Positions 1 through 64,000 of a DNA stretch of 64,000 bases are shown piece after piece. Numbering within the stretch: the first letter of the stretch is position 1; the number at the start of each line of letters is the position of its first letter. The position numbers were made by a program, and so were the translations under genes. The stretch is from positions 1 through 64,000 of the IMG/VR virus record IMGVR_UViG_3300025118_004856; one strand, written 5' to 3'. A model generated the notes under the pieces. It saw nothing but the letters and a program-made list of their open reading frames with translations. It made no database searches and had not been told where the DNA came from. The DNA is from a virus.

Positions 1-119
1 AGTTATTTACCAATTCATCAGACATTTATATCTATCTTACCTCCTGTGCCACCATCTATAAATTTTACCTTTATGTCTTTCACATCTATCTTATGATCTT
101 ACCTATGAGTTTTCTCAAA

Positions 120-338
120 TTACTCTCCCCTATACTCATATGAATTTATAAAATCTTCACATGGAGTCATTTCTATTTCTTCTATCTGATCGTTCAATCT
201 TTCTATTTCCTGTTTACATTTCTTTATGTAATTATGTTCCTTCATTACAGCTTCAACAAGTTCCTCAATTTTTTTACCTTTAAATCTTTCAAGTTTTTCT
301 TTTACATATTCTTCTGCTGATGTTCTTGCAATGCTCAT
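120..338 (-). CDS. Small coiled-coil protein of unknown function
   Basis: 72 residues. I do not recognise it. Residues 10-60 are rich in Glu, Lys, Leu and Ile and look like a long helix or coiled coil. A strong Shine-Dalgarno sequence (GGAGGTG) lies a few bases before the ATG, which supports this start. It is the last of four short minus-strand genes downstream of the tRNA cluster. The 119 bases beyond its stop to the window edge show no convincing gene. Confidence 0.7.
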   Translation of the reverse strand: MSIARTSAEEYVKEKLERFKGKKIEELVEAVMKEHNYIKKCKQEIERLNDQIEEIEMTPCEDFINSYEYRGE

Positions 339-354
339 AAGAGTTCACCTCCTT

Positions 355-702
355 TTATATTATCTCTATTTTCTTTTTCTTTTTAACTGCCTCATCTCTG
401 ATCTTTCTCATTTTCTTTATCTTATAATTAAACAACTCCAAAGACATCCCATGTTTTTCTATGATCTCTTTAGCATTGTACTTAGTGTATTTCTTACACC
501 TTTCTCTTTTGACATCTTCAATTAAATCTCTATCCTTCAAAACATTAACTACAAAATTGATTGACGGGAAGGAAAGATGTCCGTGATATTTATATTTGAA
601 ATTAGCGTACTCATACAACAGAAGTGTATTGGCAGAACCAATAAGTTCACATATATCCATTAGCTGGTGAACTGAACGATTTAACTTTTCATTGTATGCC
701 AT
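355..702 (-). CDS. Hypothetical protein, 115 aa, basic C-terminus
   Basis: Not recognised. The N-terminal two thirds look helical and globular; the last 25 residues are strongly basic (a run of five lysines), which would suit nucleic-acid binding, but that is inference. The start overlaps the end of the upstream gene by 14 bases, so the two are probably co-translated. Confidence 0.65.
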   Translation of the reverse strand: MAYNEKLNRSVHQLMDICELIGSANTLLLYEYANFKYKYHGHLSFPSINFVVNVLKDRDLIEDVKRERCKKYTKYNAKEIIEKHGMSLELFNYKIKKMRKIRDEAVKKKKKIEII

Positions 703-988
703 TATTACTATTACCTAATAGTGTTTGCATATGTTGCCACAAAGCACCTCTCAGCTCTATTAATTCTTTTAAAGCTTTGAAATCACCTGTTTGTTTTATT
801 GAATAATCAGGATCTTCCTTAACTTTTTTCTCATCCATCCAATAAGGTTTATTATGCTTCATATCTTTGTAGTACAACTCATCTTCCCTACCAGAATTTT
901 TTTCCAAATGTAATCTTGCTGAATCAATAGCCTTACCTAATAAACTAAAATAATTATCTAACAAAATTTGTAATTGTTTATTATCCAT
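689..988 (-). CDS. Hypothetical protein, 99 aa
   Basis: Not recognised. Mostly helical and charged, with a tryptophan-containing helix near the C-terminus; no signal peptide or membrane segment. It follows the upstream gene without a gap and overlaps the downstream one, so it belongs to the same operon. Confidence 0.65.
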   Translation of the reverse strand: MDNKQLQILLDNYFSLLGKAIDSARLHLEKNSGREDELYYKDMKHNKPYWMDEKKVKEDPDYSIKQTGDFKALKELIELRGALWQHMQTLLGNSNNGIQ

Positions 989-1252
989 TTAATTATTAGT
1001 TGAATTTGTAGCAAATGCACCTATCTCTGTCATCACTTTTTTAAACATTACAGGTGTATATATTACAGTTTTTAATTTATACTTTTTAGATATATGATCT
1101 AACACTTCAACTACTTCATTTGGAGGTAAATCAAAAGCATCTATCATCATTAACAATATTTCTTTTTGAGTGAATTCTGCACCTAATTTATCACTCACTA
1201 TCTTTGGCAAATACTTTTGTATTCTCTTTTTTAATTCTTTTCTAAAATCCAT
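989..1252 (-). CDS. Hypothetical protein, 87 aa
   Basis: Not recognised. Basic N-terminus followed by predicted helices; no clear motif. First protein gene downstream of the tRNA cluster. A possible RBS (AAAGGTGACATT-ATG) precedes the start. Confidence 0.65.
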   Translation of the reverse strand: MDFRKELKKRIQKYLPKIVSDKLGAEFTQKEILLMMIDAFDLPPNEVVEVLDHISKKYKLKTVIYTPVMFKKVMTEIGAFATNSTNN

Positions 1253-1271
1253 AATGTCACCTTTATTAAAA

Positions 1272-1344
1272 GGCCGATAGTAGGATTCGAACCCACGACT
1301 TTCTCATTACAAAAGAGATGCTCTACCAGCTGAGCTATATCGGC
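1272..1344 (-). tRNA. tRNA-Thr (anticodon UGU)
   Basis: 73 nt. The acceptor arms GCCGATA/TATCGGC pair perfectly, the D arm is GCTC...GAGC, and the T loop is the standard TTCGAAT. The anticodon loop TTTGTAA gives UGU. The last pair of the anticodon stem is a T-T mismatch. No CCA is encoded. It would read ACA codons, which are frequent in AT-rich phage genes. Confidence 0.9.
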
Positions 1345-1354
1345 ATTATTTTGG

Positions 1355-1425
1355 TCTAAGTGGAAGGAATCGAACCTCCATCTCACGACCCCAAATCGCG
1401 GATAATACCATTATACTACACTTAG
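1355..1425 (-). tRNA. tRNA-Pro (anticodon UGG)
   Basis: 71 nt. The acceptor arms CTAAGTG/CACTTAG are perfect, the anticodon stem CGCGA/TCGTG pairs with one wobble, and the loop TTTGGGG gives UGG. The T arm is canonical (GGTTCGATTCC). CCA is not encoded. Confidence 0.9.
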
Positions 1426-1435
1426 TCTTTTTAAA

Positions 1436-1508
1436 TGGAGACAGTAGGAATCGAACCTACCCCACGGACGTTGCAAACGTCTGTCGCCCCCTTGGTACAT
1501 GTGTCCTC
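1436..1508 (-). tRNA. tRNA-Ala (anticodon UGC), weak D arm
   Basis: 73 nt. The T arm GTAGG-TTCGATT-CCTAC is perfect and the anticodon loop TTTGCAA gives UGC. The acceptor stem has one A-C mismatch and one G-T pair, and the D stem cannot be drawn with four good pairs. It may be a functional but degenerate phage tRNA or one that is decaying. Confidence 0.72.
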
Positions 1509-1516
1509 TTTTAGTT

Positions 1517-1587
1517 GCAGTTGTGCCGGAATCGAACCGACGTCTCTGACTCGTAAGCCAGCATGATTCCAATTATACCAACAGCTA
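1517..1587 (-). tRNA. tRNA-like gene with abnormal anticodon loop
   Basis: 71 nt, in line with the other four. The T arm GTCGG-TTCGATT-CCGGC and the AATTGG D loop are tRNA-like. The acceptor TAGCTGT/ACAACTG has one C-A mismatch. The best anticodon stem, CTGGC/GTCAG, leaves only a six-base loop TTACGA, so I cannot assign an anticodon. It is either a decaying tRNA or an unusual one. Confidence 0.55.
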
Positions 1588-1596
1588 CACATATTA

Positions 1597-1668
1597 TTGC
1601 GGGAGGTGGAATCGAACCACCGATTTCTGGCTTATGAGACCAGCATGTAACCACTACATCATCCCGCA
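1597..1668 (-). tRNA. tRNA-Met (anticodon CAU), elongator type
   Basis: 72 nt with perfect acceptor (TGCGGGA/TCCCGCA), D (ATGT/ACAT), anticodon (CTGGT/GCCAG) and T (GGTGG/CCACC) stems. The loop CTCATAA gives CAU. It has a paired first base pair and lacks the three G-C pairs of initiator tRNA in the anticodon stem, so it is an elongator Met (or a lysidine-modified Ile) tRNA. Its 5' end overlaps the last 10 bases of the Fic gene. Confidence 0.93.
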
Positions 1669-2267
1669 TCTAATTTATTAGCATGATCTATTGCTTGTTC
1701 AATAATGATACGTTCTAATTTATCTTTTCCAGATTCTTCATTAAACCACTCATAATATTTGAACCTATCTTCTACCTTAATTACAACAGGATCTAATCCT
1801 AACTTTAATGCTTGCCAATTCATTAACATTCTACCTATTCTTCCGTTACCATCAACAAATGGATGTATCTGTTCAAATTCAATATGTGCGTTAAGATGCC
1901 ATTTAAGATTTTTTTTATCAACATCTAAAGTCTTGTCATTTAATACTTTATTTACATCCCACTTCTCTATCCACATGTTAACAGCACCTTCTAATGCTTT
2001 CTTCCCCACATCAGGACAAGTTCTATTACCAATACTAACAGCGCAGTCCCTAAATTGCCCTTTGTATTTATCTTCAATATCTCTATCGATCATTAATGCT
2101 TTATGAGTATACAAAATAAGAAAATCTTTTAATTCATCATGATTATAAAGAAATCTCCATGCACATAAGGATTGTTCTAATGCATCCGTTGACCACTCAT
2201 TCTCAATCCAATTTGAATGAGTTAATGCTTCAATTAGTAACCTTGATTTTCTATTGTCTAAATTCAT
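1659..2267 (-). CDS. Fic-family AMP transferase, N-terminal inhibitory motif
   Basis: 202 residues. Residues 135-146 read HPFVDGNGRIGR, matching the Fic signature HxFx(D/E)GNGRxxR; the His is the catalytic base for transferring AMP (or another phosphate-linked group) from a nucleotide to a target protein hydroxyl. Residues 18-23 (SNWIEN) match the inhibitory pattern (S/T)xxxE(G/N), placed before the Fic core as in class II Fic proteins, so the enzyme is probably self-inhibited until released. The target is unknown. In a phage it could modify a host protein after infection. The start shares one base with the upstream stop (TAATG), and the 3' end runs into the tRNA-Met gene. Confidence 0.88.
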   Translation of the reverse strand: MNLDNRKSRLLIEALTHSNWIENEWSTDALEQSLCAWRFLYNHDELKDFLILYTHKALMIDRDIEDKYKGQFRDCAVSIGNRTCPDVGKKALEGAVNMWIEKWDVNKVLNDKTLDVDKKNLKWHLNAHIEFEQIHPFVDGNGRIGRMLMNWQALKLGLDPVVIKVEDRFKYYEWFNEESGKDKLERIIIEQAIDHANKLDAG

Positions 2268-2431
2268 TAATCACTCCAATTATCCATTTCTTCAAAACAC
2301 GCATCGAAAGGATCCTCTCCATACCAGTCTGCGTAAGATATACCCGCGTATTCGTAACACTTAAACCAACCCAAATCAGATTCGTCCCACATTGTAAAAG
2401 CAAATTTTAATTTCCAAATTAACTTTTTCAT
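2267..2431 (-). CDS. Small acidic, aromatic-rich protein (54 aa)
   Basis: Starts MKKLIWKLKF and is then rich in Trp, Tyr, Asp and Glu. Not recognised. Its TAA overlaps the Fic ATG by one base, which suggests translational coupling. That makes a regulatory or antidote partner for Fic possible, but the sequence does not resemble known Fic antitoxins to me. Upstream, bases 2432-2583 hold only very short open frames. Confidence 0.6.
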   Translation of the reverse strand: MKKLIWKLKFAFTMWDESDLGWFKCYEYAGISYADWYGEDPFDACFEEMDNWSD

Positions 2432-2498
2432 CCTTTACTCTCTATTTACCGTACCCTCAAATCTTATTTTACTACGGTATTCTGTCAAGTGCTTACCA

Positions 2499-2591
2499 TT
2501 AAAACCCAACTCCACCTTTCCATTCACTTATTGGTTTTTTACAACCACCAGCTTGACAAAACTTCGTATCTTTGGCAAGTATTCTATCCAT
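2499..2591 (-). CDS. Possible 30-aa peptide with two cysteines
   Basis: Starts MDRILAKDTK and contains C-x4-C. The ATG lies just inside the end of the SbcC-like gene. The ribosome binding site is weak and the frame is short, so it may not be real. Confidence 0.3.
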   Translation of the reverse strand: MDRILAKDTKFCQAGGCKKPISEWKGGVGF

Positions 2592-4461
2592 CCGTCTCTA
2601 TTGAAATCTTACTTCCATCAATATCCTTCTCTATATTTATTATATTATAGAACCCGCCAAAACTATTTAACTTTCTATGGTCAATTAAAAATAATTTCTT
2701 CTCTGATGATGAAGCTCTTTCCATCAATAACTCAAGCAAATCGTCAATCCCATTTTCCGATAACCATTGTGTAGGTTCATCCCATATCTCTATATTCCAA
2801 TCTGATCCTGTTCTACTTCTTATTAAATCTATCAGCCCCATTGTACCTGCTATTCTTAGTCGTTGAGACACACCTCCACCCCAACATTTGAATGGGACTG
2901 ATCTATCATTATAAGGAGAATTAACTCTTACCTCAAATCCTCTCTTTATTGATTTACCTCCTCTTGTTTCCTTCTCAATGTCTAATTCTACTTCCCAATC
3001 ACTTAATCCTAATTTCTGTAGATTGTTATTTATACAAATCTCAAACTCTTGTAAAGCCTGACTAACCACAAATAAACGTACATCTTTAAAACCTTTAACC
3101 CAATATTCATACAATTTAGATTTCCTTTCTAAATCACTCAATTCCTTTTCCAACTGTTTTAAATTATCTTTAACTTTTTTTAGCAATCTATCATTCTCTT
3201 CTTTCAGCTTAACAAAAGGGTTATCTTCACTGTTGATTTTGTTTTTACTTCTTAACCGATCATCTATTTTATTATTATTATTTTCCATTTTTATACTAGC
3301 ATCACGCAGCTCATCTTCTACTGATTTAATGTCATCTTCAATATTATTTAATTCTTTATCTAACTTACCTAATTTTGAATCTATATCATTCCTTTTTTTA
3401 ACCATATTAGTTTTATTTATATCATCAGCTTTCATCTCTGTTTCTATTTTATTAGCCTCTTTATCTAACTTTCTCAACTCATCTCTAAGATATGTAGCTG
3501 ATACCTTCTGTAAACAGTAAGGACACTCATCTTTAACCTCTTCAAATTTATCTATACTTTTCACAATCAACTCTAGTGCATGATTTTTGACCATGATAAT
3601 CTTATCCAAATCTAATACACACTCTCTTATCTTATCACGCTCTTTAACCACTTTGCCTATTTCTCTTGACTCCAGCCTTAACTCTTCCTTCAATTCTTTT
3701 TGTTCTATTTTTAATTCAGATATATTTTTTTCAAAAACAGTAATTTCCTTTTTCAATAAAAGAACATCAGCATCTATATCTTTTATTTTAGTCTTTTGAT
3801 TTTTATCCCAATATTTAATATCTTCTTCATAATCCTTTTCAGCCAAAACTGATATCTTGCCTTCCAAAGTGTGCCTATTATTGATGCAAACACCAATATC
3901 ATTTTTTATTAACTTTACTTCCTCTTTAGCTTTCTCACTTCTATGAATCCAATCATCTAAATTTAATATATCACTAAATATCTTTAACTTCTCAGAAGGT
4001 TCAAGATCAAAAAACTTAGACGTAAACTGACTTATAAAAACTGAATACAAAAATCCATAGAACCCTACCCCAATTAAATCATCTACTTCTTTCTGATTTT
4101 TTCCTCTCCATTCTTCAGAATGACCTACAACATAAATAGATAAACCATTAGGGTTCCATGTGCGCTTTAACCGATAAACAATATTATTTTTTTCAAATTT
4201 AATTTCTACATAACACTTCTTATCGCTATCCCAATTAGCAATATCACTTGCCCTTAATTTTGTAGAAGTGTGTCCATAAAAACCAAAACACAAAGCCTCA
4301 AACAAAGAACTTTTACCAACATCATTAGCTTCAAGATTCTCTTCTACTTTATTCTTTCCTGTTACATAGTTTAATGATTTAGTAATTATATCTTCAAACT
4401 TAAATGTTTGTCTTTCTTTAAATGTCCTAAAACCCTGTATTGTTATTGATCTAATATTCAA
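2584..4461 (-). CDS. SbcC/Rad50-like ATPase (T4 gp46 type)
   Basis: 625 residues. ATPase subunit of the phage recombination nuclease, which processes double-strand ends with the SbcD-like partner encoded just upstream. Visible parts: Walker A ending NDVGKSS (46-52), preceded by an expanded P-loop often seen in phage SbcC; Q-loop FISQF near 142; long coiled coils; zinc hook CPYC (313-316); ABC signature WGGGVSQR (527-534); Walker B IEIWDEPT (557-564); and a C-terminal LIDHR H-loop. All functional motifs are intact. Start and upstream stop overlap by four bases. Confidence 0.93.
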   Translation of the reverse strand: MNIRSITIQGFRTFKERQTFKFEDIITKSLNYVTGKNKVEENLEANDVGKSSLFEALCFGFYGHTSTKLRASDIANWDSDKKCYVEIKFEKNNIVYRLKRTWNPNGLSIYVVGHSEEWRGKNQKEVDDLIGVGFYGFLYSVFISQFTSKFFDLEPSEKLKIFSDILNLDDWIHRSEKAKEEVKLIKNDIGVCINNRHTLEGKISVLAEKDYEEDIKYWDKNQKTKIKDIDADVLLLKKEITVFEKNISELKIEQKELKEELRLESREIGKVVKERDKIRECVLDLDKIIMVKNHALELIVKSIDKFEEVKDECPYCLQKVSATYLRDELRKLDKEANKIETEMKADDINKTNMVKKRNDIDSKLGKLDKELNNIEDDIKSVEDELRDASIKMENNNNKIDDRLRSKNKINSEDNPFVKLKEENDRLLKKVKDNLKQLEKELSDLERKSKLYEYWVKGFKDVRLFVVSQALQEFEICINNNLQKLGLSDWEVELDIEKETRGGKSIKRGFEVRVNSPYNDRSVPFKCWGGGVSQRLRIAGTMGLIDLIRSRTGSDWNIEIWDEPTQWLSENGIDDLLELLMERASSSEKKLFLIDHRKLNSFGGFYNIINIEKDIDGSKISIETDG

Positions 4462-5453
4462 AGTAACTCTTCCCCCACTTTTAATAGTTCATCGTCTATC
4501 TTTTCTTTTTCAGAAAATTCTTTTAAAATCTGAGAAGGATTTGTCAATGATCCAGTAACACTAGAAGACTTCAACCTTAACCGCTTACTCTTTTTTGGTT
4601 TTAATTCAACAGAAAACAATTCAAGTTTATTTGTTTTACAAAATTCATTCACTCCTTTTCGTATTGCAGGGTATTCATGGAACTCTGATCTAGATAAATT
4701 AATTTCAACTTTCACATGATCCCCTCTTTTATATTCTAAATTCTTTAATTCAGAAACATCTTTTATCTTAAAACTTCTCTTTGCTATTGTTGGATAATTT
4801 ATACTTTCTATTCTATTTTCCATAGAAATATGTAATATCCTACCTGTATAATTATCCCCAAACTTTACTGGGTAAGGAGCACCAACATAAATAAAATTAT
4901 CTCCTATCTCTTGTGGAATATGATTATCTCCTGATATAAATAGTGTATTTTTATATTTTTTAAAATTAGTTGGATCATAACCTTCTTCAATACAATAGTT
5001 ATCATGCACCTTTGAACCCTTAACCATTTGATGCATATACACTATCTTATATTTATTAAAATCTAAATCTTTCCAATCCTTTGAAGGGTTTCTTGTATGA
5101 GGCAAAAATAATTCTAAAGAAGAATCCTGAGTTTTTTTATTTATAAAATAAACACCATCAAGTTCATCTAAAAATTTAAAAAACGGAATACTATCATCCT
5201 TATCATAGTCGTGATTTCCTTTAACAATATGTATCTCTGCAAATACTTCAGATAATCCTATAAAAGAATCTACGATCCTATTAACTAACTTATCTGAATG
5301 ATTATTTTTCCGATCACAAATATCTCCAAGAATATAAAGTATAATACTATTATTTTTCTCCCCCTGTTTCTTCAACCAAGGAAATATCTCCCATCTATAT
5401 TCATTCCTAATGTTATCATCTAAATGTAAATCTGTACAAATCAATTTACTCAT
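4458..5453 (-). CDS. SbcD/Mre11-like nuclease (T4 gp47 type)
   Basis: 331 residues. Calcineurin-type metallophosphoesterase that cuts DNA with the SbcC-like subunit. Metal ligands are visible: D8 and H10 (DLH), GDICD (43-47), GNHD (79-82), H141 and the GDNH near 175-178, where H replaces the usual GHxH pattern. The C-terminal third is a capping and partner-binding region. It overlaps its neighbours on both sides, so it sits inside a recombination operon. Confidence 0.92.
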   Translation of the reverse strand: MSKLICTDLHLDDNIRNEYRWEIFPWLKKQGEKNNSIILYILGDICDRKNNHSDKLVNRIVDSFIGLSEVFAEIHIVKGNHDYDKDDSIPFFKFLDELDGVYFINKKTQDSSLELFLPHTRNPSKDWKDLDFNKYKIVYMHQMVKGSKVHDNYCIEEGYDPTNFKKYKNTLFISGDNHIPQEIGDNFIYVGAPYPVKFGDNYTGRILHISMENRIESINYPTIAKRSFKIKDVSELKNLEYKRGDHVKVEINLSRSEFHEYPAIRKGVNEFCKTNKLELFSVELKPKKSKRLRLKSSSVTGSLTNPSQILKEFSEKEKIDDELLKVGEELL

Positions 5454-5973
5454 AATTTATCTTAATCTTTCTTTTTTCTGTGAACTTTTTAATGTTTTTT
5501 AAAAAATTAGAAAACCAAAAAACTTTAAAATAATTGGAAGTTATCACAGGATGCTCAATATTCGTAAAATAATTAATACAAATAACAGGTATTCGTCCAT
5601 TTTCTTTAATTATAAGTAAAGGAGATTTTTTAACTCTAATCGCTTCCTCTTGAACTTTTTGCCAAAATTCTAAAATATTACCACCTGTAGGAGTTCCATA
5701 AATTAAAGAATCCCACCGAATATTTTTATATCTCTTACATTCAATTACAAACTTATCTGTTAACTTATTTCCAATAGGATCAATAGCAGAAATATCACCA
5801 ACTTGTGTTACATTCTTCACACCTTTTTTAAATTTAACAGTCGCCCTACCTCCCGACATAGCTGACCGCCAAAATATGTCATCTCTCTTATCATTAGATA
5901 TAGCAAGGCTCAACTGTTTACAAACCCATCTTTCAAACTCTCCACCTTTTGCTTTGCCTCCACCTTTTTTCAT
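5446..5973 (-). CDS. PD-(D/E)XK-like nuclease, possible resolvase
   Basis: 175 residues. The core GDISAID ... FVIECKRYK fits the D...(E)xK pattern of restriction-endonuclease-fold nucleases, preceded by a helix with GGEFERW as in phage Holliday-junction or VRR/RecB-like nucleases. Position next to SbcCD-like genes suggests DNA recombination or branch resolution, but the exact substrate is not readable. The last 20 residues are basic. Confidence 0.65.
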   Translation of the reverse strand: MKKGGGKAKGGEFERWVCKQLSLAISNDKRDDIFWRSAMSGGRATVKFKKGVKNVTQVGDISAIDPIGNKLTDKFVIECKRYKNIRWDSLIYGTPTGGNILEFWQKVQEEAIRVKKSPLLIIKENGRIPVICINYFTNIEHPVITSNYFKVFWFSNFLKNIKKFTEKRKIKINYE

Positions 5974-6116
5974 ACTTTTCTTTCAAGAACAGATAACACT
6001 TCTTTTAAAATATCTATTTCCTGAGTACTCTTGCTGCCCCTACGTGCTCCATCTATCACAACATCTGCTGCTTTTCTTAATCTTTCTATTTCTTTGCAAT
6101 TGTTACAAGCACACAT
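5970..6116 (-). CDS. Small protein with N-terminal C-x-C-x2-C motif
   Basis: 48 residues, starting MCACNNCKEIERL and continuing as an amphipathic helix. The cysteines could bind a metal. An excellent RBS (GGAGGAAA) precedes the start, and the stop overlaps the next ATG (ATGA). It is the first gene of the recombination operon behind a conserved promoter-like motif. Not recognised. Confidence 0.7.
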   Translation of the reverse strand: MCACNNCKEIERLRKAADVVIDGARRGSKSTQEIDILKEVLSVLERKV

Positions 6117-6126
6117 ATTTTCCTCC

Positions 6127-7515
6127 TTACAATTTAAAAATGACCTTTTCTATATTATACTCATAATACTTTTTATGAATCCACTCAAAGAACCTATTTG
6201 GCTTAATATAAAATATTAAACAAAACAAAATCCAATAAGGAACTTTCCCACACAATGCTCCTAACAAATAAATATTGTATCGAACATCTTTATCTTTATT
6301 AGTAAAACATTTCAATGTCGATCTTGTTGAACAGTTACTCATATCACCTGAATAACTTTTATCAATGTAACCTTTATCTATGCAATAATCATATAAATCT
6401 GTACCTTTAATTGGATCAGTCATTGAATAACTCGTATATGAAACTTTGCTAATTTTAGAAATAGTCATAGTGTGCAAATCATCACCAACTGTAGATTCAG
6501 GTGCTGCTAACATATAGTTCACCCATGTCTCTATGCCATACTTATGAATCAACTCTAACTTATCTCCTATCTGCCAGATATTTGATTTTGATTTTCTATT
6601 TAAAATCTTTTCTCTCACATTTTCATTTACACTATCAATTGATAAGTGTACTGAGTGACAACCTGCATACTTTAATATCTCAATTAAACACTCATCAACA
6701 CTATCAATCCTTAAATAACAATTAAATGGTATATTGATTTTTTCTTTATAGGCATAACAAAATTTATATAACCATGTGTCGGCTTTCAAAGCAAACAAAT
6801 CATCCCCAAACTTTATAAAATCACACCTATAATTCAACATAACATATTGAATTTCTTCAATAATCCTATCAACAGAAAATCTTCTTACTATCTTCTGCCC
6901 TCTATACATTTTATTGTAATGATTGTTAGCACAATAAGTACAACTATATGGACACCCTCTTGATGTATAAAAAGTTTTCTTTGGAGTATCTTTTAAATAT
7001 GAATTTTCTAATGTTAAATCCCTATCAGGAAAAGGTAATGAATCTAAATCTTGAGTAAGTTCTCCCATCACAGGTTTTAAATTTCGTTTATCAATACAAT
7101 TATTAGCTAACAATGGGTCACTTCTGTTATTATCTACTGCTGTAAGAAAATGAGCAAACGCTTCCTCTCCTTCACCAACACAATAATAATCCATCCCACT
7201 ATCTTTAAATGTCTCAGGTGCAAATGTGGCATGAGCACCACCAAGTATTGAAATATAATTTTTCCACCATCTTTTAAGCATAATATTCCAATAACAAATT
7301 TCTTCAAAATGTTGGATAGTAGTTGTGTAAGCTACCACATCACAAACGGGAGTAGTTATACCTAAAACCGGAAATGAATTTTCAAACTTCAGTTCACCTA
7401 CTCTCGCATTAAAAAAATAAGTTTCATGCCCTAACTCCTTTGCTACTGCTGATAAGTAGGCAACAGAAATTTGATCAGCGTAGTCTAATGTCGGTACAAC
7501 AAACAATATTTTCAA
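6127..7515 (-). CDS. B12-binding radical SAM enzyme
   Basis: 462 residues. The N-terminal 130 residues form a cobalamin-binding-type Rossmann domain (LGGAHATFAP, VGEGE). Residues 188-195 carry the radical SAM cluster motif C-x3-C-x2-C (CPYSCTYC). The family carries out methylations, ring rearrangements and related radical reactions, often on lipids or glycans; the substrate here is unknown. The C-terminus has a hydrophobic segment and is basic, so membrane contact is possible. The start is TTG, overlapping the upstream TGA, with AGGGA about 8 bases before it. It lies at the downstream end of the sugar cluster. Confidence 0.85.
   Translation of the reverse strand: MKILFVVPTLDYADQISVAYLSAVAKELGHETYFFNARVGELKFENSFPVLGITTPVCDVVAYTTTIQHFEEICYWNIMLKRWWKNYISILGGAHATFAPETFKDSGMDYYCVGEGEEAFAHFLTAVDNNRSDPLLANNCIDKRNLKPVMGELTQDLDSLPFPDRDLTLENSYLKDTPKKTFYTSRGCPYSCTYCANNHYNKMYRGQKIVRRFSVDRIIEEIQYVMLNYRCDFIKFGDDLFALKADTWLYKFCYAYKEKINIPFNCYLRIDSVDECLIEILKYAGCHSVHLSIDSVNENVREKILNRKSKSNIWQIGDKLELIHKYGIETWVNYMLAAPESTVGDDLHTMTISKISKVSYTSYSMTDPIKGTDLYDYCIDKGYIDKSYSGDMSNCSTRSTLKCFTNKDKDVRYNIYLLGALCGKVPYWILFCLIFYIKPNRFFEWIHKKYYEYNIEKVIFKL
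6150..6165 (-). promoter_or_regulatory. Conserved promoter-like motif ATGAGTATAAT
   Basis: Minus strand reads ATGAGTATAATATA, about 35 bases before the 48-aa gene that heads the SbcCD group. The same TGAGTATAAT string recurs upstream of other minus-strand genes. It contains a TATAAT -10 box; no -35 box is clear. Confidence 0.6.
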
Positions 7516-7688
7516 GCTAATTCCCTATTTATAAATTTCATAAACTGGCCTTTAAAATCCTTAATCAAAGGATTAATCTTACAATCATCACAGACGGAAT
7601 CATCAGCGTAATGTAAAGTCATACACTCATTACAAGTAGCTTCGTCTATCGGCAGTTGAAATAGTCTTTTATCTTCGTCTGGTCTCAT
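7512..7688 (-). CDS. Small zinc-ribbon protein
   Basis: 58 residues with C-x2-C (19-22) and C-x2-C (33-36), a four-cysteine zinc ribbon. It is coupled by overlaps to both the nucleotidyltransferase upstream (ATGA) and the radical SAM gene downstream (TTGA). Function unknown; possibly a binding partner of one of them. Confidence 0.7.
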   Translation of the reverse strand: MRPDEDKRLFQLPIDEATCNECMTLHYADDSVCDDCKINPLIKDFKGQFMKFINRELA

Positions 7689-8347
7689 TTAAAATACTCT
7701 TTAGCTTCTTCATAACCCTCCAATGCCCCTATATCTATAAAAACATTTTTTTCATCTGCTACTTCAAAATCATAACAATGCGTACCTATAAGTGGTGGGA
7801 ACACATGGTGTTCTAATGAGCAACACTTAACATCATAATCGTCTAATTCAGAATTCAAAGCTATGTTATTTGCAAAATAAATTCCTGAGTTTATAGTGTT
7901 TAATCCATTAGACAACACACCCAACCCAACAGCTACCCCACGTTCTAATTTATAAATACTTTGCATAACAAATGACCTAAAATCTACAGAACAATATGTA
8001 TCTCCATTCATTATAAAAAAATACTCGCTATTGACTGCTCCTTTATTAAGAGCACTCCTAACCGCACCCCCAGTCCCTAATGGCTCATTCTCATGTGAAA
8101 TAATCTTCTCACACTTTTCAGGCAGCATATTATAAACATATTGAGCTAATTCTACTCCTTTATACCCAGTACAAAATATAAATCTTCTAAATCCTTGATC
8201 AAGTAGTTTGTCAACCAATATTTTTAAAAAGGGTGTTCCATTTATATCTATCAAGCATTTTGGTATTTTATCATTTGTAACTTTTCGTATTCGAGTACCT
8301 AAACCGCCGCACAGTATCACCACATCTATTTTTGAAAGATCAATCAT
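7685..8347 (-). CDS. hddC: Sugar-1-phosphate nucleotidyltransferase (HddC-like)
   Basis: 220 residues. Starts VVILCGGLGTRI (residues 9-20), the nucleotide-binding signature of sugar-phosphate nucleotidyltransferases, followed by the P-K of the activation loop and MNGDT, the metal-binding Asp. Together with the adjacent GHMP kinase, the best family match is D-glycero-alpha-D-manno-heptose-1-phosphate guanylyltransferase, which makes GDP-heptose. The nucleotide (GDP rather than other NDP) is inferred from context. Overlaps the kinase gene by 8 bases. Confidence 0.78.
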   Translation of the reverse strand: MIDLSKIDVVILCGGLGTRIRKVTNDKIPKCLIDINGTPFLKILVDKLLDQGFRRFIFCTGYKGVELAQYVYNMLPEKCEKIISHENEPLGTGGAVRSALNKGAVNSEYFFIMNGDTYCSVDFRSFVMQSIYKLERGVAVGLGVLSNGLNTINSGIYFANNIALNSELDDYDVKCCSLEHHVFPPLIGTHCYDFEVADEKNVFIDIGALEGYEEAKEYFK

Positions 8348-9347
8348 AATTATTATCTATAGTTGAATAATGGATAACTTGACTTCCTAATGCTTCAAAT
8401 TTAAAAGGGACATGGACTGATCCTTGCTTTGTCAAAGCGTTTTCAATAATTTTGTGTTTATGTGGTTCAGCAAATATCAATAAAAATCCCCCTCCTCCTG
8501 CACCTAACAACTTACCACCAATAGCACCTTTCCTTAATGCTATATTATACATATTGTCAATCGCATCTGTACTAATTTTATTAGAAATATCCTTTTTCAA
8601 TTTCCAACTTTCATGCAATAACTTACCAAATTCTTTTATATCACTTGAACTTCTCAAAATATTACTAGCTTCATCAACCAAATCAAATAGACTTCGTAAT
8701 GTAGCATTCTTTATTTTAAAATTATCTATCTGACTTTTAGCTATATCAGAAGCAAACCTTGAAAAACCTGTAAAAAATAACATAAGGTGATCTTCCAACA
8801 ATTTCAATCGTTCTGGATCGATAGTAAATGGATTAACATAAAATTCTTGACGCCCCCCAAACTCTATTTTATTAAAACCTCCAAATGAACAAGCTACCTG
8901 ATCTTGAGAGCCTACATTCTCTTCTATTATTTTTTGCTCAACGTGTAATGATGCCTCTGCTAGTTTTCTTTTTGTCACCATATCCCCTTGCAAACCGTAT
9001 AAAGCATGAAGCAAACCAACTGTAAAAGCAGAACTTGAACCTACCCCTGACTTTGCTGGTATATCTCCTGTATGCACTACTTCTAAACCTCCTTTGATTT
9101 TCATATATATAAAACAAGCTCTAACTGAAGGGTGTTTTATTTCTGAAACCCATTTAACTTCTTCTTTTTCTGAATACCTAATAATATGATCAAACTTAAA
9201 AAATGGAGGAAGATTTCTTAAAAGAATATAGCAATACTTATTGATTGTAGTAGATAATACCTGCCCACCATGCTGTCTATACCATTGTGGGTAATCAGTT
9301 CCTCCCCCAAATAGACTGACACGAAATGGTGTTCTTGTAATAATTAT
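8340..9347 (-). CDS. hddA: GHMP-family heptose-7-phosphate kinase (HddA-like), non-AUG start
   Basis: About 335 residues, the usual HddA length. The reading frame continues 81 codons upstream of the first ATG (at 9104) and encodes the conserved N-terminus (TRTPFRVSLFGGGTDYP), so the ATG-initiated product would lack the substrate-binding start of the domain. The next in-frame stop is at 9363, and no ATG, GTG or TTG lies between it and the conserved region; the start is probably ATA or ATT near 9341-9347, behind AAAGGA. Motifs: GGGTDYP, the ATP loop PAKSGVGSSSAFT, and GAGGGGF near the C-terminus. It phosphorylates D-glycero-D-manno-heptose 7-phosphate for GDP-heptose synthesis. Confidence 0.82.
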   Translation of the reverse strand: MIITRTPFRVSLFGGGTDYPQWYRQHGGQVLSTTINKYCYILLRNLPPFFKFDHIIRYSEKEEVKWVSEIKHPSVRACFIYMKIKGGLEVVHTGDIPAKSGVGSSSAFTVGLLHALYGLQGDMVTKRKLAEASLHVEQKIIEENVGSQDQVACSFGGFNKIEFGGRQEFYVNPFTIDPERLKLLEDHLMLFFTGFSRFASDIAKSQIDNFKIKNATLRSLFDLVDEASNILRSSSDIKEFGKLLHESWKLKKDISNKISTDAIDNMYNIALRKGAIGGKLLGAGGGGFLLIFAEPHKHKIIENALTKQGSVHVPFKFEALGSQVIHYSTIDNNYD

Positions 9348-9348
9348 G

Positions 9349-9480
9349 TCAATATCCTTTCTTTAATAATATTCCCAATTGCCATTCTAGTTCATTTCGT
9401 AATCTATCGATCTCATGAGCTGCCCCATTTAATTTATCAGCCAAATCCTGAGCAACTGCTTCATTAACAGCTAAAAACAC
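9349..9480 (-). CDS. Short open frame, possible gene remnant (43 aa)
   Basis: GTG-started, predicted helical (HEIDRLRNELEWQLG). Its TGA lies right before the non-AUG start of the HddA-like gene, so it could couple that gene's translation. It lies between the sugar cluster and the foreign methyltransferase island, and may be the 3' end of a phage gene broken by the insertion. Confidence 0.4.
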   Translation of the reverse strand: MFLAVNEAVAQDLADKLNGAAHEIDRLRNELEWQLGILLKKGY

Positions 9481-9502
9481 AGCTATTATGATAATGGATT
9501 AT

Positions 9503-12500
9503 CTAACCCGTTTGAAACGCACCCGGCCATCCACCATGTTCCTCAATTACCTCGTCGATTTCTTTCATGATGCGGATAGTTTCGTTTAAGGCAACAACTA
9601 TTTTCTGGTAGTGATTGAGATCTTCCTCGGTTAAAACACGTCCTGGGTTGCCTTTTTTTGGGCCACGATCTTTGAGCCATTTGTGACAAACCTGGTATCC
9701 TCCTATTTCGAAATCCCATATTTCTTGTTTGACACACTTAAAATGATCCACAGAATTAATTAAAATTTGTTTTTTTATGGAATCATACTTTGGGTAGCCA
9801 TTTGCTACCTCGCTGTTAATTGCTCCCACATAAATCGCAATCTTTTGTCTAAAAGGATTAATTTTGGTGATACCAGAAGCATTCCAGGGCGCATCTTTAT
9901 AGTTTTCATCGAGAAGATGAAAAGCAACAAGTTCGGCACCTTTAGCCACAAGAGCCCATTTAAGATCACTTGAACCTGAAATAGGAATTCCAGGATATGT
10001 ATCCATCAATGCTTGACCATATTTCTCGCGATAAGTTGGGGAATATAATATAGAGTATATATAGTAAAAAGCAGCATACGGTGCTATCCATTGTTTATTA
10101 CTATTCTTAAAGTGTTTTAGGAACGATGGGTCAATATTTGGCATAGGCTTATCATCTGTAGGTACATTAATCCAAAGGGGGAACATTTGTGTAGATCGAT
10201 CATGAGAACAGCATTTTTTTTCCCCAGTCCTTCTTGAAACCAGTGCATGTGTAAATAGTTTTGTTGTTTTTACATGAGGCGTCATTAATACTAGGTTTTC
10301 CACACTAAGAATGCTCTCTGTAATTGGTCTAGCTGGAGCATCAAGTATATGAGGTTCGTAGTAAATGAGACGATAGTCAAAAGGACGATATAATATCGAA
10401 TGAATTTTATCATCCGAAGTTCCATCATGGAGTAGTCTTCTTTTCGACTTCTCAACATCCCACTTTTTTTTAACAGAATACCCAAGTTCCTCCTCTAAAG
10501 AGTTGTCTCCTCTGTCCAGTTTAGAGAATCTACTAATTTTGCTTCGAAGTGTCTGCCTATCATGATCAATAACCAAACTGTCTCGCGAAGTGATAATGCA
10601 GCAGCTATTAATTCGCATTATGCTTCCCAAACCTTGCCAAACGGAGAATTCTTTTGTTGACTCTGCATCCTCAGGAATAAACTTATAAAATGGTTCTGAG
10701 GGATCCAAACTACTTTCAGGGAAATCCACCATGCTTTTATCTTCAACAGCTTTATATTTCTCTGCTCGATCTCCAAGTAGTCTGCTGTAGCTGCACCAAC
10801 TCTTGTTTGAATTCATTGATATGGATAAAAACGAGATAGCAACCCCTTGGGAAATATCAAAAATATTCTGATCTGCCTTTGCGGAAAATTCTTTTTCTGC
10901 CATATGACCACCAAGGTTTAAGAACTTCAATTTATTGAATAAATTGAGGAACGTCCATCTCATCCCACGTAATGAACGTGAGCTAAGAAATCCAAAATTA
11001 GAAATATAAGAACCGATACCATGTCCGCTTTCGAATATGAGAGAGCTGAGTAACCCAAAAAATTTTATGTAGTCGTCTTGTAAATTGAGTTCATGAGCTA
11101 GTGCTCCTTTCTCAATAATTCGTTTACCTGCAACATATCGAAAAGGCTTTATAAGAGAAACAGCAGCATCAGAAAGGTTAGCTGACATGACTGAATACGG
11201 AGGATTTCCTATAACCACTGTAAATCTAAGATTCCGCTTGATAGCATTCACTGCCTTCGCCTCATGCGCTAACGCAGGAATTTCAAAGACAAAGGTGTCT
11301 GAGAAATCCTGTGGTGGCTCAAGTGCGTTGGTCAGGTACACTCTCACTCGCTCTTCGCTGCCAAAGCAGTAGCCGGTCTCGTAAAGCTTGAGCCCGATCT
11401 TAAGATGTGCAATAGCGTAGGGTGCCATTAGCAGCTCGTAGCCGTACAAACGTGGCAGAAGGTACTTTGGAACGTACTCATTCCAGAGCTTATCGGTCTT
11501 CTTCTTGCTGTGGCCTTCGGCCTGCCACTTCTCGGTCATCGTTTTGTGGATGAGGTCGATCACTTCTACTAAAAAGGTACCAGTACCAGTTGCGGGATCG
11601 AGAATCTGAACGAAGGGCTGATCCTTGGTTGCTCCCTCGGGAATATAGAGGTCGTCGTGGAGTTTGGTCATTTCGCCCCAGGTGATCGTGTCTGCAAGGC
11701 CATCTTCAAGACTGAACTTGGTGCGCAGCAGCTCGTCAACCGAGCGGACGATGAAGGAGACTACAGGTCGGGGGGTATAAAACACTCCGCGCTGCATTCG
11801 TTTTTTGGCATCGTACTCCTTGAGGAAGAGCTCATAAAAGTGTATGACCGGGTCTTCCTGAGGGTTTCTGTCCCCAAAGTCCCGGACAATTGCTTCCATG
11901 TGAGTATTAGGGTTATTCAACAACTCCACTACCTCATTTACCCCGAGTTCGTCAAAGTCGACGTCAGCACTAAGCTTGGTCCTATCGCTTTTTTCACCGA
12001 CAGAAAGGAAAGTTTCCATCAGGTCTTTGAGGAAGGGATTTGTGATAGGAATCTGATCTAAGAAGTCATCTGCTGTGCTAGGTTTCGGGTTTGTAATTCG
12101 TGAAGAAAGCAGACCATAAGCAATAGTCTGTGCATACATATCAGCGAAACTGTCCTCATCTAAATCGTGAATAAGGGCTTTCTTAACTGCCTTCATTAGC
12201 ATTCGGCGAGGACCGTTCTCTGTTTCAATGGATAGTACATCGTTGATACATGCTCGAATACTCTGTGCAAGTTTAGCAAGCCTTATGAACAAGGACTTAG
12301 ACGTATTGATTACCTCTAAATGCTGCAATGTAAAAGCCGATGTCCATGTTTTTCGCCAAGTGTCTATATCATTTTCATCCTCTGGCCAAGTAAGTTTTGA
12401 GTGAAGTTCATCTGAAACATTATCAAGATGTAGAGGAGTATCTAAGTTATCCCATCCCAAAACTTTTAGAGTAGGAAGAGATTTCTTGTTTACGTTTTGC

Positions 12501-12913
12501 GAAAAGTGCGCAAGGCTTATTCTTCGTTCTTCGCTTTCTCCATAGTTAGAGATGAAGAGTAAATCGTTCATACTCCAAGCGGGTCTTTCTGAGACATTAG
12601 CAGAAGCACGCTTCCTAAATACAACTCGGCTAAGAATCCTCCGTAGGGCTACGACTGGGAGTCTTTTAGGCTCAAACTTGACAAAAAAGATAGCCCAAGG
12701 TGGTTGGTTAGGCACTAATGGTCTTAGACGTCTAATCTCCTTAATCTTAGCAGCATTTTTTCTATCGATTCCCAGTTCTTCAGGAGTATAGTCAAAGGTT
12801 AAGTCCTCAAAATTATCAGAACTGATAGGCCAATCGAGTTCGTCGTGGAGATACTTAATAAGTTGTGGGAACGCTCTAACATCTTTTAGCAAATCACGAT
12901 GGTTTGGAGCCAT
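9503..12913 (-). CDS. Large adenine-specific DNA methyltransferase (type ISP / DrmMI-like)
   Basis: 1136 residues. An N-terminal helical region (1-360) leads to GVFYTPRPVVSFIVR (376-390), AdoMet motif I DPATGTG (439-445) and catalytic NPPY (570-573), as in gamma-type N6-adenine methylases. The C-terminal part (YSPTYREKYG near 950-970) looks like the specificity domain of type ISP enzymes. Unlike full type ISP proteins, there is no nuclease or DEAD helicase. The gene just upstream is the end of a helicase, so this could be the methylase of a DISARM class 1 (drmD-drmMI order) or related locus. The 5' half is clearly richer in GC than its neighbours, a sign of transfer. Likely role here: protecting phage DNA from a host system. 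Confidence 0.82.
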   Translation of the reverse strand: MAPNHRDLLKDVRAFPQLIKYLHDELDWPISSDNFEDLTFDYTPEELGIDRKNAAKIKEIRRLRPLVPNQPPWAIFFVKFEPKRLPVVALRRILSRVVFRKRASANVSERPAWSMNDLLFISNYGESEERRISLAHFSQNVNKKSLPTLKVLGWDNLDTPLHLDNVSDELHSKLTWPEDENDIDTWRKTWTSAFTLQHLEVINTSKSLFIRLAKLAQSIRACINDVLSIETENGPRRMLMKAVKKALIHDLDEDSFADMYAQTIAYGLLSSRITNPKPSTADDFLDQIPITNPFLKDLMETFLSVGEKSDRTKLSADVDFDELGVNEVVELLNNPNTHMEAIVRDFGDRNPQEDPVIHFYELFLKEYDAKKRMQRGVFYTPRPVVSFIVRSVDELLRTKFSLEDGLADTITWGEMTKLHDDLYIPEGATKDQPFVQILDPATGTGTFLVEVIDLIHKTMTEKWQAEGHSKKKTDKLWNEYVPKYLLPRLYGYELLMAPYAIAHLKIGLKLYETGYCFGSEERVRVYLTNALEPPQDFSDTFVFEIPALAHEAKAVNAIKRNLRFTVVIGNPPYSVMSANLSDAAVSLIKPFRYVAGKRIIEKGALAHELNLQDDYIKFFGLLSSLIFESGHGIGSYISNFGFLSSRSLRGMRWTFLNLFNKLKFLNLGGHMAEKEFSAKADQNIFDISQGVAISFLSISMNSNKSWCSYSRLLGDRAEKYKAVEDKSMVDFPESSLDPSEPFYKFIPEDAESTKEFSVWQGLGSIMRINSCCIITSRDSLVIDHDRQTLRSKISRFSKLDRGDNSLEEELGYSVKKKWDVEKSKRRLLHDGTSDDKIHSILYRPFDYRLIYYEPHILDAPARPITESILSVENLVLMTPHVKTTKLFTHALVSRRTGEKKCCSHDRSTQMFPLWINVPTDDKPMPNIDPSFLKHFKNSNKQWIAPYAAFYYIYSILYSPTYREKYGQALMDTYPGIPISGSSDLKWALVAKGAELVAFHLLDENYKDAPWNASGITKINPFRQKIAIYVGAINSEVANGYPKYDSIKKQILINSVDHFKCVKQEIWDFEIGGYQVCHKWLKDRGPKKGNPGRVLTEEDLNHYQKIVVALNETIRIMKEIDEVIEEHGGWPGAFQTG

Positions 12914-12916
12914 TTA

Positions 12917-13423
12917 TTACTCCTCGTTGAGTTCCATCCAGGCTTTAAGAATAGGTTTCACATCTATAGGAGCATCAACACGTTTAAGATACGTATTTTT
13001 GATATGCTTTAGAACCTTTATCCGAATCTCTATTAGAGTTTTCTGGTCAGCAACGCACTTACGTGGCGTGTTAGGTTTAGATCGAATACTCTGGATGATT
13101 TCGCCGGGTTCTTCGAGAATTACCCCTTTGTCAATGTCATAAAGATACCATCGGGTTGTTCCTGCCTCCTCGGTGAACTGTTCTTTTTCCTTATCCAGGG
13201 CAGGTAGGACGTAACAAAAAAAGACTCCATAAGTACCCTTAGCTGGGCGTTTCCGCCCACTGAATATGGAACCAGGAAGACCGCCAAGATACTTATCAAG
13301 ATCAGGATTTTCCTTGAGCAACTTTTGATATTCAAGATGCATTCCCTCTACTGCTGTCTTCTTTCCTTCATAGGCATGGTTAAATTCTTTTTTTGCTGCC
13401 TTTCTTAATTCTTGTGTATTCAT
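12917..13423 (-). pseudogene. C-terminal remnant of an SNF2/DrmD-like helicase
   Basis: 168 residues. It resembles only the end of large SNF2-family helicases found beside adenine methylases (phrases such as RWYLYD, HIKNTYLK and KAWMELN). Helicase motifs are absent. The frame has an ATG, but the normal protein would be several times longer. It ends four bases before the methyltransferase start, the spacing of an original operon. It could be a functional small partner, but a truncated gene is more likely. The assignment rests on remembered family sequence. Confidence 0.5.
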
Positions 13424-13443
13424 AATTTCTCATAAATAAAAAA

Positions 13444-13713
13444 AGTAGTGGGTGCAAAAAACAAAAAGTTCTACGCTATCAGAAAAGAACTCTCAACTGC
13501 CTTCTTCAACATATCCGACAGACACCCACTACTCAATAATGTGAGCTTACCACCTAAATTCTATTAAAAGAATTTATGACTGCCTTATTCAATATATTCG
13601 GCAGACTCCCATTATTAAAATTGCAAGTAATGGGTGCATTAACCGTGTAAATCTTCGCTCAAAAAGACTTAACATTCCCGCTATTTCAATATATTTCACG
13701 GACACCCACTACC
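13444..13713 (-). repeat. Three tandem ~85-bp hairpin repeats
   Basis: Three units: 13444-13533, 13535-13616 and 13626-13713. Each begins and ends with long inverted arms; unit 1 has a perfect 11-bp pair AGTAGTGGGTG/CACCCACTACT. On the minus strand every unit reads arm, GTCYG..., an (A)TATRTTGAA segment, then a second small stem (such as AGTTCT/AGAACT) and the closing arm, which suggests a three-way junction. Units differ by compensating changes. No open frame longer than 30 codons lies here. Could be REP-like elements, small RNAs or a mobile-element end. Confidence 0.8.
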
Positions 13714-13801
13714 TGTTATTTCCTTTAAGAGAAGGCAACGCTTTTTCACATTGTTGTTTGATTTTTCCGATTAAGCTAATTACTTCTACCGTAGAATACA
13801 T
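13709..13801 (-). CDS. Truncated short open frame at island border (30 aa)
   Basis: Begins MYSTVEVISLIGKIK and stops inside the closing arm of the third hairpin unit. It overlaps the end of the upstream gene. AAAGGA precedes the ATG closely. The product looks like the start of a helical phage protein cut short by the repeat/methyltransferase island. Confidence 0.35.
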   Translation of the reverse strand: MYSTVEVISLIGKIKQQCEKALPSLKGNNR

Positions 13802-14066
13802 ACCATCCTTTGTTATCTTTTTCTTCTTCTACATGGCAGTTTTCCTTTAGTGCTTGTGGAGTAGATATTTCACTAAATGCTTGTACTGCGGCCACATACG
13901 CTTTATAAAAATCATCATTCAATTTCTCACTTTGAACACCATCAATCTTTAACATGAAAGCGTAACCTCCAAGACACCTATAAATTTTACAAAAACCCAA
14001 ATCTATGCTTACACTACCATGTGTGCTAATCGTAATAAGGCATGGACTATTTTCTAAAATTAACAT
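13776..14066 (-). CDS. Hypothetical protein, 96 aa
   Basis: Not recognised. Alternating hydrophobic residues in the first half suggest beta strands; no signal peptide or catalytic motif is visible. It lies on the phage side of the island border. Confidence 0.6.
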   Translation of the reverse strand: MLILENSPCLITISTHGSVSIDLGFCKIYRCLGGYAFMLKIDGVQSEKLNDDFYKAYVAAVQAFSEISTPQALKENCHVEEEKDNKGWYVFYGRSN

Positions 14067-14113
14067 TGTTTTCTCTTAATCCTTATACATATCTTTCTTT
14101 TCATTCTTATTCT

Positions 14114-14488
14114 TTATTCTTCAGTCTCTTCAGTGAATTTTCTCAAATCATTCTTAGATGGATTAGCAAATCTTTCTCTTGCCATATCATGATACTCATT
14201 AGATAAATCAAATCCAATATAATCATGACCCAATAACTGTGCTGCTAGTCCAGTCGTACCTGAACCACTGTAGGGGTCAAGCACTAGACCAGATTCATCC
14301 AATACGCCTTGAATACATCTAGAAGGAAGTTGAATTGGGAAAGGTGCAGGATGAGGATTCTTCATCTCAGGTCCAAACTTCCATACACTTGTATAATTAA
14401 CTGACCTTCTAGTATGATCATACTTTTTTAAATAGGTTCTTAGCCTGTTATCTAAGGCTAAATTTCTTGATGTTAATAAACTTTGCAT
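14114..14488 (-). pseudogene. 3' remnant of a DNA (N4/N6) methyltransferase
   Basis: 124 residues corresponding to the C-terminal end of a beta-class DNA methyltransferase: NPHPAPFP, then AdoMet motif I DPYSGSGTTG (71-80) and GFDLS. The catalytic (D/N)PPY half is missing. The frame is open only a few codons upstream of the ATG, where it meets the truncated RNA ligase gene. One deletion appears to have removed the start of this gene and the end of the ligase. It is unlikely to be active. Confidence 0.72.
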
Positions 14489-14664
14489 ACGGCTAATATT
14501 GTCCTTTGAATACCTATCTTGATTCTCATAAAAAGTTCTCCGTTAACCTTACCAAAAGCAAACTGACTACCATCTATCTTTTCCGTAATTTCTACTTCAT
14601 CATCAAAAATGTTAGAAATGTAGTCTGTACCAATTGCAAATATTTTTGGAAATGCATTAATCAT
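14473..14664 (-). pseudogene. 5' remnant of an Rnl2-type RNA ligase
   Basis: 63 residues. VEITEKIDGSQFAFG carries the nucleotidyltransferase motif KxDG (29-32), whose Lys is adenylated in RNA and DNA ligases of the T4 Rnl2 kind. All later ligase motifs are missing: after NGELFMR the frame runs into unrelated sequence and stops. It overlaps the methyltransferase remnant by 16 bases, consistent with a deletion joining two genes. Confidence 0.68.
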
Positions 14665-15628
14665 TTTTATTCTCCTTATACCAATCTATAGTTTTCCTCA
14701 TACCATCATAAATATTATTCCAAGAACGATATCCTAAAAGTTTATAAATTTTATCCATATTTAACAATCTCTTTTTAACTGTTGATGGTTTACCTTTTGA
14801 GTGTTTAATGTTTTTCTTTTTCACACCCATCATATCTAATATCTTATTAACACTGAAACCCTCTCCATAACCTACATTAAAAATATCAAACTTGTCTACC
14901 TTTTCCGTTAATGCTAAAACATCTCTTACAAAATCATCTACATAAATAAAATCCCTTACATCCTCACCATCTCCCCACACTTCAAACGGATTCTGACCAT
15001 CGCAATATTTTTTAATCAATGCAGCCATTACATGGGAAGTATCAGGATTGAAGTCATCATAAGGACCATATACATTACTCGGTCTAACAATTAAACACTG
15101 CATAGGATTTTTTACTTTTGTGGAATAAAACTCACACAGCTTTTCTACATACCGTTTCATGTGAGCCACTCCAAAATAACAATCTGGAGGATCAGACAAA
15201 TAACCTTCTGCTTCTAAAAAGCTTCTATCATTATTAATTACCAACTCTGGATAAACAGCACCACTACTTATAAATACAAACTTTTTTACCCCAGCTTTAT
15301 GAGCTGCATCCAGAAGATAAGTATTCATAACTGTATTATCAGTTACCAAAGCTGCAGGATTCTCATTCATAAACTTTGCACCATGCGTCACAGCTGCACA
15401 ATGTATAATTATATCCATTTCTTCGACTACATCTTCACAATCTCTTTTTTTAGTTAAATCTCTATACATAAGAAATGCTTTGATAGTTGGATCTTGTAAA
15501 ACATTGTTGTTAATAACACAATATAAATCACAACCCATTAACTGTTCCAATTTTAAAAGCACATTAGTTCCGATAAAGCCACTTGCTCCTGTTACCAATA
15601 CTTTTTTACCTTTAAAATAATCACTCAT
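14657..15628 (-). CDS. NAD(P)-dependent sugar epimerase/reductase, GDP-fucose-synthase-like
   Basis: 323 residues, extended SDR family. Rossmann motif TGASGFIG (14-21), IHCAA, SSGAVYP, and RPSNVYGPYD are visible. The family includes GDP-4-keto-6-deoxy sugar 3,5-epimerase/reductases and nucleotide-sugar C4 reductases. The usual YxxxK pair reads YFGVAHMK, so the catalytic Lys seems shifted or replaced by His; this may affect activity. Within the cluster it could be the final reductase making a GDP-6-deoxy sugar. Confidence 0.8.
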   Translation of the reverse strand: MSDYFKGKKVLVTGASGFIGTNVLLKLEQLMGCDLYCVINNNVLQDPTIKAFLMYRDLTKKRDCEDVVEEMDIIIHCAAVTHGAKFMNENPAALVTDNTVMNTYLLDAAHKAGVKKFVFISSGAVYPELVINNDRSFLEAEGYLSDPPDCYFGVAHMKRYVEKLCEFYSTKVKNPMQCLIVRPSNVYGPYDDFNPDTSHVMAALIKKYCDGQNPFEVWGDGEDVRDFIYVDDFVRDVLALTEKVDKFDIFNVGYGEGFSVNKILDMMGVKKKNIKHSKGKPSTVKKRLLNMDKIYKLLGYRSWNNIYDGMRKTIDWYKENKND

Positions 15629-15894
15629 TTCTGTTCACCCCAAATATTTTTTGTAACCCAATCACACCACTTCACAACTATCTCTTTATCAAGCCCAGTA
15701 GCTTCATCAATCATTTTTTCTATTGGTGACCGATTAACTAAAACTGCAATATCAATCCCAGTATCTTCTTTAAATGCTTTTGTTATTCCTTCTACCCCAG
15801 AAGACGCTGATACACAGCTCAACCAAGCCTCTGTCATAATATTATCTCCATACGGAATTGACTTCATACCTTTAACTGGTTTTTTCATTTTCAC
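15625..15894 (-). CDS. Hypothetical protein, 89 aa
   Basis: Not recognised. It overlaps genes on both sides (4 and 23 bases) and so is firmly inside the sugar operon. No membrane segment; one half is helical, with two tryptophans near the end. Confidence 0.55.
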   Translation of the reverse strand: MKMKKPVKGMKSIPYGDNIMTEAWLSCVSASSGVEGITKAFKEDTGIDIAVLVNRSPIEKMIDEATGLDKEIVVKWCDWVTKNIWGEQK

Positions 15895-16423
15895 ACCATT
15901 CTATATTATCATCTCGTTTAGATAAAATTATTTCTTCTTTCCTAACTGGCCATCTTATATTAAATAAAGGTTCATCAAACCTATAAGTAAACTGCATCTC
16001 CTTACCTTCATAATAAGACGATTGTTTATAATGAAATATAGCTGTATCACTCATAACTAAATGAGCATTTCCATAACACGGAGGTATTAATATCTGCTCC
16101 CTTCTTTTTTCAGATAGCATAAAACCTTCCCAAAACCCAAATTTATCAGATGTTTCATCACAATTCACAACTACTAAATAAAATTCCCCATACAAACAAG
16201 ATACTAATTTCCATGTTTTGTTATCCCCATGGATTCCTCGTAAGACATTTTTTCTTGAAACTGATATATCATCCTGAACAAAATTATCAAAATCTACTAA
16301 ATATCCTAACTTGCCACCGTATCGCTGCCTATTATAAATTTCTATATATTCACCTCTATGATCTATAAAAGGATCAAGTAATATTCTTTTTACTCCATCA
16401 AGTGTTGTGTCTTCTACTTTCAT
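15872..16423 (-). CDS. RmlC-like dTDP/GDP-4-keto-sugar 3,5-epimerase
   Basis: 183 residues, a cupin of the dTDP-4-dehydrorhamnose 3,5-epimerase family. DHRGEYIEIYN near the start and VLRGIHGD (with the family's catalytic His) are visible, followed by the beta-rich core LIPPCYGNAH. It epimerises C3 and/or C5 of 4-keto-6-deoxy sugars. Beside a GDP-mannose-dehydratase-like and reductase genes, it fits GDP-6-deoxy-heptose synthesis; the substrate is inferred. Confidence 0.82.
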   Translation of the reverse strand: MKVEDTTLDGVKRILLDPFIDHRGEYIEIYNRQRYGGKLGYLVDFDNFVQDDISVSRKNVLRGIHGDNKTWKLVSCLYGEFYLVVVNCDETSDKFGFWEGFMLSEKRREQILIPPCYGNAHLVMSDTAIFHYKQSSYYEGKEMQFTYRFDEPLFNIRWPVRKEEIILSKRDDNIEWCENEKTS

Positions 16424-17478
16424 CTAAAATAATTTTTCCTCAATTTGTATTCGTTTTGATTTTCCATATACCAATTCCAAGTCTTTTCTAATCCTAACTT
16501 TAACGAAGTTAAAAAGTTATACCCCAATTCGTGCCTTGCTAAAGAAATATCTAAAACTCTTTTTGAAGGTTTTGATTTCTCTTCACTAAAATTATACTCA
16601 AAACCGATAATATCTTTTAAAGTTTCTACTAATTCTTTTATACTTATCCCTTCACCTCCACCGAGATTATAAAATGGTAAAGTATAATCAGTCATTAATG
16701 CCAAAATAATCCCTTGTGCGATATCTTCACTATAGCAAAAATCCCTTATAGCAGTGCCGTCACCTAAAACTATTATTGGAGGATGAGTAAGATTATTTTC
16801 CTCTTTATATTTTAATATTTTAGACATTAATGACGGAATTACCATTGCATTATCAGCATCAAAGTTATCTCCTTCACCATATACATTACCAAGTCTTACA
16901 AACTTATAATCTACTAACCCATGTTGAATTTTGTAAGTCATTATCTGATGCTCTCCCATTCTCTTAGCCCACCCAGGATACTCGTCCATAGGTGGCAAAG
17001 GAGTATCATCACTCTCTTTAAAAACTTCTAATGGCTTATACAAATCATATCCTTCAAGTTGATCTATTATCTTAAAAGCTGGATAAGCACCTATACTGCT
17101 TGTATAAATTAATTTCTCTACATTTGCTCTCCTACTCGCTTCAAGTACATTAGTGTTCATTTGAAGTAAAGGTACAAAGAAAGATGCTGGTTTTTCTTTC
17201 GTTACCTTTGGGCTTCCTTTTATACCAGCAGTATGAAATACATAATGAATATTGTGCTGTTTTAACAATTCGTAGAAACCACTAAAATCTGATAAATCTC
17301 CATATCTATAAATTACTTTTTTGTTCAAATTTTGAATCTTATCTAATGACACTGATACTACATGAGCAGAGGTATTCTCAACTAACAAATCACAAATTTT
17401 TCGTCCGATCATTCCGGTTCCACCTGTAATTAATACATTTTTCTTATTAAACTTTTCCCAAATTTCTTTTTTTATCAT
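16420..17478 (-). CDS. NAD(P)-dependent sugar epimerase/dehydratase
   Basis: 352 residues, extended SDR. VLITGGTGMIG lies at the N-terminus, HTAG, YTSSIGAYP, and later RLGNVYGEGD and IRDFCYSEDIAQG, typical of GDP-L-fucose-synthase-like and NDP-sugar epimerases. The catalytic segment reads EYPGWAKRMGE, in which the Tyr is one position further from Lys than in YxxxK. Exact sugar unknown. Start and stop overlap its neighbours. Confidence 0.82.
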   Translation of the reverse strand: MIKKEIWEKFNKKNVLITGGTGMIGRKICDLLVENTSAHVVSVSLDKIQNLNKKVIYRYGDLSDFSGFYELLKQHNIHYVFHTAGIKGSPKVTKEKPASFFVPLLQMNTNVLEASRRANVEKLIYTSSIGAYPAFKIIDQLEGYDLYKPLEVFKESDDTPLPPMDEYPGWAKRMGEHQIMTYKIQHGLVDYKFVRLGNVYGEGDNFDADNAMVIPSLMSKILKYKEENNLTHPPIIVLGDGTAIRDFCYSEDIAQGIILALMTDYTLPFYNLGGGEGISIKELVETLKDIIGFEYNFSEEKSKPSKRVLDISLARHELGYNFLTSLKLGLEKTWNWYMENQNEYKLRKNYFR

Positions 17479-17488
17479 ACAACCTCTC

Positions 17489-17632
17489 TTAAAATATCCA
17501 TACCAGCAAAGCTATCACACCAACAAAAGGTAAACTAATAATAGATAATATTGATAAACAAACTAATATTATAAATAATACAATACCAACAACCATTCCA
17601 ATCTCTAACAATGTTTCAAAAAAATAATTCAT
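17489..17632 (-). CDS. Very hydrophobic 47-aa membrane peptide
   Basis: Begins MNYFFETLLEIG and then runs as one or two membrane segments to the C-terminus. The ATG overlaps the SDR stop (ATGA), which argues for real translation. Possibly a membrane anchor for neighbouring sugar enzymes, or unrelated; I do not recognise it. Confidence 0.65.
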   Translation of the reverse strand: MNYFFETLLEIGMVVGIVLFIILVCLSILSIISLPFVGVIALLVWIF

Positions 17633-18363
17633 ATAGATACACTCTCCCCTCCATCTACAACTATATTTGCACCATTAATATAACTTGCTTCATCTGAACA
17701 CAAAAACCTTACTACATTCGCTACATCTTCTGGCTTACCAATTCTTCCCATAGGTGTATTTTTTATTATGTCTTTAAATTCGTCTGTATCTTTATTTTTT
17801 TCATAACTATAACCACAAGAAATATGTCCGGGCAAAATTGTATTGAATGTAACTCCTTTACTCACACATCTTTTTCTTGACATACTTTTCATATAAGCAA
17901 TTTGTGCTGATTTTGCTGCAGTAAAATACTTATTCTTAAAAGCTTCCTTACCGTAAATAGACGCAATAGCAATAACTCTACCCCACTTCTTCGCACACAT
18001 ACGCTCTAAATACTGCTCAGTAAAAAACACACTAAGGCCATAATTCTTTTCCATGACCTCCATATAGTTTGTCCACGAACCTCCTCCACCAACATTGTTA
18101 ACTAAAATATCAATATGTTCAATACTATCTCTAAACACCCACCTATTGTCTCTATACATAATATTTAACGTACGAACTTGATGACAAATATCAGGTTTCT
18201 TATAATTAATATCTAACTCGTCATGTAAAGTTCTAACTTCATTTTTATCCCTACCAAAAGTAATTATTCTACATCCCTCTTTGGCAAGAGCAATACATAC
18301 CGCTCTTCCGATACCTTTTGTACCGCCAGTTACTAATGCTGTTTTATTTTTAAGATTTGACAT
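17629..18363 (-). CDS. Classical short-chain dehydrogenase/reductase
   Basis: 244 residues with TGGTKGIG (13-20) for cofactor binding, NNVGG, and C-terminal INGANIVVDGG, as in 3-oxoacyl-ACP-reductase-like SDRs. The catalytic stretch reads NKYFTAAKSA: the Lys is present but the residue four before it is Phe, with Tyr one further back. It acts on a keto or hydroxyl group of an unknown, probably sugar-linked, substrate. Overlaps the upstream gene by 14 bases. Confidence 0.85.
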   Translation of the reverse strand: MSNLKNKTALVTGGTKGIGRAVCIALAKEGCRIITFGRDKNEVRTLHDELDINYKKPDICHQVRTLNIMYRDNRWVFRDSIEHIDILVNNVGGGGSWTNYMEVMEKNYGLSVFFTEQYLERMCAKKWGRVIAIASIYGKEAFKNKYFTAAKSAQIAYMKSMSRKRCVSKGVTFNTILPGHISCGYSYEKNKDTDEFKDIIKNTPMGRIGKPEDVANVVRFLCSDEASYINGANIVVDGGESVSI

Positions 18364-19354
18364 CGCTTCTTATTTGTAGTGCCTCCCCAGTATTTTTTAA
18401 AAAGAATTGATTATCTGTTTTATAATTATTCAAATTTGCATTTATATGATGATGAAGTTTAACCAACCTGTTGTAACCGAAACTATCACACATATCTCTT
18501 ATATCATTTCTTATAACTTCTGTATCTCCTTTTTCTATACAAAGTCTTTCTAATATTGCATAAGTATAAGACAATTTCTCGTAACAAAAAGCTATTGCTG
18601 CCTGTTTAATAAGTTTTAAATCATCACTTTCTTCAAACATTGAATCTACTGTTCTCATCCACAATGCTTCACCTACTGTTAAAAACCCACCTCCTGCTGC
18701 AGGACCAGGATGCCATCTTTGTAATCCATAAAGATCAGCTAGCCTTATATTATTTGCTTCATAGTATTCAGTTTGATCTGAAAATAAAGCCTGTCCTTTG
18801 TATATTTCATAAAATTCTACTTCTGTAAATAAAGCACCTACATCTTTAATATAATCTCCCATTCCTTTTATAACTTCCAATTCCATACCTTGCACATCAG
18901 CTACTATTAAATCAGGTGTTACTCCTTCTTTATCTATAAATTCTTTTAATGTTATCGCATCTAACTCAACTACCTTATCAAGCTCAGTATTCTCACCCCA
19001 CGTAGTAATTTTCCTATCAGTAGTAAAAGGTACTATATGTTCATTTATTGTTTTTTCACTTGGTGGTAATAAGGAACTGCTTGGAGTTTGTTTATTCAAA
19101 TAAAACTTTTGCAAACCACTTTTACCTGACACAGCCCTGTTGATTACTACAACTCTAACCCCTAAATTCAAATACTGTTGATATGCTTTCTTATCATAAT
19201 CTCCAAACTCCCTTGCTTCAAAAGCATAGATAACTGTCCTATATGGAAATTTAGTAACCACAGAGTCAATAGCAGCACTACCACCTGCTCCAGCACCTAT
19301 AACAAATAATACTATATCTTTGTCTTCTACTTCAAAATCAGTTATTGATTTCAT
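18350..19354 (-). CDS. FkbM-family methyltransferase
   Basis: 334 residues. VIGAGAGGSA suits AdoMet binding, and ADVQGMELEVIKGMG is the hallmark of FkbM-type O-methyltransferases, which often methylate sugars in polysaccharides and natural products. The C-terminal 120 residues are helical and outside the core domain. In this cluster a sugar hydroxyl is the likely target. Confidence 0.82.
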   Translation of the reverse strand: MKSITDFEVEDKDIVLFVIGAGAGGSAAIDSVVTKFPYRTVIYAFEAREFGDYDKKAYQQYLNLGVRVVVINRAVSGKSGLQKFYLNKQTPSSSLLPPSEKTINEHIVPFTTDRKITTWGENTELDKVVELDAITLKEFIDKEGVTPDLIVADVQGMELEVIKGMGDYIKDVGALFTEVEFYEIYKGQALFSDQTEYYEANNIRLADLYGLQRWHPGPAAGGGFLTVGEALWMRTVDSMFEESDDLKLIKQAAIAFCYEKLSYTYAILERLCIEKGDTEVIRNDIRDMCDSFGYNRLVKLHHHINANLNNYKTDNQFFLKNTGEALQIRSDVKS

Positions 19355-20067
19355 CTATTCTCCGCCATGATTGGTTTAAAATATTTTACTAAATCATATT
19401 TATGATGATCTAATGGTGCTGGTGTTGCATATAAAATACCTCTGTATCTTTTTACATCTGAGCTATTGGCAAACTTTATACCATCAAGCACATCTTCATC
19501 TACTGTTATAGATAAATCCTTAACTGTCTCTTCTGTATTGATATCACAATATTCTTTCGTATTTACATAATAATGAAAATTAGGATTGACTTGTTGCAAG
19601 TGTTTACCAACTACATTCCAATCTAAAGCTTCACCATCATACACTAAATGACCAAGCCCTGAACATTTAAAATCATGTATTATAATTACACACTCTCTCA
19701 ATCCTTTTAAAGCTTGAAGTTCTTTAACAACCACCCACCTATCTTCTGGCTTTGCATTTGGCTGGTAAAAGTGGGCATCAAGATAGAACATATTTCCAAG
19801 TAATGAGCGTCGTCTAACACTTTTAAAATAATTCCAACTATTTGCCAAAAGACAAAAAACATTACGTTTTCCATTAATTCTTTGCTTTACTTTCTCGTAA
19901 TTTTTTACATCACTTTCAATAGTAACAACTTCTTCGAAATTATGACTATGAAGCTCTGCATTAACTCCTCTAAATGATCCTGTCTCAAACAAAGTGTCAA
20001 CTTTAAAATCATCTCTTAATTTTTTAATTTGTTCTATTGCTTTATTGTCTGTCCAGCTCATCATCAC
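19351..20067 (-). CDS. Class I SAM-dependent methyltransferase-like protein
   Basis: 238 residues. LFETGSFRG resembles motif I of small-molecule methyltransferases, followed by the acidic residue in VVTIESD and YLDAHFY and IIIHDF, a pattern seen in TylF/macrocin-type sugar O-methyltransferases. Coupled to the FkbM gene. Together they suggest a doubly methylated product; this is inference. Confidence 0.68.
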   Translation of the reverse strand: MMMSWTDNKAIEQIKKLRDDFKVDTLFETGSFRGVNAELHSHNFEEVVTIESDVKNYEKVKQRINGKRNVFCLLANSWNYFKSVRRRSLLGNMFYLDAHFYQPNAKPEDRWVVVKELQALKGLRECVIIIHDFKCSGLGHLVYDGEALDWNVVGKHLQQVNPNFHYYVNTKEYCDINTEETVKDLSITVDEDVLDGIKFANSSDVKRYRGILYATPAPLDHHKYDLVKYFKPIMAENR

Positions 20068-20648
20068 CTCCTATAACTTGATACACAATTAGACATAACT
20101 CCATAACCAGACCTAACACCTTTTTTTGTTGCATCAAAATTAAATGAATCTTTTGCTTGAATACCCATTGACATACCAGCCTGTATAGCATCTTGATTAG
20201 CTGCAAGAAAAATAAATTCCCATTTCAATTTTTCCTTCTTTTCCTTTATCATTTCCAAAATCTGTTCTCTTTTAAATTCCCTACTTGAGTTCTCTTCACC
20301 ATCAGTCAAAATTGCAAATATCACCTTCTTAGGCTGTTGACTTTTTTTCAAACCATCAATCCTTTTACCTACTTCATTTATTGTTTTACCAACAGCATCC
20401 AATAAAGCAGTAGCTCCTCTTGGTTGGTAAGTTTTATCAGTTAAATCAGGAACTTTTTTTAATGGTTTATTCTCATGAATAATTTCGTATTCAGTATCAA
20501 ATTGTGCATATGTAAGAGTCGCCTCTCCCTTTACTTTTTTCTGCTCCTTTAAAAATGTATTAAATCCACCTATTGCATCATTCACAATAGCCCCCATAGA
20601 GCCTGAACGATCAACAACGCAAACAATTTCTGAATATTTCTTCTTCAT
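20064..20648 (-). CDS. von Willebrand factor A domain protein
   Basis: 194 residues, one VWA domain: the MIDAS metal site DRSGSMG (13-19), PRGATAL (the MIDAS Thr) and ILTDGEENS. VWA domains bind protein partners through a metal. Similar stand-alone forms are common in large phages. Its overlap with methyltransferase and small genes places it in the cluster, but its partner is unknown. Confidence 0.85.
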   Translation of the reverse strand: MKKKYSEIVCVVDRSGSMGAIVNDAIGGFNTFLKEQKKVKGEATLTYAQFDTEYEIIHENKPLKKVPDLTDKTYQPRGATALLDAVGKTINEVGKRIDGLKKSQQPKKVIFAILTDGEENSSREFKREQILEMIKEKKEKLKWEFIFLAANQDAIQAGMSMGIQAKDSFNFDATKKGVRSGYGVMSNCVSSYRR

Positions 20649-20833
20649 ACTTTCTCCTTTCTAATTAATAGATTTATCATTCTATATTCATTAATAACTT
20701 TTTCTAAAACATTAGCCATCAACCTCTTTAGTATCTCTTCTCCATTTTTATAAATTTGAGGTTTAACAAAATCAAATGTTTCATTCAATTTAGATATCGG
20801 GACTCTCCAAGCAAAATATATTTTTGTACTCAT
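20645..20833 (-). CDS. Small phage protein starting MSTKIYFAWR
   Basis: 62 residues. I take the second in-frame ATG, since AAAGGA lies about 10 bases before it and it falls just after the stop of the E1 beta gene; a longer frame reaches back into that gene. The N-terminus resembles short phage proteins starting MSTKxYxAxR, of unknown function. Confidence 0.6.
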   Translation of the reverse strand: MSTKIYFAWRVPISKLNETFDFVKPQIYKNGEEILKRLMANVLEKVINEYRMINLLIRKEKV

Positions 20834-20834
20834 A

Positions 20835-21902
20835 TCAAAATGGTCCTTTAAATTTATTTTCATGCGAATAGCAATCTACATCACGTAGATCAGGTACACG
20901 TAATCCTAACCTATTTGTAACTTTTAAAACTATATCTTTTACATCATAATAAAAATCATTCTCAAGATGTCTTGCAGTAGGACAAGGAGTATTCTTCCAA
21001 CCTATTCTTGAAAAATTAATAGGATTATGTGTAAGATTAAATTTACCATCGAGATACTTTGCTAAGAACCCAGCCCCAACACTATTGCTCAACCAATCAT
21101 CCTCAACAATAATACATTCATCTGTGTTAATACAACTGACTATTAAATCTATATCAAGATTAGATAACCTTTTTAAATCTATTATATTAGTCTTCACAGA
21201 ACACTTACTCCATAAAACATCTGCAGCTTTTTTACACTCAACTACCCCCCACGAATAACTTAATAAAGTTATATCTGCTTCACCATCAGACCTATAAGGA
21301 TGTACTACAGTTTGAAAAGGCTGTTCAAAATCAGATTCCAAAACACAAGGATGAACTTCTTGCTCTTGCCAATACAACCATCTATGTTCAAAACAAATAA
21401 CAGGACTATTACTTCTAATTGCCTTAGTCAACATCCCTTTCATATCTATTGGATTTGAAGGGGCTATAACTATCAATCCGGGTACATGAGTAAATAAAGA
21501 AAATAAACTTTTACTATGCTGAAAACCTTGCCCCCATCCTCTTCCAATTATTATCCTTATAACTATTGGGCATAATAGTTGATTATTGCTCATATACTGA
21601 ATACCAGACATCATATTAATTATCTGATTCATAGCAAGCAAAGCAAAATCTGCTCTAATATGTATTTGTACAGGTCTCATGCCATTCATTGCTGCCCCTA
21701 TCCCAAACCCAGTAAGCGAATCTTCACTAAGCGGAGTATCGAACACTCTATTTTTACCGAACTTTTCTTGTAATCCTATAGTTGTACCAAATATTCCCTT
21801 AAAATCATCACAACCTATTCCATAACAGAAAACATTTTTATCTCGTTCCATTTCCTGTATTAAAGTTGTTCTTATTGCTTCTGCATAAGTCAATTTCTGC
21901 AT
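20835..21902 (-). CDS. TPP-dependent dehydrogenase E1 beta subunit-like
   Basis: 355 residues. Transketolase pyrimidine-binding domain (DTPLSEDSLTGFGIGAA, the conserved catalytic Glu included) followed by the C-terminal transketolase domain. Pairs with the E1 alpha gene upstream to form a thiamine-diphosphate enzyme of the 2-oxo-acid dehydrogenase E1 type. No E2 or E3 lies in the window, so it may perform a decarboxylating transfer in sugar or small-molecule synthesis, or feed a host complex. It overlaps the HNH gene by 13 bases. Confidence 0.87.
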   Translation of the reverse strand: MQKLTYAEAIRTTLIQEMERDKNVFCYGIGCDDFKGIFGTTIGLQEKFGKNRVFDTPLSEDSLTGFGIGAAMNGMRPVQIHIRADFALLAMNQIINMMSGIQYMSNNQLLCPIVIRIIIGRGWGQGFQHSKSLFSLFTHVPGLIVIAPSNPIDMKGMLTKAIRSNSPVICFEHRWLYWQEQEVHPCVLESDFEQPFQTVVHPYRSDGEADITLLSYSWGVVECKKAADVLWSKCSVKTNIIDLKRLSNLDIDLIVSCINTDECIIVEDDWLSNSVGAGFLAKYLDGKFNLTHNPINFSRIGWKNTPCPTARHLENDFYYDVKDIVLKVTNRLGLRVPDLRDVDCYSHENKFKGPF

Positions 21903-22567
21903 AATCTTTTAACCCAAAAAGCCCTATTGTAATTAGTTTTCATATGACATTTCTTACATAAGGAAATTAGATTTTCTGACACACTATTCTTTTTATTATA
22001 ATCAATATGATGTACTCCTAACTTATAATCTAATTCTTCCTGTTTAATTCCGCATTCTTGGCAAGTATAATTATCTCTTTTTCTAATTTCCTCTTTTAAC
22101 TTTTCATTAAATTCTATCCCATATGGCTCAAAAGAAACACCGCCTACCCAGTTAGGATGGTCTTTCCCTAAAGAATATATACGATTCAGACTTATCTTTT
22201 CTCTGGTTTCTTTACTATGATTCTTTCCGTACATACCATTATTTTTACCAACAGTAGCATTTCTAATTTTTTCTATAGTTGCTTTAGAATGTTTTCTACC
22301 AATATGAGCTTTTCTATTGAGCTCCTTCGTTTCTTTCGTATGATTCCTTCCATAAAAAGGATTATTTTTACCTAAATAATCTGGACTATTTAAACTCATT
22401 TTAATAAGTGATTCTTTAGAATGTTTTTTACCAAGAAAAGGATTATTACTACCTCTATTCTGATGCCCATTAATAAAGGTATTAAACCTCTGATTATACT
22501 TATTCCAAATAGGAAATTCACTACAACCACATTCACAAAACTTTTTTAGTAGATTTATTGTTCTCAT
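21890..22567 (-). CDS. HNH homing endonuclease with NUMOD3 repeats
   Basis: 225 residues. Several NUMOD3-type DNA-binding repeats (GKKHSKES, GRNHTKET, GKNHSKET) are followed by an HNH nuclease: C-x2-C (YTCQEC), VHHIDYNK, NLISLCKKCH. It lies between the E1 alpha and beta genes, overlapping both, and so probably invaded an adjacent alpha-beta pair. Three relatives occur in the tail region. Confidence 0.9.
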   Translation of the reverse strand: MRTINLLKKFCECGCSEFPIWNKYNQRFNTFINGHQNRGSNNPFLGKKHSKESLIKMSLNSPDYLGKNNPFYGRNHTKETKELNRKAHIGRKHSKATIEKIRNATVGKNNGMYGKNHSKETREKISLNRIYSLGKDHPNWVGGVSFEPYGIEFNEKLKEEIRKRDNYTCQECGIKQEELDYKLGVHHIDYNKKNSVSENLISLCKKCHMKTNYNRAFWVKRLCRN

Positions 22568-23433
22568 ACTGTACTTTTCACTTTTTCTAAACTCTTATTA
22601 ACTTTCTTATTTATATTATACTCAATTCCACTTACAACACCTGCATCAACTATATCTTTTATTAACTGTTTTTCTAACATCAACACAGGATCAACAGTTG
22701 TTATATCTGGTTTTACTCTATATCCTTCATCATAATCTTCATTGATACCAACATGCTCAAGCATACGATGATAACTACAATGAAGAAACAACGGGGTTGT
22801 TTTATTCTTACAAACTTTATAATAAATACTACTATAGTCACAAACACCGAACCAACCATAATTACTACGATGTAAATCCATATAGCACAATACAGTATTC
22901 AATTTTGAATGTACTGCCAAGCCATTATCTTCACAAACAAAAATAATAGGTAAATCATAAAGAAACGCAATATTAACACTTTCCCAAAATGCACCTTCCT
23001 GAACTGCACCATCACCAAAAAATACCACTACAATCTTATCATTCTTTTTTTGTTTATTTGCCCAAGCATAGCCACAAGCAACCGATATCTGACTTGCCAC
23101 TATCGCCGACGACATTATGAATCCTTTTTCAGGATAACATAAATGCATTGAACCGCCTCTTCCTCCAAGAACAGACTCTTTTCTGCCGTACATCTCTAAA
23201 AAGAATTGGTCAGTATCCTCTGTCCTTGCAAGAAAAGGAGCATGTGAACGGTACGAAGAGGAAACTTGTGCTCTATCGCCAAGCGATAAACATACAGCAG
23301 ATGATATATGCTCAGAACCCATGCTCATGTGCATGGGAGTCTTCATACCGTCATTATTATATTCTCTTATTATTGCATTCTCACATGCTCTGATGAGATA
23401 CATTTTTTTGTAAAGCTCTAACTCAATATTCAT
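22564..23433 (-). CDS. TPP-dependent dehydrogenase E1 alpha subunit-like
   Basis: 289 residues. Thiamine-diphosphate motif GDG (140-142) ... EGAFWESVNIAF ... N170 is clear, and GGRGGSMH (90-97) is typical of E1 alpha. Shorter than usual 320-360-residue E1 alpha proteins. The final 20 residues are lysine-rich and lie where the HNH gene joins, so the C-terminus may have been altered by the insertion. Confidence 0.88.
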   Translation of the reverse strand: MNIELELYKKMYLIRACENAIIREYNNDGMKTPMHMSMGSEHISSAVCLSLGDRAQVSSSYRSHAPFLARTEDTDQFFLEMYGRKESVLGGRGGSMHLCYPEKGFIMSSAIVASQISVACGYAWANKQKKNDKIVVVFFGDGAVQEGAFWESVNIAFLYDLPIIFVCEDNGLAVHSKLNTVLCYMDLHRSNYGWFGVCDYSSIYYKVCKNKTTPLFLHCSYHRMLEHVGINEDYDEGYRVKPDITTVDPVLMLEKQLIKDIVDAGVVSGIEYNINKKVNKSLEKVKSTV

Positions 23434-23663
23434 TTTGGAGTTTCTTTAGATTTAATTGCCATATCAAGACCTATATCTTTTTCTCCGAAGCACTCCTCAC
23501 CCTTTAGAAAAAGATCATAATTAAAAGCAATGAACTTGAATAAAATTACTGCCGAACTTGTTTTTTCCAGTCTTGCAAATTCCTCAATCATCGCAAATTT
23601 TTGAACATAATCACGACTCATGAAATTGAAAAATTCTTTTGTAAATTTGTCTTTTGTGATCAT
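23430..23663 (-). CDS. Hypothetical protein, 77 aa
   Basis: Not recognised. Predicted helical, with no cysteines of note; overlaps the E1 alpha start by four bases, so it is co-translated. Confidence 0.6.
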   Translation of the reverse strand: MITKDKFTKEFFNFMSRDYVQKFAMIEEFARLEKTSSAVILFKFIAFNYDLFLKGEECFGEKDIGLDMAIKSKETPK

Positions 23664-23693
23664 ATTGATATTTCCTATAAAGGCAGATTTAGA

Positions 23694-23813
23694 TTAATTA
23701 ACTGTTCCATATTTTTTCTGATTAAATGTATATTTTACTGCAGTCTTAGCTGTTAATAAATTAATCAAAGCATTTGCTCCATTACTATCTCCTTCACTTT
23801 GACTTCCACCCAT
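23694..23813 (-). CDS. Small protein, 39 aa
   Basis: Begins MGGSQSEGDS and ends in a beta-like QKKYGTVN. The ATG lies within the end of the preceding membrane-protein gene with AGGGG five bases before it. Not recognised. Confidence 0.5.
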   Translation of the reverse strand: MGGSQSEGDSNGANALINLLTAKTAVKYTFNQKKYGTVN

Positions 23814-24195
23814 CTGTACCCCTACCAGTACCTGCTAAAGGATTTGGCTCTCTTAATTTATTTCCATCTGAATCTACTTTTGGTAATTTCACTTTCACTC
23901 TTATTTTACTTTTTCCTGTTAAATCAGTAGGGTCAAGAATTTCTCTTTCCTGTGTTTCAGTAATATATGGACCATTGTCAATTTCAATAACCTCTTTAGT
24001 CACCCCTACTTCATTTTTTAAAACTTGTACTTTGCTTCTTGCTTTGACTAATTCTTCTTCCTTCTTTCTTAAAAGCTCTTCTTTTTCTTCAATAGACACA
24101 CCTCCTTTCTTTTTAAAAGATTTATTAATAATCCAGTATAAAACACCAAAAATTATTCCTGTTACAACTATAGTCCCAAGTATTTGTGCGAACAT
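23794..24195 (-). CDS. Membrane-anchored coiled-coil protein
   Basis: 133 residues. One N-terminal membrane helix (ILGTIVVTGIIFGVLYW), a coiled coil about residues 35-70, then a soluble tail ending in a Gly/Pro-rich segment. The RBS GGAGGG is good. Could sit at the inner membrane with the sugar enzymes; otherwise unknown. Confidence 0.65.
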   Translation of the reverse strand: MFAQILGTIVVTGIIFGVLYWIINKSFKKKGGVSIEEKEELLRKKEEELVKARSKVQVLKNEVGVTKEVIEIDNGPYITETQEREILDPTDLTGKSKIRVKVKLPKVDSDGNKLREPNPLAGTGRGTDGWKSK

Positions 24196-24210
24196 TTCAC
24201 CCTCCTTTCT

Positions 24211-25239
24211 TCACTTATCAACACTTTTGACTTTCCAAGGATTAATTTTTAACTCCTCCCTCCAATAAGTTAAGATAGAATAAAGCGTGTCATCAATACT
24301 GTATAAAGGTTCCCACCCTGTCAGCTTTCTAAACTTTGAAGAATCTGGAATCTGAGTTGTAACATCAGAAAGTCTTATTAATTTTTTATCAATACTAACC
24401 CTATCAAATTCTACTCCCAAGTCAGATAGCTCAAGTAATTTTTTTAAAATATGGCGTATAGTAATTTCCTTATCTCCTCCGATATTAAAAACTTCCCCAT
24501 AGTCTTTAACTTTAGTTACTAATAACCAATAAGCTCTTACAGCATCACGAACATCCATAAAAGTTCTACTTGAATAAAGATTCCCGACTTTCATTTCCTT
24601 CAGTAATCCTAATTCAATTCCAACAATTTGTTTTGCAAAAGCTGATAAGACAAATACATCTCCTCTCCTTGCTCCACTATGGCTAAATAATCTTGTCCTT
24701 AATATTTTAATTCCATAACTTTGATGATATTGATAACCCAACATATCCTCAGCTACCTTACTAACAGCGTATGGAGATACTGGTTTTAATGGAGTCAACT
24801 CATTTGTAGGTTGGTCTTCTTTTAACACTTCCCCATACACCTCTGATGAAGAAGCAATTTGTATTACAGGGTCAATCTCTCCTATAGCGTGTCGAAAACG
24901 GACTGCCTCCAACAAATTACAAGTTCCAATTACATTTCTTTGTAAAGTATCTATTGGAGAGGTAAAAGAAGTTTTCACATAAGATTGTGCAGCAAGATGA
25001 AAAATAATTTCTGGTTTAATCTTTCTTACAAGTATTTTTAAAGAAGCTAAATCTAATAAATCACCTTCCACTAATTTAATTTGATTAATACAACTTTTTA
25101 AATTTTCCCGATTACTTCTCCATCTACAAAGCCCATATACCTCATGCTCTTCTTGTAGATTTAAAATATGTTCTGCTAAATGACTTCCTACAAATCCAGT
25201 TATTCCTGTTATTAATACTCTAATATTACCTTTATTCAT
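24211..25239 (-). CDS. GDP-mannose 4,6-dehydratase-like enzyme
   Basis: 342 residues. TGITGFVGS (11-19), LAAQSYV, SSSEVYG and SPYAVSK (intact YxxxK) are the standard motifs of GDP-mannose and GDP-heptose 4,6-dehydratases; RTRLFSHSGARRG is typical of the GMD family. It would form a GDP-4-keto-6-deoxy sugar from GDP-mannose or, given the HddA- and HddC-like genes, from GDP-D-glycero-D-manno-heptose (as DmhA does). A broken second copy lies just upstream. Confidence 0.87.
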   Translation of the reverse strand: MNKGNIRVLITGITGFVGSHLAEHILNLQEEHEVYGLCRWRSNRENLKSCINQIKLVEGDLLDLASLKILVRKIKPEIIFHLAAQSYVKTSFTSPIDTLQRNVIGTCNLLEAVRFRHAIGEIDPVIQIASSSEVYGEVLKEDQPTNELTPLKPVSPYAVSKVAEDMLGYQYHQSYGIKILRTRLFSHSGARRGDVFVLSAFAKQIVGIELGLLKEMKVGNLYSSRTFMDVRDAVRAYWLLVTKVKDYGEVFNIGGDKEITIRHILKKLLELSDLGVEFDRVSIDKKLIRLSDVTTQIPDSSKFRKLTGWEPLYSIDDTLYSILTYWREELKINPWKVKSVDK

Positions 25240-25290
25240 TCATATCACCCCTTTATCCTTACAAAAACGGCTCTATTTTGGACAAACTAT

Positions 25291-25392
25291 TCAAAGGGTA
25301 TATTTCGTCCCACATGAGTGGCAAAAACCGCACTTCGGGCATCTTCTACCGTCATTTATAAATTCCTGTCCACATTGTAAACATTGGATCAT
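25291..25392 (-). CDS. Mini zinc-ribbon protein (33 aa)
   Basis: MIQCLQCGQEF, then CPKCGFCHSCG: three C-x2-C pairs in 33 residues. RBS TAAGGAG eight bases upstream. Similar tiny rubredoxin/zinc-ribbon proteins are common in phages; binding partner unknown. Confidence 0.68.
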   Translation of the reverse strand: MIQCLQCGQEFINDGRRCPKCGFCHSCGTKYTL

Positions 25393-25398
25393 TTATTA

Positions 25399-25599
25399 TT
25401 ACTCCTTAAAAATTATACTCCCGACATTCAATAATAAATCACCTTCTAATAACTTTAAATTTTTATCATTGATACAATTCTTCAAATTATCTCTGGGACT
25501 TCGCCATCTACATAATCCATAAACAATATGTTCTTCATTTAAAGCTAAAATATACTCAGCAAGAAAACTCCCAACAAACCCAGTTGTCCCCGTTATCAA
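25399..25599 (-). pseudogene. 5' fragment of a second GDP-mannose-dehydratase gene
   Basis: 66 residues that closely mirror the first 60 of the neighbouring dehydratase (TGTTGFVGSFLAEYIL, VYGLCRWRS, LEGDLL), then diverge and stop. The start is TTG overlapping the RecA-like stop. It is a truncated duplicate or a remnant of replacement by a related copy. Confidence 0.75.
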
Positions 25600-26600
25600 A
25601 ATTCGACTCCTTTATATTTTCCTTTCCTCGGCATAAAACTGTCTTCAATATCATTCCAAACTTCTATCGTTCTAATATTAATAGAATCTCTCAATTTATC
25701 ATCGCCACTAATTACTTCAAAAGCCTTATCAATATCAACAATTTTTTTATCTTTATTTTTTTTCATTGGCAATTTAATACCATCTAATCCATTGTCAACA
25801 GAAGACAAATAATTTATTGATGCCTCTATATCATTGATACCATACCGATACAAAATAGGAAATTCGCATTCTCTTAAAGGCAACCCCACCTTATTCTTCT
25901 TACATCTCGCCCTAACTCTTCTACCTATTATCTTTTTAATTCCTCTTTTAGTTTTAACTATTCCTCCAGTATCATGTAACCAAAGAACTTGAGAGGCATA
26001 AAAATCCATTGCTCTCCCACCTGATCGTTTTTGTTTTTCTCCAAACATAGCCCCTATCTTATCTCTTAATTGAGAAAGTACCATAAAATGAGTTTGACTT
26101 TTATTAATATTTGAAGTTAATTTCCTAAATAAAGAAGACATCCTTTCTGCTCTTCTTGCTCCATGAAATCCTGACTCATCAAAATCACACCTGATTTCTT
26201 CAGAAGATTCTAAAGCATCAAGAGAATCTAAAACGTAAAATTTAGGTCTGTGTAACTCTTTCTTAACCACATCTAATAAATTTGTAAATAAACCACCAAT
26301 AGTAAATACATTCTCAATAAAATGCACCTTGTCTAAAGGAACTCCAATTGCTTCAGCATTAGTAAAATTAAATGCTGATTCGGATTCATGATAAATAATT
26401 TGTCCTTTAGGATATTTAAAAGCAAAATTAGCACAAGCCTCCATCGCTAACAGAGTTTTCCCGCTACTTTTATCGCCAACCACATTGCTAATTCTACCTA
26501 AAGGAAACCCCCCACCTAAAGTACAATCCAACACAGCACATCCGGAAGAGATAAAATCAAATTCTGGTTTAGACTTTTTTACTTTTATTCCTTTTTTCAT
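25596..26600 (-). CDS. UvsX/RecA-like recombinase
   Basis: 334 residues. Walker A GDKSSGKT (42-49), YHESES (the RecA catalytic Glu region), FYVLDSLDAL (Walker B) and SQLRDKIG (L1/L2 region). It forms filaments on single-stranded DNA and drives strand exchange in phage recombination-dependent replication. Next to SSB and clamp-loader genes. Confidence 0.92.
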   Translation of the reverse strand: MKKGIKVKKSKPEFDFISSGCAVLDCTLGGGFPLGRISNVVGDKSSGKTLLAMEACANFAFKYPKGQIIYHESESAFNFTNAEAIGVPLDKVHFIENVFTIGGLFTNLLDVVKKELHRPKFYVLDSLDALESSEEIRCDFDESGFHGARRAERMSSLFRKLTSNINKSQTHFMVLSQLRDKIGAMFGEKQKRSGGRAMDFYASQVLWLHDTGGIVKTKRGIKKIIGRRVRARCKKNKVGLPLRECEFPILYRYGINDIEASINYLSSVDNGLDGIKLPMKKNKDKKIVDIDKAFEVISGDDKLRDSINIRTIEVWNDIEDSFMPRKGKYKGVEF

Positions 26601-27485
26601 TTATCTTCCGCTCCTTACCTTTCGTTTCAATCTATCTCTAACAGACTCTTTTTCAGATTCTGTATCTTCTGGTTCACTACTTCTACTTTGTCTTGAACTC
26701 CTTCTTGTAGGAGGGGAATGATCTGGCACGTCTTCCTCTGGCTCTTCAGAATCTGCATCTTGTCTTGAATGACTTTCAGACTCTTTCTCTTCTTCCTCTT
26801 CTACTCCACCACCAAAAAAATCAGCCTTCAATGTATCATACGTTGGCTCATCAGCAAGCACATCAGCAAAAGATACTAACTGATCTTCCCACTCATTAGA
26901 TCCTATCTCTGAAGATTCTCTTTCTACAAAAGCCTTATACTTCGTGTGCATCCCTTTACCCTCTTTTGTCACTACAATATCATACCCGTTATCAATGTTA
27001 GCAATATCAATAGTAATGTTTTTTCTCTTATCCTCCATCTGATCAAAAATATCTACCGCCACCTGCCATCTTGACGCTGCATAAAGTTGAACTCCCTTTT
27101 TCTCATCCTCCCGATCAATAATGAAAAACAAGGTCTTTGCTCCAGGTTTAAATTGATTACATACTTTATCCTCTTCTCCCGCATCCTTAAGATTTTCATA
27201 CTCTTCGCATACTGGGCAAGGACTTACTGAAGAATTCTTTGGAGACATCTCTTTTGGGCATAAAAAATATTTCTTGCTTTGAGGATTATAATGTATCCAA
27301 ATATGACACCAGATATTAAAATCTTTATCACAAGAAGGTAAAATCCTTATGTAATTATCTCCCTCTTTAGGTGTCCATAATTCAATGTCATCAGGTAAAT
27401 CCAAATAAAAAGTTCCTCCATCTTTTACATTCTCCGCCCTCACGCTTTCAGGATTTGCCCCATAAAACTTTCTTCTTTTAGCCAT
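26601..27485 (-). CDS. Single-stranded DNA-binding protein, T4 gp32-like
   Basis: 294 residues from the ATG (MAKRRKFYG) that follows AGGAGG; a longer frame adds six residues without its own RBS. The core has a gp32-type zinc site (an upstream His, then FLCPKE and CPVC), and the C-terminal 90 residues are very acidic and Ser-rich, the usual tail for recruiting replication partners. It ends with a basic stretch, unlike T4 gp32. Confidence 0.85.
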   Translation of the reverse strand: MAKRRKFYGANPESVRAENVKDGGTFYLDLPDDIELWTPKEGDNYIRILPSCDKDFNIWCHIWIHYNPQSKKYFLCPKEMSPKNSSVSPCPVCEEYENLKDAGEEDKVCNQFKPGAKTLFFIIDREDEKKGVQLYAASRWQVAVDIFDQMEDKRKNITIDIANIDNGYDIVVTKEGKGMHTKYKAFVERESSEIGSNEWEDQLVSFADVLADEPTYDTLKADFFGGGVEEEEEKESESHSRQDADSEEPEEDVPDHSPPTRRSSRQSRSSEPEDTESEKESVRDRLKRKVRSGR

Positions 27486-27606
27486 TCCTTTCCTCCTTTT
27501 CATAATCTATCTTACTGTTAAAATAAGCACGAGTAATCAATCTCGCACCAATATAAATAATAATTAATGCTAAAACTATATATGGTATATATTTTAAATA
27601 CTCCAT
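27478..27606 (-). CDS. Single-span membrane microprotein (42 aa)
   Basis: MEYLKYIPYIVLALIIIYIG forms one membrane helix followed by a charged tail. Its end overlaps the SSB start by eight bases, and the SSB ribosome site lies inside it. Not recognised. Confidence 0.6.
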   Translation of the reverse strand: MEYLKYIPYIVLALIIIYIGARLITRAYFNSKIDYEKEERNG

Positions 27607-27608
27607 TA

Positions 27609-28073
27609 TTAATTACCTTTCTTTTTCTTTGACCGTTTATGACTATGTGACTCTCTACCAGATTTTTCAGCTTCTGTTTCAGCCCGACTCCAATAAGTAC
27701 TATTATGCAATTCTATCAAACCCCTTATCATTTCTTTTCTCTGCATGAAAGCATCCCTAACTACTCTTGATTTCTCTGCTTTCTTTTTCGCTTCATAATA
27801 ATCATCTTGTGCTGTTTGAAAATTTTTATCTAAAATTATTTGATTTTCTATAGCTTTTTCAGTTGGTTTTTTATCACCTGCCTTTAACGCATTAGTGACA
27901 TTTTCCTTATACAAATCCGCTCTCAATTCCTCCATTTCGATTTTGCATATTTCCATTTCATGAATCAAATCGGGAACCTGAGAAGCGTATTCATCATACA
28001 ACACAGGTTGATTAATACACTCCTCATCCAAATTATCTTTATCTATCTTCAAATATTTTGTGTAATCTTCCAT
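27609..28073 (-). CDS. Coiled-coil phage protein next to SSB
   Basis: 154 residues, strongly helical, with a very basic Lys/Arg/Ser tail. Position between the clamp loader and SSB/recombinase suggests a recombination or replication accessory role (for example mediator-like), but no homology is visible. It follows a conserved promoter motif with a leader of only about 11 bases. Confidence 0.6.
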   Translation of the reverse strand: MEDYTKYLKIDKDNLDEECINQPVLYDEYASQVPDLIHEMEICKIEMEELRADLYKENVTNALKAGDKKPTEKAIENQIILDKNFQTAQDDYYEAKKKAEKSRVVRDAFMQRKEMIRGLIELHNSTYWSRAETEAEKSGRESHSHKRSKKKKGN

Positions 28074-28087
28074 CTTCTCCTTTCAAT

Positions 28088-28102
28088 ATTATTATACTCA
28101 TT
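28088..28102 (-). promoter_or_regulatory. Conserved promoter-like motif AATGAGTATAAT
   Basis: Minus strand AAAAATGAGTATAATAATATTG, then AAAGGAGAAG-ATG. TATAAT lies about seven bases before a predicted start site that would give an 11-base leader. The string matches those near 6.15 kb and 34.6 kb. Confidence 0.65.
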
Positions 28103-28113
28103 TTTAAAACTAA

Positions 28114-29040
28114 CTAACCTAAATAAGCCATACTTAATCGAAGTAAAAAATCATTTCTCTGGCAAGCATAATCTAAAGGTCCAACAAAGGTATCCATTAA
28201 TTTTGTAAATCTTTCAATATCAGTATCAGTATTTTTAACATTCAATAAACAACTCCCCAGATATCCCATAACAATAGCTTTTAAAGCTTCATAATCCTGC
28301 GTCTTTGGTAAACCTTTAAAAATCTCAACTATGTTTTTCCACTTACCTCTTTTGACTATTAATCTACACAACTCTATAGCTTCAGATTCATATAAATCTT
28401 TATATACAAGATCAATAGCTTCATCTACATCTGTAACTCCGTTTAACATTCCTAATCTGGTCAATGCTTCTCTTGGGATTCCATTAGATGTTTCTACTAT
28501 TAAATTAAATATCTCATCTGAAATATTTAAATTAGCTTCCTTAATAACCCTCTCAATAACTTTTTTAATATCGGCAAATCGTAATGGCTTCACTTCATAT
28601 TCATAACAACGACTTCTTATAGTCTTCAATATCTTTTGTGGATCAGTAGAACAAAAAATAAAATGTGACCCAGCGGTAGGAGTCTCAACCGTTGTTAATA
28701 AAGCATTCTGAGATTCCTTAGTTAACATATGACATTCATCAAATATAAATACTTTTGGGGAACCATCAAAATTTCTATATTTTGAATCTTCAATAATTTG
28801 TCGGACAGTATCTATACCCCTATTATTAGCTGCATTTATATCCGCAACAGTAGTACTACCAAGCATCTTTGCTACTATCTTCCCTAAAGTAGTTTTCCCT
28901 GTACCAGCTTCACCATAAAATAAAAAAGCAGATGTTATAGAATCTTTATTCTCAAATTGTTTTTTCAAACTATCAACTATTCCTCTGTTACCAACAAAAT
29001 CATCTAAATGATCAGGTCTATAAGCTGTGTGATAAGACAT
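28114..29040 (-). CDS. Clamp loader ATPase small subunit (T4 gp44 / RFC / DnaX-like)
   Basis: 308 residues, AAA+. Walker A GEAGTGKT (43-50), Walker B DECH (101-104), sensor 1 FCSTD, and the SRC arginine-finger motif (143-145). Loads the DnaN-like clamp encoded two genes downstream. No large-subunit (gp62) gene is apparent in the window. Confidence 0.92.
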   Translation of the reverse strand: MSYHTAYRPDHLDDFVGNRGIVDSLKKQFENKDSITSAFLFYGEAGTGKTTLGKIVAKMLGSTTVADINAANNRGIDTVRQIIEDSKYRNFDGSPKVFIFDECHMLTKESQNALLTTVETPTAGSHFIFCSTDPQKILKTIRSRCYEYEVKPLRFADIKKVIERVIKEANLNISDEIFNLIVETSNGIPREALTRLGMLNGVTDVDEAIDLVYKDLYESEAIELCRLIVKRGKWKNIVEIFKGLPKTQDYEALKAIVMGYLGSCLLNVKNTDTDIERFTKLMDTFVGPLDYACQRNDFLLRLSMAYLG

Positions 29041-29044
29041 ATTT

Positions 29045-31408
29045 TTAATCCCCTAAAATTTCATTAATATCAACCATATCAAACCAATTTTCTCCTACAG
29101 AACAATCAACTTCTAAAGGTACATTTATAAAAGGTAAATCTAAATTAGTCATAATATCTTTTATCTCATTATACGAACTTTCTACTTTGTCATCTGGGAT
29201 ATAAAAAGAATTATCATCATGAATCGTCCAGCACATTCTATATCCTTTTTTTATGGACTTAATTAAAGATTTTAAAGTAAAATCTGCCGCCAATGATTGG
29301 ATCGGAGTATTTATAATTTGGTTGTAACTCAAAGGAGCATATCTCTTCCGACCAAATAATGATTCTACATAACCATTTTTATCATAAAATTTTTTAACTT
29401 TCACTTGCCATCTCTTCATTCCAGGGAACTCTTTAAATAGCTCATCCTGTAATTGTTTAGATATATCTTCTTTAATATCTAAAGACTCAGCAATTGATTT
29501 ATAGGAAGCCCCATAAAACGAAGGAAACACAAATGAATTTTTACCTTCGTGTCTTGTAGTTTCCCTACCAGTTAATTCTTTTATTCTATCCGCCCAGAAC
29601 TGATGCATATCATATTTTTCTTTAATATATTTAATCAATGTACTGTCCTTTGATTCCATAGCCATACCCCTAACTTCCGCACCACTATAATCAAAAGACA
29701 TAATCAAATGATCTTTAGGAGCATTAAACATTCCCCGAATAAATCTATTTTTCCTCTTTGGAATATTTTGCATATTCGGATTCGTACCTGACAACCTACC
29801 TGTCCCAGTAAGATGAAGATTAAAACTTGGGTGCAATAATCCATCATCATAAAGAACATCTTCAAGCCCATCTACATAAGTCGACAACAACTTCGCTAAC
29901 CCACGATACTCCAATAAAAATTCACAGAAAGGTTCTTTTTTATAATGTTCTAATACTTCCTTATCCACACTATTCTTACCTTTAGCAGTTTTCTTAATTG
30001 ATTTCAATTTTAACACATTAAATAAAATTTTAGATATTTGATCTGGTGAATTTAAATCCTTAATATCTGTCAAAATAATTCCATTTCTTTTCAGAATATC
30101 TTTTAAATTTTTTATTGCTATTGTCTGTTTACTAATTAATTTACCCCTAATATCTTTCACTACAGATTTATCAACTAGAACACCTTCTATTTCAGAATCA
30201 AGTATAGTATCTGTCCCAGGAAGTAATAAATCATAATAAATTTTAGATTGTTTATCATCTGTATCCATATAAATCCATTTGCATTCTTCTAATGCAAAAG
30301 TTAATCGGGCATCTCTTCCCTGATAATCATGTAATAATGTTGTAGGACACCTCCTCATATCTTTTTTATATTTATTAGCTTCTTTAATTTTACCAACCCC
30401 AAAATTAACAAATGATTGAAACTCAAGATTATTCGTACCTTTTCGTGAATCTTCTAAATAAGAAACCAACATCATATCTCTAATGTCACCTGTTATATCA
30501 ACTCCTAATCTGTTGACCGCCCAATCTTTTTCAAACTTATAATTAAAAAATACTTTAGGACAATCAGAATTAAACAATTCATCAAACTCAAATACTAATT
30601 CTTTCCACTGCTCATCACTCCAATTACCTTCCATAAGAAACGTATATGATTCATTTGCCCCAATAGCTATCCCGCAACTAACAATAACTGAATCTTCATT
30701 ATATGGACGCAATGGGTATGTTTCCCAATCTAAAGCAAATTTTAAACTATCCTTTCTTATACTTCTTAATACATCAATAACATCATCAAACTCTTCTAAT
30801 ACAGTATTACCTTTAGTGAAATCATTTAACTTTAAATCTTTATTCTTTAAAATTTTTAATTTCGATAAATCATTTTCAAAGATAGTTTTATATTCATAAT
30901 CTTTTAATACTTTGGTTGGATGATAGGTAGGAACTATATAGCAATTGTAATCTGTGGACAATAATTGGTAACCACTATATTTAGAAACAGCACTCTCATT
31001 TAAAATAGCCTTACAAGCCACCCCTCCTAACAAAACCATTATCTTTGGTTGAACTTGCTTAATATCTTCCTGAAGGAATTTAAAACAGCATTTTATTTCT
31101 TTAGCAGTAGGAGTTCTATTTTTTTCTGGTCTGCATCTTACACTGTTAGTTATAAAACAATCTTCAGCTTTAATCTTAAATTTCTTTAAAGTATTTCTTA
31201 ACAACTCCCCAGATTTCCCAAGGAAAGGTCTGCCTTGTCTATCTTCCTCCCGCATAGGAGCTTCGCCAATAATCATAATGTCAGCTTCAGAATTGCCCGA
31301 TCCTTTCATTACAGGAGTCTTACAGTTCTTATCTAACTTACAAACCGAGCAGTCATAAACTGACCCAGTGCTTTTCGATTTTTTAATTCTAACAGGGAAA
31401 AAAGACAT
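29045..31408 (-). CDS. Uracil-DNA glycosylase / DNA polymerase I fusion
   Basis: 787 residues. Residues about 15-190 form a family-4-type uracil-DNA glycosylase: cysteines for an Fe-S cluster (CSVCKLDKNC, RCRP, CCF), GEAPMREED, and YHP near the end. It is followed by a 3'-5' exonuclease (FALDWE, HDYQGRD) and a family A polymerase: LTGTGRLSG, motif A DYSGAEVR, the finger helix and motif C HDD near the C-terminus. This fused layout is known from some phages such as SPO1. The usual G of the glycosylase motif GEAPG is M here. Confidence 0.92.
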   Translation of the reverse strand: MSFFPVRIKKSKSTGSVYDCSVCKLDKNCKTPVMKGSGNSEADIMIIGEAPMREEDRQGRPFLGKSGELLRNTLKKFKIKAEDCFITNSVRCRPEKNRTPTAKEIKCCFKFLQEDIKQVQPKIMVLLGGVACKAILNESAVSKYSGYQLLSTDYNCYIVPTYHPTKVLKDYEYKTIFENDLSKLKILKNKDLKLNDFTKGNTVLEEFDDVIDVLRSIRKDSLKFALDWETYPLRPYNEDSVIVSCGIAIGANESYTFLMEGNWSDEQWKELVFEFDELFNSDCPKVFFNYKFEKDWAVNRLGVDITGDIRDMMLVSYLEDSRKGTNNLEFQSFVNFGVGKIKEANKYKKDMRRCPTTLLHDYQGRDARLTFALEECKWIYMDTDDKQSKIYYDLLLPGTDTILDSEIEGVLVDKSVVKDIRGKLISKQTIAIKNLKDILKRNGIILTDIKDLNSPDQISKILFNVLKLKSIKKTAKGKNSVDKEVLEHYKKEPFCEFLLEYRGLAKLLSTYVDGLEDVLYDDGLLHPSFNLHLTGTGRLSGTNPNMQNIPKRKNRFIRGMFNAPKDHLIMSFDYSGAEVRGMAMESKDSTLIKYIKEKYDMHQFWADRIKELTGRETTRHEGKNSFVFPSFYGASYKSIAESLDIKEDISKQLQDELFKEFPGMKRWQVKVKKFYDKNGYVESLFGRKRYAPLSYNQIINTPIQSLAADFTLKSLIKSIKKGYRMCWTIHDDNSFYIPDDKVESSYNEIKDIMTNLDLPFINVPLEVDCSVGENWFDMVDINEILGD

Positions 31409-32497
31409 TTAACCTACAAGACTAACAAGAATATCAATTTTAGAATCTTCCGCAATAAAATACAAAACTTTAGCCTTACCAGAATCAACAACACCAAATT
31501 TATCACTAATTTTACTACAAGAAAATAATGATGGAATAAATACTTCTACTTCATCCTTTATTTTACAACCCTTAACCTCTACCTTCTCATTTAAATGACT
31601 GAACGATTTATTATCTAAATCGAACTCAACGCCACCCTTATCAAATTTTAATGAGCAATTCTTGTCTATCAATCCTTGGCTAACTAAATTTATTCTTTCA
31701 AAACAATCTAAGAATTCATCAACTATATTTATAACATCAGTTTTTAAATGTTTTTTAAATGAAGTAAACGTACCTTTACAATCAGGAAACTTAACATCTG
31801 GAATAGAATGAATAACCTCAACCTTATTTCCTTTTGTCCCATAAGCAGTAATAAAATTATCAAACACTTCTATTGTTTCTAATTCTGAAATCAACCGTAT
31901 TAACTCAATACAAAAAGATTTAGGAATAAAAATATCAGATTTCAAATCTAATTTAATTTTGGCTCTTGAAATAATTCTACCATTTGTAGCATATATATAA
32001 TCTGAAGTAGCTAATAAACCTATATAATGCGGAAATAATTGATCATCACCAGTAAAAGGTAATAAATCTCTAACAGCCTTAATAAATTTTTCTGTTATAA
32101 TTAAAGTAGTAGTTGGCTTATCATTCTCACCAATAACAGGACAATTAAAATCCTTTGCGGGCAACCCCTGCAATTTATTAACAGATTTCCCAGAAGTAAT
32201 AGTCACCAAATTATCTTTATTAGTTTTAAATTTTATATCTTTTTTTAATGTTGAAACAAATCTGTACAAAAAATCTCCTGGCACAGCCAAATCAAAATCC
32301 ACATCTGTATCCGCTCCAACATAGAGCTCACCATTATAAGCTTCAACTCTTTTATCATTAAAACAAAAATGAGTTAATATAGGAGAATACGGTTTATTTG
32401 AGCCTCCAATAATCCATTCGGCACAATATCTATTCCAAGGTATAGATAAAGCAGGTCTTACTAAATTTAATGATGCTAATAAATCAGCTGTTTTCAT
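31409..32497 (-). CDS. DnaN-like sliding clamp
   Basis: 362 residues, the length of bacterial beta clamps, with the three-repeat strand-rich pattern (for example KPTTTLIITEKFIKAVRDLLPF at the second domain; split as TTLIITEKF). Lies directly behind the polymerase and is the probable processivity factor. Similarity is moderate, and the call rests on length, fold pattern and position. Confidence 0.75.
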   Translation of the reverse strand: MKTADLLASLNLVRPALSIPWNRYCAEWIIGGSNKPYSPILTHFCFNDKRVEAYNGELYVGADTDVDFDLAVPGDFLYRFVSTLKKDIKFKTNKDNLVTITSGKSVNKLQGLPAKDFNCPVIGENDKPTTTLIITEKFIKAVRDLLPFTGDDQLFPHYIGLLATSDYIYATNGRIISRAKIKLDLKSDIFIPKSFCIELIRLISELETIEVFDNFITAYGTKGNKVEVIHSIPDVKFPDCKGTFTSFKKHLKTDVINIVDEFLDCFERINLVSQGLIDKNCSLKFDKGGVEFDLDNKSFSHLNEKVEVKGCKIKDEVEVFIPSLFSCSKISDKFGVVDSGKAKVLYFIAEDSKIDILVSLVG

Positions 32498-32649
32498 TTA
32501 ATTCCTTTCGAATAAAGTTTTATTAATTTTCTTATACCATTTTTATTAACACGTCCAGAATCCACAAAAGACGTTAATATTTTAGCATCATTTTCACGTA
32601 ACATTTTAGCCCTTGTTAATCTATGAACAAATGCAAAATATATTTTCAC
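32494..32649 (-). CDS. Small basic protein or gene remnant (51 aa)
   Basis: GTG-started, beginning VKIYFAFVHRL; rich in Lys/Arg. Its TGA overlaps the clamp ATG (ATGA), and its start overlaps the end of the restriction endonuclease gene. It may be the surviving 3' part of a phage gene cut by the restriction-modification insertion, or a complete small gene. Confidence 0.5.
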   Translation of the reverse strand: MKIYFAFVHRLTRAKMLRENDAKILTSFVDSGRVNKNGIRKLIKLYSKGIK

Positions 32650-33842
32650 TCCATATTTACCAACTTATGTAATTGAACACTTACAACTGGGTATAAAATA
32701 TTATACTCACCCATTAAACCCATTAATTGTCTACATGAAAACATATTTAAAACTGGAGAAAAAGCAACATTTGCATGATCTGGGAAAAGCCAATGAATTA
32801 CCGATACCGCTTTTACAAAATCTTTATGATCTTGAATAACAAATTTTACCCAATCATCTTTATGCAGAGCTGTTTTGAATATCTCATCTTTCTTAATCCC
32901 AGAAGTAGAAAGCGCATAATACCTTTTAATTTGAGGATTGTTTTTAATTTTTCTTTCAACAATGTCCGTTACCAGCTGCAATGATATTTCTTTTCCTGGT
33001 CCATGTTTTACCTCAACAGACTCAACAATATTATCTTCTCCGTCCAATATGTCAATATCTCCAGCCGCATGTTTGTCAGGGCCTGTATGTCTTCCTATTT
33101 CCATTGTTTTATTGTGATAACGATTAATCTCTTTCATCAAGCACTCATAAATAGCCGCTATTGCAAGCACTGGAAGTCTAGCAGCACCATGTGTATGATC
33201 TGTATAACTATAGTAAAAATGCTTTTGTAATGCCGAGATAATTATATTAATACTTGGCTCTACTTCAGAAGCAACCAACGAAGGGATTTTTTTTATTGAT
33301 GACAATATATGATCCATCTGCAATATTATTCTACAAAAAAGCGCAAGGAGATAATCTTTGGGGTTCTTTCCTTTTTCATTAATATCATTTAAAATTTGCA
33401 GGAAAGCTTTTTTTAGTTTTTCAGGTGATATTTTACCAGGGTAACTGAGGTTATATGGTTCTGGCTGTTCCAGGCTTCTAGTGAGCCAACCGGACTCAAC
33501 CATGTAAGGGAAAATATGCTTGCCATCCATGGTGATTTTTTTCAGTGCTGGTGTAATATATGCTGTATCAATGGTCCGTCCGGAAAATCCCTCCGCAAGT
33601 TGCTGCTGATGATACCTTACGTCTTGAGATTCGTTTTTTATTTTATACGTCAATAGAGTTATAAGTACCGTTGTTACTGCTTTACGTTTATAGCAATATT
33701 CTGCAACAATATCTAAACAGTTATTGGCATGGAAGGAAAGACGCTTATTAATAGAGTTCCCATTATCGATTTCTCTTTCGCTGTGTGCCTCTCCGTATAT
33801 TTCCAATACAAACTTGCCATAGTCAAATGCCATTACAGTCAC
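32646..33842 (-). CDS. Type II restriction endonuclease, apparently without its methyltransferase
   Basis: 398 residues. Core GDIDILDGEDNIVESVEVKHG region: D262/D264 and E277-x-K279 fit the PD-(D/E)XK active site. The remainder is helical, like restriction enzymes encoded beside 5-methylcytosine methyltransferases. The upstream gene is such a methyltransferase but reduced to its first third. The frame is full length and intact. The start may be the ATG three codons in; neither has a strong RBS. Cleavage site unknown. Confidence 0.68.
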   Translation of the reverse strand: MTVMAFDYGKFVLEIYGEAHSEREIDNGNSINKRLSFHANNCLDIVAEYCYKRKAVTTVLITLLTYKIKNESQDVRYHQQQLAEGFSGRTIDTAYITPALKKITMDGKHIFPYMVESGWLTRSLEQPEPYNLSYPGKISPEKLKKAFLQILNDINEKGKNPKDYLLALFCRIILQMDHILSSIKKIPSLVASEVEPSINIIISALQKHFYYSYTDHTHGAARLPVLAIAAIYECLMKEINRYHNKTMEIGRHTGPDKHAAGDIDILDGEDNIVESVEVKHGPGKEISLQLVTDIVERKIKNNPQIKRYYALSTSGIKKDEIFKTALHKDDWVKFVIQDHKDFVKAVSVIHWLFPDHANVAFSPVLNMFSCRQLMGLMGEYNILYPVVSVQLHKLVNME

Positions 33843-33846
33843 TCAC

Positions 33847-34167
33847 TTAAATATTTAAAATAGTTGAACTCATTTTCCCATACCCTCTTGGAAAGGGATA
33901 ACAGGACATAAAATATCCCTTTTCGATTGTTCTGTTTGTATAAGAAGATCTTAAATCAAATCTCATATTCCAAATTTCTTGGATAAACTCTTTTTTTTGA
34001 TTTTCTTTTCCATTCAAATTGTTTGATGGATGCGATAATGTTTCCGAAAATACTTTTTCAATTTCAACACACGCTAAAATATCAAAGCCTGCCTGGTGGA
34101 ATCCTATATCTAGCCCACCAGCTCCAGAAAACAAAGAAAGGGTTCTAATTTGACATTTTGTGGCCAT
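33847..34167 (-). pseudogene. Truncated C5-cytosine DNA methyltransferase
   Basis: About 106 residues from the ATG (MATKCQIRT) that follows GGGGGAG; a longer frame starts 36 bases earlier. LSLFSGAGGLDIGF is motif I and ACVEIE motif II of Dcm-type enzymes. The catalytic PC motif, ENV, QRR and the recognition domain are absent; the remaining 50 residues do not follow the family. An A8 run near 33990 and a plausible continuation in another frame point to decay by deletion plus frameshift. Confidence 0.75.
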
Positions 34168-34258
34168 AACATCCAACTCCCCCTGAACTGAAAAGTGTGA
34201 CATATGTAAGTTCCTTGTTCTTCAGCATATCGTCTTATTACCCAAATAAGAATATATT

Positions 34259-34360
34259 TTATTGAACTCTTGACCTCTTCAAAGTTCTTGTTTTGGTTCC
34301 GCTTTTCTTTTCGCCTTTTGCACTTTTTTTAGATTTCTTTTTTGCTGTAGTTTTTGCCAT
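34259..34360 (-). CDS. Possible in-frame internal product: 33-aa basic peptide
   Basis: The ATG of MAKTTAKKKSKKS lies eight bases after a perfect AAAGGAGG inside the longer gene and in the same frame. This would give the histone-like tail as a free peptide. The alternative is that the RBS-like sequence is just AAG/GAG Lys/Glu codons (IRKEEKK). Confidence 0.45.
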   Translation of the reverse strand: MAKTTAKKKSKKSAKGEKKSGTKTRTLKRSRVQ

Positions 34361-34588
34361 TTTCTTTTCCTCCTTTCTAATAATTTTTGTTTTAACTTTT
34401 GTTATTGTAACCTCCTTTCCATTTGTTAAATCTTTACAGGTAATATGGTATGCTTCACAATCCTCCCAACAATGAGCGCAGCATTTATCACTTTCCAAAT
34501 AACCCACACCAAATGAAGGGCATGGATCTTCTATACCATGTTTATGACTTAATTCCTCATTCAATTTTTTTATTTCACTAACTTCCAT
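34259..34588 (-). CDS. Cys-containing protein with histone-like tail
   Basis: 109 residues. Residues 1-75 carry several cysteines (CPSF, CCAHCWEDC, ITC) that could hold a metal; the last 33 residues are Lys/Ser/Thr-rich and resemble bacterial histone H1-like tails. RBS GAGGAGG is excellent. It follows a conserved promoter motif with a leader of about 12 bases. Confidence 0.62.
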   Translation of the reverse strand: MEVSEIKKLNEELSHKHGIEDPCPSFGVGYLESDKCCAHCWEDCEAYHITCKDLTNGKEVTITKVKTKIIRKEEKKMAKTTAKKKSKKSAKGEKKSGTKTRTLKRSRVQ

Positions 34589-35654
34589 CTCTTACCTCCT
34601 CACAAATATTATACTCATTAAAAATGTTATGAAGCTGACTTTTTTTTAAATCCGCAGGGTCTTTTCCATCAGGCAACCTCACAACGGTAATGTTATCAAT
34701 AAAAACACCTAATTCTTTTTTTATTTTTTCCGCTTCAATCCAAGCATTATAATCAAACATAATGAACAGTTTCTTTGGATTCCTTAAAAACAGAAGTTCC
34801 TTTTGTCTTTCAGAAAGAACCAAGCCCATAGAGGCAACCGCCAAACCTTTACCGACTCTTATAGCATCAAGCACCCCTTCAACTAACACCAATTGGTCTT
34901 GCTTAACTTCAACATAATCTAATCCGTATAAAATAGATTTTATTGATATGATTGATTCATCATTACCCAGATGCAGATATCTTAACGTGGCATTGCCTGT
35001 CACATCTCTTCCCGTGTAATTAACTATTTTACCGTCACTGTATAACGGAAAAACCAATCTCCTTGTGAATTTACCTGAGATATACGCCTTCACGCCCCAT
35101 CTGTTCAATTGGTCTATCGTAAAATTTCTTTGTTTTATATAAGACAGGAAAGAATTGTCTGTCAGTAAATTTGGATTTAACTCTTCTAACTTTTTACACC
35201 TCCCTTCTATAATCAATTTTTTCCTACTATTAATTTCCAGAAGTTTTTTATTCTCTGTACTTTTCCATCTTTCTTCTATCTTTTTCAGACTTTCATAAAC
35301 GTTTTTGTCTTCCCAATCAGCTTCGTAAACGGAATATCCAACTATCCTTTTAAATGCTTCTTTAGAATTTAAACCCTCCAACAAATAAATGAGTTTAAAT
35401 AAACTTCCTCTGCCATTCTCATCATAATCCCCGCATCGCCAACAGTTGTAAAATTTCTTTTCAATGTTAATGCCCATATGATAATTATCATCACCACACA
35501 ACGGACAACAAATCCCTATTGAACCATTCCCAATATTCTTTCCTGAATCCTTATAATCAATTCCTATCTCATCAAGATAAGATTCAATATCAAATTCCTG
35601 TATTACTTCTTGAAGGTCAATTGCCAATCGTTTCCTCCAAAGAGGTTTCATCAC
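34578..35654 (-). CDS. DnaG-type DNA primase
   Basis: 358 residues. N-terminal zinc-binding domain C50, C53, H59, C71, C74; then the RNA-polymerase domain and TOPRIM (LVLVEGVLDAIRV with the catalytic Glu, and FIMFDYN). Shorter than cellular DnaG, lacking the helicase-binding domain, as in many phages. Makes primers with the helicase encoded nearby. Overlaps the upstream gene by 38 bases, so a later start is possible. Confidence 0.88.
   Translation of the reverse strand: MMKPLWRKRLAIDLQEVIQEFDIESYLDEIGIDYKDSGKNIGNGSIGICCPLCGDDNYHMGINIEKKFYNCWRCGDYDENGRGSLFKLIYLLEGLNSKEAFKRIVGYSVYEADWEDKNVYESLKKIEERWKSTENKKLLEINSRKKLIIEGRCKKLEELNPNLLTDNSFLSYIKQRNFTIDQLNRWGVKAYISGKFTRRLVFPLYSDGKIVNYTGRDVTGNATLRYLHLGNDESIISIKSILYGLDYVEVKQDQLVLVEGVLDAIRVGKGLAVASMGLVLSERQKELLFLRNPKKLFIMFDYNAWIEAEKIKKELGVFIDNITVVRLPDGKDPADLKKSQLHNIFNEYNICEEVRDGS
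34606..34620 (-). promoter_or_regulatory. Conserved promoter-like motif AATGAGTATAAT
   Basis: Minus strand TTTTTAATGAGTATAATATT, followed seven bases later by GAGGAGGTAAGAG-ATG. Same layout as at 28.1 kb. It lies inside the 3' end of the primase gene. Confidence 0.65.
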
Positions 35655-35922
35655 CTATTTCAATTCCACGACCTACATAAATATAAATATCTCCCATAGA
35701 ATCCTCCTCATCAAAGGCTCCTTCAGTATAAAAAACATCATGTATAACTTCTATAACTTTATGCTTATGGGAAACGCCCTTATTGTCTTCTTCCTTATTA
35801 TTATAATACATAATATTTATAAAATCCCCCACTCTTGGTACAGACATAACATCCTTTATACAAACTTCCCCTTCAAAAGCACTGGCGGCACTATTACTAA
35901 CTCCTCGGATATACATAACCAT
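35617..35922 (-). CDS. Hypothetical protein, 101 aa, acidic
   Basis: Not recognised. Beta-rich, with an acidic second half. Between primase and helicase genes; RBS AGGAGG is strong. May be a replication accessory protein by position only. Confidence 0.65.
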   Translation of the reverse strand: MVMYIRGVSNSAASAFEGEVCIKDVMSVPRVGDFINIMYYNNKEEDNKGVSHKHKVIEVIHDVFYTEGAFDEEDSMGDIYIYVGRGIEIGDETSLEETIGN

Positions 35923-35940
35923 TTTTTCCTCCTATAAAAA

Positions 35941-37269
35941 TTACTCAACAAATTCACTTTCTAAAGCAAATCCACCTATAGCAAAGCATTGCTTCAATCT
36001 TATCTCAAAATGTTTTCTACCTTCCCGAACCTTCGCTCCAAATAATCGCATGACTCCATCCTTTTCCTCTGCGTCTGTCTGGCACAGGGCAATTATTATA
36101 TCCGCGATAGTAACTTTCCCGATAGATTTCGATATGTTTTTTAACGTAACTTTTGAAGCGTCAAAAGCTTGCCTGTTTGCCTGCGAAGCCGACACAACAG
36201 CTATGTTTCTTTCTTTTGCCAATCCTCTTAACTGAGTGAACACCCGATCAATTTCATCCTGATGATTTTTATAATCCTTATCCGATGAAATCAAATCAGC
36301 GTAATCTACAAATATAATATCAGGGACAAAACCTTTTATGGCTTCAAGTGAATTAAGATGATTATGTAAATCATCAACAGTACATTTACCTTCTACAAAT
36401 TCCTTAACTAAAATTTCCCCGCCCCTTGCCTGATAAAATTTCTTACTAAAATGAAAACTGTTTCCACTTGAAATAGTTTCCCTGTCACTAAAATCTCCTA
36501 TAGTTCCATCCAAATAAACAACCTCTAATTTTTTACCTTTGTCAATATCCCGCCTCAACCCAGATAAAGACATTCCTATTCTTTGGTGTATTCTATTCTT
36601 TGACATCTCAAGAGTGTAATACACTCCGTAACCACCACGCCTTAAAATACTCTTTACCCCTTCAATCATAGCCCATGATTTTCCCACCCCAGTTGCTGCA
36701 AGCCATAAAAAAAGTTCCCCTCTTACATAACCGCCCAACAAAGTATTTAGTTCTGGGATAGAAAAATTACACACTACATCCATGTCCTCTTTTTGATATT
36801 GGTAATCCCAAAAGCTTTCCCCAACCTCTTGACCATCAACTCTATTTCGACAAGCATCTATTATAATATCTTTTATATCTTCATAATCACCTTTTCGAAC
36901 TAATTCAGCAGCCTCCAGAATTGCCTTCGCTATAGCAGCCTTCTGAACACAATCTGATAACTTACCCAAAACATATTCTTTATTGGGTTCCATATCATAA
37001 AGTTTACCAATATACTTTTCATATAAATCCTGTTTTATTTTACTAAGCTTTAATATCTTCGATTTGGAAAAAAAGAAGTCAATAAATTCTTCGGTAGGAC
37101 TATGCTTATATTTATCATAATAATCATATATAGACTGGCAAGTGGTTTTCCTTATCTCCCCATCAAACATATCAGCAGATACAAGTGAACGAATTATCTT
37201 TAATGAATCAGTATCCATTAACATAATTCGTAAAGTTGAATCTTGAATGTAATTAGTAAAGGTTTCCAT
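35941..37269 (-). CDS. Replicative DnaB-like helicase
   Basis: 442 residues. RecA-type core: Walker A AATGVGKS (191-198), Walker B IIFVDYADLI, and KNISKSIGK plus a C-terminal arginine-finger region. The N-terminal 150 residues are the helical DnaB-type collar domain. Hexameric 5'-3' helicase at the phage fork. The start shares a base with the upstream stop (TAATG). Confidence 0.88.
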   Translation of the reverse strand: METFTNYIQDSTLRIMLMDTDSLKIIRSLVSADMFDGEIRKTTCQSIYDYYDKYKHSPTEEFIDFFFSKSKILKLSKIKQDLYEKYIGKLYDMEPNKEYVLGKLSDCVQKAAIAKAILEAAELVRKGDYEDIKDIIIDACRNRVDGQEVGESFWDYQYQKEDMDVVCNFSIPELNTLLGGYVRGELFLWLAATGVGKSWAMIEGVKSILRRGGYGVYYTLEMSKNRIHQRIGMSLSGLRRDIDKGKKLEVVYLDGTIGDFSDRETISSGNSFHFSKKFYQARGGEILVKEFVEGKCTVDDLHNHLNSLEAIKGFVPDIIFVDYADLISSDKDYKNHQDEIDRVFTQLRGLAKERNIAVVSASQANRQAFDASKVTLKNISKSIGKVTIADIIIALCQTDAEEKDGVMRLFGAKVREGRKHFEIRLKQCFAIGGFALESEFVE

Positions 37270-38192
37270 TAAATTAATGCATCAGATTTAATATAAAATT
37301 TTACGGTCTCAGGTAATAAATGAGGAAACTTTTCAAAAACAGATTTTACATCATTAACTTTATTATAAAAAGTTTTTACCTGCATCATCATTATCTTATT
37401 AAAACTCCCCTCAAGTTTACTTTCTTTTATTAAATTCTTTTTTATAGTTACCAATTCATTAATATCCCAATCATATTCCCAATCCTGTATCTCCATCATA
37501 AGGTTTGAATACTTCAGCTTCTCTCTGGATTTATTTATCTTGTGTACCCAATAATTATGACACTCAATAGAATCTTTAAAGCTAAATTTTTTCTTACACA
37601 TTTTTTCTTTGTTTGTTAATTCAACAACCCGTTTTTGAAATAATCCATTTCCTTCTTTAATATTATACCCATGGTCTTCGTCGTATTTATCCCAATGACC
37701 TTCCCATTCAAGTAAACTCCTATCTGTTAAAAGCTGGTTTGGTAAAGGTCTATTCTTTTTAAAATAAGAGGATTGAGGAAGGTCGCCTTCCCTAAAACAG
37801 ATATTAAAATATTCTTTTATTATATATTTAAAATCTGTAAATCTCTGGCGACCCTGATGAAGCTTCCAATGAAGAATGTAATTGGTAAGAGAAACAAAAT
37901 ATTTGGTATTCGTCTTTGAGTTTATAAATCTTCTAATACCAAAAGAATTATTTTGTCGATACCAGTGCTTCAATATGTACAGATACATCTCCTGAACAAT
38001 ATCAAAGCACTGGTTGTAGCTATGTTGCTTAATCTGTAGCTCCTTTAATGTTAAATCCTGGTACTGAGCAAATACTGTTTTCGTATTTAATTTTGTTGGT
38101 GTTGCTTTCTTTAAATTTCCATTCCTATCTCTTAATGAATGAATAAAAATTCTTTTATATATTCCACTTCTAATTTTTATTCTTTTAGACAT
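37269..38192 (-). CDS. Hypothetical protein, 307 aa, between helicase and sigma-like gene
   Basis: Not recognised. Basic and rich in Lys, Tyr and Trp, mostly helical. Coupled to the helicase gene; a helicase-loader or DNA-binding role is possible by position, but no motif supports it. Confidence 0.6.
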   Translation of the reverse strand: MSKRIKIRSGIYKRIFIHSLRDRNGNLKKATPTKLNTKTVFAQYQDLTLKELQIKQHSYNQCFDIVQEMYLYILKHWYRQNNSFGIRRFINSKTNTKYFVSLTNYILHWKLHQGRQRFTDFKYIIKEYFNICFREGDLPQSSYFKKNRPLPNQLLTDRSLLEWEGHWDKYDEDHGYNIKEGNGLFQKRVVELTNKEKMCKKKFSFKDSIECHNYWVHKINKSREKLKYSNLMMEIQDWEYDWDINELVTIKKNLIKESKLEGSFNKIMMMQVKTFYNKVNDVKSVFEKFPHLLPETVKFYIKSDALI

Positions 38193-38250
38193 ACTTCTTC
38201 CTAAAATAAATAATTATAAATTTATATTTAGAATTCATATGTAGGTTTGG

Positions 38251-38287
38251 AATATTTTTCACTTTGAAAAGCAAAGCTAAAAATATT
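38251..38287. terminator. Bidirectional terminator-like hairpin
   Basis: Perfect outer stem AATATTTTT/AAAAATATT and inner stem CTTTG/CAAAG around AAAAG. A/T-rich arms provide a T run on either strand. It separates the helicase operon from the sigma-like gene (downstream of the latter on the minus strand). Confidence 0.55.
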
Positions 38288-38326
38288 ATACGAAATTTTT
38301 TTGTGGATGAAGCTATTATTTTAAAA

Positions 38327-38848
38327 TTATTTTAAAACTCGGAGAGCTTCACGTCTTAATCTGTTAAATTCACAGGTAGAAACTTTGGCATGTTTCAAAA
38401 TAGACTTCATTGCAAATCGTCTGTTTGAATACCCCAGCTTAATCATTTCAGCAGGAGCTTTTAATATTAAATCCATTACCTCAAGACTTTCTTTTGATAA
38501 TCTCTTTGTTAAAAATACTATATTAGCAACAACATCAAGATCACCCTGACCGCTTTCATCTGGTAATGTATCTACATCAATTGAACTAAAATTATAGATA
38601 CTATTTTTCTTATGAGTTCTATTTAATTCGGATTTGAATCTGTTGTTAAGACTTGTTATGAGGTAGGTTTTAAATTTTACTTTTTTATCTGGATTGAATT
38701 GCTTTCTGGTTTTTAATAAAGTTTCTTTGCCGATGTCTATTAAAAAATCTAAATCAACATGGTCAGGAAACTTTGGAATCCACATATAAACTGTTTTGTA
38801 AACTATATTCAACGCATAATTTTTTCTTTTGTTTTTTTCAAAAGACAT
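38327..38848 (-). CDS. Sigma-70-family-like transcription factor
   Basis: 173 residues. DLDFLIDIGKETLLKTRKQF ... PDKKVKFKTYLITSLNNRFKSE matches the order of sigma region 2 (core-binding helix, then the FxxxKxxKFxTY-type segment and a -10-recognition-like helix). The C-terminus (SNRRFAMKSILKHAKVS ... FNRLRREALR) could be a region-4-like helix-turn-helix. It could direct host RNA polymerase to phage promoters such as the repeated TGAGTATAAT motif. Own operon, bounded by a hairpin downstream. Confidence 0.65.
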   Translation of the reverse strand: MSFEKNKRKNYALNIVYKTVYMWIPKFPDHVDLDFLIDIGKETLLKTRKQFNPDKKVKFKTYLITSLNNRFKSELNRTHKKNSIYNFSSIDVDTLPDESGQGDLDVVANIVFLTKRLSKESLEVMDLILKAPAEMIKLGYSNRRFAMKSILKHAKVSTCEFNRLRREALRVLK

Positions 38849-38917
38849 AAAGTTTATCTCCTTATTAATAGGTTAAAATTTATTATATAATAAAAATCTG
38901 GTGTTTTAAAATATAAT

Positions 38918-40561
38918 TTATTTTTCATATTTGTCGACAATTTTCTTTAACAAATCTTTGTAGATACTTCCTAAATCTTTTGTCTTTACATCAATCAAAT
39001 TAGAAGTCTGCATAACATCATCAAATACTTTCTTTTTACTTTCCAGCAATTCATAGATGTCCTCCTCAATAGTTCCCTTGGCTATAAAGTAATAAGCAGT
39101 GACATTATCCTTTTGACCTATCCTATGACAACGATCTTCACATTGAGCATGATCCTGATAATTCCAACCGAGTTCAAAGAACGCAACTGTGTTAGCTTCA
39201 GTCAAAGTTATCCCGACCCCTGCCGCCTTCATAGAACAAATGATAATCCTGTGACTTCTTTTATTCTGAAACATATCAATTGAGTCTTGTCTTTTTTGTA
39301 TGGCATCACCTCCTACTATAGAAACAGGATCAAATTTTTTTAAGTCTACTAATAATTTATTAATGTAATCTCTGTGATGAGCAAACAGGACTATCTTCTG
39401 CCCCGTCATATCTATAAAATCTTTTATCCACTCAACAAACTCTTTGTACTTTGTTTCAAGCGCAGCCTGTTTCAACTTCTCTATTTTCACAAGATGATCT
39501 CCGCCTGATGAATCCCCAGTTATTTTATTTTGTCTTATCCAATCAGCCAAGCACCGTTCCTCTATCTTGTATGATTTTAAATCTACATTTTGAGGTAACA
39601 GTACTCTTGTCTTAGCAGGTAAATCTTTTAACACATCTTTCTTCTCACGTCTAATCATTACGGACTTTTTAAGTTTGTCCGCCAACTTATCTGTGTTGCT
39701 TGCACCACTGAAGTCCCATCCCCAATATCCTTTTTTAGCATCGCAATATTTAAAAGCGTATTGCCAAAAGTTTGAGAACTCTGAAGGACTAACAAGCTGT
39801 AATGTGTTAAACATCTCTACTGGTCTATTTAAAAAAGGCGTGCCAGATAAACAAATAACATGAGGAATTTTCTTAGCTAACTTTACCACCGCTTTAGTTC
39901 TTTTAGCTTTGCTGTTTTTAATCAATGTTGATTCGTCTATTATAATACATTGAAATTTTATTTTCTTTAAATCTTCAAGGTATCTATCGACAATATCATA
40001 ATTGATAATTATAATTTCTGAATCATCCCAAGCTTCTCCAGCGTTCACTACACAAACAGATTTATTTTTTGACATCCATTTGTTTATTTCCCTTTCCCAA
40101 TTTAATTTTAATGTCGCAGTGCATATAACAAGTACGGGTCTAACTTTACTTCTTAATTGTAGCCAAGCCAATGCCTGCGCTGTTTTACCAAGCCCCATCT
40201 CATCAGCTAATAAGCAACTCTTTGTGGTATCAATAAACTCTACCCCTATCATTTGATAAGGGTAGAGTTTCATTTTTAATCCCGTAATTTTTAGATTGGA
40301 TTTTTTCTGTTCGGTTATTTTCTTAAAATCTTTTGTTGAATAACTGCTAACAACTTTTTTAGCCTCTTCATCCCAAGTGAATTTTTTAAATACCGAATTC
40401 GTTTTAAGCATTTCAATGTTGTCATCACAAATTGGTATCAGCCATAGTTTAGATTGTTTATCCCATCTTCTGATAGGAAACTTTCGCATTTCATCTACAA
40501 GACGAGGATTATACGCAAATTCTATTGCTAAGGCTTTTGGCGAAAATTTATATATTTTCAT
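38918..40561 (-). CDS. SNF2-family helicase with HARP-like N-terminus
   Basis: 547 residues. Residues 10-55 resemble the HARP domain of SMARCAL1-type annealing helicases (RRWDKQSKLWLIP). Walker A ADEMGLGKT (119-127), DEST box (209-212), and the C-terminal helicase motif HRIGQ. Likely remodels forks or branches, a job done by UvsW in T4. Confidence 0.9.
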   Translation of the reverse strand: MKIYKFSPKALAIEFAYNPRLVDEMRKFPIRRWDKQSKLWLIPICDDNIEMLKTNSVFKKFTWDEEAKKVVSSYSTKDFKKITEQKKSNLKITGLKMKLYPYQMIGVEFIDTTKSCLLADEMGLGKTAQALAWLQLRSKVRPVLVICTATLKLNWEREINKWMSKNKSVCVVNAGEAWDDSEIIIINYDIVDRYLEDLKKIKFQCIIIDESTLIKNSKAKRTKAVVKLAKKIPHVICLSGTPFLNRPVEMFNTLQLVSPSEFSNFWQYAFKYCDAKKGYWGWDFSGASNTDKLADKLKKSVMIRREKKDVLKDLPAKTRVLLPQNVDLKSYKIEERCLADWIRQNKITGDSSGGDHLVKIEKLKQAALETKYKEFVEWIKDFIDMTGQKIVLFAHHRDYINKLLVDLKKFDPVSIVGGDAIQKRQDSIDMFQNKRSHRIIICSMKAAGVGITLTEANTVAFFELGWNYQDHAQCEDRCHRIGQKDNVTAYYFIAKGTIEEDIYELLESKKKVFDDVMQTSNLIDVKTKDLGSIYKDLLKKIVDKYEK

Positions 40562-40764
40562 TATTTTTCTCCCTTTGAAAGAACGTAGTCTCTATATGAC
40601 ATTTCAAAATTACTAAACTTTTCTCTATCAGCATTGCAAAGTTGATCTCTTAAATCACCATCTTCAACGTCTGAACGATGACAACCGCAATCTTTACACC
40701 GACCATATTCATCAAACTTGTGCCTTTGCAAATCGGCATTAAACAATTGTACTAAATCTATCAT
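40561..40764 (-). CDS. Small protein with CKDCGCH motif
   Basis: 67 residues; RCKDCGCHRSD could bind zinc. Abuts the SNF2 helicase start. Not recognised. Confidence 0.6.
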   Translation of the reverse strand: MIDLVQLFNADLQRHKFDEYGRCKDCGCHRSDVEDGDLRDQLCNADREKFSNFEMSYRDYVLSKGEK

Positions 40765-40923
40765 TTAGAAATCCTCCATTCTAAATTTACTTTTACGTTT
40801 ACAACTATAGCAGTACATATGTTTTGGATGTCCGCTTCGTTTTTGTTTTGAGAGTTTTCGTGGGATGTCCCTTATTGAACTACACCTTTCACATTTGTAA
40901 TGTTCTATCGCCAATCGCCTCAT
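40765..40923 (-). CDS. Small zinc-ribbon protein (52 aa)
   Basis: C-x2-C (YKCERC) and C-x2-C (YCYSC) 25 residues apart, basic throughout. Coupled to the previous gene by ATGA overlap and to the next without a gap. A nucleic-acid-binding role is plausible. Confidence 0.68.
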   Translation of the reverse strand: MRRLAIEHYKCERCSSIRDIPRKLSKQKRSGHPKHMYCYSCKRKSKFRMEDF

Positions 40924-41069
40924 GACAACTTGACTAATTTAGAAAGCTCTTTTTTAGATTCCCCACGTCTACTTTTAGCTCTCTTTATTTTAGAAGCAAC
41001 ATCTAATATATTATACTCATTTTGCCTTTCCATAGCTTCCTGCCGTTTTAATTGTTTAGTTTTCTTCAC
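40920..41069 (-). CDS. Small basic coiled protein (49 aa), GTG start
   Basis: VKKTKQLKRQEAMERQ..., Lys/Arg-rich helix. The GTG lies six bases after GGAGGTG and overlaps the previous stop (GTGA). A copy of the TGAGTATAAT motif lies inside this gene and may drive the zinc-ribbon gene that follows. Confidence 0.62.
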   Translation of the reverse strand: MKKTKQLKRQEAMERQNEYNILDVASKIKRAKSRRGESKKELSKLVKLS

Positions 41070-41275
41070 GCAATCACCTCCTGTTCTTTAATAGATTTAT
41101 AAAACACACTTCCCTTTGCCATTTCACTGTTCATCCATTTGTAAGAACCTACACTACAACTACCATGTCTGGCAATTATTAAATTACCCCGATTTCCTAC
41201 AACAGAAGTTTGAGATTTTATATTTACTATTCCATCACAAACCCAACATCTGATTGTTGGTTGTCTTCTTTCCAT
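41066..41275 (-). CDS. Small protein with CWVC motif (69 aa)
   Basis: IRCWVCDG near the N-terminus and a further Cys at mid-length. RBS AAGGGAG is good. Not recognised; first gene downstream of a terminator. Confidence 0.6.
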   Translation of the reverse strand: MERRQPTIRCWVCDGIVNIKSQTSVVGNRGNLIIARHGSCSVGSYKWMNSEMAKGSVFYKSIKEQEVIA

Positions 41276-41334
41276 TTATATCACTCCCTTCAAAAGCATG
41301 GTTAAAAGATAAAACTTCCCTTTGGTGTCTCCCT

Positions 41335-41370
41335 TAAAAATAGAGGAGCTGATTTTACTCAGCCCCTCCT
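41335..41370 (-). terminator. Rho-independent terminator
   Basis: Minus strand GAGGGGCTGA-GTAAAA-TCAGCTCCTC followed by TATTTTT, immediately after the metallopeptidase-VWA gene. Confidence 0.85.
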
Positions 41371-41376
41371 GTTTAA

Positions 41377-42537
41377 TTAAAATTTATTTTTAATAGATAC
41401 TACATCACCAAAAGGAACTTTGTTTGCGTACTTAGAACCTGTACTAATCCAAAGAACTGGGTAATCAGGTGTATCACCGAAATCACTACATTCCAGATCA
41501 GTAAGATACACTAAGCACTTTGGTGTTAAACCAAGCTCATCTACTTTTTTAAACACAGGTGAAAATCTTGTACCGCCACCTCTTTCAATCTTCACATCCA
41601 ATTCATCATACTCATTAAATGTTTCTACAGATTGAACTGAAGTGTTACAGCTTATAGCTGTGATGTTGGCTTTGAATTCTCTCCCGATAACTTTTATTTC
41701 AGTCAGGAATTGATTCAGCTCCTCTTGAGTTACCGAAGTCGAAATGTCAATCCCAATTACCAAGTCTAACATATCAGACTTTAAAGATGGGAGATAAATT
41801 CCGTGCGCAACGTATCTTCTGTTAGGAGCTGTCCAAGAATAATCTGACTTTGCAGACTGTTCAACAAATCTTCTTAGCAACTGCTTCCAGTCAACTTTAG
41901 GATTCAATAATTCATGAACGAGTTTTTCAAGTTCACCTGAAAGGTTGCCTTGATTTTTTGCCGTGTTAGCCGCCTGCTGTGTAGCAGTTTTCCAATCATC
42001 TGCAGTTGCTGTAGAGTCTTCAGAATCTCTAACTTCACCGCACTCACCAGGATCATTACCTTCACCATTTACATCTCCAGGTTGACCCGCAGGTCCTTTT
42101 CCGTTTCCACCTTCATCTTCTTCTTTAGGCAACATAGTATAAATTATATCTGAAGAAAGGTCTGCATACTGATCGTCAACCAATCCACCTTTAGGAAGAT
42201 AAAATACCTGACGATTTTCTTTATCTTTGATACTAAGGAGAACTAAATTGATTTGATAATCACAAGCTTTATTCCATTGCCTTGCGTTTCTACCATTACG
42301 TCTTCCGATGTGATCGTACACGCAGTGTAAAACTTCATGTGCAGTGACCCCAGTTGTTTCATCCAATGTTAAACTATCAATCCATTTAGGATTATAGCCC
42401 ATTGACTTACCATCTGTCCAAGCAGTAGGACAAGAAGAATCTTCAATTATATTTAACTTCATAATTAAAGAACCAAAAAATGGTTGCGTCAAAATCAAAT
42501 TGATTCTGGCTTTCATAATTTTATCTTTCGCAGTCAT
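41377..42537 (-). CDS. Putative metallopeptidase with VWA-like domain
   Basis: 386 residues from the ATG (MTAKDKIMKAR) eight bases after AAAGGAG; a GTG three codons earlier is possible. HEVLH (67-71 from this start) with a later acidic ligand suggests a zincin-like fold; a long low-complexity linker rich in Gly/Glu/Asp follows, and the C-terminal part (DLVIGIDISTS, a MIDAS DxSxS) is a VWA-like domain. This DUF2201-type layout accompanies MoxR ATPases, as here. Substrate unknown. Confidence 0.85.
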   Translation of the reverse strand: MTAKDKIMKARINLILTQPFFGSLIMKLNIIEDSSCPTAWTDGKSMGYNPKWIDSLTLDETTGVTAHEVLHCVYDHIGRRNGRNARQWNKACDYQINLVLLSIKDKENRQVFYLPKGGLVDDQYADLSSDIIYTMLPKEEDEGGNGKGPAGQPGDVNGEGNDPGECGEVRDSEDSTATADDWKTATQQAANTAKNQGNLSGELEKLVHELLNPKVDWKQLLRRFVEQSAKSDYSWTAPNRRYVAHGIYLPSLKSDMLDLVIGIDISTSVTQEELNQFLTEIKVIGREFKANITAISCNTSVQSVETFNEYDELDVKIERGGGTRFSPVFKKVDELGLTPKCLVYLTDLECSDFGDTPDYPVLWISTGSKYANKVPFGDVVSIKNKF

Positions 42538-42570
42538 GTTTACCACTCCTTTAAAAAGATTAATTTATTT

Positions 42571-42593
42571 AGAGGGTCTTATTAAGACCCTCT
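42571..42593 (-). terminator. Palindromic terminator
   Basis: AGAGGGTCTT-ATT-AAGACCCTCT, a perfect hairpin in the gap between the DUF3150-like and metallopeptidase genes; the T run on the minus strand is short, so partial termination is possible. Confidence 0.65.
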
Positions 42594-42609
42594 ATTATTA
42601 TACTATTTA

Positions 42610-43452
42610 TTACATGAAACCTTTCATCTTGTCCACGATGTCTTTCGCTTCCTGTGCCGCCTGTGACCTTACCTTTTTGTCTGTCCTCAAATCCTCTGGG
42701 TCATAAGCAGACAACTTGTTAGCAACTTCTTTCCTCATGTTTTCTAAATTAGGATCGTTGCTTACATTAAGTTTCGGCAGAAGCTTTACTAAGTCGTCAA
42801 TATTACCCACCAAAGAATTTTTAAATCTGGAAGATGGGTCAGTTAATTTTTCTGCCATGTGGGTAACTGTACCGTAAAGACGATTCCACAAATCTTTCAT
42901 TGCTTCCTCCTGAGCATCTTTAATTTTTGATTCCAGATTTTTTTTCATATCATTAATAATATCTTCATCAAGATCAACCCTGAAATCTTTTGAATCAGGG
43001 ATCGGAAACATATCAACATCAATACTAAACTTGTCTGCGATTGAAGAAGATGAAGGATAATCTGAAGGATCAAACATAGAACCGAGTTTCACTTGCGCAG
43101 TACTAACAAGATGTTCATACTGTCTTTGAAAGCTTTCCACTTGTTCTTGAAACTTAGTTTTCAATTGTCTCATACCTTCAATGTATTTACTGTGGTTAGC
43201 TATGGGGAGAATTCCTATCCCATCTTGCATCCACGGTAAAGTATTTGTGTTATGAAAATTACGAATTTCATTTGCGCTTTTGGTTATCTTTTTAATCTCC
43301 TGAATATCCACCAGCACTTTATTCACCCTTGCATAATCATGTGAAGCATTATGTTTGGTTGTTAATTCATCTGAAATATTTCTGTCATACTTTCTTGCTG
43401 TCCACTGGCTGACTTTTAATTTAACTAAAATTGAATTTTCTTTTAAGCTCAT
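42610..43452 (-). CDS. DUF3150-like helical protein
   Basis: 280 residues, helical throughout with a coiled middle (QLKTKFQEQVESFQRQYEHL). Phage and bacterial MoxR-VWA sets often include a DUF3150 protein of this size between the ATPase and the VWA gene; the call is by size, context and general resemblance. Function unknown. Confidence 0.62.
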   Translation of the reverse strand: MSLKENSILVKLKVSQWTARKYDRNISDELTTKHNASHDYARVNKVLVDIQEIKKITKSANEIRNFHNTNTLPWMQDGIGILPIANHSKYIEGMRQLKTKFQEQVESFQRQYEHLVSTAQVKLGSMFDPSDYPSSSSIADKFSIDVDMFPIPDSKDFRVDLDEDIINDMKKNLESKIKDAQEEAMKDLWNRLYGTVTHMAEKLTDPSSRFKNSLVGNIDDLVKLLPKLNVSNDPNLENMRKEVANKLSAYDPEDLRTDKKVRSQAAQEAKDIVDKMKGFM

Positions 43453-43518
43453 TTGTTTCTCCTTAATAAAAAGTTTAATGAATTCTTCTCTTCCCTGAGA
43501 AGATTTAAAAAGTAAAGT

Positions 43519-44514
43519 TTAGATCATCACCTTATCATTTTTTCCTAACCAAGAAATGAACGCAGTTGTTTTCGCACATTCAGGTTTTGATATTGCGATG
43601 TCTCTGGTTAAAAAGATTTCAAATTCTTTTGAAAGCCTGCCAACATACTTAATAATGTTTCCGACATTTGCCTTGGTGGCTTCCTCAACCAACTTACCGC
43701 ACAATGCGTATTGAACACCTATGTTCTCAGGTACGGTAGCTTCCATAGGATTAGTTAATATTTGTTTTATGTCAGGAAGCTCATTATGAAATTTGACATA
43801 AGCACTGAACTCGGCTGCGAATCCTTCACCTGCAGCACCTGCGATGACTTCATAAAAGACCGCTTCAGGAATACCAGCTTTCATCATCTTGTCGATGTTG
43901 TGAGCGGTTCTTGGTGCGGGAGAATTTACAAGATCACCCGTGGGTTTGAAATCATGAAGCAGATTAGGGCGGAAGTTAAAAAATGATCTTAGCATTGGGG
44001 AGATATTATTTTCAATTGCCCACTCCATCCAATCATCCTGTTTCGTTTCTAACTCAACGATAGTTACGAACCTTGACTTAACGGGTTCCAGCATTCCTGA
44101 AACACCAGCTCGGTCAACCTGTCTGTTAGTTGCAGCAATGAAAGTAACTTTGTCACTTACTTCATGGCCATTAATTCGTCTCTCTAAAAGTAATTGCATA
44201 CAAGCCGCCTGAACTGATGGACTTGCCTGACCCAAATCGTCCAAGAAATAAATGATGTCTTCTTTGGTGTGGATTAATTCGTGAAGATCACCAAACGGTA
44301 AGAACTTTGCAATCTCACCTTGAATTGAGGGCATGCCTTTATAGTCGATAGGTTCATCAACTACAGGATGTTTAATTCTAACTTTCTGTTTGAGTTTTTT
44401 TCCAACCAGTTTAATAACAGATGTTTTACCGCCACCAGGTTTTCCTTTAACAAGTACAGGTAACTTTGCTGTTATCATATTTGTTAAAAACTCTTCCAAT
44501 TGTTTTGCGTACAT
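43519..44514 (-). CDS. MoxR-type AAA+ ATPase
   Basis: 331 residues. Walker A GKPGGGKT (24-31), Walker B IIYFLDDLGQ, sensor 1 IAATNR, and a Rav/MoxR-like C-terminal helical part. MoxR ATPases work with VWA proteins to activate or remodel partner complexes. Here the partner is presumably the VWA metallopeptidase two genes downstream. A small hairpin (CTTCTC/GAGAAG) at 43484-43502 follows the gene. Confidence 0.9.
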   Translation of the reverse strand: MYAKQLEEFLTNMITAKLPVLVKGKPGGGKTSVIKLVGKKLKQKVRIKHPVVDEPIDYKGMPSIQGEIAKFLPFGDLHELIHTKEDIIYFLDDLGQASPSVQAACMQLLLERRINGHEVSDKVTFIAATNRQVDRAGVSGMLEPVKSRFVTIVELETKQDDWMEWAIENNISPMLRSFFNFRPNLLHDFKPTGDLVNSPAPRTAHNIDKMMKAGIPEAVFYEVIAGAAGEGFAAEFSAYVKFHNELPDIKQILTNPMEATVPENIGVQYALCGKLVEEATKANVGNIIKYVGRLSKEFEIFLTRDIAISKPECAKTTAFISWLGKNDKVMI

Positions 44515-44574
44515 AGGTTTCTCCTTAATATAATAGTTAATAAAAAATGAATTTAATTTTAAAAGATTAATAAA

Positions 44575-44700
44575 TTATTTTTTAATACCGTATCTTGTCC
44601 AAATATTCGGAACTGCAACTTGAAGCTTTAACATGTTCTGCCATTGTCTCAAGGACAAGGTCTTCAGTGCGTTCTCCTTCCAACACTTTTCATTCTTCAT
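44575..44700 (-). CDS. Small protein (41 aa)
   Basis: MKNEKCWKENALKTLSL..., basic with three Trp. GGAGGTG lies seven bases before the ATG, which is the main support. Not recognised. Confidence 0.6.
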   Translation of the reverse strand: MKNEKCWKENALKTLSLRQWQNMLKLQVAVPNIWTRYGIKK

Positions 44701-44730
44701 TAATAACCACCTCCTTTAAATAATTTTTGA

Positions 44731-44889
44731 CTATACTTTTGAATAACAATTTTTACAAAAAGAAAAATCAATTTCATCTTGTTGTTCTGTGCCTTGATTA
44801 ACTGTTAAATATTTGTAGTAAACTTTACCAGTTATTTCCTTGCGACATTTATTACAATATTCTTTCCAGTTTTTTAAAGCATTTTCCAT
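44731..44889 (-). CDS. Small zinc-ribbon protein (52 aa)
   Basis: C-x2-C (YCNKC) and C-x2-C (FCKNC) flank a beta-rich middle. RBS GGGAGGTG is strong. One of several four-cysteine microproteins in this genome. Confidence 0.7.
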   Translation of the reverse strand: MENALKNWKEYCNKCRKEITGKVYYKYLTVNQGTEQQDEIDFSFCKNCYSKV

Positions 44890-44917
44890 TTAATCACCTC
44901 CCTTAGTTAATTTGGAT

Positions 44918-44969
44918 AACACATTCAAACCCTCTCTTTCTTTCGTAGGCGAAAGGGTTTTGATGTGTT
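44918..44969. repeat. Long inverted repeat in leader region
   Basis: Arms AACACATTCAAACCCT and AGGGTTTTGATGTGTT pair almost fully, with an inner CTTTCG-TAGG-CGAAAG stem. On the minus strand it lies in the leader of the 52-aa zinc-ribbon gene. Between it and 45120 I see no gene with a standard start. Confidence 0.6.
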
Positions 44970-45119
44970 GACCCCGTTGTTTATAAATTTCGGTAGTGCT
45001 TAATTTTCATCATCAATTATTTTTACTACAAAAAGATTAGCAAGTTCTTTTACTGAACCATCTTTTGCATTGTTACCAAATTAAATCCTCCTATATATAA
45101 TAGTTAATAATAAATTTTC

Positions 45120-45440
45120 GATTGCCCACCGATTTGCACCAGTGGGCTCGGGAAATTTACTATTTAATTGTTTGCACTTCCGCTTTATAGCTTGTCGATT
45201 TTTTTGTCAGCCGTAAAAGCGAAAACCTTTTAAAACTCTACGACACTACCGCTTCAAGCTCGTGCTGTCCTAAAAGACCTGAGTTCTTCGCTCATTGGTC
45301 AGGATGCGCTATTGACTTGAATACCCGAGTGTTCCGATATCTTTAAATTGGTTATCCGCAGTTTGCTGGGGATCGCAGACTGAATTAGCTCCGTCTGCTT
45401 ATTGTGCCCAATTCCTCAGTGAATGTTTTGAAAATTTAAA
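45120..45440 (-). ncRNA. Candidate structured non-coding RNA (~320 nt)
   Basis: No open frame of note, GC clearly above the flanks, and many nested helices: GCAGAC/GTCTGC (45375-45398), ATCC-CAG/CTG-GGAT (45354-45373), both enclosed by AATTGG/CCAATT (45346-45413); GACC-TGAG/CTCA-GGTC (45276-45300) inside TCCT/AGGA, itself inside CACT...CTTCAAG/CTTGAA...AGTG (45244-45331); and GCCCAC/GTGGGC (45124-45147) at one end. Loops are purine-rich on the minus strand (CAAA, CGAAGAA), favouring that orientation. It does not match tmRNA, RNase P RNA, 6S RNA or a group I/II intron core as I know them. Confidence 0.6.
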
Positions 45441-45446
45441 TCCAGT

Positions 45447-45593
45447 TTACATAGTTACGATAGTTGTCTGCACTTGAGATGTCGTATTCTGTTGAACCGC
45501 TTTGAGCCTCCTTGTAGGCATGGCAACTGTGTTTGAAAAAATAATTGCCGTGATTAAAATTGAAATAATTAAATTGTAAATATCATTTATCAT
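45447..45593 (-). CDS. Signal-peptide-like 48-aa protein before the RNA candidate
   Basis: MINDIYNLIISILITAIIFSNTVAMP looks like a signal peptide or membrane anchor, followed by a Gln/Thr-rich short tail. CAGG directly precedes the ATG, a weak RBS. It may be the leader peptide of the transcript that carries the structured RNA. Not recognised. Confidence 0.45.
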   Translation of the reverse strand: MINDIYNLIISILITAIIFSNTVAMPTRRLKAVQQNTTSQVQTTIVTM

Positions 45594-45639
45594 CCTGATA
45601 ATAATATATATTATTTTTTATTATATTGCCAGGAAAAAA

Positions 45640-45838
45640 TGAGCCCTTTTTCACTTTTCTTGCGTTTTATTCATAACTCCTATAGAAACAAGCACTTACA
45701 AGGTGAAAAAAACGCAGAAAAACAGCTATTTTTTGTGAAAAAACTTAGTTTTATATGGACAGTCTATTATTTTTTATTTAAAAATAAAATTTAAAATTTA
45801 AAAATAATATAGTATAATAAAAATGAAAGGAGAATTTT
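45640..45838. promoter_or_regulatory. Repeat-bearing A/T-rich control region with divergent promoters
   Basis: Three copies of GTGAAAAA (45647-45654 inverted, 45703-45710, 45735-45742), an inverted pair TGCGTTTT/AAAACGCA (45661-45716), and a very A/T-rich tract from 45760. A TATAAT box at 45813-45818 precedes the plus-strand regulator (RBS AAAGGAG), and a minus-strand TATAAT lies near 45621. It could be an operator for the ribbon-helix-helix protein, an origin, or both. Confidence 0.5.
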
Positions 45839-45997
45839 ATGAGGAGAGTTGAAAAAGATGAGACGTATAAAACATATTCATTTTATTTAAAGGGTCTGCT
45901 GGTTAAAAAATTAGAGGATGAAGCTATCAAAGAAAAAAGATCAACTTCAAAACAACTGGAATTAATTTTAGAAAAATTTCTAAATGGTAAGAGTTAA
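45839..45997 (+). CDS. Ribbon-helix-helix regulator, sole plus-strand gene
   Basis: 52 residues, MRRVEKDETYKTYSFYLKGLLV..., with one strand (TYSFYL) and two helices (LVKKLEDEAIKEK, TSKQLELILEKFL), the layout of Arc/MetJ-type dimeric DNA-binding proteins. RBS AAAGGAG six bases before the ATG. Opposite in direction to every other convincing gene; its stop overlaps the stop of the converging lysis-region gene. Probably an early regulator acting on the control region beside it. Confidence 0.75.
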   Translation: MRRVEKDETYKTYSFYLKGLLVKKLEDEAIKEKRSTSKQLELILEKFLNGKS

Positions 45998-46533
45998 AAC
46001 ATATCTGATAAAAAATTCTTTGTTAAACCTGTAACAAAACCAATAGCACATCCTGGAACAACACCGACCCCAGCAAACAAGCTACCTGTAAGACAACCAG
46101 CCCCAGTATGTTCAGCTACTGTTCCGACTTTTGCTATTTTATTTTTTGTACCTTTACTTTCTAATTGTACAATTTCTTCACGGTAACGATCTGCTAATTT
46201 ATCTAAAAACTTTATTGCATCATCTTGTTGAGCAACTATCTTTTTATAATTAGGAATTATCGTTCCTTCATTTATCTTAACATCTTCTTCGTGTAACCTG
46301 ATCTGTTCCAAAAGATTTTCATTTGCTTCATTTAAAGTGGTCAATGTATTTTTTAAATCTTCAATCTGCTTTTGTTGCATCTCTACTGTTTCAACAGCAT
46401 AGATATAATCTTTTTCTGTAACTACTTTTTCCTCACCAAAAGCAAATTTAAAGAATCCCAAAATGAGAACTATAAACACAGCATATATAAACATTCTCAC
46501 TACAGAAATCTTCTTGTCAACTTCATAGCTCAT
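45994..46533 (-). CDS. Membrane coiled-coil protein with glycine-zipper end
   Basis: 179 residues. Membrane helix at 14-33, coiled coil 40-140, then GAGCLTGSLFAGVGVVPGCAIGFVTG, a glycine-zipper-like hydrophobic segment. Together with the next gene it resembles inner-membrane lysis or spanin-type proteins. Holin-like action of the C-terminal segment is possible. Confidence 0.6.
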   Translation of the reverse strand: MSYEVDKKISVVRMFIYAVFIVLILGFFKFAFGEEKVVTEKDYIYAVETVEMQQKQIEDLKNTLTTLNEANENLLEQIRLHEEDVKINEGTIIPNYKKIVAQQDDAIKFLDKLADRYREEIVQLESKGTKNKIAKVGTVAEHTGAGCLTGSLFAGVGVVPGCAIGFVTGLTKNFLSDMF

Positions 46534-46898
46534 TTTTTCTCTTTCTTCTTTTTCAATCTATCCATATAAGCAAGAGCAGAATTCAAAGAGGTTATTTCAG
46601 AATTGACAACAGCTACCTTTTTATAATCCTCAGCAATCTTTTTCTTTAATTTTGTGTGGTCTGCTTTCAGGATTTTTAATGTAGCTTTATTTTTAGTCTT
46701 TTGTTTGTTGGCAATCTTTATCTGACCATCCAGACTTGTTACAGCCTCTGTCATAGTTTTTAATCTTGCTTTGTGTTTTGTCTTTTCTGCTTTTGCTTTT
46801 GACCGTGCTGCTTTTTTTCTCAGTACTGAATTTTGAGAAAAAATTATACCAATAATAATAAGGAGTATGCTCCATCCTACAACTTTTAATTTATTCAT
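46530..46898 (-). CDS. i-spanin-like (Rz-like) membrane coiled-coil protein
   Basis: 122 residues. N-terminal membrane anchor (WSILLIIIGIIF) followed by a long Lys-rich coiled coil in the periplasm, the shape of Rz-type spanins that link inner and outer membranes at lysis. The lipoprotein two genes upstream could be the outer partner. The call rests on shape and context only. Confidence 0.5.
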   Translation of the reverse strand: MNKLKVVGWSILLIIIGIIFSQNSVLRKKAARSKAKAEKTKHKARLKTMTEAVTSLDGQIKIANKQKTKNKATLKILKADHTKLKKKIAEDYKKVAVVNSEITSLNSALAYMDRLKKKKEKK

Positions 46899-46966
46899 TT
46901 TTTCTTCCTCTTACGCATCATTCTACGTTTTTTACTGCCGACTTTTCGTCTTTCTTTTTTATTCAT
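46895..46966 (-). CDS. 23-aa highly basic peptide, coupled both sides
   Basis: MNKKERRKVGSKKRRMMRKRKKK: 15 of 23 residues are Lys or Arg. Its start overlaps the upstream stop and its stop overlaps the downstream start (both ATGA), which is strong evidence that ribosomes pass through it. Role unknown; it could bind membranes or nucleic acid, or simply link translation. Confidence 0.55.
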   Translation of the reverse strand: MNKKERRKVGSKKRRMMRKRKKK

Positions 46967-47250
46967 GCTACATCTTTATCTTTGTTAAAAGCAGAATCAC
47001 TACCGTAACCAGCAAGAATCCCGACCAACATAGCTTTGTACCAAATAAGGTTTGGATCATATATCATAAAAACTGATACAACCATGCCTATTAAAGCTGT
47101 TATGGTGTATCTCATGTTATCTGTAAAATAATCAACTATAGCTGATGCTGATTCTCCTTTAACTTTCTTCTTTAGGATATGAACTATCATCCCCATCAAT
47201 CCCCCTACCATAGCCCACGCCATTGGGTACTGTGTAAATAAATTATCCAT
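46963..47250 (-). CDS. Holin-like two-helix membrane protein
   Basis: 95 residues with hydrophobic segments at 10-28, 50-65 and 68-84 and charged ends. Size and position beside the amidase suit a holin. No family signature seen. Confidence 0.6.
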   Translation of the reverse strand: MDNLFTQYPMAWAMVGGLMGMIVHILKKKVKGESASAIVDYFTDNMRYTITALIGMVVSVFMIYDPNLIWYKAMLVGILAGYGSDSAFNKDKDVA

Positions 47251-47310
47251 TTTAATTCCTCCATTAAAATTCAGGTGGCCATTCTATATAAAGATTTAAT
47301 TTTCTTCTTT

Positions 47311-47778
47311 TCATTTATAAGTAACCTTTACATCTTTCCATTGTTCTTGAAGTTTCTGCTCTAAACATTCACCCCATTTAAAAACAACAGTATATTTATA
47401 AAATAATATCATTAAGCCTTTATCAGTTATCTTCCAAATAACTTCCTGATTTTCTCTCGTATACAATAGCCCAGCATCTTTAAATGTATGATATTCTAAA
47501 AAAGCATGAACTTGTTTAACATAACAAGCTCTTAAAATAGGGTGTAAATCAGTTCTTCCTGCTAAATATTTTTCTATATCTTTTAATTCTTTATTTAAAA
47601 ATTTTTGATATTTTTCTTTACTGAATTTTTTATTTTTAAATTCTGAATTTGGGTCTTTCGATATTTCATTGATAGCTTTTAAATCCAAATCTTCAGATAC
47701 ACTTATCTGTTTTGTTTCTGTAGTACGACAGCCAATAAGCATAATTGATATTAGTATTGTAATTAATATTTTCATCAT
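47311..47778 (-). CDS. Lipoprotein, possible outer-membrane spanin partner
   Basis: 155 residues. MMKILITILISIMLIGC is a signal peptide with lipobox LIGC. The mature part is helical and charged. Much longer than classical Rz1. The first ATG lies only a few bases after a TGAGTACAAT motif, so the mRNA could be nearly leaderless. Confidence 0.68.
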   Translation of the reverse strand: MMKILITILISIMLIGCRTTETKQISVSEDLDLKAINEISKDPNSEFKNKKFSKEKYQKFLNKELKDIEKYLAGRTDLHPILRACYVKQVHAFLEYHTFKDAGLLYTRENQEVIWKITDKGLMILFYKYTVVFKWGECLEQKLQEQWKDVKVTYK

Positions 47779-47797
47779 TTATATTGTACTCATTTTT
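47779..47797 (-). promoter_or_regulatory. Promoter-like motif AATGAGTACAAT
   Basis: Minus strand TTAAAAATGAGTACAATATAAATG: one base off the motif seen at 6.15, 28.1 and 34.6 kb. The -10 box ends four to seven bases before the lipoprotein ATG. Confidence 0.5.
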
Positions 47798-47801
47798 AAC
47801 G

Positions 47802-48281
47802 TTAAATGATTTTAGGTATTCTATCCCAATCAAATCTTTTCCCAGGATCTTTTTTTCTACCTTTTGGTAATGCTATATCTTCATGCCCTACTATATTTTT
47901 TATAGGGTAATCTCTTTTTAAATCGTTTGTTAATTTATTTAAAGAATCATATTGTATAGATTTAAAATCTACAAAACTACCACCAACAATTTCTACACCT
48001 ATTGAGTAATCATTACAATTGCGTCTTTGTCCGTATTCAGACCTCCCAGCATGCCATGCTTTCAAAGCAGGTTCTACCATTTCAATAATTCTTCCTGACC
48101 TTTCTATTAAATAATGAGCACTTAACTTATATTGCCCAAATATACCAAGTATCAAACCAAGATCATCCCATTTATCTTTATCTAAATTAATTGCCGATAT
48201 ATAATGTATAACCATCACATCAACAGAAATATCAACAGGTCGTATACTATAGTGTTTTAAAGGTATGATTAAATTATTCAT
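47802..48281 (-). CDS. N-acetylmuramoyl-L-alanine amidase (endolysin)
   Basis: 159 residues, Amidase_2/PGRP fold. Zinc ligands H26 (VMVIHYIS), H133 (VGHEDI) and D145 (KKDPGKRF), with WHAG at 76-79. Cuts the amide bond between muramic acid and the stem peptide. No signal peptide, so release through a holin is expected. D145 takes the third ligand place that is Cys in T7 lysozyme. Confidence 0.92.
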   Translation of the reverse strand: MNNLIIPLKHYSIRPVDISVDVMVIHYISAINLDKDKWDDLGLILGIFGQYKLSAHYLIERSGRIIEMVEPALKAWHAGRSEYGQRRNCNDYSIGVEIVGGSFVDFKSIQYDSLNKLTNDLKRDYPIKNIVGHEDIALPKGRKKDPGKRFDWDRIPKII

Positions 48282-48284
48282 TTT

Positions 48285-48761
48285 TTAATTCGTTGTTACG
48301 TTAAAAGATATTTCACCATTCATTTGAGTTTGTTTTAGACTCCCATTATTAAATTTGTATTTTCCTACCTCCTTAATTTCTGAACCAAGAATAGTCACGT
48401 TTCCAATACCATTTGTTACTGTCGCTCTTATTAATAGCGATTTGCCAGGGTTTGTTTCATTTTCTATTTTTAATTGGAAATCGCCAGAAAAGTCCGTATC
48501 AATATTTAAACCTTCTTCATCCGTTGTTACTTTATATGTTGCCGGTATGGGTTGTCCAAATATCACATCGGCAATAGGGTCAACATTAAGCCATGATTTG
48601 TCATGCTTCTTCCATTTGTCCATTCTGACACCATTTATTTTTTTAACCCCACTATCGGTTTTTCTTATATGTTCCTTGCCATCCTTACCTGTCCATGTTT
48701 TAACCTTTAGAATCTGATAAAAGTTTGGTTTCAATTCGACTTCTTCTTCTGTTATTGGCAT
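48285..48761 (-). CDS. Hypothetical beta-rich protein, probably virion-related
   Basis: 158 residues, not recognised. The second half (GDFQLKIENETNPGKSLLIRATVT) looks like beta strands with a small Ig-like or head-decoration-like pattern. Between amidase and tail genes. Confidence 0.55.
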   Translation of the reverse strand: MPITEEEVELKPNFYQILKVKTWTGKDGKEHIRKTDSGVKKINGVRMDKWKKHDKSWLNVDPIADVIFGQPIPATYKVTTDEEGLNIDTDFSGDFQLKIENETNPGKSLLIRATVTNGIGNVTILGSEIKEVGKYKFNNGSLKQTQMNGEISFNVTTN

Positions 48762-48773
48762 GACTCTCCTTTC

Positions 48774-49373
48774 TTATGGTAATAATTTTGCCTTTTGACC
48801 TCTAATCACAAAATGTTGATAATTTCCAACTTGAATAAAATCTATTGCTTTCTGTATTAATATTGGAGGTAAATCTATATTTAAAGATTTAACTAAACCG
48901 CAGATTACAGTTTCAGGCGACCTAATTAAATGCTCAAAACTTATTGGAATACAGTTAGCTGAATTTATATTATTCATCATAAATCTATAGTTAGATGATG
49001 CTTCATCTGCAGCCCTTGTTAATGCAATAAAATGAGGCGTTTTACACCTCGACAATTGAGACAATGCCGTAGCATAAACATCTCTAATGACAATTACATA
49101 TTTAGGGTTAATTAAATGATGCTTCACACTTTCTATATATCTATCCAAAGCAAAATATTTCCAACCCCAAACCTCATGTTCTGCATTTCTCTTTTTTATG
49201 ATCTCCTTTATTTCATCTACTGTGGCATCTATAACATCAGTATCTTCGTATTCGCCTCTGTGAGTAATCTCATCCCCCATGTGAACCCCCATAATTGACA
49301 AGGCCCCCGCAATAGAAGATGTGCCACCTTTAAACCCACCCATTACAACAACTGTCTGTTTAGTTTTTATCAT
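48774..49373 (-). CDS. Sulfotransferase-family protein
   Basis: 199 residues. GGFKGGTSSIAGAL (12-25) matches the 5'-phosphosulfate loop (PSB), and YVIVIRDVYATALS (R97) the 3'-phosphate site for PAPS. It would transfer sulfate to a hydroxyl, most likely on a glycan. It lies among tail genes rather than in the sugar cluster, so the target may be the virion or a host surface glycan. Confidence 0.75.
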   Translation of the reverse strand: MIKTKQTVVVMGGFKGGTSSIAGALSIMGVHMGDEITHRGEYEDTDVIDATVDEIKEIIKKRNAEHEVWGWKYFALDRYIESVKHHLINPKYVIVIRDVYATALSQLSRCKTPHFIALTRAADEASSNYRFMMNNINSANCIPISFEHLIRSPETVICGLVKSLNIDLPPILIQKAIDFIQVGNYQHFVIRGQKAKLLP

Positions 49374-49376
49374 AAA

Positions 49377-49778
49377 CTATATATCTTCTGACGAGGACAC
49401 ACTACAAGCAATTACACCTGTATCAGTATCGTTCTTTGCCCTTACCAAAATTGACGTACCAAAATCTTGATTAACTGGTACTGTAAAATTTTGCGTACCA
49501 ATATTAGAACCTTCGGACCATGTGCTTGCATCACTACCTTTTATGAAATGTGTAGCCATATCAAGTTCATATAGCGTTCCACCATCTACCGTTATTTCCC
49601 AATGTGTTTTTACTATATTTGCCACAGACGCCGCCGCCGAAACAGCCACAAGTAAACCTGCCCCCACAAAAGTATAAACAGTTTCATAAGTATCTCCAAC
49701 TGTTGAAACATCTGAATTTGAATTTAATTGCCACTCACTTGTTTTTCTTGGATTTATAAATGAACTTCTACTTGTCAT
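49377..49778 (-). CDS. Small tail-associated protein, beta-rich
   Basis: 133 residues from MTSRSS, preceded by GGAGG eight bases before; a longer frame adds five residues. Repeated Thr/Ser/Ala-rich beta strands resemble fibre or decoration proteins. Not recognised further. Confidence 0.6.
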   Translation of the reverse strand: MTSRSSFINPRKTSEWQLNSNSDVSTVGDTYETVYTFVGAGLLVAVSAAASVANIVKTHWEITVDGGTLYELDMATHFIKGSDASTWSEGSNIGTQNFTVPVNQDFGTSILVRAKNDTDTGVIACSVSSSEDI

Positions 49779-50368
49779 GTTGAAAACCTCCAATCAGTTG
49801 TGCTTAAATTGTATTCTAATACGAAAAAATCATCGCTTACATCGCCTGTTAAAACACTGGTTGAAAGTAAAATAGTTTTTCCGTTAGGATTAATAGATAC
49901 ATTACTTGTTGCCCAATTACCATGAGGATCTACAAATGCAATTCTATTTCCATCAGAAGGAGTAGCAGGAAGATCAGCTGTAATTGATCCACTCATAAAA
50001 TATCTATTTCCAGATACGGCACTAAAATTAGCCGTCTTATCAGATTTGGTTTCACTTACAGCACCAGCTCCAGCAGCAGTTAGCTTCCACCCTGAATGAG
50101 TACCCGAATCTGTGACAATTCTTAAATTATCAATTGAACTGGTAGGAAAAATACCATTAATCCCTGAAGAAGTAAAAACAGCAAGATCACCTTTTGTTGC
50201 GGTGGGACTCAAAGCATTGAATCCTGAATTTGCCGTTTTAAATCCATGACCACCATTAAGAATACCCCAAGGAGTAGCATTATTAATAGCACTTGTAACA
50301 AGATTAAATTGAGTTAATGCAACATCTGTTGCTGTGCCTTTAGGTAATGCTCCAGAATCTAATGCCAT
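49775..50368 (-). CDS. Tail fibre-like protein
   Basis: 197 residues from MALDSGALPKG, after GGAG. Ser/Thr/Gly-rich strands with NGGHGF and GWKLTAAGAG, similar to short phage fibre or receptor-binding proteins. Follows a terminator hairpin and probably has its own transcript. Confidence 0.62.
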   Translation of the reverse strand: MALDSGALPKGTATDVALTQFNLVTSAINNATPWGILNGGHGFKTANSGFNALSPTATKGDLAVFTSSGINGIFPTSSIDNLRIVTDSGTHSGWKLTAAGAGAVSETKSDKTANFSAVSGNRYFMSGSITADLPATPSDGNRIAFVDPHGNWATSNVSINPNGKTILLSTSVLTGDVSDDFFVLEYNLSTTDWRFST

Positions 50369-50381
50369 AATTTTCTCCAAT

Positions 50382-50430
50382 AAAAAAACCCAAAGCCAAT
50401 AGACAATGTTCTGTCTTTTAACTTTGGGTT
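50382..50430 (-). terminator. Rho-independent terminator
   Basis: Minus strand AACCCAAAG...CTTTGGGTT with an inner AGACA/TGTCT stem, followed by TTTTTTTA. It lies between the tail hub gene and the fibre-like gene. TATATAAT just upstream could restart transcription. Confidence 0.82.
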
Positions 50431-50480
50431 CATCCCTCTATTAATATTATATAAGTTTTTGATAAACTTTTAAATAGTTT

Positions 50481-52223
50481 TTATGTAGATTCTGTCCATC
50501 TAATCTCCCTTAAAGTTAGCTTGACACTTTCTAAATTAAAACTTCTTTGTATACAAATAAAAAATTTATCTGTCCAACTTTGATCAACATCTGTTACAGA
50601 AACCATATCGCCTTCTTCTACTATTGATGCTTCATGTGTACAATCATATGTAATTATTATTAATGTTTCTGATCTTAAAATTGCTTGAAATTCCAACCAC
50701 CTATCAGCAGTAGTATTGGATTGTATATCGTTGGCATTTAAAACAGGAGCTTCAAGTAAACCATATCTATCTTGCGATATTTGAAGAAGCCTTGATCCTG
50801 TATTATCAAGTTTTTTATATTTCGTATATTGTCCTAATCTTGGATTATACCCATAATTTATTTCAAAAGAATTTTTTACTTTTGTAACATCTGTTTCAGT
50901 TACTAATCCTGATCTTGCTATAATGTTTTTATTTCTTTTTAATTTAATAATTGGGACTGGGTTATCTAAATCAATTACTATTATCCCATATTTCCCGTTC
51001 CTCCATACTGGGACAATCGGCAATTGTGGGGCAAGCCTTCTTTGGATAGTATCAAACACAGTAGCTTCTGTTTTACCAGCACCATTGAATATTGAAGCTA
51101 ACGACCACCCTGCTAATTTATTCTTTGCTGTACCAAATGCTCCTGAATCTATTTGACCTGAATCCAATCCACTAAAATCTGTTACAATATCTTCTATTAT
51201 TTCTCCTGCATTACTAAAAAAAGATGAGCCATCTTTTGTTCCATTAGCATCTACTGTTACCGCTTCAGTAGAAAAATCAGATGCTGATTCTATAAAGAAA
51301 TAAGTATTGCCATCTCCATCAGTAGCTGTACCACTATCTGAAGGAGAAAAAGTTGAGCCATTGTGTCTTGCTGTAGAAATACCATTTATATCGTGTCCAG
51401 CCACTAACCACCTATGATCTGTATCAGGTTGTCCAATATAAAAACATGGAGAATCTATAACCGAACCATATAATACAGGATAAGAATTTCCTATAACTTG
51501 AGCATTCGCTCCAGAAAAATTTTCAGAAGTTATTCTTACTGAAGGAAATTTTCTATCAAGATTCTTTCTTAAATCTAATAAATTAAAAGTAAAATTAGTT
51601 TCTGTATCTCCCCATGATATGTTTCGTATAACACCTTCACCAAGTTGTAGTCTGTCTTGGTAAAGCATCCCTTCAACCCACAACCCCAACTCAGCTGTCA
51701 TATTAGTCAAAACAAAAGTTGTTCTTAAATTCTGTAAAGCATGAGAACCATCTATTGATAACTTTATAGAGGAAATCCTACTGGTTAATGTATCTAAATC
51801 AATAGAGGAAACTATATTTCCAGTTGATCCTAATCCAGCTTTAAATTTCTTTATTACAAAATCAGTTAATACTTCATATGTTTTAGCAGATTCTGTTGCT
51901 TCTAAATATTCTGTTTTTAAAGCTAATGCTGTATTTGTAGTTGGAGCATTTGTTTCATAAAAAGGAGCATTGGGGTTGGAAGTTATTCTAAATAAACCAC
52001 CATCTTCAACATTACCTAAAAGAGAAGAACCAACAAATGTTAATGATTTAGATAAATTAGTAACTGTGACTGTCCCAACTTTATAGGTTGTAGTAGCATC
52101 TATAACCTCAAGATTACTGGTAGCAAACAATTGTTCTTTACCAGATATCTCCATTTTCAAAATAAGATGCTTTGTTACTTTTGAATCTTTTATTATCCCA
52201 ACCCAATTATTATCTGAGATCAT
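50481..52223 (-). CDS. Tail hub / baseplate-like protein
   Basis: 580 residues. Beta-rich with a central part (YPVLYGSVIDSPCFYIG) and a C-terminal region (VKNSFEINYGYNPR, ISQDRYGLLEAP) that read like siphophage tail-hub proteins joining tube and fibres. Between the adhesin and fibre genes. Function by context and general similarity. Confidence 0.6.
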   Translation of the reverse strand: MISDNNWVGIIKDSKVTKHLILKMEISGKEQLFATSNLEVIDATTTYKVGTVTVTNLSKSLTFVGSSLLGNVEDGGLFRITSNPNAPFYETNAPTTNTALALKTEYLEATESAKTYEVLTDFVIKKFKAGLGSTGNIVSSIDLDTLTSRISSIKLSIDGSHALQNLRTTFVLTNMTAELGLWVEGMLYQDRLQLGEGVIRNISWGDTETNFTFNLLDLRKNLDRKFPSVRITSENFSGANAQVIGNSYPVLYGSVIDSPCFYIGQPDTDHRWLVAGHDINGISTARHNGSTFSPSDSGTATDGDGNTYFFIESASDFSTEAVTVDANGTKDGSSFFSNAGEIIEDIVTDFSGLDSGQIDSGAFGTAKNKLAGWSLASIFNGAGKTEATVFDTIQRRLAPQLPIVPVWRNGKYGIIVIDLDNPVPIIKLKRNKNIIARSGLVTETDVTKVKNSFEINYGYNPRLGQYTKYKKLDNTGSRLLQISQDRYGLLEAPVLNANDIQSNTTADRWLEFQAILRSETLIIITYDCTHEASIVEEGDMVSVTDVDQSWTDKFFICIQRSFNLESVKLTLREIRWTEST

Positions 52224-55200
52224 AGTTCTTCTTCCAGCACTAAATTATTAATATTGAATATATTTGTTATGACATGTTGTTTATTATAAACATTAGATAA
52301 TCTTGCCAATACAAAATTTTGAAGATCATCATCATCTAAAATAAATACAAATGGATTGTTAGCCCAATCTGTAGCTTCTAAAAATTGCTCAATTTCATCT
52401 GTAAATGCCGATGTCTTATGTGTAAAATTAAGTTGGAATGCTTGTCTGCTTTCACCTCTCTTTGTACTAAATTTTTGTCCTCCTCTTGAGGAAGTATTGA
52501 CCCCTACATTTGGTGCTTGAGAAAATTTATATCCAACATTAAAGTTTTTAGATAAAGCAATTTTCTTACCGAATACTAATTTGCCTATTTTATAAAAATC
52601 ATCAGCAGTTTCTTGAGCATCTATAACCAACCTCGCATACCTTAAACTTGTATCAGCTATCTGTTGAGATACTCTATCTACAAATACTACAAAAGTATCT
52701 GAAGAAGCTAAACCATCAGTTGTTAATGATGCAGTAGTTATTTTTATTTCTGTGGCATTATTAGATTCTATTTTATAAGTCTTCCCACTTGCTGTTCCAC
52801 TTGTAGGTCTTAAATACATTGGTCTGTTTGGTCTTGCCAATTGATTAAGTTTTAAAGCTAATGAGCTATCAGTTACTGTATTCTGTGTTACACCTGTAAC
52901 AGTACCACTTACCTCTGATCTAACTGTAAATGCTTGATCAATTGTAGGACTACCCCAAGAATCTGCTGCATTCATTTGAAACTTGCCAGTTCTAAAATTT
53001 ATCCCTACAAGATTAATTTGATCAACATTAAAAATTTTATTTTCACCAGCATCAAATACATAAACATGCTCTGATCCATCATCTTCTGTTCTAACTAAAT
53101 CAGATGGACTATCAGTTACCATATCTTCTTTTGGAAAAGTAAATGCAGAACCAATTGTCCATAAATCATCAACAACTCCATCAGAACCACCCCATGTTAT
53201 TGTTACACCATCTTTAAGGAATTGTGGTTTTGATCCTGTAGCAGTTAATCTTTGTACCAAATCATCAGGATTACTAAATCCATCATACAGCCCGTCTTCA
53301 CTTTCTACAAACTCCAATGAATGAACTTTCATAGTTGCAGCATTTTTGACAATCCCAAATTCTAAAAAACTATCTGTGTCAACACCAGATTTACTTATCT
53401 CTGTTCCTTCAACAGCACTTATCCACTTTATACCTCTATCGTGTGTATTCCTATACCAAATAGACACAGCACTATTTTTCATTGCTAATAAAAACTCATG
53501 GTCATCTGTCAAGCCATGAACAACATTTTTAGCTACTGTATCTGAAAATTCACTCCATGTTCTTGCTTGCCATTGTAAAGCTCCCCAAGCATCAGTTTTA
53601 TTTCCATCCATTACAGAAAATGCTGTCGTTGAAAATCTTAAAGTAGTTTGTATATGATTAGTCCCGTCAGATAGTTGTGCTCTAAATATACAAGCCTCAG
53701 TTGCTGTTGACCCACCTGAATCTATTTCAACTTTAAATCTTGCTTTAACACCACTTGTTGTCCTTACATTATTTATTGTTCTTTTATAAAGTCTACTATC
53801 TACACTTGATGTAGTTGTAAGAGTTAAAACCCCACCTGACTCCGCTCCTGTTCCAGCAGCAGTTGTCAAAACAAAACTTGTGACTTTATCTGGCAACCCT
53901 AATATTGGATAGTAGCAATCTCTATAAGGAGTAGACTCTGTAACATTTCTCCAAGCATGAGTCTTTATAGCAGATAAATGACCATTAGCTCCGTCCCAAC
54001 TTTCAAATAAAGTAAGGAGTGTCCCTGCAAATCTTTCTAATGTTGGATTATAGAATCCTCTGTTTGCAGTTGCTAAAATAGTATGTCCTTGATTTGGTAA
54101 GGGATTCATTAGTTGAACTGTCCCCCAAGCAGTACCTGTTTTATCACTTGATTTTACTATTCTCAAATCTCTATTTTTATTTTCATGAGCAACTACATGA
54201 ATCAATCCACCATCTTCTATTGTAGTAGTCGGCATTGAATATTCTTCAGTAGCAGAAGACATAACAGAAGAAGAAGCTAACCCCCAAGACGATCCATCAG
54301 CAGAAGATGAAATATAAATCTTTCCAAAATTATTTGTTGCTATATCTTGATGCTCATATGCAGCTATAAATGCTCCTGTGTCTAATACACTTAAATCACA
54401 ATGAACAGCACTTGTCTTTATTGTTACCTCCGCCCCCCATGTCCCGCCATTATCAGTAGATTTTCTTGAATAACAAATTCTACCTCTATGGTAAGATATT
54501 AAAATATTATTTCCTGATCTTGCTAAAGATATTTTATTATTCTCATCTAAATCAGCTGTTATAGTTGTAACAGTTGCAAAAGTAGCACCATTATCATCTG
54601 ATTTAAATATATTTATTGTACCTGCTGCTTTATCTCTAAAGGCACATATGATTCTGTTTGGTATTGAAGCATTTGAAGCTAACTGTACAACTGCTGGGTG
54701 TGTATAACCTGTATTGTTAGCATCTATTGAAACCTCACTCCCCCATGTTCCAGCTGATATATCAAATCTTTTTGCTACAGCATCATAATTTGCCCCACCT
54801 TGGTTTTTATTATAAACTGCTAACAAATCAGCATTATTCAATTTAATACAATCAATAGATGAAATAGTAGATTCAAAAGCAAGTCCAGTTGGAACTGTGC
54901 TTACACTTGAAAATGAAGTTGTTATTGTAGAACTTATTCCTGAGAATTGATAAATCCTATCTGTATTAGAATCGCCATGCAATAAATTTCTACTATCAAA
55001 TGCTAATCCTGCAGGTGTAGTTGATGGAGAAGAAAAAGATGTCAACACTGTAGTACTAAATCCTGAATGTCTATAAATTCTATCCGCTGCTGAATCTGCT
55101 GATACTAAATTCTGTCCTTCAAAAGTAAGTCCAGTTGGGTTGGTTGAAATAGAAGAAAAAGAATCTATAACTGTCTGGCTCATCCCAGAAAATTTATAAA

Positions 55201-55489
55201 TTCTTTGAGTAGTAGCATCACCTGAAATTAAATTTCTACCATCAAATGTTAATCCAGTAGCATTTGTTCCTGGCACAGTAAAGCTGTTCAGTACTGTATT
55301 ACTAACTCCACTCATGTGAAAGACAATACCAGAAGTATTAATCAAAGCAATATCTCTTTGATTAACAAATGCCAATCCCTGTGGGTTAGTAACTGGACTT
55401 GAAAACGAATTTATTATAGTTCCAGTGTTAGCAGAATGAAGATAAATTCTATCTGTATTTGAATCTGCGGAGAATAAGTTTTTTCTCAT
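52220..55489 (-). CDS. Large tail adhesin with beta-propeller repeats and Asp boxes
   Basis: 1089 residues. Residues 1-215 hold five ~43-residue repeats (FSADSNTDRIY... SPxTxPxGLAF), propeller-blade-like. Residues about 215-480 carry Asp-box sequences (SDDNGATF, STDNGGTW, SADGSSW), the mark of six-bladed sialidase-type propellers. The last 250 residues look like a tail-attachment domain with RGGQKFSTKRG. It probably binds or trims host glycans; enzymatic Arg residues of true sialidases were not identified. Confidence 0.75.
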   Translation of the reverse strand: MRKNLFSADSNTDRIYLHSANTGTIINSFSSPVTNPQGLAFVNQRDIALINTSGIVFHMSGVSNTVLNSFTVPGTNATGLTFDGRNLISGDATTQRIYKFSGMSQTVIDSFSSISTNPTGLTFEGQNLVSADSAADRIYRHSGFSTTVLTSFSSPSTTPAGLAFDSRNLLHGDSNTDRIYQFSGISSTITTSFSSVSTVPTGLAFESTISSIDCIKLNNADLLAVYNKNQGGANYDAVAKRFDISAGTWGSEVSIDANNTGYTHPAVVQLASNASIPNRIICAFRDKAAGTINIFKSDDNGATFATVTTITADLDENNKISLARSGNNILISYHRGRICYSRKSTDNGGTWGAEVTIKTSAVHCDLSVLDTGAFIAAYEHQDIATNNFGKIYISSSADGSSWGLASSSVMSSATEEYSMPTTTIEDGGLIHVVAHENKNRDLRIVKSSDKTGTAWGTVQLMNPLPNQGHTILATANRGFYNPTLERFAGTLLTLFESWDGANGHLSAIKTHAWRNVTESTPYRDCYYPILGLPDKVTSFVLTTAAGTGAESGGVLTLTTTSSVDSRLYKRTINNVRTTSGVKARFKVEIDSGGSTATEACIFRAQLSDGTNHIQTTLRFSTTAFSVMDGNKTDAWGALQWQARTWSEFSDTVAKNVVHGLTDDHEFLLAMKNSAVSIWYRNTHDRGIKWISAVEGTEISKSGVDTDSFLEFGIVKNAATMKVHSLEFVESEDGLYDGFSNPDDLVQRLTATGSKPQFLKDGVTITWGGSDGVVDDLWTIGSAFTFPKEDMVTDSPSDLVRTEDDGSEHVYVFDAGENKIFNVDQINLVGINFRTGKFQMNAADSWGSPTIDQAFTVRSEVSGTVTGVTQNTVTDSSLALKLNQLARPNRPMYLRPTSGTASGKTYKIESNNATEIKITTASLTTDGLASSDTFVVFVDRVSQQIADTSLRYARLVIDAQETADDFYKIGKLVFGKKIALSKNFNVGYKFSQAPNVGVNTSSRGGQKFSTKRGESRQAFQLNFTHKTSAFTDEIEQFLEATDWANNPFVFILDDDDLQNFVLARLSNVYNKQHVITNIFNINNLVLEEEL

Positions 55490-55506
55490 TTGTCATATAC
55501 TCTGGG

Positions 55507-55812
55507 TTAAATTCTGACTGTTACAACCTCAAAATCTTCAAAAATAGGTTCAGCATTTAACCCAAAGAATGTAGCACCTCCGTCATCAGAGAATATAAAT
55601 TTTGATGCACCTATATCGCCTGCAGTCTTTATTTGTACAGTTATGTTCATGGCAGTAGTGCCAAAATAAGCACCAGCACTAACTAGTGTTAATGATCCAG
55701 TATTGTTGGTGCTCTTTACTGGTTGATCTACAAACTCATCAAACTCAGATGTAGACGATAAAACATTATCTTTTACTAAATTTTTATTTGCAAGTATGAC
55801 GCTTGAACCCAT
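55507..55812 (-). CDS. Hypothetical tail-region protein, 101 aa
   Basis: Not recognised. Beta-rich and Thr/Ser/Gly-rich with SDDGGATFFG, which resembles a single Asp box. Between the adhesin and the glycosyltransferase. Confidence 0.55.
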   Translation of the reverse strand: MGSSVILANKNLVKDNVLSSTSEFDEFVDQPVKSTNNTGSLTLVSAGAYFGTTAMNITVQIKTAGDIGASKFIFSDDGGATFFGLNAEPIFEDFEVVTVRI

Positions 55813-55814
55813 AG

Positions 55815-56579
55815 CTAAACTCTCTCAATAATTTCATCAAGTTTCTTTTGGTGCTCAATATTTTTTACAATTTTTAAATTTCCATTATTCCTTTTATTTT
55901 GTTCTTCAACTAAAAGATCATTGACTCTTTTTAATGACATACGATCAACCTTATGGTCACAATGAACATTTTTATCTACATATATTTTATAACCAATGTC
56001 TATTGCATTATCACAAAAGATAAAATCTTGACCACAAGATATTTCACCTCTCTCATTATATTTACTTTCATAAAACATTGTTCGTCCTGTAGTTTTTAAT
56101 AAATGCTCTTTCATCTTTACTATAACTTCTCTTTTTATTAACACACAAGAAGCACCAGTAGCAGAACATTCTTGCAACCTTATATCTTTATTCTTTTGCC
56201 AATCTACATTAGAATAGCCTCCATTTACTTTATCTAAAATAACCGCAAATGGATATCCATATTGAAAGCTGAAACAAGTAGCACCGACAATATCTTTGTC
56301 ATGTCTAACTAATTCATCTATACAATTCTGTGGTGGAACAATGTCACTATCTATTGTTAAAACATAATCATTATCACTTTCTAAAAATCTATGCATAGCT
56401 TTGTTTCTGACACTGTCTATCGGTTTTCCGTCAACTATATCTATATTTAAAATATATTTTCCTGGTTCTATAAAATTATAATGCGTTACATTTTTCAAAA
56501 CCCACATGAAAAGTTCTGGCTCAATTCTTGTGTATGGAGCAATCGGGATGCTTATAAGAATTTTTTTAGGTTTATCCAT
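55815..56579 (-). CDS. GT-A-type glycosyltransferase
   Basis: 254 residues. SVRNKAMHRFLESDNDYVLTID-like region with the DxD motif DSD (77-79) for metal-nucleotide-sugar binding, then a downstream acidic residue and CDHKVDR, typical of small GT-A folds. Located between tape measure and adhesin, so it may glycosylate a virion protein or a host glycan. Confidence 0.78.
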   Translation of the reverse strand: MDKPKKILISIPIAPYTRIEPELFMWVLKNVTHYNFIEPGKYILNIDIVDGKPIDSVRNKAMHRFLESDNDYVLTIDSDIVPPQNCIDELVRHDKDIVGATCFSFQYGYPFAVILDKVNGGYSNVDWQKNKDIRLQECSATGASCVLIKREVIVKMKEHLLKTTGRTMFYESKYNERGEISCGQDFIFCDNAIDIGYKIYVDKNVHCDHKVDRMSLKRVNDLLVEEQNKRNNGNLKIVKNIEHQKKLDEIIERV

Positions 56580-57246
56580 TCATTTCTCCTGTTAAATTTA
56601 TAGATTCATAATTAAAATTCAAGTCATGATTGAGTTTATTTAAAGATTTTAAAATAACTGTCCAATGTATTCTAACAAAATTAGTTTTTAAATGACAAGT
56701 AACACAAAGACTAATTAAATTTTCAGGATTATTATTTTGTTTATTATAATCTATGTGATGAACATGTAATTTCTTATTCTTTTGTTTTTTACTACATAAT
56801 CTACAAAGATATTTATCTCTTTTTCTTACTTGTTCTTTTAAAGTGTTATTAAACTCGATTCCGTATGGTTCAAAGGAAATTCCACCCAACCATCTTGGAT
56901 TCTTACTACCTTTTGTATCAATTGAATTACTTATCTTCTTTCGTGTTTCTTCTGAATGCTGTTTCCCATACATTGCATTACCTGAACCAGAACGATCTCT
57001 ACTCATCTTTAGTTTAGTTTCTTCTGAGTGTTTTTTACCAAACATAGAATTATTTTTACCCGACGTATCTGAACGATTAAGCTTTAACTTTAATTTTTGT
57101 TCTTCTGTAAACGTAGTACCCTTTCTTTTTTTACCAAGATTTCTAATACGTTCCATTTCGTACTTATTATTTTTTAATGTATTGCTTATCTTTAGTTTCT
57201 GTTCTTCTGACATCCTTTTACCTTTATTCCAAGCTATTCTTTTCAT
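56572..57246 (-). CDS. HNH homing endonuclease with NUMOD3 repeats
   Basis: 224 residues. NUMOD3 repeats (GKKHSEET, GKQHSEET) then HNH: YLCRLCSKKQ, VHHIDYNKQ, NLISLCVTCH. Inserted between the tape measure gene and the glycosyltransferase; overlaps the latter by eight bases. Confidence 0.9.
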   Translation of the reverse strand: MKRIAWNKGKRMSEEQKLKISNTLKNNKYEMERIRNLGKKRKGTTFTEEQKLKLKLNRSDTSGKNNSMFGKKHSEETKLKMSRDRSGSGNAMYGKQHSEETRKKISNSIDTKGSKNPRWLGGISFEPYGIEFNNTLKEQVRKRDKYLCRLCSKKQKNKKLHVHHIDYNKQNNNPENLISLCVTCHLKTNFVRIHWTVILKSLNKLNHDLNFNYESINLTGEMNG

Positions 57247-57255
57247 AAGAAACTC

Positions 57256-60200
57256 TTAAGAATTCACGAGATTAAAATTTTCTGTATTTTGTTCTTCTAC
57301 CATCAATCTAAAATCTCCTATGTTTCTATTTTGATTATCTGAATTCACTTCATCTATTATTGAATTTAAATCTTTTGCGAATAAATTTTCTACAAATACA
57401 TTTATAACTTTACCTCCTCCACCTCCTAATGGAACTATTGCTTCAGGTCCTTGTTCAGCCATCAAACCTACTCCCCCAGTTTTTGTCCCTAGTAGTATAG
57501 TTGGTTCTTTTATAATTCCTCCGTCTGCAAATATACTACTAAGTCCACCCACTATACCTCCAATCACAGTTCCAATACCAGGAGCAACAAGCGTACCTGC
57601 TGCTGCACCACCAGCTATTCCTCCAATAGTACTTCCTGCTTGACCACCTACAACTTCTTCCCCTAAAGCACTGCCAATTTGACCACCTATCAACCCAGCT
57701 CCACCAGCACCAAGAAGCACCCCCCCTGATGCACCTGTGCCTGCAAATCCTGCAGAGGTAATAGAACCTCCCGCAGTTGTCGGACCAATGAATCCTGCTA
57801 CTGGAGCACCTGCTGAACTACCACCGAAAAGACCAGCTATTTGGGTTAGATTACCGATTCCACCTCCTCCAACTTGACCTCCAGATACACCAGTAGGACC
57901 ACCTCCCAATGCACCAGGAAATAAAAGTCTAAATACTGCCGATGCTGCTGCTTGTGCTGCCATTTGAGCAAGTGCATCAATAAAAAGATCAAGCATTCGT
58001 TGCATCAATGTTTTAAATGAATTTCCAATATCTTTAAAATTTCCTTTTAATGCATCAGTCACAATACTCTTAAAACTATCTTTTAAAACACCATAAGTAG
58101 CTATTCCAAAATCAGCTATTTGTTGGTTAACAGATTTAAAAGATAACAATTGACTCGCAATACCAATTCGAAACGCATCAAGACGAGTTACTTCACCTTC
58201 AGCTAATATATTATTTAGTTTATTATGAATCTCTTGTCTTGCTTTAGCAGTAAGATTTTCGTCGTTGACTTGTATTAGTAATTGAGCAGCAGATTCTTGT
58301 GTGACCTCTTTTTTAAGTTCCCTTAATTTTTCTGTTGTAGCTCTTTCTATATTTACAATTGCTTCTGCTGCATTTTCTTTAATCAACGCTTCAGCTCGAG
58401 AACCTGCTTCAATTTCTAATAATTTTTCATTAGCAGCATCTCTAACGATTTCTATTTGAATCTTTTCTTGTGCTTTGACAACTCTGGTCAAATCTTTTAT
58501 TCCGATTATCCTTGTTTTATTTGCAAGAGTTTGCGTTTTTAGAATTTCTTTTATTTTTCCTTCTTCTAAAGCAAAAGCCTGCAATTGTAGTTTTCTCCTA
58601 ATACTTATTTCTTTTTTCAATACTTTTGTTATCTCTAACTGAGAAACTATAAAATTTGGAACTTGCTTTTGTCCTAATTTTAATATCAATAATTGTGCTT
58701 CTTCTAATGTAGTAAGAACTTTCTTAGTTTCTGTTTGTACAGTTACAAATGGTTTTTTAATAGGTTCATCAATTTCTTTTACAGTCTTTTTTAAATTAGC
58801 AAGTTGTTTCTCCATAGCAATCAAATCTTCAGTTGATGCAGGAACAACTTTACTGAATCCAAATAAACCATCTTCTAATTTAGTACCAGTTCTTATTTGT
58901 TGTTCAAGAAGTTTGATTTGATCATTGAGTCTGTCAGTAGTATCAATAGCTCCATTTAAAGATTCTGCTAAAAATTTTACAGTCTTATCAGTAGCAGTTA
59001 TAGCAGCTAAAAATCCAACCGCCCCTATTTTACCAAAAAAGATAGATCCTAATAATCCACCAACACCAAAAAAAGTAACATTTTCTAAAAATATTTTAGC
59101 TAAATCTCCTATAATACTTACAACATCTAAAAAAGGCTGTTTTAAATCTCGCATTACGTTTAATATGCCTTTACTTGTTTCTTTAAATTGAATGTACCCT
59201 TTATCTAATAATTCTCTAACTGCATCTTTATTTTTAGTAAACTTATCAGCTACTCCATCCAATATTTTTTGTAAATCTCCCCCTGCTGTTTTAATTAAAT
59301 CATTAACAACAGGTAACAAAACATCACCAATTGCGAATGCAGCTTGTCCTAATCTATTCCCTAATAATCTTAACTTACTTGCAGTACCACTAATAAAAAT
59401 ATCAAACTCCTTTTGTAAAGAAGTCCCTCTTTTTACTTCATCACTTGCAGTTTTTAAATTCTTCCCCATCAATTCAGTACTATTAGATAAAGCATTAAAT
59501 ACTAATCTTGCTCTTGAACCTGAAATACCAACAGCTTCAAATTGTGCTATAACTTGATCAGCAGGTAATTTACTAATAGCTTCAGCCCACTTTTGAATTG
59601 TTCCTATCCCATCTTTTTGTATAGCTAATCTAAACTCTGCAGCAGTAAGACCCATCTGCTTTCCAAAAACATCCGCCTTCTTAATCATATTTGCAAAAGT
59701 ATTACTAACAGCAGTACCAGCCAACTCTGCTCTGAATCCTAAATCTATTAAAGTAGCACTTAATCCAGCAACTTCAGAAGCACTTAAACCTATTTGCAGA
59801 GATGCAGGACCTAACCTACGCATAAAATCAGCTATCTGAGGAACTTTAGCAGTTGTAGTATTTTCCAATTCATTCATAACCCCAGCTAAATTTTCTATTT
59901 CTGCTATAGGGATCTTAAAAACATTTGCTATTCGTGCCAATGAGGTAGCAGCTTCTTCAGCTGTAAAATTAGTAACTGTTGCAACCTTAGCAATAGTCTC
60001 AGTAAATTTAAGGATATCAGGAGCATTTTGGATACCAAGCTGACCAGCTACAGCTCCAATTTCTGCTAATTCTCTTGCTGATATTGGAATAGCAGTAGAT
60101 AGATTAATAAAATCTTTTCTTAATGTGTCTATAGTTTTTGCAGATAAACCAGTAGTTTTTCTAACACTCAACATAGATTTTTCCAAATCTATAGTCCTTT

Positions 60201-60444
60201 TTATTGTTACTCCAAGCCCAGCAGCTAATCCTAAACCAGCAATTACAGTAAATCGTTTTACAGCTGTTCCAGCAAATTCAGCAGCTCTTTTTATCTTTAA
60301 TCCAGCTTTATCAAATCCTGTAGAAAACCTTCTGGCTGCAGCAGAACCTTTTTTATCAAGTTTCTCAACTTCACCAGTAAACTGACGAATGCCTTTTATA
60401 GCACCAGAAGGATCAGTAGTTATGGAAAGTGAAATCACTGCCAT
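57256..60444 (-). CDS. Tail tape measure protein
   Basis: 1062 residues. N-terminal phage minor tail motif region (KRTIDLEKSMLSVRKTTGLS), long coiled helical middle with hydrophobic helices (VTFFGVGGLLGSIFFGKIGAVGFL), then a Gly/Ala-rich segment near 880-1010. Sets tail length; the protein length implies a flexible tail of roughly 150 nm on the usual 1.5 angstrom per residue rule (inference). Flanked on both sides by HNH genes. Confidence 0.88.
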   Translation of the reverse strand: MAVISLSITTDPSGAIKGIRQFTGEVEKLDKKGSAAARRFSTGFDKAGLKIKRAAEFAGTAVKRFTVIAGLGLAAGLGVTIKRTIDLEKSMLSVRKTTGLSAKTIDTLRKDFINLSTAIPISARELAEIGAVAGQLGIQNAPDILKFTETIAKVATVTNFTAEEAATSLARIANVFKIPIAEIENLAGVMNELENTTTAKVPQIADFMRRLGPASLQIGLSASEVAGLSATLIDLGFRAELAGTAVSNTFANMIKKADVFGKQMGLTAAEFRLAIQKDGIGTIQKWAEAISKLPADQVIAQFEAVGISGSRARLVFNALSNSTELMGKNLKTASDEVKRGTSLQKEFDIFISGTASKLRLLGNRLGQAAFAIGDVLLPVVNDLIKTAGGDLQKILDGVADKFTKNKDAVRELLDKGYIQFKETSKGILNVMRDLKQPFLDVVSIIGDLAKIFLENVTFFGVGGLLGSIFFGKIGAVGFLAAITATDKTVKFLAESLNGAIDTTDRLNDQIKLLEQQIRTGTKLEDGLFGFSKVVPASTEDLIAMEKQLANLKKTVKEIDEPIKKPFVTVQTETKKVLTTLEEAQLLILKLGQKQVPNFIVSQLEITKVLKKEISIRRKLQLQAFALEEGKIKEILKTQTLANKTRIIGIKDLTRVVKAQEKIQIEIVRDAANEKLLEIEAGSRAEALIKENAAEAIVNIERATTEKLRELKKEVTQESAAQLLIQVNDENLTAKARQEIHNKLNNILAEGEVTRLDAFRIGIASQLLSFKSVNQQIADFGIATYGVLKDSFKSIVTDALKGNFKDIGNSFKTLMQRMLDLFIDALAQMAAQAAASAVFRLLFPGALGGGPTGVSGGQVGGGGIGNLTQIAGLFGGSSAGAPVAGFIGPTTAGGSITSAGFAGTGASGGVLLGAGGAGLIGGQIGSALGEEVVGGQAGSTIGGIAGGAAAGTLVAPGIGTVIGGIVGGLSSIFADGGIIKEPTILLGTKTGGVGLMAEQGPEAIVPLGGGGGKVINVFVENLFAKDLNSIIDEVNSDNQNRNIGDFRLMVEEQNTENFNLVNS

Positions 60445-60446
60445 CG

Positions 60447-61223
60447 TTATATTACCTTTAATTTACTATTAACTAATTTAATTAAAAATAATTTCCATTT
60501 TTCTCTATTATAATTTGTCTTTGGATGACATTTATTGCAAAGGGAAATTAAATTTTTAGGATCATTATTTTGCTTATCATAATCAATATGATGAACATGC
60601 AAATATTCATTCTTAATTTTTATTGAACAAATTCTACAAATATAATTGTCTCTTTTCTTAATTAAATGTTTTAATTGTGTATTAAAATCTTCACCATATT
60701 CACCAAAAGATAGACCACCTCTCCAAAAATGAGATTTTGATCCTGTTCTACCTTTCATAGGACTAACTCTACCTTTATTTTTTTCACTTATCTTTAATCG
60801 AGTTTCTTTAGAATGCTTTTCCCCAAACATTCCGTGATCTTTACCTTTTGCTACATTTAAAAATGTAATCTTCCCTTCTACTATCAATCTCTTACGAGTT
60901 TCACTCATTTTTCGCTTTGTTTCTTTTGAAGCTTTCGTCCCAGTTTTAACTCTACTTAATTTCTTTTTAGTTTCTTCTGGCATAGGAACACCTTTGTTCC
61001 AAGCAGACACTCCTTTTTTAAAAAGGTAAGGAGCATTTTTTCTTTCTGGAGGCAAAGGTCTTCCTTTTTGAGCTTTCCTGATCTTTTCTTTAGTCTCTTC
61101 AGAACAAGGAATACCTTTATTTCCTGGTACATTCCCCATTAACTTTTTACTAATTCTCTTTTTCATTTCTTCAGCCATTGGAATACCTTTATTCCAGGGA
61201 ATATTTCCTTTTTTTACTGGCAT
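60447..61223 (-). CDS. HNH homing endonuclease with many NUMOD3-like repeats
   Basis: 258 residues, the longest of the set, with about seven repeats of the type PWNKGIPMAEEMKKRIS / SEETKEKIRKAQKG, then HNH (YICRICSIKI, VHHIDYDKQ, NLISLCNKCH). Sits directly upstream of the tape measure gene. Confidence 0.9.
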   Translation of the reverse strand: MPVKKGNIPWNKGIPMAEEMKKRISKKLMGNVPGNKGIPCSEETKEKIRKAQKGRPLPPERKNAPYLFKKGVSAWNKGVPMPEETKKKLSRVKTGTKASKETKRKMSETRKRLIVEGKITFLNVAKGKDHGMFGEKHSKETRLKISEKNKGRVSPMKGRTGSKSHFWRGGLSFGEYGEDFNTQLKHLIKKRDNYICRICSIKIKNEYLHVHHIDYDKQNNDPKNLISLCNKCHPKTNYNREKWKLFLIKLVNSKLKVI

Positions 61224-61224
61224 G

Positions 61225-61536
61225 CTATTTCTTTCTTTCTTCAGGAGTATGTTGCTTTACTGTGTCTGATATGGTAAATAGTTTATTTAAAACCTTACTA
61301 ATTCCTTCTTCTTGAATACGTTCTTTAAACTGTTCCCAAATAACAGTTTGGAGTTTGAATTTATTTACCACTTCTGAATTTAATACTTGATACAATTCAA
61401 AAGAGGAATAATTTTCAATCATTAACTTTGGGATAACACCATATCTCTTTTCACACACCTTACAATTGGGTTCAAAGGCTTCATCCTCCTCCATATCCTG
61501 GTAACACTTCTCACAGGATACTTTAGGATATATCAT
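61225..61536 (-). CDS. Tail chaperone-like protein with zinc motif
   Basis: 103 residues. Four cysteines (CEKCYQ, PNCKVC) at the start, then helices. Position between tape measure and the tail-assembly-chaperone-like gene suggests the second chaperone (T-type). The overlap with the upstream stop is ATGA; I see no clear slippery heptamer for a frameshift. Confidence 0.5.
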   Translation of the reverse strand: MIYPKVSCEKCYQDMEEDEAFEPNCKVCEKRYGVIPKLMIENYSSFELYQVLNSEVVNKFKLQTVIWEQFKERIQEEGISKVLNKLFTISDTVKQHTPEERKK

Positions 61537-61955
61537 TTTGAAGCTGATGAAGCTTTCGAGTTTTTTAGTTCTTCTTCATTTTGTTTCTCGTCTACAAAGT
61601 TATTAATATCTTGTGCAAAATCCATTATAAAATTTGCATGAGCACCAGATTTATCTGCTAATAATTTTTTATGTACCTTAGTACATTCAAGAGGAGTTTG
61701 TTTTCCTGTATTATCTGTAGTAACAACACCTTTCCAATCTTCTACCATCATATCCCAAAGATCAGCATCCCATTTCTCATTATCTGTTTTAGACATTTCT
61801 ATTTCCTGCCTAACTCCACCTCTCATTTTTGTCTTAACATATTTATTTCTTGATTTTCTAATTGATTCTGGACTTGCAAAACGAATTTTGAAACTTACAT
61901 CTTCATCATATTCAGCCCAAATACCTTCTCCTCCTACAGATAAATCTAACAACAT
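61533..61955 (-). CDS. Tail assembly chaperone-like protein
   Basis: 140 residues, beginning MLLDLSVGGEGIWAEYDEDVSF. Matches the position (between major tail protein and tape measure) and the mixed alpha/beta character of siphophage tail chaperones. Acidic C-terminus. Confidence 0.6.
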   Translation of the reverse strand: MLLDLSVGGEGIWAEYDEDVSFKIRFASPESIRKSRNKYVKTKMRGGVRQEIEMSKTDNEKWDADLWDMMVEDWKGVVTTDNTGKQTPLECTKVHKKLLADKSGAHANFIMDFAQDINNFVDEKQNEEELKNSKASSASK

Positions 61956-61983
61956 AAAGTTTATCTCCTTTTAAAACATTAAT

Positions 61984-62010
61984 AAAAAGCTCCCCATATT
62001 TCAGGGGAGC
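61984..62010 (-). terminator. Rho-independent terminator
   Basis: Minus strand GCTCCCC-TGAAATAT-GGGGAGC-TTTTTATT directly after the major tail protein gene; expected to limit read-through to the chaperone and tape genes. Confidence 0.88.
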
Positions 62011-62019
62011 CATAAAGAC

Positions 62020-63168
62020 TTATGCTAAAGCATTTGATTGTAAAACTGAGAATAATTCTATTCTCAAACTTTCTGTAAAACTACCTCTTGATTCTTCATT
62101 TGCTCCTGCACCATTTGACAGATTACCATTACCATCCATCCCATCTCTTGCTGCTTCTGCTTTCTTAGCTGTAAAACTAAAAGGTGCTGGTACTTTACTA
62201 AACCCACTAACAGGTCTTTGTGCGTCAGATATCTGAACAGCTGGCATGAACATTTCAAAAGCGTAGTAATAAGGTTGATTCCCACCTACTTGAATTTGAT
62301 CAGTTGCTCTTGCTCTTGCGTCCATCTTTAAAACCTGTCCTGATATAAACCAATTCTCAATACTTAAAGTTTCAGCTGCATCAAATTTTGGTATTTCAAA
62401 TGATCCTGTTATTTCTCTTGCGGCATCTCTTAAAGGTTCATCAACATAAGGAGCATTCAATGAAGTCAAATCTCCAACCAAGCTGTTGTTTAATGTAAGT
62501 GAAAAACTTGTTGGATAAAACTGCTCATCACCTGTTAATGCACCATCTGTATCTACTCCTATCCTGAATTGAAAATCTTCAAACCTGATAAACTTCTTTG
62601 GTGTTGCTACTGTTGCTGCTGCCAATGAAGTTGTAGTCGTACCTGAATTTCTTAAACGTCTTGCTATAACATCAAAACTAACTTTAACAAATTCCCCAGC
62701 TGCTCCTGTAATTGTCATACCATTGATTTTTACAGAATCATATTCATGAATAGCAGTAGATCCACTATCACCAAACTTATCAATAGCAAGTGAAACAAAA
62801 TATCCTTCAAGATCATCTCCTAATCTATATGAAGCATAATAAGCATAAGGCTTATCTCCAAGCATACCCAATGGTGTTACTGGAGTATCAGCTCTGCCCA
62901 TTGCCATTGCCATCATTGTGGCAAGAACTGGACTTGAATATTGGAAGTTCGTTTCAATAGTACCTGTTACAGTTTGAGAACTTGTAAGACCTGTCCCCTG
63001 ATCTGCCGTACCTGTTAATGATTCATCTGTTAAAAGGTTGGATGAAAAGACCAAAGCTTCACTTAATATTTCAATGCCTTGATTTGCTACATTGGTATCA
63101 ATTGCAGTTCCCCAAGTAGCACCCTTTCTTATTCCAATCTTCGTCAAATATCCTTTTGCGATTGGCAT
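62020..63168 (-). CDS. Major tail (tube) protein
   Basis: 382 residues. Beta-rich, with a long middle (EVVARRL...) and a C-terminal run (SGFSKVPAPFSFTAKKAEAARDG) as in tail-tube proteins. Followed by a strong terminator as expected for a highly expressed virion gene, and by chaperone and tape genes. The call rests mainly on gene order. Confidence 0.7.
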   Translation of the reverse strand: MPIAKGYLTKIGIRKGATWGTAIDTNVANQGIEILSEALVFSSNLLTDESLTGTADQGTGLTSSQTVTGTIETNFQYSSPVLATMMAMAMGRADTPVTPLGMLGDKPYAYYASYRLGDDLEGYFVSLAIDKFGDSGSTAIHEYDSVKINGMTITGAAGEFVKVSFDVIARRLRNSGTTTTSLAAATVATPKKFIRFEDFQFRIGVDTDGALTGDEQFYPTSFSLTLNNSLVGDLTSLNAPYVDEPLRDAAREITGSFEIPKFDAAETLSIENWFISGQVLKMDARARATDQIQVGGNQPYYYAFEMFMPAVQISDAQRPVSGFSKVPAPFSFTAKKAEAARDGMDGNGNLSNGAGANEESRGSFTESLRIELFSVLQSNALA

Positions 63169-63425
63169 TAGTATTTCCTCCTAAATCTCTTCTTACTTTT
63201 AGGCTTTAATGAGTCTTTACTTGACTCTTCATCAGATATATCTAAATCTGCTTTATGTTTCTTTTCTGGGTTATCCTGTCCTGTATAAGGAACAACCAAT
63301 CCTTCACGAATAAGTCTTTCTGCCATTTTATCCTCATACCTATTTTTTCCTGGTCGTATACCACCAGCCTGAGCATGGTTTGTAGCTCTATCATTCGGAA
63401 ACCAGACTTCGATCATCGTTGCCAT
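63168..63425 (-). CDS. Hypothetical protein, 85 aa, basic C-terminus
   Basis: Counted from MATMIEVWFPN, after GGGAGGAAC; a longer frame adds five residues. Starts with a strand-rich AERLIREGL segment (recalls head-tail connector or joining proteins) and ends KKRFRRKY. Next to the major tail protein. Confidence 0.58.
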   Translation of the reverse strand: MATMIEVWFPNDRATNHAQAGGIRPGKNRYEDKMAERLIREGLVVPYTGQDNPEKKHKADLDISDEESSKDSLKPKSKKRFRRKY

Positions 63426-63515
63426 CTTAGTTCCTCCCAAACATTGTTAATATAAAAATCTTCATCTTTAATTTAATCTTTGTTAAAAAAATCAATAAAG
63501 AAATGTAATTTCTTT

Positions 63516-63995
63516 TTAGGCACATAATTTTTTAGTTATGATAATACCTTTAGTAAAAAATAATTCCCAAGAATCTCTATTAAAATTAGTTTTTATGTGA
63601 CATTTAACACATAAAGTAATTAAATTTTTAGGATCATTATTTTGCTTATTATAATCAATGTGGTGGACACAATGTTTAAGTTTTTCTTCTTTTTCACCAC
63701 ACAATTGACAAGTATAATTATCTCTTTCTTTAATAGATTTTTTTAATTCTTTTGTAAAATTAAAAGAATAAGGTAGTTTTGAAATACCTCCTTGCCAATT
63801 ATAATTATTTTTTCCTCTAATCTTGTCTTTAGATTTTTCATACATCGCAATACCTTTATTCCAACTCTTATGTCCTTTTAAAGCAATGCTAAGTTTTTTT
63901 CTTGTTTCAATAGAAACAATCTTTCCTCTATTGCCATCACCTATTTTCTTTTTATGTTCTTCAGAATGCCTTTTACCTATTTTCCCAAGACTCAT
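63516..63995 (-). CDS. HNH homing endonuclease, probably incomplete at window edge
   Basis: 159 residues visible. NUMOD3 repeats (GKRHSEEHKKKIG) and an HNH end (YTCQLCGEKE, VHHIDYNKQ, NLITLCVKCH). Frame is open to within five bases of the window edge and its relatives are longer, so the N-terminus may continue outside. Confidence 0.85.
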   Translation of the reverse strand: MSLGKIGKRHSEEHKKKIGDGNRGKIVSIETRKKLSIALKGHKSWNKGIAMYEKSKDKIRGKNNYNWQGGISKLPYSFNFTKELKKSIKERDNYTCQLCGEKEEKLKHCVHHIDYNKQNNDPKNLITLCVKCHIKTNFNRDSWELFFTKGIIITKKLCA

Positions 63996-64000
63996 TTTCT

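Follow-up and report, generated by a model that had tools for sequence, protein, structure and literature searches.

Organization of the locus

The DNA analyzed here (the window) is a stretch of 64,000 nucleotides, positions 1 to 64,000 of the 65,162-base virus record IMGVR_UViG_3300025118_004856 in IMG/VR. Among the longer gaps on its gene (minus) strand is one that contains three tandem units of 80 to 88 nt each, all on the minus strand (Table 1). The original prediction had placed three tandem hairpin units at 13444-13713, and they were found within 13445-13712. Folding gave the same architecture for each unit, namely, a closing stem P1 of 10 to 11 pairs, a stem P2 whose loop carries the ATATRTTGAA sequence common to all units, and a hairpin P3, which correspond to the long inverted arms and two small inner stems described earlier. 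The shared central segment (A)TATRTTGAA of the original prediction is present in all units, but it is properly the conserved P2 loop, and the relevant strand is minus, that of the genes. The P2 loop reads RRATATRTTGAA... in all three units of the array, and the core of unit 2 is the family consensus, TGCC-GAATATATTGAATAA-GGCA.

The folding z-scores of units 1, 2, and 3 were -4.7, -3.1, and -4.0 for the minus strand versus -3.9, -3.7, and -1.1 for the plus strand; the minus-strand fold is clearly stronger in units 1 and 3, and the two strands are similar in unit 2. The similarity between units is far above that of shuffled sequences (local alignment z of 8 to 12; direct-repeat families D1 and D2). 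The letters of the stems vary among the three units through compensatory changes that preserve the pairing, as had been proposed for the arms.

Table 1. Positions of the array units and of other features in the window
Feature	Position	Strand	Description
Gap holding the array	13424..13775	-	Contains all three units
Unit 3	13627..13712	-	Three-way junction; first on the transcribed strand; P2 loop 13682-13697; model R2, 63.1 bits
Unit 2	13536..13615	-	Three-way junction; P2 loop 13585-13599; model R2, 80.1 bits
Unit 1	13445..13532	-	Three-way junction; P2 loop 13502-13516; model R2, 82.4 bits
T-tract TTTTTTTATTTAT	13432..13444	-	Abuts unit 1 P1; terminator-like tail, conserved in L003
Methyltransferase segment	~9485..13390		Missing from the near-identical phage L004
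Heptose-kinase-like gene, N-terminus	9345..9347	-	No in-frame ATG, GTG, or TTG at the conserved N-terminus
Gene debris	14114..14664		63-aa ORF that appears to resemble the N-terminus of RNA ligase and C-terminal part of an N6_N4 methyltransferase, both upstream of the array
tRNA-like gene	1516..1588		Anticodon unassigned; within a cluster of five phage tRNA genes
C-5 cytosine methyltransferase	33847..34203		N-terminal fragment beside a 398-aa ORF with no Pfam match; possibly a broken restriction-modification pair
Terminator-like hairpin	~41345..41372		Ordinary, short loop
Gene-strand gap	44515..45993		~1.5 kb; short ORFs only; GC skew climbs to near zero
Putative HNH homing endonuclease ORF, first of four	21890..22567		Repeated NUMOD-like motifs among the four
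Putative HNH homing endonuclease ORF, second	56572..57246		
Putative HNH homing endonuclease ORF, third	60447..61223		
Putative HNH homing endonuclease ORF, fourth	63516..63995		

Relation to the methyltransferase gene and to related phages

The near-identical phage IMGVR_UViG_3300025112_006667 (L004) is 100% identical to the window from 22027 to 13391, including all three units, and then resumes at window position 9484. The segment missing from L004 encodes a type ISP methyltransferase of 1136 aa (Type_ISP_C, E=1.5e-63), in which no nuclease or helicase part was noted, and a 168-aa ORF for which a Pfam search gave no match. It splits a 55-aa ORF; in L004, this ORF is intact. The array had been placed at the edge of a methyltransferase island, but the insert junction lies ~55 bp beyond the array, within a small ORF. 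Because L004 has the hairpins without the methyltransferase, the hairpins do not terminate a mobile unit that brought the methyltransferase into the phage, and this part of the original prediction is refuted. The methyltransferase is most simply read as an insertion, and the hairpins as part of the phage backbone.

A single unit is found at the same locus (8380-8470) in a diverged phage, IMGVR_UViG_3300030382_004717 (L003). It directly precedes the same GHMP-type sugar kinase gene, whose DNA is 80% identical to that of the window, and is the orthologue of unit 1. P1, P2, the loop, the P3-to-P1 strand, and the T7ATTTAT tail are nearly unchanged between the two, and P3 has diverged with its pairing kept. 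Judged from the sequences, this is the divergence pattern of a structured element under selection.

Two explanations that linked the hairpins to adjacent genes were rejected. Joint gain or loss of the hairpins with the type ISP methyltransferase does not fit L004, with all three units, or L003, with one, as neither has the methyltransferase at the site. A type III toxin-antitoxin system (ToxIN-like) would have an endoribonuclease toxin gene behind tandem RNA repeats; here the gene after the array differs, being the 55-aa ORF in L004 and the kinase in L003, and the 168-aa ORF has no Pfam match.

Several other observations concern the surrounding genes. The 168-aa ORF takes its first codons from the split 55-aa ORF. 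Gene debris lies upstream of the array (Table 1), and in L003 the same N-terminus (MISAFPKIFAI) passes into other sequence, followed by the hairpin. The site resembles a hot spot of gene exchange. In the heptose-kinase-like gene, the codon aligned to the ATG of L003 is ATA, with AAAGGA before it, and an ATA start or a damaged start is possible.

Search for further members of the family

Patterns containing P1 of this phage retrieved no further copies. The sole scan of a genome collection used this P1 and was therefore blind to the wider family. Covariance model R1, applied near 77 heptose-kinase-relative loci, found the element only in already known phages, and its absence from the other kinase loci indicates that the element is not tied to the kinase. 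A relaxed core pattern covering P2 and the loop only, GNCRRATATRTTGAANNAGNC, retrieved 53 stretches, which were scored with model R1. Five further independent units were selected (L262/L280, L248, L275, L241, and L272), each with the three-way junction and each in an unrelated uncultured phage contig. Together with the copy in L003, these five bear out the expectation of further copies elsewhere, and the absence of a second occurrence in any genome, named beforehand as evidence against the prediction, is not what was found.

The apical loop GAATATATTGAATAA on a short GC stem is identical in all five distant units and in unit 2. A 21-mer, GCCGAATATATTGAATAAGGC, is common to unit 2 and four of the five, and L275 carries GGC...GCC in place of the stem letters of the 21-mer, a compensatory change. 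By our own estimate, which assumes a collection of ~60 billion bases, chance alone would supply ~0.03 exact copies of such a 21-mer. The family totals nine distinct units of 80 to 110 nt, with element G+C contents of ~30 to 60%. Model R2 found one copy per record, with the exception of the triple here and in the record of L004.

The other matches were rejected. Those of the patterns (L005-L010, L012-L021, L113, and L224) and the weak matches of the models (L122, L128, L239, L247, and L257) fell within coding sequence, had no P1, or scored no better than chance; the remaining core-pattern matches inspected were coding or lacked the stems, and core matches in Neisseria and Providencia records had no three-way junction.

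The units have no match in the collections searched. No Rfam family matched them at the gathering score; at E<=1 nothing was obtained for three distant units, and at E<=5 the window array gave just two chance-level matches. None of the Rfam covariance models, including manA, wcaG, JUMPstart, riboswitches, and ribozymes, took in the units as members. The loop core gave short partial matches only in 50,697 phage records (GenBank), 72,556 plasmids, and 5,426 E. coli genomes. Models R1 and R2 found nothing credible in ~1,600 sampled genomes (groups of G003, G005, G006, and G007; small samples, whose empty result carries little weight), the sole match, L239, being coding sequence. The loop sequence was not found in any of the papers searched.

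Covariation and structure

The covariance analysis of all copies that had been suggested showed strong covariation of the stems. In an alignment of the nine units, which follows a model derived from four of them and leans towards the structure, 94.3% of the P1/P2 cells were paired and 11 of the 16 pairs were altered on both sides. The covariation score was 0.618, compared to 0.167 for shuffled alignments (0 of 500 reached the observed value) and 0.02 to 0.21 for slid registers; all five covariation measures exceeded 500 of 500 shuffles and every slid register. A hand count over P1, P2, and P3 gave 182 Watson-Crick pairs, 19 G-U pairs, 1 mismatch, and 0 A-C pairs, the last being indicative only, as the stems were hand-picked and bulges removed. 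The element strand had the better folding z-score in eight of the nine units. P1 is not random, since its 5' arm retains a loose KTNGTNGGNG pattern. For L003 and L307, the minimum-energy fold is a different structure, and alternative conformers are therefore possible. A self-cleaving ribozyme was considered and rejected, with no conserved junction letters and no cleavage site visible.

The nine units thus display the compensatory changes by which structured RNA motifs are recognized, and the best reading is that the units of the array represent a family of structured RNA elements not catalogued before.

Genomic context of the units

Most units are intergenic, on the strand of the neighboring genes and directly 5' of a start codon. 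The units of L305, L307, L308, L309, and L003 each occupy a gap on the coding strand, with the start codon close downstream. In L309 and L305, the replication module contains the unit, which follows an SSB-like gene and immediately precedes the ribosome-binding site of a small gene. The L308 unit starts immediately past a stop codon, upstream of the terminase region, and the L307 unit is in the leader of an ABC transporter gene. An upstream stretch of the latter leader (~8474-8485) is perfectly complementary over 11 nt to the P3 loop region, which may allow two exclusive folds. The L306 unit lies among tail genes and has the opposite orientation to its neighbors. The gene that precedes the L308 unit has relatives in Leptospira phage LE1 and mycobacteriophage MooMoo; these are followed by little or no gap, and model R2 found no element there, which indicates that the element is an optional addition. 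The genes downstream of the units are unrelated, and therefore no gene-specific regulation is suggested.

Comparison with known RNAs

The phage-carried structured RNAs manA (RF01745) and wcaG (RF01761), whose function is unproven, also precede genes, some of which concern sugars and exopolysaccharides (Weinberg et al. 2010, PMC2864571). However, the elements described here have no Rfam match even at E<=1 to 5, occur in other taxa and contexts, and present one invariant apical loop in a three-way junction. Three-way junctions and pairing loops are found in other RNAs as well. The pRNA of phi29 contains a three-way junction, and the kissing loop of the HIV DIS type is palindromic and pairs with a second copy. 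The likeness in junction or palindromic loop is one of working principle only; there is no sequence relation, and kissing is a candidate here. Unlike pRNA, the units are not tied to packaging genes, as only the L308 unit adjoins terminase.

Proposed function and alternatives

On balance, we favor the interpretation that the units form a new structured-RNA family and probably act as cis elements of mRNA that present a docking loop, with a partner altering the expression of the downstream gene. The element would lie within the mRNA, in an intercistronic region or a 5' leader. Action in cis is favored because units sit directly upstream of start codons. P1 and the variable P3 would fix the junction and expose the nearly invariant 15-nt P2 loop, GAAUAUAUUGAAUAA, as a docking site directly 5' of the ribosome-binding region, and a bound partner would alter how the downstream gene or genes are transcribed or how their mRNA is processed or translated. 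The partner may be a protein of host or phage origin, an RNA, or a second copy, contacted through its loop. The loop includes AATATATT, which is self-complementary over 8 nt, and the loop variants GATATATT and GATATGTT are still self-complementary when G-U pairs are allowed. Copies or transcripts could therefore contact each other loop to loop, although very few changes bear on this, and a protein or RNA partner common to different hosts is an equal candidate. In this phage, with three units in tandem, the last one, unit 1, closes with a U-tract and may attenuate transcription. Some features fit this interpretation less well: the family numbers only nine units, the L306 unit runs opposite to its neighbors, another structure is the minimum-energy fold in L003 and L307, and the downstream genes share no relationship.

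A stand-alone small RNA acting in trans, in which P1 and the U-tract of unit 1 form the end and the loop pairs with or sequesters a target, is an unlikely alternative. The conserved T7 tract does end both unit 1 and the L003 unit, and the L306 copy is opposite in strand to its neighbors, as an independent gene could be. However, units 2 and 3 and the distant copies have no U-tract, the L305, L308, and L309 copies between same-strand genes leave little room for a promoter, and loop-complementary sites in the phages show no clear excess. Of the small-RNA idea in the original prediction, the RNA nature is backed by covariation, strand bias, and G-U pairs, but the position upstream of start codons favors action in cis.

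We are more doubtful still of a mobile or recombination element that works as single-stranded DNA, REP/REPIN-like with an HUH nuclease in trans and the loop as the recognition site. REP sequences are high-copy palindromes of 20 to 40 bp, one end of which bears an unpaired GTAG or CGTC motif (PMC3733652), and REP/REPIN units are short, palindromic, and extragenic, some with a GTAG start and CTAC end, and are associated with RAYT transposases (PMC3733652, PMC2817692). The units resemble these in having a hairpin doublet between paired ends, in their unrelated sites and optional presence, and in the KTNGTNGGNG pattern of the P1 5' arm, which recalls the GTAG/GTGG tags of REPs (PMC2817692); DNA also tolerates G-T pairs. 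They differ in their length of 80 to 110 nt, their conserved 15-nt loop, and their low copy number, with a single copy per record save the triple in this phage. The P1 pattern is paired, with the GTAG of units 1 and 3 and L003 fully within P1, leaving no unpaired tag. A linked Y1-type transposase had been suggested earlier as something to look for; no Y1 (RAYT) transposase (PF01797) was found in the three phages (G000, G001, and G002), and GGGTGTC did not cluster at the Y1 neighborhoods of the six genomes of L005-L010. In addition, the ~1,600 sampled genomes held zero copies, and the window copies and L003 remain at one syntenic site. The predicted new family is real and its copies recur, but as REP members the units fail on the defining features, though they may be mobile in some other way. 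An informal look for a resemblance to integron attC sites noticed no R-box-like GTTRRRY/RYYYAAC.

An RNA acting on RNA polymerase or Rho, and thereby keeping downstream genes expressed, would account for placement before unrelated genes and for a loop common to phages differing in G+C. The put RNA of HK022 is of this kind, mediating processive antitermination with two hairpins. By this analogy such a role seems quite improbable, as the element is a three-way junction rather than two hairpins, no terminator was seen downstream, and Rfam gives no match. Least probable is that the units are ordinary terminators of transcription or hairpins at mRNA ends that lack a specific partner: seven T follow P1 of unit 1, but the interior is ~66 nt, the U-tract is present only at unit 1 and L003 and missing after units 2 and 3 and the distant copies, an invariant loop is unnecessary for a terminator, and an ordinary terminator-like hairpin exists elsewhere in the phage (Table 1). 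In an intrinsic terminator, a U-tract immediately succeeds a GC-rich stem with a short loop; the terminator scan did not call the array.

The loop is constant letter for letter at element G+C contents of ~30 to 60% while the surrounding stems are rewritten, which indicates a strongly selected, unnamed interaction. The 21-nt core and the covariance model make the element directly searchable in metagenomes. We suggest, tentatively, a new class of phage RNA and a portable regulatory module, whose loop is either recognized by a factor shared among very different hosts or self-kissing. If so, a shared partner would be, for example, RNA polymerase, the ribosome, or an RNA-processing enzyme, and unrelated phages would be placing one portable module before their genes. 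The selected loop interaction may then reveal a phage-host contact at the RNA level.
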